DNA of 33,227 nt from Alphaproteobacteria bacterium (lineage in GTDB: Bacteria > Pseudomonadota > Alphaproteobacteria > Rhodobacterales > Rhodobacteraceae): NCBI GenBank assembly GCA_030427145.1, contig JAUHWT010000031.1, positions 1 through 33,227 on the forward strand. The letters run 5' to 3'. The notes beneath the pieces were generated by a model. That model was not told where the DNA came from. It saw only the letters and a list, made by a program, of their open reading frames with translations, and searched no databases. Numbering within the stretch: position 1 is the stretch's first letter; every line of letters starts with the position of its first letter. Position numbers and translations under genes: made by a program. Below, piece by piece: positions 1 to 33,227 of the stretch.

Positions 1-790
1 CGGCCTCGCCGTCGTCGAGGCTGGCGGGGATGTCGCCGGTGATGGCGACGGCGCCCATGGGGCCGCGTTTGCAGACGAGCGTCGCGTTCGAGACGGCGCG
101 GACGGCGCGGAGGGCTTCCAGGGTGTCGGTTGAGCCGCCCGCAATGTGGAATTCCTCCTCGGTGCCGACGATGAGGTCAAAGAGTTGCAGGTGGCTTTGC
201 AGCTTGGCAGTGACGGCCTCGCTTTCGACAAAGCGGCTTTCGCCGTCGCCGTGGCCCGCCACGCCCCAGAGGTTGGGACGGTAGTCGATGTCGAGGGCGG
301 TCTGGCAACCGTGTTTGCGGGCAAGGTGCAGCGCCTTCAGCACGGCGGCCTCGGTGCGCGGGTGGCTGAGATGGGTGCCGGTGGCGACAACCGCGCGGGC
401 GGAGGCGATGAAGTCCTCGTCCACGTCATCCTCACACAGCGCCATGTCGGCACAGTTTTCGCGGTAGAAGATCAGCGGAAAGCGCTCTTGGTCGCGGATG
501 CCGAGGATCACGAGCGCGGTCAGGCGGTCCGGGTCGGTTTTCACGCCCTGGGTGTCGACGCCGTGGCGTGCGAGTTCCTCAAGGATGAAGCGGCCCATGT
601 GCTCATCGCCGACGCGGCTGAGAAGGGCGGAGCGCATGCCGAGGCGGGCGGTGCCGCAGGCCATGTTGGTGGGGCTGCCGCCGATGTATTTGTCGAAGGA
701 GCCCATGTCCTCCAGGCGTCCGCCGATCTGGGCCCCGTAAAGGTCCACACCGGCGCGGCCTATGGTGATTACGTCAAGCGTCCTCGTCAT
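1..790 (-). CDS. iolC: 5-dehydro-2-deoxygluconokinase IolC, N-terminal part (cut by window edge)
   Basis: The minus-strand frame opens with ATG at 790 (MTRTLDVITIGRAGVDLYG) and runs without a stop to the window edge, giving 263 residues. It is a PfkB/ribokinase-fold sugar kinase: the glycine-rich signature GGSPTNMA is at residues 37-44, followed by RVGDEHMGRF and FYRENCADMAL, segments characteristic of IolC. IolC phosphorylates 5-dehydro-2-deoxy-D-gluconate in cytosolic myo-inositol catabolism. The ATP-binding C-terminal half, and any fused DUF2090 aldolase-like domain as found in many proteobacterial IolC proteins, would lie left of the window. It follows the ABC importer genes on the same strand after a gap of about 300 bases, so it may have its own promoter. 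The family assignment is firm; the fusion status cannot be seen. Confidence 0.9.
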   Translation of the reverse strand, partial: MTRTLDVITIGRAGVDLYGAQIGGRLEDMGSFDKYIGGSPTNMACGTARLGMRSALLSRVGDEHMGRFILEELARHGVDTQGVKTDPDRLTALVILGIRDQERFPLIFYRENCADMALCEDDVDEDFIASARAVVATGTHLSHPRTEAAVLKALHLARKHGCQTALDIDYRPNLWGVAGHGDGESRFVESEAVTAKLQSHLQLFDLIVGTEEEFHIAGGSTDTLEALRAVRAVSNATLVCKRGPMGAVAITGDIPASLDDGEA

Positions 791-862
791 CGTTTTGCCT
801 CTCGTCCTGTTGCGGAGCGGCCAGCGGAGGTCGCCACTTCGCAGGCTTTGCGTTGTGTCGGT

Positions 863-883
863 CGGTCTCCGTTGTGGAAACCG
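863..883. promoter_or_regulatory. Imperfect inverted repeat upstream of iolC
   Basis: CGGTCTCC (863-870) and GGAAACCG (876-883) match as an inverted repeat at 7 of 8 positions with a 5-nt spacer, about 75 bp upstream of the iolC start. A perfect 6-bp hairpin (AGGGTG 886-891, CACCCT 897-902) follows. These two elements and the hairpin at 1062-1087 are all I see in the gene-free stretch 791-1094. It may be a regulator site for iolC; the binder is unknown. Confidence 0.3.
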
Positions 884-1061
884 AAAGGGTGGTGTGCACC
901 CTGATCTCTGCGGTGTGACTCACGGAACGACAGCTGCGTTCGCCGTTAGTCCCAGGGCCGTCAGTCCCGTGAGCCGTCCGCCAGGATCCACGGGAGTAAT
1001 GGACTGGCGGAATGCGTTTGCCTGGCCGAACCGCTGTAATTTCCGTTCGGGCCGGGCTGGT

Positions 1062-1087
1062 GCACGGGACGGGTTCGCGCCCCGTGC
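1062..1087 (-). terminator. Hairpin after the ABC importer operon
   Basis: A perfect 7-bp inverted repeat, GCACGGG (1062-1068) and CCCGTGC (1081-1087), with a 12-nt loop, begins 8 nt beyond the stop of the ATPase gene. No T-run follows on the minus strand, so it may be a weak intrinsic terminator or an mRNA 3' stabiliser. Confidence 0.4.
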
Positions 1088-1094
1088 GGGCGGG

Positions 1095-1913
1095 TCAGAC
1101 GGTGCCGCCGAGCGAGCCTTCGAGCTGGGCCATTTCCTGGCCGCCGGCCATGAGGTCCTGAAGCTCCTCGGGGCTGATTTCGCCGCGTGTGGCGGTGCCG
1201 AGGGTCCGGCCACGGTTGAGCACCGTGAAGCGGTCACCAACGGCAAGCGCGTGGCGCACATTATGGCTGATGAAGACCACGCCGATGCCCTGTTTGCGGA
1301 CCCGGTCGATGGTGGCCAGAACGTTGGAGGTCTGGCGCACGCCGAGGGCCGAGGTGGGTTCGTCGAGGATCAGCACCTTGGCGCCGAAATGGACGGCCCG
1401 GGCGATGGCGACGGTCTGGCGCTCTCCCCCTGAGAGGGTGCCGACGGCCTGGTCGGGGCCGCGCAGGTTGATGCCCATCTGGCGCATTTCATCGACGGCG
1501 ATCCGGTTGGCGGTGTCGGTGTCGAACCGCTTGAAGATGCCTTTGCCCTTGGTCGGCTCGCGGCCCATGAAGAAGTTGCGGGTCACGCTCATCAGCGGGA
1601 TCATCGCAAGATCCTGGAACACGGTGGCGATGCCGGCTTCCATGGCGTCGCGGGGGCTGTCGAAGTTCATCGGCTTGCCCTCAAAGAGGATCTCGCCCTT
1701 GGTCGGTTTGTGGACGCCCGACATGGTTTTGATGAAGGTCGACTTGCCCGCGCCGTTGTCCCCGAGGAGGCAGTGGCATTCGCCCGGACGGACATCGAAG
1801 CTGACACCGGCGAGTGCGATGATGTTGCCGAAGTGCTTCTCGATGTTGCGCATCTCGACGATGGGTGAGCCGCCCGGAGCGTCGCCGTGGTGGAATTTGG
1901 TATCCTCAGTCAT
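1095..1913 (-). CDS. Sugar (probably inositol) ABC transporter ATP-binding protein
   Basis: This 272-residue ABC ATPase powers import of a sugar or cyclitol. The Walker A motif GDNGAGKST is near residue 52, the signature LSGGERQ near 160, and Walker [13 protein letters not shown] follows, with a switch His in [11 protein letters not shown]. It has a single nucleotide-binding domain, about half the length of RbsA/MglA, which have two, and so resembles the short FrcA/IatA-type ATPases of alphaproteobacteria. The ATG at 1913 lies one base beyond the permease stop, so translation is probably coupled. It is third in an operon with the binding protein (3110-4036) and permease (1915-3021). The inositol substrate is inferred from flanking iolC and iolG; ribose or another sugar remains possible. 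Confidence 0.88.
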
Positions 1914-1914
1914 A

Positions 1915-3021
1915 TCAACGTTCCCCCGTTACGCGCTTGCGGATGGCGTTGTTGAACAGAACCGCGATCAGGAGCATGCCGCCGAGGAAGACCTGGAACC
2001 AGTCCTGGTCGAAATCGGTATAGGTCAGTCCGATGACCACCATGCCGAAGATGATCGCGCCGAAGAAGGCACCGATGGCCGAGCCGTAACCCCCCGTCAG
2101 GAGGCAGCCGCCGATAACCGCTGCGATGATGGCCTCGAACTCCTTCTGGAAGCCGCGGCGGGCGTCGGTGGAGCCTGCGTCCATCACGGTGATGATGGCA
2201 ACCATTGCCGCACAGCATGCGGTCAGAACGAAGAGGGCGATCTTCACGCGGTTGACGGGCACACCGGAATTGGCGGCGGCGTTTTTGTCACCACCCGCGG
2301 CGAAGACCCAGTTGCCGACCGGCGTGCGGAGCAGGATATAGGTGGCCAGGAGGGCGATGATCACGAACCAGATGATCTCGACCGGGATGCCGGGAACCTT
2401 GGGGGTGCCGTTGTTAAAGGTTTCAACGATACCGGCTGCGGCAAGGGAAGCGAACAGACCCTGGAATGCGTCTCCGGAGAAGAAGGGTGCGAGCCAGTCG
2501 CCCTCGACGGCCTCACGGACACCGCGCAGCTGTGTCGAGCCGCCGGTGGCCATTTTCAGTCCGACGAGTGACAGGCCACGCAGGATGAAGAGAAACGCGA
2601 GGGTCACGATGAAGGAGGGCAGGCCGGAGCGGATCACGATGTTGCCGTTGATTGCACCCACCAGGCCCGCAAACACAAAGGTGGCCGGTATGCCGATGAT
2701 GAGCGGCAAGCCCCAGTTCACTGTGCAGACGCCGAAGAAGAGACCGGCAAAGGCAACCATCGAGCCGATGGAGAGGTCAAATTCGCCGCCGATCATGAGC
2801 ATTGCCGCGCCGATGGCGAGGATGCCCAACTGGGAGGCGGGGGTCATAAAGTTCATAAGGCCGGAAAGCGTGAACATTGTGCTGTCGGCGGTGACGAGGA
2901 AAAAGATTGTCACCAGGATCACACCGGCGATGGCGCCGAGTTCCGGACGTTTTAACATTCTTGCGCCGAACGATTCCGCCTTCAGGCGTTCGTCGACTGC
3001 TACATTGGCTGTGTCGGTCAT
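1915..3021 (-). CDS. Sugar (probably inositol) ABC transporter permease
   Basis: This is a 368-residue multi-span inner-membrane permease of the RbsC/BPD_transp_2 (COG1172) type. Hydrophobic segments run throughout, for example [16 protein letters not shown] and [22 protein letters not shown]; the last is the conserved GGxxDLSxGS motif of this family. I chose the ATG at 3021 ([14 protein letters not shown]) because GGGAGGA lies just upstream. An in-frame start at 3138 would add 39 non-conserved residues and overlap the preceding gene. It forms the membrane channel with the ATPase downstream and receives substrate from the binding protein encoded upstream. Substrate inference follows the neighbouring inositol genes. 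Confidence 0.9.
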
Positions 3022-3066
3022 TCTGTCCTCCCGTATTCTGCCCGAAATTGGGTCCGTGAAGTCGGA

Positions 3067-3087
3067 GCGGCCCCGTCGTCGGGCCGC
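3067..3087 (-). promoter_or_regulatory. Intercistronic hairpin between binding protein and permease genes
   Basis: GCGGCCC (3067-3073) and GGGCCGC (3081-3087) form a perfect 7-bp stem with a 7-nt loop in the 88-nt gap between the binding-protein stop and the permease start. Such stem-loops commonly protect the upstream mRNA segment or attenuate read-through, giving more binding protein than permease. No T-run is present, so full termination is unlikely. Confidence 0.5.
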
Positions 3088-3109
3088 CCCATTTTCGTGA
3101 GACGTCGGA

Positions 3110-4036
3110 TTAGCGGATGCCCTGGGCGGACAGCTCAACCACCTGGCCGGCCTTGTCGGCGGTGATCAGGTTCGGACCGGACGGCACGTTACCGCCGGGC
3201 ACAAGGCCGTATTCGGCGTTCAGCGCCAGGAAGGCGACCGGCAGGTAGCCCTGGAGGTACTGCTGCTGGTCGATGGCGAAGGCGGCCTTGCCGTCAACGA
3301 TGGCCTGAAGGAACGGAGCCGAGAGGTCGAAGCTGGCGACCATGATCTCGCCGGAACGGCCGATGGCCTCAACAGCGGCAACGGCGGGCTCACCTACGGT
3401 GGAGGCGCCGAGACCCATTACGGTGTCAACATCCGGGTTGGATTCCAGCGCGGCCTTGACCTTTGCTTCGACCTGGGCCGGGTCGTTTTCGGTCGGGACG
3501 ACCTCAACGGTTCCACCGAAGCCTTCCTCAAATCCGGCACAGCGCTGGTCGAGGGAGACGTTGCCGACTTCCTGGTTGACGCAGATGGCGTTGGTGCCAC
3601 CCATTTCAGCCAGTGCCTCACCTGCGGCCAGACCGGCGGTGAACTCGTCCTGTCCGACGTGGAGCAGGGCACCGAGTTCCTTGGATGCGTCCGAACCGGA
3701 GTTCATGGAGATCACCGGGATACCGGCGGAAACGGCGCGCTCAATAGCCGGGGCGAGAGCGTCGGCGTCAGGAATGGAGACGACAAGTCCGTCGGGCTCC
3801 TGGTTTACGGCCGCGTCGATCAGCTGGCTCATCTGAACCATGTCGAAGGTTTCCGGGGAGCGGTAGTCGACGTTTGCGCCGGTGTGCTCGGCGGCTTTCT
3901 CAACGCCGTTTTTGACAACCGACCAGAACGGGTCGTTTGCCTGGCCGTGGGACACGACGATGATGTCGGCGGCGAAGGCCGGAGCGGCGACCGCGATCGT
4001 GGCGGCGGTTGCGACGGTGGAAAGTAGTTTCTTCAT
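3110..4036 (-). CDS. Periplasmic sugar/inositol-binding protein
   Basis: The 308-residue product begins with a clear Sec signal peptide (MKKLLSTVATAATIAVAAPAFA, cleaved before ADIIVVSHG). It is a type I periplasmic binding protein (Peripla_BP_4, RbsB-like): VVSHGQANDPFW at the start of the mature chain, DGLVVSIPDADAL, GIPVISMNSGSD, and VGQDEFTAGLAAGEAL. It captures the ligand and delivers it to the permease. GGGAGGA sits 5-6 nt before the ATG, and the gene opens the importer operon. Location between iolC and iolG makes myo-inositol the most likely ligand, as in the IbpA-IatAP system of Caulobacter, but binding-site residues alone do not prove this. Confidence 0.88.
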   Translation of the reverse strand: MKKLLSTVATAATIAVAAPAFAADIIVVSHGQANDPFWSVVKNGVEKAAEHTGANVDYRSPETFDMVQMSQLIDAAVNQEPDGLVVSIPDADALAPAIERAVSAGIPVISMNSGSDASKELGALLHVGQDEFTAGLAAGEALAEMGGTNAICVNQEVGNVSLDQRCAGFEEGFGGTVEVVPTENDPAQVEAKVKAALESNPDVDTVMGLGASTVGEPAVAAVEAIGRSGEIMVASFDLSAPFLQAIVDGKAAFAIDQQQYLQGYLPVAFLALNAEYGLVPGGNVPSGPNLITADKAGQVVELSAQGIR

Positions 4037-4077
4037 GTGATCCTCCCATAGGATATCAGTCAGACGGCGGCTTTAAG

Positions 4078-4107
4078 GGCCACCAGTGGCCGACCCTCGA
4101 CGGGTCG
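4078..4107. promoter_or_regulatory. Tandem hairpins in the binding-protein leader
   Basis: Two adjacent stems lie 40-70 nt upstream of the binding-protein start: GGCCAC (4078-4083) with GTGGCC (4086-4091), and CGACCC (4091-4096) with GGGTCG (4102-4107). They share base 4091, so they are mutually exclusive at that position. No T-run follows on the minus strand. They probably structure the 5' leader of the importer mRNA. Confidence 0.35.
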
Positions 4108-4160
4108 GAGGTCTTTGTGTTGACAGGCAATGAGGCGAACCGTCAGCCTGCCATCACAGT

Positions 4161-4181
4161 ATTGCACATCTTCCGTGCAAT
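4161..4181. promoter_or_regulatory. Candidate operator upstream of the ABC importer operon
   Basis: ATTGCAC and GTGCAAT form a perfect 7-bp inverted repeat around a 7-nt spacer, about 125 bp upstream of the binding-protein start. The half-site TTGCAC/GTGCAA also occurs in the large dyad between iolG and lacI (5250-5295), which suggests binding by the same LacI regulator, although spacing differs. The hairpin GCCCG/CGGGC at 4186-4202, just after the iolG stop, may be a weak terminator. Confidence 0.45.
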
Positions 4182-4212
4182 TTCCGCCCGTTTTTCGCGG
4201 GCACATTCAAAT

Positions 4213-5205
4213 TTAGAGGGCGATCTCAACCGGCTGGCCGGTGGATGCGGATTCCGTTGCGGCCTCCGCCAGGGCGAGAGCGGCAATACCGTCTTCCAGC
4301 GACACCGGCATGGGTGTTCCGCCGGATACCGCGTCGAGGAAAGCCTGCCACTCGATGGCGTAAGCTCGCATGTAGCGCTCAAGGAAGAAAAATTCCGGTT
4401 TGGCGGCTGTGACGCCGGCCACGGTGGATTTCGAGACGGTGTTTTCGAGAATGTTGTCGGCGGACAGGAGGCCGTCCGAGCCCAGAAGTTCCACCCGCTG
4501 GTCATAGCCGTAGACGGCACGGCGGCTGTTGCGGATCACGGCAAGGCGGCCATCGGCGTAGCGCAGGGTGACGATGGCGGTGTCGACATCACCGGCCGCG
4601 CCAATTTCGGGATCGACGATGGAGGTGCCAACGGCCTGAACGCTGACCGGCAGGCTGCCCATGATAAAGTTTGCCATGTCGAAGTCATGGATCATCATGT
4701 CGCGGAACAGGCCGCCGGAGACCTTGATGTAGCTGACGGGCGGCGGGGCCGGGTCGAAGGAGGTGACGGACAGCATTTCGCTTTTACCGATCTCTCCAGC
4801 CTCGGCCGCGGCTTTGACAGCGGCGAAATTGGGGTCGAAGCGGCGGTTGAAGCCGATCATCACCGGAGCGCCGGTGGGAGCGGATTTTGCAAGGCAGGCC
4901 TTTGCGCGCTCAAGCGACAGGTCCACGGGTTTCTCGCATAGGACGGCCTTGCCGGCGGCGGTTGCGGCCTCGATCAGGTCGGAATGCGTGTCGGTGGACG
5001 TTGCCACCAGAACCGCGTCGATGCTGTCATCGGCAAGAATGTCGGCCGTGTCACGTGCGGCGGCGCCATATTTGGCGGCCAGTGTTTCAGCGGCTTCCTT
5101 ATTGAAATCTGAAACTGCGGCCAATGTGCTGCCGGCGTTTCCTGCGATGTTTACTGCATGTACCTGACCGATGCGGCCAGCGCCAAGCAAACCCACTCTA
5201 AGCAT
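4213..5205 (-). CDS. iolG: Inositol 2-dehydrogenase (Gfo/Idh/MocA family)
   Basis: This is a 330-residue NAD-dependent oxidoreductase that would oxidise myo-inositol at C2 to scyllo-inosose in the cytosol. The N-terminal Rossmann motif GLLGAGRIGQVHA is at residues 5-17, and the family catalytic motif LCEKPVDL, carrying the EKP Lys, is near residue 95. GFNRRFDPNFAAVK and the GGLFRDMMIHDFDMA segment (catalytic HDxD-type region) follow. Length is normal for IolG. I chose ATG 5205 because GGGGGAGA precedes it; the in-frame start at 5298 would run through the operator dyad. It lies upstream of the importer operon on the same strand and diverges from lacI. Other sugar dehydrogenases of this family cannot be excluded. 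Confidence 0.87.
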   Translation of the reverse strand: MLRVGLLGAGRIGQVHAVNIAGNAGSTLAAVSDFNKEAAETLAAKYGAAARDTADILADDSIDAVLVATSTDTHSDLIEAATAAGKAVLCEKPVDLSLERAKACLAKSAPTGAPVMIGFNRRFDPNFAAVKAAAEAGEIGKSEMLSVTSFDPAPPPVSYIKVSGGLFRDMMIHDFDMANFIMGSLPVSVQAVGTSIVDPEIGAAGDVDTAIVTLRYADGRLAVIRNSRRAVYGYDQRVELLGSDGLLSADNILENTVSKSTVAGVTAAKPEFFFLERYMRAYAIEWQAFLDAVSGGTPMPVSLEDGIAALALAEAATESASTGQPVEIAL

Positions 5206-5249
5206 CTGCGTCTCCCCCGATTCGCAATATTGTTGCGCCCTGTATCCAT

Positions 5250-5295
5250 AATTTTGCTCTCGTGTGCAAGAAATTTTGCACACGAGAGCAAAATT
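5250..5295. promoter_or_regulatory. 46-bp dyad, probable double LacI operator between iolG and lacI
   Basis: Arms of 20 bp, perfectly complementary (5250-5269 and 5276-5295), flank the 6-nt spacer GAAATT. Each arm contains a 16-bp imperfect palindrome with a central CpG, TTGCTCTC|GTGTGCAA (5254-5269) and its reverse complement (5276-5291), the form expected of a LacI-family operator. The two centres are 22 bp apart, about two helical turns. It lies between the divergent starts of iolG (5205) and lacI (5353), so one site can control both. Confidence 0.7.
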
Positions 5296-5352
5296 CATTG
5301 GAAGTTAGGGTCGTACAGGGTAGAAGGGCTGTGGAGGAGAGGAGCATCACCC

Positions 5353-6375
5353 ATGGCGAGAAGCACCGAACCCGGAGACAGGGGCAATGTCACGGCCGAT
5401 GAGGTCGCCGCCGTGGCAGGTGTGTCGCGCTGGACGGTGAACCGTGCGTTTCGGCCTGATGCCTCAATTTCCAAGCGCAGCCGGGAACGTGTCATGCAGG
5501 CGGCGCAGCAGCTGGGCTATGTGCCGGACCTGATGGCGTCGAGCCTGCGTTCGGACCGCTCAAACCTGGTCGCGGTGCTGGTGGATGATTTTGCCAATCC
5601 GCACAAGCTCGTGATGATGGAGCGGCTGACGCGTATTCTGCGCAAGGCGGGGTCGGACACGCTTTTGGTCAATATGGTCGACGAGTCCGATGCCTCCGCG
5701 GCTCTGCTCAGTGCCAGTCAGAGACGGGTGGACGCGACCATTCTGATCGGCAGCGAGTTTGGCGAGGAGGTCGTGGCGACGGCGCTGGGGGCGCAAAGGG
5801 CACGGAAGCTGATTGTGTTTGCGCGGTATTCGGAAAACCCCAACACCATTTCGATCTGCTGTGATGATGTGGCCGCGATGACCACGATCACCGACTTCAT
5901 TATGGACAGGGGCTACCGGAACCCACTGTTTCTGGCCGGGCCGCAGACGGTTTCGGCGCATCTGCACCGGAAGGAAACCTTTCTGGACCTCTGGTCGGCG
6001 AAGTTCGGGAGCAGGCCGGAGAGCACCTGGGTGAGGGCTTACGATCCGCAACTGGCCTACGAGCGGGTGTCGGAGACCCTCGGTGGCCGGAGCCGCGGGG
6101 AGCTGCCCGACCTGCTGGTTTGTGAGAATGATGCGCTGGCCGTGGGTGCGATTGACGCCATCCGGTTCAGTCTGGGGTTGCGGGTGCCGGAGGATATTGC
6201 GGTGACCGGGTTTGACGATGTGCCCCAGGCGTCCAGCCCGAACTACCGGCTGACCACGTATCGGCAGCCGGTGACGGCTATGGCCGAGGCGCTGGCGGCC
6301 ATATTGGCGGGAAATGAGCCATCCGGGGATCTGAGCCGGTTTGAGGGCGAGCTGGTGGTGCGCGAGAGCGCGTGA
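5353..6375 (+). CDS. LacI-family transcriptional regulator of the inositol/sugar cluster
   Basis: This 340-residue repressor has an N-terminal LacI helix-turn-helix (VTADEVAAVAGVSRWTVNRAF, about residues 13-33) and the hinge helix LGYVPDLMASSLRS near 56-70. A periplasmic-binding-protein-like effector domain follows, ending with DIAVTGFDDVPQASSPNYRLTTYRQP, typical of the family. The ATG at 5353 follows GGAGGAGAGGAG; the open frame extends upstream through the operator dyad but without a plausible start. It is divergent to iolG and convergent, with a 6-nt gap, to the SDR gene at 6382. It probably represses iolG and its own gene from the dyad at 5250-5295 and possibly the importer. The effector is unknown; an inositol catabolite is a reasonable guess. 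Confidence 0.88.
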   Translation: MARSTEPGDRGNVTADEVAAVAGVSRWTVNRAFRPDASISKRSRERVMQAAQQLGYVPDLMASSLRSDRSNLVAVLVDDFANPHKLVMMERLTRILRKAGSDTLLVNMVDESDASAALLSASQRRVDATILIGSEFGEEVVATALGAQRARKLIVFARYSENPNTISICCDDVAAMTTITDFIMDRGYRNPLFLAGPQTVSAHLHRKETFLDLWSAKFGSRPESTWVRAYDPQLAYERVSETLGGRSRGELPDLLVCENDALAVGAIDAIRFSLGLRVPEDIAVTGFDDVPQASSPNYRLTTYRQPVTAMAEALAAILAGNEPSGDLSRFEGELVVRESA

Positions 6376-6381
6376 CCGTGG

Positions 6382-7149
6382 CTACATCACCGACGTAAAA
6401 CCGCCATCTGCGAAAATGAGCTGACCCGACACGTAGTTGGAGGCGTCAGAGGCGAGGAAAATCGCGAGGCCCGCGAGTTCCTCGGGTTTGCCCCAACGGT
6501 GGACGGGGGTGCGGGATTTTACCCAGCTGTCGAAGTCCGGGTTGGAGGTCAGGGCCTCGTTCATTTCCGTATCAAAAAATCCGGGTCCGATGGCGTTGGA
6601 CTGGATGCCAAGTTCGCTCCATTCGGCGGCCATGGCTTTGGTGAGCATTTTGATGCCGCCCTTGGAGACCGCGTAGGGTGCCACGGTAGCGCGGGCGAGA
6701 TCGGAGGTCAGGGAGCCGATATTGATGATCTTGCCATGGCCCCGGACGGCCATGCGGCGGGCGGCCTCCCGGCCGATGACGAAGGCGGCGGTCAGGTTGA
6801 CGTCGAGGATGCGCTGCCAGTCGGCGGTGTCGAGGTCCAGCATGGGTTTGCGGAACTGGATGCCCGCGTTGTTCACCAGGATGTCGATGGTGGTGCCGCT
6901 GGCGTCAAAACCGGCGAACACCTCGCGGATGGCGTCCTCGTCCGTCACGTCGAACAGGGCGCCCTGGACATCGTGGCCGGCGGCGGTCATTTCCTCCACG
7001 GCGGCGTTCAGCCGGTCGCCGTTGGAGCCGTTGAGGATGACGCGTGCGCCACAGGCGGCGAGGCCCTCGGCCATGGCGCGGCCGAGACCGCGGGACGAGC
7101 CGGTAACGAGGGCGGTGCGGCCGGTGAGGTCAAACAGCTTTAAACTCAT
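6382..7149 (-). CDS. SDR oxidoreductase, gluconate 5-dehydrogenase-like
   Basis: This is a 255-residue classical short-chain dehydrogenase/reductase. The cofactor motif TGSSRGLGRAMAEGL is at residues 16-30, NNAGIQ near 93, the catalytic Ser in NIGSLTS, and YAVSKGG supplies the Tyr-x3-Lys pair. The start SLKLFDLTGRTALVTGSSRGLG and the end SGQLIFADGGFTSVM match gluconate 5-dehydrogenase/2-deoxy-D-gluconate 3-dehydrogenase proteins (IdnO, KduD types). It is three bases downstream of the sugar-acid dehydratase gene, so the two are one operon and probably act on the same aldonate. The exact substrate cannot be read from sequence. Confidence 0.85.
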   Translation of the reverse strand: MSLKLFDLTGRTALVTGSSRGLGRAMAEGLAACGARVILNGSNGDRLNAAVEEMTAAGHDVQGALFDVTDEDAIREVFAGFDASGTTIDILVNNAGIQFRKPMLDLDTADWQRILDVNLTAAFVIGREAARRMAVRGHGKIINIGSLTSDLARATVAPYAVSKGGIKMLTKAMAAEWSELGIQSNAIGPGFFDTEMNEALTSNPDFDSWVKSRTPVHRWGKPEELAGLAIFLASDASNYVSGQLIFADGGFTSVM

Positions 7150-7152
7150 GAA

Positions 7153-8352
7153 TTATTCCTCCGTTATACGGGATGTGAGATCGCTTCGTTCAAAAAATGC
7201 GGGCAGGAGTTCGGTGCCGAGGCCTGGGCCCTCCATGGGATGGATCCAGCCGTTTTCAATGCGCGGGATCTCGGTAACCAGTTCGCGGTACCAGCCGTTG
7301 TAGAAGGCGCGGACGCTTTCCTGGATAAGGGTGTTGGGCTGGCTGAAGGACATGTGAACTGCGGCGGCGAAGCCTACGGGGCCGATGCAGTCATGGGGTG
7401 CGAAGGGGCGGTGGTGGGTGTCGGCCATGGCGGCGATTTTGCGGCCCTCGGTCAGGCCCCCGGTCCAGCAGAGATCGGCCATGACGACATGGGTGGCGTC
7501 GCGGTCGAGATACTCCTTGAAGGCGAATCGGGAGCCCAGGGTCTCGGAGGCGCAGGTCCAGACCGGGGTGGAGCGCGCGAATTCGGCGAGCGCCTGCGGG
7601 TTGTTCATGCGGATAGGGTCCTCGTACCAGCGCGGGGCATAGGGCTCCACCGCGCGGGCGATTTCCATGGCGGTGGGCAGGTTCCAGAGCGAGTGCAGCT
7701 CCAGCATGATTTCCATACTGTCGCCCACGGCGCGGCGGATTTTCTCGAAAGGTTCAATGGCCGCCTTCATCTGGTCGGCGGCGATGTACATGCCGCGGTT
7801 TTCGATGCCCGCGGGATCGAAGGGCCAGATTTTCATCGCCGTGATGCCGTTGGACAGCAGATCCTCGGCCAGTTCGTCGGCACGGTTCATGAACGCGTCG
7901 AGATCCTCGTAGGGAGAGGCCTCTTCCCCGAGGTTCCAGGTGTCGACGGGTTTTATGTTGTTGGTGCGCACGTAGCGGGTGCCGGCGCAGGTGTTGTAGG
8001 TGCGCACCCTGTCCCAGCTTTGACCGCCGAGCATGGTGTGGACGGGCTGGCCCGCCACCTTGCCGAAAATGTCCCAGAGAGCGATGTCGATGGCGGAGGC
8101 GGCGCGGTACTCGACGCCGGTTGAGGCCTGGGCGTTGGGCAGGCTGACCATTTCGCGGTGAAGCAGTTCGATGTTGAGCGGGTTCTGTCCCAGAAGGCGC
8201 GCGGCCAGGGTGTTGTGGATATGCGCCTCGCAGGCCTCGGCGCCGTAGAAGGTCTCACCCAGGCCGGTAATGCCCGCATCCGTTTCCACATGGACCCAGA
8301 GGACGTTTGCGAATTCCTCCGCACGAAATGTGCGGATTGCAGTGATTTTCAT
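7153..8352 (-). CDS. Enolase-superfamily sugar-acid dehydratase (mandelate racemase type)
   Basis: The product has 399 residues with the N-terminal capping domain (ITAIRTFRAEEFANVLWVHVETDAGITGLGE) and a C-terminal (beta/alpha)7 barrel. Probable metal ligands are E218 (MLELH), E244 (WYEDP) and E270 (ASETL). K174 in AMKIWPFD takes the place of the usual KxK base, and H320 in APHD is the second acid/base. Enzymes of this type abstract the proton alpha to a carboxylate and dehydrate aldonic acids. GGGGGAGA precedes the ATG. It is first in an operon with the gluconate-dehydrogenase-like SDR, which fits an aldonate pathway. The KIWPFD variant is not one I can tie to a defined substrate. Confidence 0.82.
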   Translation of the reverse strand: MKITAIRTFRAEEFANVLWVHVETDAGITGLGETFYGAEACEAHIHNTLAARLLGQNPLNIELLHREMVSLPNAQASTGVEYRAASAIDIALWDIFGKVAGQPVHTMLGGQSWDRVRTYNTCAGTRYVRTNNIKPVDTWNLGEEASPYEDLDAFMNRADELAEDLLSNGITAMKIWPFDPAGIENRGMYIAADQMKAAIEPFEKIRRAVGDSMEIMLELHSLWNLPTAMEIARAVEPYAPRWYEDPIRMNNPQALAEFARSTPVWTCASETLGSRFAFKEYLDRDATHVVMADLCWTGGLTEGRKIAAMADTHHRPFAPHDCIGPVGFAAAVHMSFSQPNTLIQESVRAFYNGWYRELVTEIPRIENGWIHPMEGPGLGTELLPAFFERSDLTSRITEE

Positions 8353-8431
8353 GGATGTCTCCCCCCGGTGCCTTAACGGCCGGATTTGTGTTGTTCGGGG
8401 AGAGGTTTATTGCGCCGCCCGGGTGGATTGC

Positions 8432-8449
8432 AAACCGAAAGGACGGTTT
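8432..8449. promoter_or_regulatory. Candidate operator upstream of the dehydratase-SDR operon
   Basis: AAACCG (8432-8437) and CGGTTT (8444-8449) form a perfect inverted repeat with a 6-nt spacer, 80 bp upstream of the dehydratase start. The same AAACCGAAAGG string occurs upstream of iolC (878-888). The binder is unknown. Confidence 0.35.
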
Positions 8450-8486
8450 TAGTACGGAGTTTGGTGCAGCGGGCTGGTGCGGGAAA

Positions 8487-8515
8487 TGATCCAGCGCGGG
8501 GTCTGTCGCGTATCT
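8487..8515 (+). promoter_or_regulatory. Candidate RpoE (ECF) promoter for the DUF2177 gene
   Basis: TGATCC (8487-8492), an 18-nt spacer, then TATCT (8511-8515) lie 68 bp upstream of the start at 8583. The -35 and the spacing are identical to those of the two other RpoE-type promoters in this locus. The -10 keeps only the leading TA, so it may be the weakest of the three. Confidence 0.5.
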
Positions 8516-8582
8516 CACGCAAGCGACGGTACAGGCTGCACCCGTCCATCACCGCAAAGTGCCGCCCGTCAGGAAGGGAACC

Positions 8583-8987
8583 ATGCTACAGATCTCGATG
8601 CTCTACGCCATTACCGCCGGTGTTTTTCTCGCGCTGGATGCGATTGGCATCCGGTATATCGTCAAGCCGGTGTTCGACCGGCATGTGGGGCATTTGTTCG
8701 CCGATCCGTTGCGGCTTGGGCCTGCGGCGCTGTTTTATCTGGCTTATGTTGGTGGCGTGCTGTGGTTTGTGTCCTGGCCCGCTCTGCGGGACGGTCTGCC
8801 GTTGCAGGCGTTGCTGGGCGGGGCGCTGCTGGGGCTGATGTGTTACGGCACCTATGAGATGACGAATTATGCCACGCTGGCCGACTGGTCGCCACAGCAG
8901 GTGATTGTCGACAGTATCTGGGGCATGACGCTGACCGGCTTTTCGGCCTGGGTTGGTGTTGCGATCCTGTCGGGCAAAATGGCCTGA
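8583..8987 (+). CDS. DUF2177 family membrane protein
   Basis: This small integral membrane protein of 134 residues has about four hydrophobic segments: ISMLYAITAGVFLALDAIGI, ALFYLAYVGGVLWFV, ALLGGALLGLMCYG and ILSGKMA-terminal helix. The motifs YGTYEMTNYATLADW and VDSIWGMTLTGFSA are typical of DUF2177, whose biochemical function is unknown. I chose ATG 8583 behind AGGAAGGG. Its stop codon directly abuts that of the convergent SDR gene, with no spacer. Its place beside rpoE-chrR and its TGATCC-type promoter suggest a role in the membrane response to singlet oxygen; that is inference. Confidence 0.8.
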   Translation: MLQISMLYAITAGVFLALDAIGIRYIVKPVFDRHVGHLFADPLRLGPAALFYLAYVGGVLWFVSWPALRDGLPLQALLGGALLGLMCYGTYEMTNYATLADWSPQQVIVDSIWGMTLTGFSAWVGVAILSGKMA

Positions 8988-9722
8988 TCAGCCAATCCGT
9001 CGGGTGAGAAGAAGCATCAGCGGGTAGGGCAGGATCCGCAGAAACTTCATTGCAAAGGTAAAGCGGCGCGGGAAATGGATCTCGAAGCCGCTTTTTTTGA
9101 GGCCGCGGATGAGTGCATCGGCGGCCTCTTCCGGTTCGATCATGGCGGGCATGACGAAATCGTTCTGGTCGGTCAGGCGGGTCCGGACGAAGCCAGGGCT
9201 GACGAGGCGCACGTCGACGCGCGGGGCCAGTTCCACGGCGAGGGATTCCGCGAGGCTGTTCACGCCCGCCTTGGTGGCGGAATAGGGCTGACCGGCGGGG
9301 AGACCGACATATCCCGCGACGGAGCCGAACAGCACGAGCTGGCCGCCATCGCGCAGGAGCGGGGGGCAGAGACGGCCGATATCGATCATGCCGAGCAGAT
9401 TGACCCGGACCATGGCCTCGGCGTCCTCATGGGACAGTTCGCTGACCTTTTTCGGCTTGTAGAGCGCGGCGGTGCAGATGATTTTGTCGAGCGGGCCGTT
9501 TTCAGAGATGCGCTCGATCGCATCGCGCAGGCTCTTCTCATCCGCGAGATCCAATGGAATGACACGGGCGCGGCCACAGTCCTGAGCGACCTCGGCAAGG
9601 TCGTCGCTGTTGCGGGCTGACAGGATCAGCTCCGCGCCGGTTTTGGCGTAGGCTCGTGCAACGGCCGCACCGATGCCGGAACTGGACCCGATGATCCAGA
9701 TGCGTTCAGCCGAATTTTTCAT
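8988..9722 (-). CDS. SDR-family oxidoreductase in the rpoE-chrR operon
   Basis: This 244-residue short-chain dehydrogenase carries WIIGSSSGIGAAVARAYA as its cofactor motif, CTAALY in place of the usual NNAG, catalytic Ser in LFGSVAGYVG, and YSATKAG as the Tyr-x3-Lys pair. A hydrophobic C-terminus (FAMKFLRILPYPLMLLLTRRIG) may anchor it to the membrane, in keeping with a lipid substrate. The start is 3 nt beyond the chrR stop, so it is the third gene of the rpoE operon. SDR genes of this kind accompany the amine oxidase/DUF1365/Cfa genes in RpoE regulons of other proteobacteria. The substrate is not known. Confidence 0.82.
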   Translation of the reverse strand: MKNSAERIWIIGSSSGIGAAVARAYAKTGAELILSARNSDDLAEVAQDCGRARVIPLDLADEKSLRDAIERISENGPLDKIICTAALYKPKKVSELSHEDAEAMVRVNLLGMIDIGRLCPPLLRDGGQLVLFGSVAGYVGLPAGQPYSATKAGVNSLAESLAVELAPRVDVRLVSPGFVRTRLTDQNDFVMPAMIEPEEAADALIRGLKKSGFEIHFPRRFTFAMKFLRILPYPLMLLLTRRIG

Positions 9723-9725
9723 GTG

Positions 9726-10358
9726 TCAGATCCGGAAAATCGGTTGCAAAAGACGCGGCAGCATGGAGTTGAACCGAAGCGGCGCGTCGGTCGCTGCGAG
9801 GCAGATGCAGGGATCGCCCTCACCGGCAATGGGCTGGTGGTCGATCTCCGCATGGGCGGTTTCAACATCGCCGCGGTGAAAGGAGCCGCCGCTGTCGGAG
9901 AAGCTGCCCTGAAGGACCAGTGTCAGCTCAAGGCCCTGGTGTCCGTGTTCGGGAACGGCCCGTCCCGGCGGGATGTAAAGCAGACGCAGGGAGCCGGCCT
10001 CATCCGACATCAGGATTTGCTGCCGGATGCCGCCGCCGAGCATGCGCCAGCGGGGCGGACCACCGCCAAGCGCTTCCATCACGGCGGAGGGAAAGATGCC
10101 GGAGGGTGCGGGCGCGGGTTTGGGCATGGGCCCGTCGAGTGCCGCCATCATGCGGGATTTCGCGTCCCCACTCATGGGCGCACCGCGCTCGTGATCGAGC
10201 ACTACACCACCCAGCATGTCGATGGCTTCCATACGCGCACGGCAGGTCTCACAGATCGAGAGGTGCGTGGCAACAACCACGGCAAACGGTTCGGGAAGGG
10301 TGCCCGCGTGCCACTCGTCGAGCAGATCGTCGGGAATGTGATGGTTAACACCGCTCAT
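9726..10358 (-). CDS. chrR: Zinc-binding anti-sigma factor ChrR (cupin type)
   Basis: The product has 210 residues in two domains. The N-terminal zinc-binding anti-sigma domain has H6/H7 and the H32-x3-C36-x2-C39 motif (THLSICETC), matching the zinc ligands of Rhodobacter ChrR. The C-terminal cupin domain (about 95-195) contains VPEHGHQGLELTLVLQGSF with the His/Glu metal-site residues. ChrR holds RpoE inactive in the cytosol until singlet oxygen or organic hydroperoxide triggers its proteolysis. Its ATG overlaps the rpoE stop (ATGA), so the pair is translationally coupled, giving balanced sigma and anti-sigma. Confidence 0.93.
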   Translation of the reverse strand: MSGVNHHIPDDLLDEWHAGTLPEPFAVVVATHLSICETCRARMEAIDMLGGVVLDHERGAPMSGDAKSRMMAALDGPMPKPAPAPSGIFPSAVMEALGGGPPRWRMLGGGIRQQILMSDEAGSLRLLYIPPGRAVPEHGHQGLELTLVLQGSFSDSGGSFHRGDVETAHAEIDHQPIAGEGDPCICLAATDAPLRFNSMLPRLLQPIFRI

Positions 10359-10894
10359 GGCGCTATCCTTGCGAGTTCGTGCCGGAGGCGTTCGAGACCA
10401 AGGCGAATGCGGGACTTTATCGTGCCCAGTGGCATCCCCGTCATCTCGCTGATCCGGCTGTGTGAGAGTTCTTCAAAATAGGCGGCCCTGAGGGCCTCGG
10501 CCTGTTCCGGTGCCAGCCTGCCAAGAGCCTCGGCCAGGTGGCCGGCCTCCTCCTGCATGGCGAGAACCTGTGCCGCGTCGGGCTCCAGGCTTTCGGGCTC
10601 ATACAGCTCATCGGGCTGTGGCATGGGTTTGCGTCGGGCCAGGTCAATGCGCCGGTTGCGGGCAATGCCGTATATCCAGGCGGACGCGTTGGCGCGATGC
10701 GGATCGAACTGTGCGGCCTTGTGCCACACGGAGAACATGACGTCCTGCACCACGTCCTCGGCGCTTCCGTCCCGCAGCCCGCCCGCCAGCATCATCGCCT
10801 TGAGACGGGGTGCGAAATGATCGAACAACCGGCCAAATGCCTCCCGGTCCCGGTGATCGCGCACTGCGAGCAGCGCTTCGGTCATGTCAGACAC
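10355..10894 (-). CDS. rpoE: ECF sigma factor RpoE (ECF11, singlet-oxygen response)
   Basis: This is a sigma-70 family ECF factor of about 179 residues. Region 2 is visible in DREAFGRLFDHFAPRLKAMML through SAEDVVQDVMFSVWHKAAQFDP and ASAWIYGIARNRRIDLARR. Region 4 follows in RLAPEQAEALRAAYFEELSHSRISEMTGMPLGTIKSRIRLGLERLRHEL. Overlap with chrR identifies the ECF11 group. I place the start at GTG 10894, with GAGG upstream; ATG 10885 is an alternative. A frame running back to 11020 is unlikely to be translated because the promoter at 11026-11054 would start transcription at about that point. The factor directs transcription from TGATCC-N18-TA promoters, including its own. Confidence 0.92.
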   Translation of the reverse strand: MSDMTEALLAVRDHRDREAFGRLFDHFAPRLKAMMLAGGLRDGSAEDVVQDVMFSVWHKAAQFDPHRANASAWIYGIARNRRIDLARRKPMPQPDELYEPESLEPDAAQVLAMQEEAGHLAEALGRLAPEQAEALRAAYFEELSHSRISEMTGMPLGTIKSRIRLGLERLRHELARIAP

Positions 10895-11025
10895 GGAAAT
10901 ATCAGCCTCGCGTTTCAAACCCTTACGCGCACCCGGACGGGGACGGGCCGAGCCGACATTGCGGAGCCTTGTGGGGCATCCGGATGCATCATCCGTGCCA
11001 GGTGCGAGAACAGTTTCCATACCGG

Positions 11026-11054
11026 GATTACGGGACGCAACCCCGACTGGATCA
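11026..11054 (-). promoter_or_regulatory. Autoregulated RpoE promoter of rpoE-chrR-SDR
   Basis: On the minus strand TGATCC (11054-11049) is followed by exactly 18 nt and TAATC (11030-11026), close to the Rhodobacter RpoE consensus TGATCC-N18-TAAGA. An A-tract of 8 (read on the minus strand, near 11066-11073) lies just upstream of the -35, like an UP element. Transcription would start near 11018, leaving a leader of about 125 nt. Confidence 0.8.
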
Positions 11055-11110
11055 CCTGGCGGGAATTTTTTTTGATTGTCGATGCGGGATGGGGCGTGTC
11101 CGGTTGCTGA

Positions 11111-11803
11111 AAAGCTGGCGGCGAAGACGTTGGAAACGCCGATGCAAGCAGTGGTGCACCAGTCATCTTCCCTTTAGCAAACTACTGCCTGCCGGAAGGT
11201 TTCGACAGCCGGATCTACACCTATGGACACCGGAATGTTCAGGGGATCGCCTTTCATCCGGAGACCGGGGCAGCGATCGCGGCGGAACATGGCCCGTGGC
11301 ACTCGGATGAGATCACCATTCTGGAGAATGGCGGCAATGCCGGATGGGATCCGCGGCCGAACATGGCGGGGCGCGGTGACTGTCCCGATGACTATTGCGG
11401 CTACAGCCCGAACCAGGAAGAGGGCATGAACCGCTATGAGCGGGCGGCATGGATGCCGATGACCGATTTCGAGACCTATCCGGACGCGATGCCTCCGATC
11501 TGGAACAACAATGGCTGGTCGCAGGGCACGTCGTCGGCCGCGTTCCTTGAGGGCGAGGCCTGGGGTGACTGGAATGGTGCCATGGTTGTTGGGATCATGG
11601 GGATCGGCTTCGGCGGAACGCCAATTGGCCAGCGCATCGATGTCATCGAGTTCAATGACGAGAACAAGGATGTCGAGGACGTGACGGAAATGACCCTGCC
11701 GATGGAGCCGGGCCGGTTCCGCTCCGTGGTTATGGGGCCGGATGGCAGCCTTTACACCTCGATTGATGAAGGGACGATCTACAAACTGACCCCTGGCAGC
11801 TGA
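11111..11803 (+). pseudogene. 3' remnant of a PQQ-dependent sugar dehydrogenase (GSDH family)
   Basis: An open frame without a usable start runs from the in-frame TGA at 11108-11110 to the stop at 11801-11803. The translation contains RIYTYGHRNVQGIAFHPETG, EHGPWHSDEITILENGGNAGW and RFRSVVMGPDGSLYTSIDEGTIYKLTP. These are the C-terminal blocks of soluble glucose/sorbosone dehydrogenases, six-bladed propellers that use PQQ. The first half of the family, about 200 residues including the signal peptide, is absent. The first ATG (11363) lies inside a propeller blade, so a functional product is unlikely. The remnant sits between the divergent RpoE promoters, with the deletion end close to that of rpoE. 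Confidence 0.8.
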
Positions 11804-11930
11804 TCGGGGTTTGGGCCGTGCGACAACCGCGCGGCCCATGTGAACCGGACCGGTGGCCCGATTGAATTGGGGGCGCTGGTCGTTATGGCTGAGGGCTTTC
11901 CTTAAGTTACGGGAAGATCGAAAAAATGTT

Positions 11931-11959
11931 TGATCCAAATGGCATCCTCGCGCGTAAAC
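11931..11959 (+). promoter_or_regulatory. RpoE promoter of the amine oxidase-DUF1365-cfa operon
   Basis: TGATCC (11931-11936), an 18-nt spacer, then TAAAC (11955-11959) match the RpoE promoter form. Transcription would start near 11966, about 19 nt before the ATG and including the ribosome site AAGGAGG. Confidence 0.8.
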
Positions 11960-11984
11960 TCTCCTGAATAAACAAGGAGGCGGC

Positions 11985-13274
11985 ATGCCGTTTGATCTGA
12001 CGAGGGGCGCACCGAAGCGCATTGCCATTGTGGGTGGCGGAATTTCGGGGCTGGCATCGGCCTGGCTGCTTTCGGGCAGCCACCAGGTCACGCTGTTTGA
12101 GGCGGAGAAACGGATTGGTGGCCACGCGCGGACCGTGATGGCGGGGCGCAACGGTGATCTCGCCGTTGATACCGGGTTTATCGTCTTCAATCATGTGAAT
12201 TACCCGCATCTGACCAGCCTGTTTCGGGATCTGGAGGTGCCGATTGCGAAGAGCGACATGGGATTTGGCGTGTCGCTCGATGGTGGCCGGGTTGAATATG
12301 GACTGCGTACGCTCAACACGATCTACGCCCAGCGGCGCAACCTGCTCAGCCCGCGGTTTCACGGGATGATCCGGGACATTCTGAAATTTCATGCCGAGGC
12401 GGAGGCCTGCGTGGAGAATGCGCCGGACATGACGATCTCGGGCATGGTTGAGGCGCTTGGGCTCGGCGCGGCGTTTCGGGATGATTACCTGTACCCGTTC
12501 TGCTGCGCGATCTGGTCGACGCCGATGGAGGATATTGACCGCTTCCCGGCCCAGGCTCTGGTCAGGTTCATGGGCAACCATGCTCTTCTGTCGAGCCGGG
12601 ACCAGCATCAGTGGTGGACGGTTGATGGTGGCTCGGTAGCCTATGTCGAGCGGCTGGTGGCGGCGTTGCGGCAGCGGGGTGTGACCCTGCGGGCCGGGTC
12701 GCCGGTGCAGGCGGTGACGCGGGACGAGGCGGGTGTGACGGTCCGGAGCCTCGGCGGTGAGGCGGAGGATTTCGATCACGTGATCATGGCAACGCATTCG
12801 GATCAGACAATTGGCATGCTCGCGGATGCGGATGAGGCCGAGCGGTCGGCGCTGTCGGCCATTAGGTTTCAGCCAAACCGCATTGTTTTGCACCGGGACC
12901 CGACAGTGATGCCGAAACGGCAGTCCTGCTGGAGTTCGTGGATCTGTCAGAGCGATGCGGGCAGCGGTCGGAAGGGCATGAAGATCAGCTACTGGATGAA
13001 CCAGTTGCAGAATCTGCCCAAGGATGACCCGCTGTTTGTAACGCTCAACCCGGACCGGGAGTTTGATGAGCGGATGGTGTATGACGAGAACTGGTTCGAC
13101 CATCCCTTGTTTGACCATGCGGCCCTCGCGGCGCAGAAAAAGATCCAGGAGATCCAGGGCAACCGCAACACGTGGTTTGCGGGAGCATGGCTGCGCAACG
13201 GTTTCCATGAGGACGGATTTGCCAGCGCGGTGCGGATCGCGCGCAGGCTTCTGCCGGCAGAGGTGGCGATTTGA
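11985..13274 (+). CDS. FAD-dependent amine-oxidase-like protein of the RpoE regulon
   Basis: This 429-residue flavoprotein of the NAD(P)-binding/flavin amine oxidase class (COG2907) begins with the dinucleotide motif IAIVGGGISGLASAWLL (residues 13-29), then LFEAEKRIGGHARTV, and has the C-terminal FAD segment TWFAGAWLRNGFHEDGFASA. AAGGAGG lies directly before the ATG. It is first of three overlapping genes with DUF1365 and a Cfa-like methyltransferase, the arrangement linked to singlet-oxygen resistance and, in Rhodobacter sphaeroides, to modified fatty acids. A role as fatty-acid desaturase or oxidase working with the methyltransferase is inferred from this, not visible in the sequence. Confidence 0.86.
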   Translation: MPFDLTRGAPKRIAIVGGGISGLASAWLLSGSHQVTLFEAEKRIGGHARTVMAGRNGDLAVDTGFIVFNHVNYPHLTSLFRDLEVPIAKSDMGFGVSLDGGRVEYGLRTLNTIYAQRRNLLSPRFHGMIRDILKFHAEAEACVENAPDMTISGMVEALGLGAAFRDDYLYPFCCAIWSTPMEDIDRFPAQALVRFMGNHALLSSRDQHQWWTVDGGSVAYVERLVAALRQRGVTLRAGSPVQAVTRDEAGVTVRSLGGEAEDFDHVIMATHSDQTIGMLADADEAERSALSAIRFQPNRIVLHRDPTVMPKRQSCWSSWICQSDAGSGRKGMKISYWMNQLQNLPKDDPLFVTLNPDREFDERMVYDENWFDHPLFDHAALAAQKKIQEIQGNRNTWFAGAWLRNGFHEDGFASAVRIARRLLPAEVAI

Positions 13275-14050
13275 CACTGGCGGAGCGCCTTGCCGGGGGG
13301 GACGTGCTGGCCATGCCATCGATGGTCACCCATGCCCGGCGCGGCAGTGTGCGGCATAACCTTAAGGTCCGGGCGGATTTTGTTCTGTTCGCGCCCGAGA
13401 CTTTCCGGCCCCCGGCACTTATGTCCCATAACGGGTTCAACCTGACAGCCTGGCATGACGTGGATCATGGCGGCGAACGCGGCGCGGGACGCGGGGTGGC
13501 CTGGGTGCGGGACCAGATGGATGGCGCGGGCATTGCGACGGACGGGGGCCGGGTGGTTGCGCTTCTGACGCAGCCGCGGTTTCTGGGCTACTGGTTCAAT
13601 CCGGTCAGCTTCTGGATGGTCATTGAGGGCGATGACGTGGTGGCGGTGATTGCGGAGGTCAACAACACGTTCGGTCAGCGGCACAGCTATCTGCTGACGC
13701 CCGGTGCGGGGGATGTAATCGGGCCGGATGAGACACTGACGGCACGCAAGGTGTTTCATGTCTCGCCGTTCCAGGATGTCTCCGGCGAGTACCAGTTCAA
13801 TTTCACGTTCCGCCCGAACCGGATTGCGATTTCCATTCGGCATGTAGATGGCGCGGATGGGGTGAACACCGCGATGGCGGGCGATCTCAAACAACTCGAC
13901 AACCTGACCATACTGGCGGCGGCGCTGCGGCGTCCGGGTGGTCCGATGCGGGTGATTGCCCAGATCTACTGGCATGCCCTTCAACTTAAACTCAAGGGAG
14001 CGCGCTGGCGTGCCCGTCCCGCACTGCCCCATGAGGAGGTAACCCGATGA
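13271..14050 (+). CDS. DUF1365 family protein
   Basis: A 259-residue protein of DUF1365, recognised by VTHARRGSVRHNLKVRADFVLF near the N-terminus, RFLGYWFNPVSFWM, AEVNNTFGQRHSYLL and FHVSPFQDVSGEYQFNF. The family has no established reaction, but it almost always sits between a flavin amine oxidase and a Cfa-like methyltransferase, so a step in unusual fatty-acid formation is likely. The proposed TTG start at 13271 overlaps the upstream stop (TTGA) and has AGAGGTGG just before it; GTG/ATG codons near 13303-13313 are alternatives. Translation is probably coupled to the upstream gene. Confidence 0.85.
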   Translation: MTLAERLAGGDVLAMPSMVTHARRGSVRHNLKVRADFVLFAPETFRPPALMSHNGFNLTAWHDVDHGGERGAGRGVAWVRDQMDGAGIATDGGRVVALLTQPRFLGYWFNPVSFWMVIEGDDVVAVIAEVNNTFGQRHSYLLTPGAGDVIGPDETLTARKVFHVSPFQDVSGEYQFNFTFRPNRIAISIRHVDGADGVNTAMAGDLKQLDNLTILAAALRRPGGPMRVIAQIYWHALQLKLKGARWRARPALPHEEVTR

Positions 14051-15216
14051 CAGCCGTTTCCCAACAGTTACAGACCCGTTTTCTGGACAGCCTCGCGGGG
14101 GTCCGGAACGGATCGCTTCTGGTGAATACGCCTGACGGGGCAACGCACCGGTTTGGGGATGGTGGGCCCGAGGCCGAACTGCACATCCGGGACTGGCGCA
14201 TGCTGTCGCGGCTGGCGCGACGGGGGAATGTGGGTCTGGGCGAGGGTTGGATTGCCGGGGACTGGCACAGTGACACGCTGGAAAACCTGCTGGTTGTCGC
14301 GCTCGACAACCTCGACCGGCTTGGGTCCTGGGCAACACCTGGGCCGCTGGCGACCCTGCGGATGCGGCTGCATGACGGGCTGTCGCTGAGGCGGAACCAT
14401 AAGGCAGGTGCGTCGCGCAACATCAAGGCGCATTACGATGTGGGCAACGAGTTTTTCCAGCAGTGGCTTGATCCTGGCATGACCTATTCCTCGGCGCTTT
14501 TTGATGAGGGCGTTACCGATCTGGGTGCGGCACAGGCGCGCAAGAACCGCCGTATCCTCTCGCGGCTTGGTGAGGGGGCGGACATTCTGGAGATAGGCTG
14601 TGGCTGGGGCGGTTTTGCGGAACAGGCGGCTGAAGCAGGCCGCGACGTGACTGCGATTACCATCTCGCCATCACAGAAGGGCTATGCCGATGCGCGTCTT
14701 GACGGGCGTGCGGATGTTCGGCTGCAGGATTACCGGGATGTTCAGGGCAAATACTCCAACATTGTGTCCATCGAGATGATGGAGGCGGTCGGGGAGCGGT
14801 ACTGGCCGGATTACTTTGGAGCGATCAAGGCGCGGCTGGCTGACGGCGGCCGGGCGGTGTTGCAGGTGATCACGGTGCCGGATGCGGAGTTTTCCGTGTA
14901 CCGGCAGCAGACGGATTTCATCCGTCGGCATGTGTTCCCGGGTGGGATGCTGCCCTGTATGGCCGGGATCGGTCTTGAAGCCTCGCGCGCGGGCCTGACG
15001 GTAAGGGCGACCCATGCGTTTGGGCAGCATTACGCCCGGACCTGCCGGATGTGGTCGGACCGGATGAGCGCGGCGGAGAGCCGGATCAGGCGGCTGGGGT
15101 ATGATGAGGCGTTTTTGCGCGGCTGGAAGTTCTATCTTGATGGATGTGCGGCCACGTTCGCGACGAAACGCTGTGACGTGCTTCAGATCGAACTGGAGCA
15201 CACGGCTGGAACCTGA
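14047..15216 (+). CDS. Cyclopropane-fatty-acyl-phospholipid synthase-like methyltransferase
   Basis: This 389-residue enzyme has the Cfa layout. The region RNIKAHYDVGNEFFQQWLDPGMTYSSALF (about 119-148) is highly typical. The S-adenosylmethionine motif ILEIGCGWGGFAEQAAE follows, then ITISPSQKGYA, IVSIEMMEAVGERYW and YRQQTDFIRRHVFPGGMLP. Cfa-type enzymes methylate the double bond of phospholipid acyl chains at the membrane surface. The ATG overlaps the DUF1365 stop (ATGA), and GAGGAGG is close upstream. Under RpoE control the product may be a methylated, possibly furan-precursor, fatty acid (UfaM-like) and not a cyclopropane; sequence alone does not decide. Confidence 0.9.
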   Translation: MTAVSQQLQTRFLDSLAGVRNGSLLVNTPDGATHRFGDGGPEAELHIRDWRMLSRLARRGNVGLGEGWIAGDWHSDTLENLLVVALDNLDRLGSWATPGPLATLRMRLHDGLSLRRNHKAGASRNIKAHYDVGNEFFQQWLDPGMTYSSALFDEGVTDLGAAQARKNRRILSRLGEGADILEIGCGWGGFAEQAAEAGRDVTAITISPSQKGYADARLDGRADVRLQDYRDVQGKYSNIVSIEMMEAVGERYWPDYFGAIKARLADGGRAVLQVITVPDAEFSVYRQQTDFIRRHVFPGGMLPCMAGIGLEASRAGLTVRATHAFGQHYARTCRMWSDRMSAAESRIRRLGYDEAFLRGWKFYLDGCAATFATKRCDVLQIELEHTAGT

Positions 15217-15222
15217 ACCGGG

Positions 15223-16005
15223 TCAGACGCCATTGGTGAGGTGGGGTTTGCGGACCACGATCTCCGTGCCCCACCGTTCGCATTTTTCCGGCAGTCCCTC
15301 GGGGAGCGTGTCGTCCGTGAAGAGCGTGCTGACATTGCGCAGAGAGCAGATGGTGATCGGGGCCTTGCGGCGGAATTTGGAGCTGTCGGCAACGACGAGA
15401 ACCTGGCGCGAGCGTTCGATGGCGGTTTGGCTGACGAGGATTTCGCGGGCGTCGAAGTCGAGCAGGTCGCCATCGGGATCGAGCGATGAGCAGCCGATAA
15501 TGGCGAAGTCGAACTTGAACACCTTGACCATATCAGCGGTCAGGTTGCCGACGAGACCGCCATCGGTACGGCGCAACTCGCCGCCGGCCACCACGATTTT
15601 GCAGTCGTGGTTGGAGGAAAGCGTGTTGGCGATGTTGAGGTTGTTGGTGACCACAAGCAGGTTGCGGTGGGCCACAAGCTCGCGGGCCACCGCCTCGGTG
15701 CTGGTGCCGATATTCATAAAGAGCGATGAGCCGTCGGGAATGCGGTCGGCGCAGACGCGGGCGATGGCGCTCTTGTTTTCCTCATTCAGGAGACGGCGCT
15801 CCTCATAGCCGATATTCGACACGCCCGAGGGCAGGACCGCGCCGCCATGCACGCGCTCAAGCTTTCCCGCATCGGCCAGTTCGGAGAGGTCGCGGCGTAT
15901 GGTCTGGACCGTGACGTCAAACTCACGGGCGAGGGCGTCGACGGTGACCTTCTGGTCGCGCTTGGCAATCTGTAAAATGTCCAGTTGTCGGATGCTTGTG
16001 GCCAT
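15223..16005 (-). CDS. DeoR-family transcriptional repressor, GlpR-like
   Basis: This 260-residue regulator has an N-terminal DeoR winged helix (RQLDILQIAKRDQKVTVDALAREFDVTVQTIRRDLSELADAGKLERVHGGAVLP). The C-terminal DeoR sugar-phosphate sensor domain follows, with MNIGTSTEAVARELVAH, VTNNLNIA, VVAGGELRRTDGGLVG and FDFAIIGCSSLDPDGDLLDFD. The last segments resemble GlpR, the glycerol-3-phosphate regulon repressor. CAGGAG precedes the ATG. No glp gene is in the window; the gene is convergent with the cfa operon (6-nt gap) and divergent from copA, so its targets are probably elsewhere. Confidence 0.82.
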   Translation of the reverse strand: MATSIRQLDILQIAKRDQKVTVDALAREFDVTVQTIRRDLSELADAGKLERVHGGAVLPSGVSNIGYEERRLLNEENKSAIARVCADRIPDGSSLFMNIGTSTEAVARELVAHRNLLVVTNNLNIANTLSSNHDCKIVVAGGELRRTDGGLVGNLTADMVKVFKFDFAIIGCSSLDPDGDLLDFDAREILVSQTAIERSRQVLVVADSSKFRRKAPITICSLRNVSTLFTDDTLPEGLPEKCERWGTEIVVRKPHLTNGV

Positions 16006-16174
16006 GTGTTCTCCTGCTCGGAACCCGACAATAGGGTCGTCGCCTGGCTGATGGCAAGGGGGAGAGGCACGTGACGGTCCGGCACGGGAGGCATTGGATA
16101 AATCCGCTTTGGTGAATATATCAAAGGAAGTCCGGCTGGCCCGAGCCGGATGTCCTCTGGCATGGTGTGGTGAA

Positions 16175-18439
16175 ATGACGGAACGCAGCGGTTTGAGATA
16201 TTCGGTCAGCGGACTGTCCTGCGCATCCTGTGCCGTGCGGCTGGAGAAAGCCCTTGCGGAGGTTCCGGGCGTCCGGTCGGTGCAGGTGAATTTCGCCAGC
16301 GCGAAGGCGGTTGTGGAGGCCGATGACGCTGCCGGGGATGCGATCCTGAGTGCGGCGGAGCGGGCCGGGTATCCGGTGGAGCCGGTTGAGGAGACCGGGC
16401 GCAGCGTTGGGCAGCGGGAGAACGAGACGCGGGATGCCGGGCGACGGGCGCTGGTTGCGGCGGTTCTGGCCGTGCCTCTGGTCGTGCTGGAAATGGGCGG
16501 GCATCTGTTCCCCGGGTTTCACCACTGGATCGGTGAGGTCATCGGCCATCAGAACAGCCGGGTCATCCAGTTTGTGCTGACACTTCTGGTGCTGGCGGGG
16601 CCTGGGCGGCAGATTTACGCGAAAGGCTATCCGGCGCTGTTCCGGGGTGCGCCGGACATGAACAGTCTGGTGGCGCTTGGCACGACGGCCGCATTTGCAC
16701 ACTCGGTTCTGGCCACGGTTGCGCCGGGGCTGATGCCGCAGTCGGGGCAGGCGGTATATTTCGAGGCGGCGGCGGTGGTAGTGACACTGATCCTCACCGG
16801 GCGGTATTTCGAGGCGCGGGCAAAGGGGCGCGCGGGTGAGGCGATCACGAAACTTCTGAGCCTGGCACCGGATACGGCGCAGGTGGTGGAAGGTGACCGG
16901 GTCGTGGAGACGCCGGTGGAGCGGATTGTTCCCGGCGACGTGCTGGTGGTGCGTCCGGGGGAGCGCGTCGCGGTGGACGGTGTTGTCGTCTCCGGCGCGA
17001 GCCATGTGGATGAGAGCATGATTTCCGGGGAACCCGCCCCCGTCCGGAAGGAAACCGGCGATGCGGTGACGGCCGGGACCGTGAACACGACTGGGAATTT
17101 TCGGTTTCGGGCGACGCGGGTGGGTGCGGATACGACGCTTGCGGGGATCATTCGCATGGTGGAGAGCGCCCAGGAAACGCGGCTGCCCATTCAGGGTGTG
17201 GTTGACCGGGTAACGCTTTGGTTCGTGCCGGCCATTCTGGTTCTGGCGCTGGCGACGGTGCTCGGATGGCTGGCCTTTGGACCGGACCCGAAGCTGTCTC
17301 AAGCTTTGACCGCCGGTGTTGCGGTGCTGATCATTGCCTGTCCCTGTGCCATGGGTCTGGCGACGCCGACCTCGATCATGGTGGGGACCGGTCGCGCTGC
17401 GGGGCTGGGCGTTCTGTTTCGGCAGGGGGATGCGTTGCAGCTTCTGCGGGATGTGGACGTGATTGCCTTCGACAAGACCGGAACGATCACGGTTGGCGAA
17501 CCGATTTTGACCACGTTCGAGGAGTTTGACGGGTTTGATGAGTGCGAGGTTCTGCGCCTGGCGGCGTCGCTTGAAGGTGCCTCCGAGCATCCGGTGGCCA
17601 AAGCGGTGGTGGCGCGGGCAGATGAGGCCGGACTGTCGCTGGGCGAGGTTGCGGAGTTTGCGGCGATACCGGGCCGGGGCATTGCGGGGCGCGTTGAGGA
17701 CCGGGACGTGGTCATCGGGACGCGGACGCTGATGGAGGGACGCGGCATCAATGTGGCCGACCGCGCGGGTATCCTGATTGCGGTGGACGGACGGGTTGCC
17801 GCAATAATGGAGGTGCGGGACGCCATTCGGGCGACTTCGGTCCGTGCTGTGGCGGGTCTGAAAGCACGGGGCCATGAGATTGCGCTGATCACAGGTGACG
17901 CGCGGGAGGCTGCGGATTTGATTGCGGCCGAGGCCGGGATTGCGCGGGTGATTGCCGGGGTTGATCCGGCGGGCAAGGTGGCCGCGCTGAACGAATTGCG
18001 GGCCGGTGGGCGCAGGGTCGCGTTCGTCGGTGACGGGATCAATGACGCGCCGGTGCTGGCCGAGGCGGATGTGGGGATTGCGCTGGGGACCGGAACCGAT
18101 GTGGCGATTGAATCGGCGGATGTGGTTTTGATGTCCGGTGATCCGGGTGCGGTGGTGAATGCGGTTGAGGTGTCCGACCGGACCATGCGCAACATTCATC
18201 AGAACCTGTTCTGGGCCTTTGCCTACAATGTGGCACTGGTGCCGGTTGCGGCGGGTCTGCTCTATCCGTTTTTCGGGATCCTGCTCTCGCCGATGCTGGC
18301 CGGGGGTGCGATGGCGCTTTCGAGCCTGTTTGTGGTTGGGAACGCACTGCGGCTGAGGGGTATCCGGCCCGTGCATGAGGTGTCGAAGGACGCCACGCAT
18401 GCGGCCGGGGCCGGTTTTGGAGTGCGCCAGGCCGCGTGA
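16175..18439 (+). CDS. copA: Copper-translocating P1B-type ATPase
   Basis: A heavy-metal export ATPase of about 754 residues. It has one N-terminal metal-binding domain with [15 protein letters not shown] (C16, C19), about eight membrane spans, the actuator motif SGEP, the transmembrane CPC motif ([13 protein letters not shown]), the phosphorylation site [15 protein letters not shown] and the hinge [11 protein letters not shown] with the C-terminal-half motifs YN (FAYNVALVP) and MxxSS (MALSSLF) point to Cu(I) export from cytosol to periplasm. The start is uncertain: ATG 16175 has no strong ribosome site, and the open frame reaches back to a TTG at 16094. No CueR-type regulator or chaperone gene is adjacent. 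Confidence 0.88.
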
Positions 18440-18491
18440 ATGCGGGGATTGCCCGCGCGGACGAATACCACGCGGACAGGGTAACCGGCAT

Positions 18492-19613
18492 TTACAGGAT
18501 AAAATCGTCGGCTGTGTAGTCGGACGCGTCGATGCCGTTGCCGTCCTCGATCACCAGGAAAAATTCACGCCAGTTGTCGCCATCCACGTTGCCCTGAACG
18601 CGGGTGTCGCCATTGTAGTTGGACAGCCAGAGCGCACCGGCGCCGAGGGCCACGCCCTGCGCGTAGGAGAGTTCGCCATGAAAGGTGAACGTCTGGTTGC
18701 CTGGAAGGCCAGTGTTCGCGTCGATGCCCGAAACATCGATCGTGTCTCCTGGTGCATTGCCCGCGCCATTGAAACCGATGATGTGGTCGTAGGAGAAGGG
18801 CTGGCTCTCGTCGGTGTCATTGAAATCGAAGGTATCGTCACCGGGCCCGCCAATCAGACGGTCCGCGCCGTATTCACCAATCAGCCGGTCATGGCCCCAT
18901 CCGCCCAGCAGGGTATCATCGCCACTACCGCCGTGGATGTAGTCGTCCCCGGCGTTGCCGTGCATCCAGTCGTCGTCATTGCCTCCATAGATGTCGTCAT
19001 CGCCCTGGCCGCCGTAGATTGTGTCGTCATCGTTGCCGCCGAGCAGGAAGTCATCGCCACCGGAGCCTGAAATCTCGTCATCTCCGTCGGAGGCATTGAT
19101 GGTGTTCGCGCCGTTGGTGCCCTGGAGGACGTCATTTCCGTCGCCGGTAACGAGGTTTTCGAACTCGGTGAAACTTTCTCCGACATAGTTGGTCAAGCCG
19201 GTCGCGAGGTTGATTTCGTAGTCAAAGTTCCAGTGCGTGGTAAACAGAGTATCGATGCCGGTCCCGCCGCTCAGGTCCTCCTGTGTGCCGGTTGCGGCCC
19301 AGATCAGGTCGTTGCCGGCATTGCCGTTATAGATGCCGCGGCCGCTGGAATAGATCAGATCGTTGCCCTGGCCGCCATAGACGGTGTCGCCGCCGCCCCA
19401 ATTGTGGGTGCCGGCGTAGAGGATGTCGTTGCCACTGCCGCCCTCGATGTAGTCGTTTCCGCCACCGCCATCGATGGTGTCATTGCCGCCGTTGCCGGAT
19501 ATGTTGTCGTTGGCGGCGCCTGGTGTGCTCCAGAACGGAAACCTGAAGACGCCGGGCGAGACGTATCCAGGTTCAATGCTGTCCGCGCCGTTGGTTCCAG
19601 TAAAAAATGCCAT
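18492..19613 (-). CDS. Secreted RTX (hemolysin-type calcium-binding) protein
   Basis: This 373-residue acidic, Gly/Asp-rich protein starts at ATG 19613 behind GGAAGGA; a longer in-frame start lacks support. It carries many calcium-binding nonapeptides (NISGNGGNDTIDGGGGND, GGSGDDTLLGG, GGQGDDDIYGGNDDD) that form parallel beta-rolls outside the cell. It has no Sec signal peptide, and its C-terminus ends in a short acidic/hydrophobic tail (DYTADDFIL), typical for type I secretion. No enzymatic domain is apparent; the segment after the repeats (about residues 285-373) is an RTX-adhesin/EF-like tail. No type I secretion genes are in the window. Its function, such as adhesin, matrix or S-layer-like protein, is unknown. 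Confidence 0.85.
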   Translation of the reverse strand: MAFFTGTNGADSIEPGYVSPGVFRFPFWSTPGAANDNISGNGGNDTIDGGGGNDYIEGGSGNDILYAGTHNWGGGDTVYGGQGNDLIYSSGRGIYNGNAGNDLIWAATGTQEDLSGGTGIDTLFTTHWNFDYEINLATGLTNYVGESFTEFENLVTGDGNDVLQGTNGANTINASDGDDEISGSGGDDFLLGGNDDDTIYGGQGDDDIYGGNDDDWMHGNAGDDYIHGGSGDDTLLGGWGHDRLIGEYGADRLIGGPGDDTFDFNDTDESQPFSYDHIIGFNGAGNAPGDTIDVSGIDANTGLPGNQTFTFHGELSYAQGVALGAGALWLSNYNGDTRVQGNVDGDNWREFFLVIEDGNGIDASDYTADDFIL

Positions 19614-19680
19614 TGGGAAAATCCTTCCGCTGAAATCCTGATGTGGCATGGGGACGGGTTGATGCCTTTTGGTGTCCGGA

Positions 19681-19703
19681 CCCGGATTGTGGTATAATCC
19701 GGG
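19681..19703. promoter_or_regulatory. Promoter -10 box embedded in a perfect operator-like dyad
   Basis: CCCGGATT (19681-19688) and AATCCGGG (19696-19703) form a perfect 8-bp inverted repeat. A consensus TATAAT (19693-19698) lies across its right half, with TTGGTG 18 nt upstream as a weak -35. It is 161 bp upstream of the LuxR-like gene and 68 bp upstream of the divergent RTX gene. A protein bound here would block the promoter. Confidence 0.55.
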
Positions 19704-19863
19704 CGAGACGCGGGCCCGGTCCCATGCGCCCACCGCTCCATTGGCCCATCGGAATGGGCGAACCGGTGATGTGGCGCAGAATGACGCAAACGGGCCGTCC
19801 CGGGCATCGGGCAGATGCCGTATTTTTCTGGGTCATTTGCAGTATTTGGAGTTCAGGTCATTG

Positions 19864-20208
19864 ATGGAACAAGGGAAAAATCCGGGCGGACCGCCGCCGC
19901 GGGAAGAGTTGACGGGCAGGGAAATGCAAATAGCCCGCGCCTATGCCGATGGTGGCAGCTACAGGGCTGTGGCGGAGGTTTTCGGGATTTCTCCCGCCAC
20001 GGTGCGGACCCATATTGGCACGGTTTACCGGAAACTGGGGGTGGGCTCAAAAATCGAACTGCTCAGAGCGATCGGGCCTTCGGCGCGGGATGGGCGCGAC
20101 GTAACGGAACATGAAGCCGACAGGCTCAAGCGCGAAAACCGACAGCTTCGTGAGGAGCGGGAGGCGTTGAGGATGGCGACGGAGATTTTCGCCCGTCGCA
20201 GGTCTTAG
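19864..20208 (+). CDS. Small LuxR-type HTH protein with an IS3-OrfA-like zipper tail
   Basis: This 114-residue cytosolic protein has a complete LuxR/GerE DNA-binding domain in residues 14-68 (LTGREMQIARAYADGGSYRAVAEVFGISPATVRTHIGTVYRKLGVGSK). The C-terminal helix RLKRENRQLREEREALRMATEIFARR closely resembles the leucine-zipper end of IS3-family OrfA transposase subunits (RLRxEN..L..E.dILKKA..FFA). There is no receiver or autoinducer domain. The zipper probably provides dimerisation. I chose ATG 19864, with GGAG upstream; TTG 19861 is possible. It is convergent with the RND pump gene, separated by a strong terminator. The target genes are unknown; the divergent RTX gene is a candidate. Confidence 0.75.
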   Translation: MEQGKNPGGPPPREELTGREMQIARAYADGGSYRAVAEVFGISPATVRTHIGTVYRKLGVGSKIELLRAIGPSARDGRDVTEHEADRLKRENRQLREEREALRMATEIFARRRS

Positions 20209-20212
20209 GATT

Positions 20213-20238
20213 GCCGCGCCCGGATTTAGGGGCGCGGC
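20213..20238. terminator. Bidirectional terminator between luxR-like and RND genes
   Basis: A perfect 9-bp stem, GCCGCGCCC (20213-20221) with GGGCGCGGC (20230-20238), and an 8-nt loop lies in the 39-nt gap between convergent stops. ATTTG follows on the plus strand and AATCC on the minus, so T-runs are weak but the stem is very stable. Confidence 0.7.
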
Positions 20239-20247
20239 ATTTGCGTG

Positions 20248-23200
20248 TCAGATCGCTTCGGTGGAAACCTCGCCGGGCATGCGCTGCGCCTTCGATCCGG
20301 ACTTGCGGCCGAAGAGGCGCATGACGATCACGAAGAACAGCGGCACGAAGAGAACGCCCAGGACAGTCGCAGAGATCGTACCGCCCAGCACGCCCGCTCC
20401 GATTGCGTTGCGTCCACCGGCACCGGCGCCGGTACTGAGCACGAGCGGCAGCACGCCGAGAGAGAAAGCCATGGATGTCATGATGATCGGGCGGAATCTC
20501 TGACGGGCCGCTTCGCGGGCGGCGTCGAGCAGGGATTCGCCGGACTGGAAGCGTTCTCGGGCGAATTCCACGATCAGGATGGCGTTCTTGCCCGTGAGAC
20601 CGATCACGGTGAGCAGGCCCACCTGGAAGAACACGCCGTTCTGGAAGCCCCCGAGCCACGCGCCGACGAGCGCACCAAGCACACCGATGGGCATGGCCAG
20701 CATGACCGCGAACGGGATGGTCCAGCTCTCGTAGAGGGCGGCAAGGGAGAGGAACACGGCGGCCAGGGACAGCGCGTAGAGCAGGGGCGCCTGGTTGCCG
20801 GATTCGACCTCTTCCAATGACAGACCGGTCCATTCAAGCGAGAAGCCTGGTGGCAGCTGTTCCGCGAGGCGTTCCATTTCCGCCATGGCCTCACCGGTAG
20901 AGACGCCCTCGGCGGGCGAACCCTGGATCTGGAGCGAGGGGACACCGTTGTAGCGGTAGATGCCCTGTGCGCCCTGCTTCCAGGAACCGGTGGCGAAGTT
21001 GGAGAAGGGCACGAGTTCGCCCGACGCATTGCGCACGCGCCAGCGGTCGAGATCGGTGGGGGCCGTGCGCGAATCCGCCTGGCCCTGCACATAAACCCGT
21101 TTGATCTGCCCACGGTCGACGAAGTCGTTCACGTAGGACCCCGCCCAGGCGATGGAGAGAAGCGAGCTTACATCCGTGGCGGAGACACCCATTGCGCCGG
21201 CCTTGCGCCAGTCGATGTCAATGTCGTACTGCGCCGCGCTTTCCAGACCGTTGGGACGGGCCGAGGCGATCAGTTCGCTTTGGGCCGCCATGCCGAGCAG
21301 CTGGTTGCGGGCCTGGACGAGCTGGTCATTGGTCTGACCCGCTCGGGCCTGGAGGTAGAAGTCGAAGCCCGAAACGTTGCCAAGCTCGATCACCGCGGGT
21401 GGCACGATGGGGAAGACCATGGCGTCACGGATTTGGCTCAGTGCGCCGAAGGCACGGCCGGCAATGGCCTGAGCGCTCTGGTCGGGGCGTGTGCGTTCCT
21501 CCCAGTCCTTGAGGCGCACGAAGGCGATACCCATGTTCTGGCCCGCACCCGCGAAGCTGAAGCCGCCAACGCCGAAGACGGAGTCGACATTCTCGCTCTC
21601 GTTTTCGAGGAAGTGGGTTTCGACCGCATTCACCACATCCATGGTGCGCTCGATGGTTGAGCCGGTCGGGGTCTGGATGAGGGTGAACATGATGCCCTGG
21701 TCCTCATCGGGCAGGAAGCCGGTTGGGGTACGGACAAACAGGAGACCCATGGCCACGGCCATCGCGATGTAGATCACACCCACGCGGAACGGACGCCGCA
21801 CGATCCAACCCACGCTGCCCGAATAGCCGCCGAGGACACGGTCGAAGAACCGGTTGAACAGGCCGAACGGGCCTTTGGTTTTTGCACCGTGGCTTTTTTT
21901 CAGGAGCGAGGCGCAGAGCGCGGGGGTGAGCGTCAGAGCCACGACCACTGATAGCGCCATGGCAGACACAATAGTGATGGCGAACTGCTGGTAGATCACG
22001 CCGGTTGAGCCGCCGAAAAACGCCATCGGGACGAACACGGCCGAGAGGACCACGGCGATACCGATGAGGGCGCCGGTGATCTGACCCATGGATTTGCGGG
22101 TGGCCTCGCGGGGCTCAAGCCCGTCCTCCTCCATGACGCGTTCAACGTTCTCAACAACCACGATGGCGTCGTCCACGAGCAGACCGATGGCCAGAACCAT
22201 GGCAAGCATGGTCAGGGTGTTGATGGTGAAACCCGCCGCCGCAAGAACACCGAAGGTTCCGAGCAGTACCACGGGAACCGCGAGGGTGGGGATCAGCGTG
22301 GCGCGCAGGTTCTGAAGGAACAGGAGCATCACGAGGAACACCAGGACGATGGCCTCGATCAGGGTTTTCACCACCTCCTCAATGGAGATCTCAACGAAGG
22401 GGGTGGTGTCATACGGGATCACGTAATCCACGCCTTCGGGGAAGAGCTGCGCGAATTCCTCGACGCGTTCCTTGACCAGTTCGGCGGTCTCGAGCGCGTT
22501 CGCACCGGTGGCGAGGCTGATGGCCATACCGGCGGAGGGAAGCCCGTTGAAGCGGGTCTCGAAATTGTAGGATTCCGCGCCAATTTCGACCTCGGCCACA
22601 TCGCTGACCAGCACGAGCCCGCCATCGGTTTCGGCCCGCAGAACGATCTGCTCAAAGTCTTCCGGCGTGGAGAGCAGCGACTGTGCGGTCACCGTGGCCG
22701 TCAGGGCCTGACCGTCCACGGTGGGACGTGTGCCGAACGCACCGGCGGAGATCTGGGCGTTTTCCGCACTGACGGCGGCGACCACATCCGAGGGTGAAAG
22801 CTCGTAGGCCGCCAGCTTGGACGGGTCCAGCCAGATGCGCATGGCGTAGGGCGAGCCGAACACCTGGACGTCACCCACGCCCTCAATCCGGCTGATGTCA
22901 TCGACCATGTTGGAGTTCAGGTAGTCCGAGAGGTCAGCCTGGTCGTAGCTGCCATCCGGGGAGATCAGGGAGATCACCTGAAGGAAGCCCGACGAGGATT
23001 TCTGGACCGTCACGCCCTGTCTCTGCACGGGTTCGGGCAGAAGGGGCGTGGCCTGGGACAGTTTGTTCTGAACCTGGACCTGCGCGATGTCGGGATCCGT
23101 GCCGGTCTCAAAGGTCAGCGTGATGTTGGCGGACCCGGACGAGGTGGAGGTCGACGAGAAGTAGCGCAGGCCGTCGAGACCGGTGAGCTGCTGCTCGATG

Positions 23201-23391
23201 ATCTGCGTGACGGTGTTCGACACCGTCTGGGCCGATGCGCCGGGGTAGTTCGCCTGCACGGTGACCGTGGGCGGGGTGATCTGCGGGTACTGGGCAACAG
23301 GCAGGCTGAGAACGGACAGCACGCCGATACCCATCAAAATGATGGAGATAACCCAGGCGAAAACCGGGCGGTCAATAAAATAGCGTGACAT
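20248..23391 (-). CDS. RND efflux pump, inner-membrane transporter (HAE1 family, AcrB/MexB type)
   Basis: A 1047-residue proton-driven multidrug pump of normal HAE1 length. It opens MSRYFIDRPVFAWVISIILM; the family signature GLDGLRYFSSTS and the proton-relay region LAIGLLVDDAIVVVENVERVMEE (the DD pair in TM4) are clear. GVLPLVLSTGAGAGGRNAIG near the C-terminus is typical of AcrB relatives. Two repeats of six spans, with two large periplasmic loops, are visible. It is encoded 3 nt after the adaptor gene and would work with that protein and an outer-membrane channel. Substrate range (drugs, solvents, fatty acids, bile-like compounds) cannot be read from sequence. Confidence 0.93.
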   Translation of the reverse strand: MSRYFIDRPVFAWVISIILMGIGVLSVLSLPVAQYPQITPPTVTVQANYPGASAQTVSNTVTQIIEQQLTGLDGLRYFSSTSTSSGSANITLTFETGTDPDIAQVQVQNKLSQATPLLPEPVQRQGVTVQKSSSGFLQVISLISPDGSYDQADLSDYLNSNMVDDISRIEGVGDVQVFGSPYAMRIWLDPSKLAAYELSPSDVVAAVSAENAQISAGAFGTRPTVDGQALTATVTAQSLLSTPEDFEQIVLRAETDGGLVLVSDVAEVEIGAESYNFETRFNGLPSAGMAISLATGANALETAELVKERVEEFAQLFPEGVDYVIPYDTTPFVEISIEEVVKTLIEAIVLVFLVMLLFLQNLRATLIPTLAVPVVLLGTFGVLAAAGFTINTLTMLAMVLAIGLLVDDAIVVVENVERVMEEDGLEPREATRKSMGQITGALIGIAVVLSAVFVPMAFFGGSTGVIYQQFAITIVSAMALSVVVALTLTPALCASLLKKSHGAKTKGPFGLFNRFFDRVLGGYSGSVGWIVRRPFRVGVIYIAMAVAMGLLFVRTPTGFLPDEDQGIMFTLIQTPTGSTIERTMDVVNAVETHFLENESENVDSVFGVGGFSFAGAGQNMGIAFVRLKDWEERTRPDQSAQAIAGRAFGALSQIRDAMVFPIVPPAVIELGNVSGFDFYLQARAGQTNDQLVQARNQLLGMAAQSELIASARPNGLESAAQYDIDIDWRKAGAMGVSATDVSSLLSIAWAGSYVNDFVDRGQIKRVYVQGQADSRTAPTDLDRWRVRNASGELVPFSNFATGSWKQGAQGIYRYNGVPSLQIQGSPAEGVSTGEAMAEMERLAEQLPPGFSLEWTGLSLEEVESGNQAPLLYALSLAAVFLSLAALYESWTIPFAVMLAMPIGVLGALVGAWLGGFQNGVFFQVGLLTVIGLTGKNAILIVEFARERFQSGESLLDAAREAARQRFRPIIMTSMAFSLGVLPLVLSTGAGAGGRNAIGAGVLGGTISATVLGVLFVPLFFVIVMRLFGRKSGSKAQRMPGEVSTEAI

Positions 23392-23394
23392 GTA

Positions 23395-24558
23395 TCAGCC
23401 CCTGTCGGCCTGGTTCGGTGTTTCGGCGGCGCCGACAACGGGCGGCTCCATCTCCTCCGGCGCGACGGTTGCGCCGGGTGCGACTTTCTGAAGTCCCTCA
23501 ACGATGACGCGGTCACCGGCCTCAAGCCCGCTCTGCACGACCCAGTTGGAGCCCCGGTCCTGGAGCACGGTCAACTGGCGCAGTTCAACGACATTGTCGT
23601 CATTGACCACGAGCGCCGTCGGGTTGCCGCGACGGTCCCGGGACACGCCCTCCATGGGGGTGAGGAACACATCGTCGATGGTGCCCGTGGGCATTTCGAC
23701 CTGGACATACATTCCAGGAATGAGAAGTTCCTCAGGGTTGTCGAACTTCAGGCGCAGCACAACGACGCCGGTCGCTTCATTCACGTGCGGCTCGGCGGCG
23801 GTGAGCATGCCAACCTGGTCGTAGTCGGAGCCATCGGCGAGACGCAGGCGCACCTCGTTGTCGGTCATGTGGGTTTCGCCGCTTTTCATCCGGCGATGCC
23901 AGGCCAAAACCTCGGCTGCCGACTGGGTCACGTCGACATAGACCTCATCAATGGCACGGATCACGGCCATCGGGTCAGCCTGGCTTGCGGTGACGAGGGC
24001 ACCGGCGGAGACGTCGGAGAAACCGATTTTGCCGGAAAGTCGCGCACGGATGTCGGTACGGTCGAGTTCAAGCTGGGCCGAGTCCAGCTGCGCCTGGGCA
24101 AGAGCGAGGGCGGCCTTGGCGGCGTCGCGGGCCGAGATGGCGTTGTCCTCGGTTGCGGCACTGCTGACGCCGCGCTCGGACAGGGTGCTGACGCGGTCCG
24201 CCTCACGATCGGCCGCGCGCAGCTGCGCCTCGGCCTGGCTGACACTGGCGCGGGCCTGTGCCAGAGCGGCCTCATAGGTGCCACGGTCGACACGGTAGAG
24301 AACCTGTCCGGCCTCCACGTCGGAGCCTTCCTCGAACAGGCGCTCGATGATGATGCCATTGACCTGTGGACGAACCTCGGCCTCGTCTGACGGGCGCACG
24401 CGGCCTGGCAGGATCGAGGTGAGGGTAACGGTTTCGGGCTGAACGGTTTTTACGGTGACAGCCGTGGGCGGCGGGCCGTCCTGTGCGGATGCGCCGGTGC
24501 CGAGGGAAACTGCTGTAAGGACAGCCGCGATGAAGCCGGTAATCTGACGGGAGACCAT
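23395..24558 (-). CDS. RND efflux periplasmic adaptor (membrane fusion protein, AcrA/MexA type)
   Basis: The product has 387 residues with an N-terminal signal peptide (ITGFIAAVLTAVSLGTGASA, cleaved before QDG) and no lipobox Cys. It has the barrel-sandwich/lipoyl halves (ILPGRVRPSDEAEVRPQVNGII, GSDVEAGQVLYRVD), a coiled-coil hairpin (ALAQARASVSQAEAQLRAADREADRV...), and C-terminal beta-barrel and membrane-proximal domains (LTVLQDRGSNWVVQSGLEAGDRVIVEGLQKVAPGA). It links the inner-membrane pump to an outer-membrane channel. The ATG at 24558 has only a weak ribosome site. It leads the two-gene operon; no outer-membrane factor is encoded, so a TolC from elsewhere must be shared. Confidence 0.92.
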   Translation of the reverse strand: MVSRQITGFIAAVLTAVSLGTGASAQDGPPPTAVTVKTVQPETVTLTSILPGRVRPSDEAEVRPQVNGIIIERLFEEGSDVEAGQVLYRVDRGTYEAALAQARASVSQAEAQLRAADREADRVSTLSERGVSSAATEDNAISARDAAKAALALAQAQLDSAQLELDRTDIRARLSGKIGFSDVSAGALVTASQADPMAVIRAIDEVYVDVTQSAAEVLAWHRRMKSGETHMTDNEVRLRLADGSDYDQVGMLTAAEPHVNEATGVVVLRLKFDNPEELLIPGMYVQVEMPTGTIDDVFLTPMEGVSRDRRGNPTALVVNDDNVVELRQLTVLQDRGSNWVVQSGLEAGDRVIVEGLQKVAPGATVAPEEMEPPVVGAAETPNQADRG

Positions 24559-24613
24559 AGTGCTGAGTCTTTCGTTTTTGACACGGCTTGCGAACGGAGC
24601 CGGACCGATTTAA

Positions 24614-24664
24614 GAAACTTAAGGGTTTCGTAAATATTACTTCAATCCGGATTTCAAGCGGATT
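24614..24664. promoter_or_regulatory. Candidate TetR operators between the efflux operon and its regulator
   Basis: Two inverted repeats lie in the divergent gap: GAAAC (24614-24618)/GTTTC (24625-24629) with a 6-nt spacer, and AATCCG (24644-24649)/CGGATT (24659-24664) with a 9-nt spacer. Either could be the regulator's site. The region is notably AT-richer than its surroundings, as expected for divergent promoters. Confidence 0.4.
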
Positions 24665-24692
24665 GCTGCGACGCAAAAGGAAAAAAAGCGAA

Positions 24693-25346
24693 TTGAGGTC
24701 AAAAATCTGCACCAAACGCGAGTCACGGGGCAGGCCGGTGGTTATTCCATCGGAGGAAAGGCGCGACCGGGTGCTGGACGCCCTGGACGCCGTTTACGCA
24801 AAAAACGGCATGGCCGGTACGACGATGGACGCGATTGCGGCTGAGGCCGGTATGTCGAAAAGCACGCTCTATCGTCTGTTTTCCGACCGGGATGCGCTGT
24901 TTCGCGCGCATATTGAACGCATACGCTCCAGCCATGTCAGACCGTTGACGGTTGAGGACCGGGAGCTTCCGATTGAGGAGCGGCTGCGGAAACTTCTGAC
25001 GCCGGACCCGGCAATTCATCATTCGGGTTTGCCGATTGCGGTGCTGCGCCATGTGATCTCGCATGAGGACGGTCAGGCGGAAATCGGGCAGGCCTGCGTG
25101 CTCGACATGATCCTCGCGGACCGCGCACTGATCCGCGAGGTGCTGGATGAGGGCGTGGTGCGGGGCGAGGTGGAGATTTCAGACACCGAAAGTGCGGCGG
25201 CTCTGCTGCAGAGCATGATCAAGGTGCCGCTGCTGGAGCTGCTCCTGCGTCCGGGTGTGTTGCCGGATGCCTGTGAAATGCGGGAGCGGTTTGAGCTGGG
25301 TCTGGGGGTTTTCCTGACCGGGATCGGTGCGCGGCGGGCGGCTTAG
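24693..25346 (+). CDS. TetR/AcrR-family repressor of the RND pump
   Basis: A 217-residue regulator with an N-terminal TetR helix-turn-helix: RRDRVLDALDAVYAKNGMAGTTMDAIAAEAGMSKSTLYRLFSDRDALFRAHI. The divergent C-terminal ligand domain ends ELGLGVFLTGIGARRAA. No ATG lies upstream of the HTH; the TTG at 24693 follows AAGGA and gives the usual short basic N-terminus. A longer frame from 24588 would cover the operator region and is less likely. It is divergent from the efflux operon, the standard arrangement for a local repressor released by pump substrates. Confidence 0.85.
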   Translation: MRSKICTKRESRGRPVVIPSEERRDRVLDALDAVYAKNGMAGTTMDAIAAEAGMSKSTLYRLFSDRDALFRAHIERIRSSHVRPLTVEDRELPIEERLRKLLTPDPAIHHSGLPIAVLRHVISHEDGQAEIGQACVLDMILADRALIREVLDEGVVRGEVEISDTESAAALLQSMIKVPLLELLLRPGVLPDACEMRERFELGLGVFLTGIGARRAA

Positions 25347-25378
25347 AGGCGCCGCTCAAATTACTGCAAAACGGCGGA

Positions 25379-25409
25379 ACCGCCCCTCATGTAGAATATG
25401 AGGGACGGT
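25379..25409. terminator. Bidirectional terminator between tetR and the nuclease gene
   Basis: The stem ACCG-C-CCCTCAT (25379-25390) pairs with ATGAGGG-A-CGGT (25398-25409): 7 bp, one mismatch, then 4 bp, around a 7-nt loop. A TTTT run follows on the minus strand. It serves the convergent stops at 25346 and 25426. Confidence 0.65.
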
Positions 25410-25425
25410 CCAAATGCATCTGATC

Positions 25426-28400
25426 CTAGACGAAAAGTGTATCCTCGACCACGAAGTTGAGATCCTCGGGGGCAAGGTCTTGGCCGACCAGTTTGAGTTT
25501 GTCGCGGTCGCCGTGGAACGTGACCGTGACGCCGATCCATGTATCCTCGATCTTCTTCACGGAGGTGCCGTCGGTCAGGACAAGCGTATCCTCGTCGTCA
25601 TCGTAATCGCGGACGACATCGATCTCGCGGCGGCGGTTTTGGGTCTCGGCACCAAAGACGAACTCATCCGCTCCGCCACGGCCACGCATGACGTCGAGAT
25701 AGCCCGCGCCGCTGACGATGCGGTCGTCGCCATCGGTGCCCTTGAGCCAGTTGCTGAAGCGGTTGCCCTCAATGAGGTTGATGTCATTCTCAAACCCGAA
25801 GGCCACGATGACCGGGTCATGGTCCGAGTTCCGGGCCGCGTTCTCCCCGTTGTAGATGTCGGGGTTGCGGGTGCCAAACTCGAAACCGCCATCATTGCTC
25901 CGGATGGAGAGTTCGTAGTCGATGGCGTCAGCCTCGTCGGCGTTGATGTGCCATTCGGTTACGCCCGCGATGTCATCCAACAGATCACCACTGCCCATCA
26001 CATAGTCCAGCGTTCCGGTCTGGCCGTCAAAGACATAGGACCGGGCGTCAGAGCCGAGCGCGTCATAGGCGATGTCGGAATAGCCTTGGTCGCGCAGCGC
26101 GTTGATCGGGTCTTCCTGGGCGTAGGAGTTCAGATCACCCACGATCAGGATGTTGTTTGAGCCCGAGCCGGTCGGGTCCGTGGCGAGATGATCGGCCAGG
26201 TATTCGGCCGCCGCCTCACGGGTGCCGTTGTTGTTGCCCGCGCCGTCGCCCTGATCCTCGTCCACGGCCAGTCCGGAGAGCGAGCCCTTGGATTTCAGGT
26301 GGTTGACAGAGACGGTTACGACCTCACCGCTTTCGACATGCTCAAATGTCTGGGTGACCGCCGGACGGTTCAGATCTCCACCGGAAGACAGGGGATCGGT
26401 GAAGGCGCTGTCGTCGAGAATATCCACGTCGCCGAGCGGGTTAGCCGTTTCAGTTTTGTAGATCAGGGCATTGGTGATGGCGTCTCCGCCGACCTGGCCC
26501 GTGTAGATGTAACCGTAGACATCCGATCCAAGCTCGGCGTTGACGGCATCCACAAGGGTTGCCAGCGGGGCGGAGGTGACGTCGTTCTCGATCTCCAGAA
26601 GGCCGACAACATCCGCTTCCATTGCAACGATGGCGTTGACGATTTTGGCTTCCTGGCGGACGAGTTCCTCTGCGGTGTTGGCACCGCGCGGCCCCTGGCC
26701 GGTAGTCGTGGAGTTGGAGCCGTCATTGAGCGTGGTGAAGTAGTTCAGCACGTTCAGGCTCGCGACCTTGAAGTTCCCGCCGAGATCCTCCGGCGCTTCC
26801 TCGCGGGGATTGGTGTTGGCGTAGTCGCCGGTGGCATCCTGAAGGCGGAACTCGTCGAAGGAGTAATCCACGACGCCCGTGAGGTTGGTCAGGGTGTCGC
26901 CCATCCGGAAATCGTCACCGGCATCGAGGATGCCATTGTCGCCGTCGATGATTTCGATGGGATCGGAGTAGCTGTCGGACGATCCGTCATCAATGACGAG
27001 GGACCGGGCGGCGTTGTCCTGCAGGTGCTGGTCGTAGCCATCGGCATCCGGGGCGTTGTTCTGGGTGAACTGTTCAAGCTGTCCGCCGGAGGTGACGGTG
27101 TACTGTCCGAAGCGGTCGAGGTTGAACATCTCGGTCACCGACATTTCGGTCGGGACCGTGATCATCATGCTCTCATAGGCTTCAAGATCGACCACGTAGT
27201 TGCCGTCGTCATCGAGCATCACGCCGGTGGTTGGGAAATTGACCTCGACAGCCTCCGGAATGTCGTTGCCGGAGCTGACAACCGTCACTTCGGTGGGTGT
27301 CAGCTGCGTCAGGCCAAAGTATTCCGAAACCTCACCGGTGACGCGAACGAGGTCGCCGGCCATCACGTCCTCGGCGGAGTAGATGAAGAGACCCTCGGAG
27401 GACCAGACATCGGCATCCCAGTCGCTTTCCTCTTCCATGACGTAGAAGCCGGTGTAGTCCGGGATCGCCGTCACGACAGCCTCAATCGTCACGGTCATGC
27501 CGCTGAAGGGGGAGACGTCGTCAACGCCGACCTGTGCAAATTCAGGTAGAGCGGAGAAGTCGGTGGAGCCCTGAATGTCGGAAATCAGGGTCAGTTCCGG
27601 TGTCTCGACCGGGACCGTGATCTCATGGAAGGTCAGCGTTTCCGAGACCTCGCTGGCAACGGCCAAGATCGGGGTGCCGGTGGGGCTGTCCCCGGCGGAG
27701 ATGAATTTCAGCCCTTCAGGTGCGATGTCCCCCTCGGTGCGGACATAGGTCACAAGTTCGGAGTTTTCCGGCTCGGAGATGTCATAGACCATGACGCCGC
27801 CGACGCGCTCAAGTCCGACGAAGGCAAAGGTGCGGCCCTCAACCTCGCCGACCACGACACCCTCGGGCTCAGCGCCCTTGTTGTCGGACCGGCCATCGAA
27901 GGTGTCAGCGTCGCCTTCTGAATTGTGCAGTTCGGCGAAGTCGGCTGCGATTTTTTGGGCGAACTGGTCGCCGCTGTCGAAGACCTGGTTTCCGTCCGCA
28001 TCCCAGATCGAGAAGGAGCGGGCGCCGTAGACATAGAGCTCATCAAAATCGCCATCGCCATCCGTATCGCCGTCAATGGTCGAGGCCTGGAGACGGCCAA
28101 TGCCCTCGTCGGTCTGGAGCGTTGCGGCGTCGGGGAAGGCATCCGGATCGAGAACCAGATCCTCAATACGCTCGTCCTCATCACGGGCGTCGCCCTCGTT
28201 GGCGGTGACGTAGTAGGTCTGACCATTGGCAGTGTAGGACGCGATGGCGTCGGGCATGTAGAGGCCCTTGACCGGCGCGGTGACGATGTTGATCGCTTCG
28301 TCCGTGTCGGACGTGTCGAGGCCGTTGCCGGGCAGGCTGTGGTCCTTCGCGCCGAGGGGCTGAATGTCCTCGAGGTCAATGGTGCCGGGCTGCGTGATGT

Positions 28401-31400
28401 CGTCGATTACAGCGACCGCGTTGGCCTCCTGCACGGTGATGAAGGCGGTTTTGCCCTCGATCGTGATGTATTCCGGTTCGAGATCGGCAGCGGCCGACCC
28501 TGTTCCGCTGTCGAAGACGCGCACACCCTTGGCGGCAAGCGCGTCGAATGTCACGTCTGCACCGAAGCTGAAGGTGTTGACGGTGGAGGCGGAGAAGTCG
28601 GACGTGTTGAGCGTGATGACCGAGATGCTGCCTTCCGGATCGACACCGTCATCGGCCTCGCCTTCATTCGCGACCACGGCATGGGTGCCGGTTTCATCGA
28701 AGGTGACCATATCGGGCAGGGCGCCCACGGTGACGCTTCCGAGGAAAGCGGAGGTTTCGGTGTCGTAGAAGAAGACCGCGCCCGGGGCCTGCTCGTTGTC
28801 GCCGGGGACGGCGGCGGCGAGGATGCCGTTTTTGACAGAGACGGAGGTGACGGCCGCGTCCGTCGCGCCATCAACGGTCGGGTCGATCAGTTCGATTTCA
28901 GAGAGGCTGGACGGATCGGAGGCGTCAACGACCTGAATGCCGTCGCCGGACGAGATGAAGGCGCGGTCCGAAGCCGGATCGAAATCAATGATTTCCGCGC
29001 CGCTGGACAGGGAGAGCGTGTTGAGCGCGGTGAGTTCGAGCGGGAACGGTTCGGGAAGTTCTTCCCCGCCACTGCCGTTATGGGAGCCGAGGTCGTCGAA
29101 ACTGTCCTGGCCGGTGCTGGTCCATTCATTCGCGAGGCCGGAGAGATCGGAGCCGAAGCCGTCGGTATTTCCTTCGGAGATGCCCTCATTGCGGATCAGG
29201 GTGTTGTTCTGCGTGCTGTTGCCGCCGCTGGTCCAGGAGGAACCGGGATCGACGAAACCGGCGCCATCGTCAGGCGTGCCGATCATGTCGATGATGTTCG
29301 CGCCACCGGCGACGCTCGTGCCGCCGTTCAGGAGCAGCAGGTGATCGTCGCCGTTGTGGGAAAGGGTTCCAGAGGTCAGATCGGCGACGTCGAGGATTGC
29401 GGCATCGGCCATGGGGTTCGCCACAACGAACACGGCGCCGGCGGCGAGCGTGCCGCTCAGGGCGATTGTGGCCTCAACATCGGTGCCGCCATTCGAGATG
29501 CGGCCGATATTGTAGTCAGCGAGATCAATATCAGCGCCGGTGTTGTTGAAAATCTCAACGGCCTTGTTGTTGCTGGAACCTTCGACGTATTCGGAGAAGA
29601 ACACGCCGCCGGCGGAGCTGTCGTCGTCGATGACGGTGTCCTCAGCGAAGGCAAGGTTCTGCATACGCGTGTCGCCGGCACGGTCGGTGTCGGCCTCGCT
29701 GTAGGGATTGTCCGCGTCGAAATTTGCGGCAAGGTATTCGGCCAGGGCGTCCTGCTCGGAGCCGTCTGGGGCGAAATCGGCAACGCCGGTGCGGGGGGCG
29801 GTTTCCTCCTGGTCGAGGTCAATGCGGTTCACGCGGGCCGCAATGTCGGCGTCGTAATTCGGGTCGGTTGGATCGGTCACCGGGAAGGGGTAGCCATCGC
29901 CGCCGCTTGCCAGGAAGCCGAGTGTCACGATGCGCACCTCGGCGGAGCCGTCGCCCTGGAGCACACCGTCACGCAGCAGAACGTCAATGTCGCTGCCCTC
30001 CGCATCCGTGATGGCTGCGTTCACGAGGCGCGAGCCGGGATCAGCGGTCAGATCGAAGCTGAACTGCACGCCTGAAACCTGGGGGAAGCGGCCCTGGGTG
30101 TTGGTGTCGTCGGGGGAGGAGGCCTCAAGGCCGTATTCCAGGATGTCCACCAGTTCGGCGCGGGTAAGGGTTGCCAGCGACAGGCCGTTGTTGAAGGACA
30201 ACGCATTGGAAATTGCCGTCTGGCTGATGCCGCCGTCGGGACGGCCGGTCAGCTCATTGCCTTCAGGGGGCAGGAAGGACGGTTCGGTGTCGCCGGGCAG
30301 AACCGTGGTTTCGCCGATGTCGTTGCGGACGCCGCCGCCGTTTTTGATCGAGACCAGCACGGAGCCATCGGCTTCCTGGGCCAGCGCGAGGTTGGCATCG
30401 GCGGTCAGGTTGCCAAGGTTTGTTTCCTGGATGCGGACCGACTCGCGGGTGCCGTTGAGGAAGACCTCGGCGATGCCGAAATAGTTGCCGTCCTGTGCGA
30501 TGATTTCAGCCTCAAGCTTTTCGACGATCTCCTCAATCTCCGGGTCGATGAGGTCCTCACCGCCAACCGCGGCCAGACCGGCCTCATCGGTGGCATAGGC
30601 GCCGGAAACGGTTTCGTCGTAGCTCTCGGCGATAACGTTGCCGTCCGCGTCAAAATCGAGCACGAGGCGGCCAACATATTTGTAGTTGCCGTCCGTGTTG
30701 ACCAGCGCGACGTAATTGCCATCCGCGTCCTTGAGGAAGGTCGGGTACTGGCCCTGGTCGCGGTCATCGGTGCGGGGCGTGTCGTTGTCATCGAAGAGAC
30801 GGGTGTTGGAGCCGCCGGCCACAACGATATCGACGCCGGACAGGCGCGTGGCGAGTTCCTGTTCGATGGAAATCTGCTGCATGTGGGCGAGCAGAACGAC
30901 CTTGTTCATGTCGGGATTGTTGGCGAGCAGGCTGTCGACCTCGCCCTGTATGACGGCGGCCAGCGCATCGAGTTCGGCGTCGCTCGGGTTGCCGCCGAAC
31001 TCGGTCGGCAGAATGGTCACGTCGCCTGGTGAGGAAATCGACCCGAGCGTAGGCGTGGTCGCGCCAATGACACCGACTTTTTCAGCGTCGGCACCGGTTT
31101 CGATTACTACGGAAGAGGTGACGGTATTGGCCAGCGGGCTGCCACCACCGGCAACTTCCAGCGGCGCCAGATTGGCATCGGTCGAATAGTCCAGATTGGT
31201 GGAGAGATAGGGGAAGAGGGCGCCCCCGTAACCGGTCTTGGCGTCCGCCGCGATCAAACCGGCCAGTGCCGCGGCACCCTTGTCAAACTCATGGTTGCCG
31301 AGCGCAACGGCCTGAACGCCGAGTTCGTTCTGGATCATGATATCCGCGCGCCCCTCGCCACCATAGGTGTTGAAGGAGGCGGAGAAAAACACACCGGGGA

Positions 31401-31665
31401 TGAAGGCGTCACCGGATGACAGGATCAGCGTGTTGTCGGCCTCGCCGTCATCGCCGATGTCCTCGGCCTCAAGGGCGTTGAGGACGCCGGACAAGCGGGG
31501 GGCGTCCTCGAGGGCGTCGATGTTGCCTTCCTGATCCGCGAAATGAAACAGTTCGAGAGTAAAATCACCCGTATCCGCCGCCGCATTGCCAGGCGTGCCG
31601 CCCGTCAGTTCCGAAAAATCGTCCTCAGCCACATCAAAATCAGTCGTGGAACCGTCGTTCAGCAT
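25426..31665 (-). CDS. Giant secreted 5'-nucleotidase/nuclease (ExeM/NucH-like)
   Basis: The product has about 2,079 residues; ATG 31665 follows GGGAGAGGA. Domains in order: UshA-type metallophosphatase (about 33-400; ELFHFADQEGN, SSGDAFIPG, GNHEFDKG); 5'-nucleotidase C-terminal domain (410-660; SIKNGGGVRNDIG); lamin-tail domain (685-860; FFSEYVEGSSNNKAVEIFN); choice-of-anchor-I-type beta-propeller (870-1350); OB-like domain (1357-1500); endonuclease/exonuclease/phosphatase nuclease (1625-1955; VASLNVLNYFTTL, GLLEIEND, VNHLKSKG, VGDLNSYAQEDP, NSDHDPV). An RTX-like tail (GNRFSNWLKGTDGDDRI ... LNFVVEDTLFV) closes it. No Sec signal is present, so type I secretion is likely. It would cut extracellular DNA/RNA and strip phosphate from the nucleotides. 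A Pho-box-like site lies upstream. Confidence 0.9.
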   Translation of the reverse strand: MLNDGSTTDFDVAEDDFSELTGGTPGNAAADTGDFTLELFHFADQEGNIDALEDAPRLSGVLNALEAEDIGDDGEADNTLILSSGDAFIPGVFFSASFNTYGGEGRADIMIQNELGVQAVALGNHEFDKGAAALAGLIAADAKTGYGGALFPYLSTNLDYSTDANLAPLEVAGGGSPLANTVTSSVVIETGADAEKVGVIGATTPTLGSISSPGDVTILPTEFGGNPSDAELDALAAVIQGEVDSLLANNPDMNKVVLLAHMQQISIEQELATRLSGVDIVVAGGSNTRLFDDNDTPRTDDRDQGQYPTFLKDADGNYVALVNTDGNYKYVGRLVLDFDADGNVIAESYDETVSGAYATDEAGLAAVGGEDLIDPEIEEIVEKLEAEIIAQDGNYFGIAEVFLNGTRESVRIQETNLGNLTADANLALAQEADGSVLVSIKNGGGVRNDIGETTVLPGDTEPSFLPPEGNELTGRPDGGISQTAISNALSFNNGLSLATLTRAELVDILEYGLEASSPDDTNTQGRFPQVSGVQFSFDLTADPGSRLVNAAITDAEGSDIDVLLRDGVLQGDGSAEVRIVTLGFLASGGDGYPFPVTDPTDPNYDADIAARVNRIDLDQEETAPRTGVADFAPDGSEQDALAEYLAANFDADNPYSEADTDRAGDTRMQNLAFAEDTVIDDDSSAGGVFFSEYVEGSSNNKAVEIFNNTGADIDLADYNIGRISNGGTDVEATIALSGTLAAGAVFVVANPMADAAILDVADLTSGTLSHNGDDHLLLLNGGTSVAGGANIIDMIGTPDDGAGFVDPGSSWTSGGNSTQNNTLIRNEGISEGNTDGFGSDLSGLANEWTSTGQDSFDDLGSHNGSGGEELPEPFPLELTALNTLSLSSGAEIIDFDPASDRAFISSGDGIQVVDASDPSSLSEIELIDPTVDGATDAAVTSVSVKNGILAAAVPGDNEQAPGAVFFYDTETSAFLGSVTVGALPDMVTFDETGTHAVVANEGEADDGVDPEGSISVITLNTSDFSASTVNTFSFGADVTFDALAAKGVRVFDSGTGSAAADLEPEYITIEGKTAFITVQEANAVAVIDDITQPGTIDLEDIQPLGAKDHSLPGNGLDTSDTDEAINIVTAPVKGLYMPDAIASYTANGQTYYVTANEGDARDEDERIEDLVLDPDAFPDAATLQTDEGIGRLQASTIDGDTDGDGDFDELYVYGARSFSIWDADGNQVFDSGDQFAQKIAADFAELHNSEGDADTFDGRSDNKGAEPEGVVVGEVEGRTFAFVGLERVGGVMVYDISEPENSELVTYVRTEGDIAPEGLKFISAGDSPTGTPILAVASEVSETLTFHEITVPVETPELTLISDIQGSTDFSALPEFAQVGVDDVSPFSGMTVTIEAVVTAIPDYTGFYVMEEESDWDADVWSSEGLFIYSAEDVMAGDLVRVTGEVSEYFGLTQLTPTEVTVVSSGNDIPEAVEVNFPTTGVMLDDDGNYVVDLEAYESMMITVPTEMSVTEMFNLDRFGQYTVTSGGQLEQFTQNNAPDADGYDQHLQDNAARSLVIDDGSSDSYSDPIEIIDGDNGILDAGDDFRMGDTLTNLTGVVDYSFDEFRLQDATGDYANTNPREEAPEDLGGNFKVASLNVLNYFTTLNDGSNSTTTGQGPRGANTAEELVRQEAKIVNAIVAMEADVVGLLEIENDVTSAPLATLVDAVNAELGSDVYGYIYTGQVGGDAITNALIYKTETANPLGDVDILDDSAFTDPLSSGGDLNRPAVTQTFEHVESGEVVTVSVNHLKSKGSLSGLAVDEDQGDGAGNNNGTREAAAEYLADHLATDPTGSGSNNILIVGDLNSYAQEDPINALRDQGYSDIAYDALGSDARSYVFDGQTGTLDYVMGSGDLLDDIAGVTEWHINADEADAIDYELSIRSNDGGFEFGTRNPDIYNGENAARNSDHDPVIVAFGFENDINLIEGNRFSNWLKGTDGDDRIVSGAGYLDVMRGRGGADEFVFGAETQNRRREIDVVRDYDDDEDTLVLTDGTSVKKIEDTWIGVTVTFHGDRDKLKLVGQDLAPEDLNFVVEDTLFV

Positions 31666-31739
31666 TGGGCATCCTCTCCCGTTATTCACCCGGCAGTTTT
31701 TGCCCGGGCACACCAGCAACAGTTTGTTAACGATTCAGT

Positions 31740-31757
31740 ATGACCGAAATGTAACAG
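31740..31757 (-). promoter_or_regulatory. Pho-box-like site upstream of the nuclease/nucleotidase gene
   Basis: On the minus strand CTGTTAC-ATTT-CGGTCAT matches the PhoB box (two CTGTCAY repeats, 4-nt AT-rich spacer) at 12 of 14 repeat positions. TAACAA, a possible -10, starts 10 nt downstream, the usual spacing. The site is 75 nt upstream of the ATG. A hairpin in the leader (CCCGGCA/TGCCCGGG, 31689-31708) lies between them. Confidence 0.6.
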
Positions 31758-31902
31758 CAGTTTTGCGGTTTTTGGTTGGGGTTGGATGAGGCGCGCGACG
31801 GTTGAGCGGTTTCCCGCGCGTTCTACCGTAATGCGGTATGGGACGATGAGACGGAAACCGTGGGAGGTTTCTGCAACATCCGTTTAAACTATCGGGGGAT
31901 TT

Positions 31903-31918
31903 TGGCTCCGGCGGTAGG
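31903..31918 (-). other. tRNA-Asn-like 3'-end fragment, candidate island attachment site
   Basis: On the minus strand the sequence reads CCTAC-CGCCGGA-G-CCA: the last T-stem strand, a seven-base acceptor strand, discriminator G and CCA, as in a tRNA-Asn end. No T-loop or remaining cloverleaf precedes it, so it is not a tRNA gene. Its orientation places original chromosome at lower coordinates and inserted DNA at higher ones, which agrees with the composition drop and the retron to the right. Confidence 0.5.
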
Positions 31919-32078
31919 GGCCGCAGAAAATCTGAAAAAATCCAACAAAATCAAAGGCCGACCCTCTGCGAAACAGCCTTCGGACCTGCATTGTGCCCAT
32001 CGAACTGCCACAGTCAAGTGCTCAGTATCTTGCCAAGTAGTGCAGTGGTTTTAACGCAGCTATTGAACAGATGGCTGG

Positions 32079-32106
32079 TTGAAAAGCCCCAGTAAGGCAC
32101 TTAACG
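32079..32106 (+). promoter_or_regulatory. Possible retron promoter
   Basis: TTGAAA (32079-32084), a 16-nt spacer and TTAACG (32101-32106) would start transcription near 32113, at the beginning of the retron ncRNA. The -10 is poor. Nothing else of note is seen in 31919-32078, which is A-rich in part and holds no convincing gene. Confidence 0.3.
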
Positions 32107-32248
32107 TGAAGCCAGCTTGCGGATAGATCTTTCCGCTGTGCTTCGCAGCGGGTGAAACAATGGTATGGAGGAATTGCTCCTTCGTCATCTTTGCAACTTT
32201 ACTGGAAATCCGGTGGGTTTGCTCAACGAGTATCCGCAAGCGCTTTAT
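32106..32248 (+). ncRNA. Retron msr-msd non-coding RNA
   Basis: The region is bounded by complementary ends, the a1/a2 pair of retrons. GCTTGCGGATA (32115-32125) is perfectly complementary to TATCCGCAAGC (32231-32241). After a 2-nt bulge (32113-32114) the pairing continues, with two G-T pairs, between 32106-32112 and 32242-32248, giving 18 bp in all. The G at 32126 directly after a1 is the likely branch G. Inside are an 8-bp hairpin with a CTT loop (32133-32151), an imperfect 15-pair-long hairpin with loop ATTGC (32158-32193) and a short ACTGG/CCGGT hairpin (32201-32214). The reverse transcriptase ATG is 12 nt downstream. The msr/msd boundary cannot be fixed by eye. Confidence 0.8.
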
Positions 32249-32259
32249 CAGGGGGCAGA

Positions 32260-33105
32260 ATGGCGACGATGCTGACCAGACTTAAAGCTTGCGCCAGTCG
32301 CAAAGAACTTGCGTTACTTCTTGGCTTCAAGCCCAAAGCACTTTCATACGTACTTTTTCAAGTGGCTGACAAAGACAAGTATGCTGTTTTTGAAATCCCC
32401 AAGAAAAATGGCGGTCATCGAACAATCGCTGCCCCCATACCTCAACTAAAATTGTTGCAGTCTAGGCTTGCTCACTGTCTTCAAGCTTGTCTTGATGAGA
32501 TTGAGAAGGCAGACGGCGTCAAGGAAAGTTGCGCTCTTTCGCATGGCTTTCACACTGGGAGGTCGATCTGTTCGAACGCTGAGATCCACAAGGGCCGTAG
32601 ATGGGTTCTTAACATTGATTTGAAGGACTTCTTCCCAAGCATTAATTTTGGCCGGGTTCGCGGTTTTTTTATCAAGAACAATAAGTTCTCTCTGAATCCT
32701 GATGTCGCCACTGCTATCGCCCAGATAGCGTGCCATGACAACAGTCTCCCTCAGGGAAGTCCTTGTTCCCCTGTGATATCAAATCTGCTTGGCCATTTGC
32801 TGGATATCAAACTCAACCAAATGGCGAAAAGAGCACGTTGCAGCTATTCCCGCTATGCGGATGATATTACGTTTTCATGCAGTAAAAAGGAGTTCCCGAC
32901 GGAAATAGCATTGCCCACATCCGTTGAAAGTACTCAATGGATTCCCTCGGATAAGGTCCGACATGTGATACATTCTTCGGGCTATCAAGTTAACCCACAG
33001 AAAACCCGTATGCAGTTCTATTGGTCTCGACAGGACGCTACCGGCCTTGTGGTCAATAAAAAGGTTAATGTTCCGAGGGATTATGTGAAAGCGACAAGAG
33101 CGTGA
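32260..33105 (+). CDS. ret: Retron reverse transcriptase, C-terminus truncated by an insertion
   Basis: An RNA-directed DNA polymerase of 281 residues as it stands. Motifs in order: IPKKNGGHRTIAAPIPQLKLLQ (46-67), the retron-specific NAEIH (106-110, NAxxH), NIDLKDFFPSI (118-128, first catalytic Asp), LPQGSPCSPVISN (163-175), catalytic YADD (199-202), GYQVNPQKTR (241-250) and ATGLVVNKKVN (260-270), a variant of the VTG motif that recognises the msr. It copies the adjacent ncRNA into msDNA, usually as part of phage defence. I chose ATG 32260, after GGGGG; an earlier in-frame start (32152) would lie inside the ncRNA. The frame stops exactly at an IS-like tip, so the true C-terminus, normally some tens of residues longer, is lost. 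G+C is about 48%, far below the neighbours. Confidence 0.9.
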   Translation: MATMLTRLKACASRKELALLLGFKPKALSYVLFQVADKDKYAVFEIPKKNGGHRTIAAPIPQLKLLQSRLAHCLQACLDEIEKADGVKESCALSHGFHTGRSICSNAEIHKGRRWVLNIDLKDFFPSINFGRVRGFFIKNNKFSLNPDVATAIAQIACHDNSLPQGSPCSPVISNLLGHLLDIKLNQMAKRARCSYSRYADDITFSCSKKEFPTEIALPTSVESTQWIPSDKVRHVIHSSGYQVNPQKTRMQFYWSRQDATGLVVNKKVNVPRDYVKATRA

Positions 33106-33227
33106 CCTGCCCCCCGGTGGTCCCTCGTTCATAACGAGAGTCTGCGGGTTTGATTTTGATAGTCATGGGTTTTGGCTTGGGCAAGCGCGCCGGGCGCGGA
33201 GCCCTCAAATTGCTCAAGCGCTCGGCG
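33103..33227. mobile_element. End of an IS3-family-like insertion sequence (continues past window)
   Basis: The retron frame breaks at 33103 where TGACCTGCCCCCC begins, a TG...CCCC tip of the kind found in IS3-family terminal repeats. On the minus strand a frame open from the window edge ends at 33129 (tail THDYQNQTRRLSL), 26 nt from the tip, as expected for the 3' end of a transposase gene. No target-site duplication can be tested because the other end is outside the window. Confidence 0.6.
33129..33227 (-). CDS. Putative transposase C-terminal end (cut by window edge)
   Basis: Thirty-two residues in frame from the window edge (RRALEQFEGSAPGALAQAKT...RRLSL), then TGA at 33131-33129. It resembles the low-complexity tail of IS3-type OrfB proteins by position and orientation relative to the IS tip, but it holds no catalytic motif, so the identification rests on context. 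Confidence 0.4.
   Translation of the reverse strand, partial: RRALEQFEGSAPGALAQAKTHDYQNQTRRLSL

What the first reader, a model, noticed from the sequence alone, without database searches (positions are those of the whole stretch)
32106..33105. Compact retron with readable a1/a2 ends and ncRNA fold next to a divergent retron reverse transcriptase
The reverse transcriptase has NAxxH and YADD, and ATG in place of the usual VTG in the msr-recognition region. Upstream, an 11-bp perfect inverted repeat that extends to 18 bp with a 2-nt bulge encloses about 105 nt with three hairpins, the exact layout of msr-msd. The ncRNA is short, and its longest hairpin is only about 15 pairs. Retrons in marine alphaproteobacteria are little characterised.
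Basis: partly seen in the sequence, partly recalled or inferred. Interest (0 to 1): 0.85.

Follow-up and report, generated by a model that had tools for sequence, protein, structure and literature searches.

The report
IS-truncated Ec67-type (I-C) retron remnant
This is a real bacterial anti-phage retron of a known kind, with its RNA part intact but its enzyme gene cut by a jumping element, so in this assembly it is most likely a broken copy.

Summary
The ncRNA call is right. The inverted repeat is exact. A covariance model built from 51 homologues' upstream regions without the window has one match in the 33 kb, at 32114-32242 (86 bits, E 3.5e-21). Of the 12 a1/a2 pairs, 11 show two-sided changes, and the branch G (32126) is G in 51 of 51 homologues. 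The reverse transcriptase is not a divergent new type: it is the N-terminal 281 residues of a type I-C (Ec67/Eco2) RT-Toprim fusion. The stop codon at 33103 starts at the first base of an IS3-family element end (33103-33227), whose 125 bp recur at four other contig ends. The gene is therefore cut near the start of the thumb, and the Toprim half was not found in the genome. The nearest relative (L007, 74% identical) has an uninterrupted 573-residue protein. One mildly interesting point: the ncRNA is 92% identical to L007's while synonymous sites of the RT gene are saturated.

The parts
32114..32242 (+). retron ncRNA (msr-msd), core with a1/a2
   Evidence: sole match (E limit 10) of window-free covariance model R1, 86.1 bits, E 3.5e-21
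32115..32125 (+). a1 arm of the inverted repeat
   Evidence: two-sided changes in 11 of 12 a1/a2 pairs across 51 homologues
32126..32126 (+). predicted branching guanosine
   Evidence: G in 51 of 51 homologues at this column; role by analogy with rG15 of Eco2 (PMC12405507)
32132..32152 (+). msr stem-loop
   Evidence: RNA fold; 6 of 6 pairs of the homologous helix show two-sided changes
32162..32229 (+). predicted msd template, about 66-68 nt (5' limit uncertain by a few nt)
   Evidence: inference by position relative to the branch G, from Eco2 (rG15, RNA-DNA duplex from rG52, 67-nt msd; PMC12405507); DNA fold not better than shuffles
32231..32241 (+). a2 arm of the inverted repeat
   Evidence: preceded by GAG as in 50 of 51 homologues
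32260..33102 (+). N-terminal 281 codons of a type I-C RT-Toprim gene (fingers, palm, start of thumb by comparison with Eco2); NAxxH, YADD, ATG
   Evidence: PADLOC PDLC02966 residues 3-281 to profile 7-280 of 568, E 1.2e-135; Ec67 chain 6-278, E 8.2e-75
33103..33227 (.). terminal 125 bp of an IS3-family element, which supplies the TGA stop and the contig end
   Evidence: identical at 4 other contig ends; 94% identical to the end of an element with an annotated IS3-family transposase on a Sagittula plasmid; homology to L007 stops at its first base

Best explanation
The locus is the remains of a type I-C (Ec67/Eco2-like) retron. An intact one works like this: the ncRNA pairs its ends (a1/a2), the RT starts DNA synthesis from the 2'-OH of the guanosine after a1 and copies the msd; the msDNA binds the RT-Toprim protein and keeps its Toprim RNase off until a phage disturbs the msDNA. 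Here the ncRNA and the first 281 codons are intact, but an IS3-family element entered the gene near the start of the thumb. The product lacks most of the thumb and the whole Toprim effector, so it most likely makes no msDNA and gives no defence. Shown here: ncRNA, covariation, family, IS end, absence of the 3' half from the assembly. Inferred: original function, present inactivity.
For: ncRNA. The same model finds the ncRNA of an E. coli plasmid retron annotated 'retron Ec67 family' that was not in its training set (L119, E 6.6e-16), and all 8 homologues dropped from training. Family; tree sister L007, 100/100 support. Truncation: homology stops at the IS tip; 125 bp identical at 4 other contig ends; IS3 identity; 4 of the 5 IS copies show 4-5 bp target duplications when the ends are paired (by eye). 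3' half absent: 0 matches at E<=10, single I-C match in the genome. Eco2 RT spans 1-368 and Toprim 369-586, and the thumb residue H281 contacts the msr loop (PMC12405507, Results read); the window's frame ends at Ec67 chain position 278.
Against: The other side of the insertion is not in the assembly, so the target duplication at this copy could not be checked. The IS body is also absent from the assembly, so absence of the 3' half may be a missing short contig rather than a true loss. No expression or msDNA data. The PADLOC I-C match is to the RT half only, which types XI and XII also match well. The training set of the model holds L007, whose ncRNA is 92% identical, which raises the score. 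The predicted msd shows no DNA-fold signal.
Confidence: 0.9

Rival explanations
1. The strain's retron is intact, and the junction is an assembly error or a minority variant at a repeat edge.
For: The junction lies 125 bp from the contig end inside a 5-copy repeat, and no partner junction was found.
Against: The switch falls exactly on the IS tip, as at the other four copies. No uninterrupted copy or 3' half was found in the assembly.
Confidence: 0.06
2. The truncated RT still works with its ncRNA as an effector-free msDNA producer.
For: YADD, NAxxH and the ncRNA are intact, and the frame has no other lesion up to the IS.
Against: Most of the thumb is gone; in Eco2 palm and thumb hold the RNA-DNA duplex, and the thumb contacts the msr loop (PMC12405507). 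Of the 51 aligned homologues, 46 have a C-terminal half like L007's; the other 5 frames run 321-537 residues, two of them (L026, L031) cut by their contig's end.
Confidence: 0.04
3. The RT belongs to a group II intron or diversity-generating element, and the inverted repeat is chance.
For: They share the RVT_1 domain (for the window; the rest is general knowledge).
Against: Retron families outscore by far; the covariance model E is 3.5e-21.
Confidence: 0.001

Closest known systems
Retron Ec67 / Eco2 (type I-C, RT-Toprim fusion; PDB 9lm3, 9i2f)
   Same: RT half aligned over residues 4-281 to Ec67 6-278; one model finds both the window's ncRNA and that of an Ec67-family E. coli retron; order ncRNA then RT, with 18 nt between the a2 arm and the start here
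   Different: Here the protein ends at residue 281, with no Toprim; ATG instead of VTG; the predicted msd has two hairpins as RNA and only weak ones as DNA, where Eco2 has one long DNA hairpin
Retron of Rhodobacteraceae bacterium Alg231_04 (L007)
   Same: 74% identical RT half, 92% identical ncRNA, ATG motif
   Different: Uninterrupted 573-residue RT-Toprim; flanked upstream by what looks like an IS66 cluster (named from recall; ORFs)
IS3-family element of Sagittula sp. P11 plasmid (NZ_CP021915.1)
   Same: 94-95% identical over both ends of the element; IS3-family transposase annotated
   Different: Complete there; in this genome only 122-130 bp of each end match

Membership tests
Retron | RT with NAxxH, YADD and xTG | tested here: met
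   (NAEIH 106, YADD 199, ATG 260)
Retron | structured ncRNA upstream with covarying a1/a2 and branch G | tested here: met
Retron | msDNA with 2',5'-linked RNA-DNA | not testable with these tools
   needs nucleic acid from the strain
Type I-C retron (Ec67/Eco2) | RT best matched by I-C models | tested here: met
   451 bits against 340 for the next type
Type I-C retron (Ec67/Eco2) | fused C-terminal Toprim effector | tested here: not met
   frame ends at 33105 at an IS tip; L007's C-terminal half has no match in the genome at E<=10. Hence filed as a truncated derivative of the I-C lineage, not an intact member
IS3-family insertion | matching terminal inverted repeats | tested here: met
   same 14 bp TGACCTGCCCCCCG at both kinds of end
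IS3-family insertion | 3-5 bp target duplication | tested here: inconclusive
   seen at 4 of 5 copies (paired by eye); the far side of this copy is not assembled
IS3-family insertion | IS3 transposase | tested here: inconclusive
   annotated in the 94-95% identical Sagittula element; the body is absent from this assembly
Group II intron or DGR RT | best match to those RTs | tested here: not met
   best entry named group II intron RT 2.6e-6 against 8.2e-75 for Ec67; no DGR RT is named among the 18 matches. No tree with group II or DGR RTs was built

The most novel reading that the evidence does not exclude
In the window/L007 pair the msd is held by selection on its letters, not only on its hairpins: the ncRNA is 119 of 129 identical (msd part 61 of 68), while fourfold-degenerate sites of the adjoining RT gene agree in only 16% (85 sites). 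The msd may thus carry a specific recognition sequence, for example the site a phage or host protein attacks to trip the Toprim effector, shared by related retrons of this group.
Probability: 0.15. Interest if true: 0.4.

Novelty: new member of a known kind. Interest (0 to 1): 0.15.

Why it matters
It corrects a seemingly novel divergent compact retron to a known type broken by an IS, and shows that reading an RT's length at a contig edge can mislead. The 51-sequence alignment and covariance model describe the type I-C ncRNA across several phyla (tree labels); Rfam 15 had no family that matched it here.

Tried and rejected
Rfam at gathering and permissive thresholds gave nothing. Search of the genus for the flanking region to see an empty site: only weak 34-77 bp matches in 4 of the 10 other genomes, no synteny. 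Promoter scan: nothing on the + strand upstream of the ncRNA. DNA folding of the predicted msd: no signal for the window or for L007, L022 and L119 (z 0.39, 0.11, -1.10, -1.12). DNA search of plasmids with 32000-33102: one weak match. An open frame from GTG 32152 through the ncRNA into the RT is also open in L007; I read it as a by-product of ncRNA conservation, but no coding test was run. Literature: Results of PMC12405507 read plus its abstract; passages only of PMC12548924 (one, in its reference list) and PMC10221251; other papers only as search listings with abstract starts.

Rows dropped: 8 of 59 homologues before alignment A1, because automatic arm detection was out of register; all 8 later matched the model. 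L064, L078, L088 and L089 were dropped before the tree, leaving 82 of 86 rows. L064 and L078 were not searched with the model. 19 of the 32 loci had no model match at E<=0.01: L088, L089, 11 cyanobacterial loci and 6 others; none of the 19 has a C-terminal match (L088 was read on the wrong strand there). L075 matched the model (E 0.00084) without a C-terminal match.

Full report
What the finding claimed and what is there. The 11-bp inverted repeat lies at 32115-32125 and 32231-32241 with 105 nt between the arms. The RNA fold of 32100-32259 gives 18 pairs with a 2-nt bulge and three inner hairpins of 9, 11 and 12 pairs, z -3.66. The protein carries NAxxH, YADD and ATG.

The ncRNA is real. I took upstream regions of 59 homologues (L007-L063, L073 and L087), located arms automatically, kept 51 in register and aligned them without the window (A1). 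RNAalifold predicted 19 pairs, 17 with two-sided changes. For the 18 pairs of a1/a2 and the msr stem, 97.6% of cells pair, against 79.6% in shuffles and 29 to 38% when the partner is slid; 17 of 18 pairs show two-sided changes. Column 13, the branch position, is G in 51 of 51. The arms were picked by complementarity, which favours pairing in the a1/a2 columns; the msr stem was not picked that way. The model built from A1 found one match in the window, 32114-32242, 86.1 bits, E 3.5e-21. A1 includes L007, whose ncRNA is 92% identical to the window's, so the score owes something to one close relative. The same model also found 13 of 32 further loci at E<=0.01, including all 8 dropped homologues, an E. 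coli plasmid retron annotated as Ec67 family and a Sinorhizobium one. The 19 without a match include the 11 cyanobacterial loci, which have no C-terminal match to L007. No Rfam family matches.

The RT is type I-C. PADLOC gives RT-Toprim_I-C 451 bits, covering profile positions 7 to 280 of 568; the next type, XII, scores 340. The best solved relative is Ec67, E 8.2e-75, query 4-281 to chain 6-278; the best entry named as a group II intron RT scores 2.6e-6. In a tree of 82 rows (4 of 86 dropped) the window is sister to L007 with 100/100 support, inside a 19-row group (95/95): the window, 17 rows from records that I class as Alphaproteobacteria by their names, and one labelled Cyclobacteriaceae. 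ATG in place of VTG occurs in 9 of the 82 rows, the window included. The tree holds no group II intron or DGR rows.

The gene is cut. Homologues continue past residue 281 into the rest of the thumb and a Toprim domain: L007 has 573 residues matching the I-C profile 6-555, and 46 of the 51 A1 homologues match L007's C-terminal half at E<=1e-5. The window instead has TGA at 33103, the first base of a 125-bp stretch identical at four other contig ends of the same genome. On a Sagittula plasmid a 94% identical stretch belongs to an element with an annotated IS3-family transposase. In this genome five such right ends and four left ends are assembled, all at contig edges. Pairing them by flank (by eye) gives target duplications CGAT, CCCA, AACT and GTAGG for four copies; the partner of the window's end is missing. 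The IS body is missing too, so short repeat contigs were probably not kept. A search with L007's C-terminal half gave no match at E<=10, and the I-C profile matches the genome once. The tool notes that an empty answer without a positive control shows nothing; as a partial control, the same half matches 60 of 85 homologous frames by blastp at E<=1e-5.

How it would have worked. In Eco2 (PMC12405507, Results read) the RT spans residues 1-368 and the Toprim 369-586. The branch is rG15, the msd is 67 nt, the msDNA-bound trimer is self-inhibited, and the Toprim is an RNase; the authors propose that phage DenB triggers it by degrading msDNA. By position the window's msd would be about 66 to 68 nt (inference). 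The truncated product ends at Ec67 position 278, before H281 and the trimer loop, and without effector. It is therefore most likely inert (inference). In Eco2, isolated Toprim fragments were toxic; whether the severed 3' part was lost for that reason here is speculation.

A side observation. The window and L007 ncRNAs are 119 of 129 identical (a1 12 of 12, msr part 33 of 36, predicted msd 61 of 68, a2 12 of 12), while the RT genes are 68% identical in DNA and their synonymous sites are saturated (pS 0.85, pN 0.16); fourfold sites agree in 16% of 85. Over 57 loci, 164 pairs have RT identity of at least 60%; in 156 of them ncRNA identity exceeds RT DNA identity, and of the 152 pairs below 85% RT identity this pair has the highest ncRNA identity, 0.92, next 0.91. 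So it is the extreme of a trend rather than a new phenomenon. The pairs share loci and are not independent, and the alignment used favours matches. Two close pairs, L008/L014 and L056/L059, show the reverse.

Distribution. Of 101 genomes searched (own plus 100 relatives), 4 had a match at E<=1e-40: the own genome, one I-C relative whose ncRNA is in A1 (G017), and two RTs without a model match (G018, G027). The best-listed plasmid matches include many annotated 'retron Ec67 family'. A type II-like retron (msr-msd, NDT, RT) has been predicted in print on the chromosome of a marine Sulfitobacter (PMC10221251, passages; 'type II-like' from recall), so retrons in such hosts are not unreported. The paper searches made here listed no report that I recognised as this locus; they cover only the held library.

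Conclusion: a bona fide retron locus of the type I-C lineage, very probably a pseudogene through IS3-family insertion. Interest is low.

Noticed in passing
32114-32242 and L007:4855-4983: ncRNA 92% identical between two retrons whose RT synonymous sites are saturated; points to sequence-level selection on the ncRNA, msd included.
   Followed up: partly
25426-31719 (-): 2097-residue frame combining 5'-nucleotidase C-terminal, lamin tail, choice-of-anchor I and endonuclease/exonuclease/phosphatase domains; looks like a secreted nucleotidase-nuclease.
   Followed up: no
G000 contig C1 (L005, L105): The two ends of the 209 kb contig C1 carry the two different ends of the same IS with a shared GTAGG flank, suggesting a circular replicon with one IS copy.
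   Followed up: no
L012 (RT frame from 752) and L057 (RT frame from 5001): Two other type I-C homologues have RT frames that stop at 326 and 321 residues, with Toprim-half-like sequence following in the same locus; interrupted genes or sequencing errors.
   Followed up: partly
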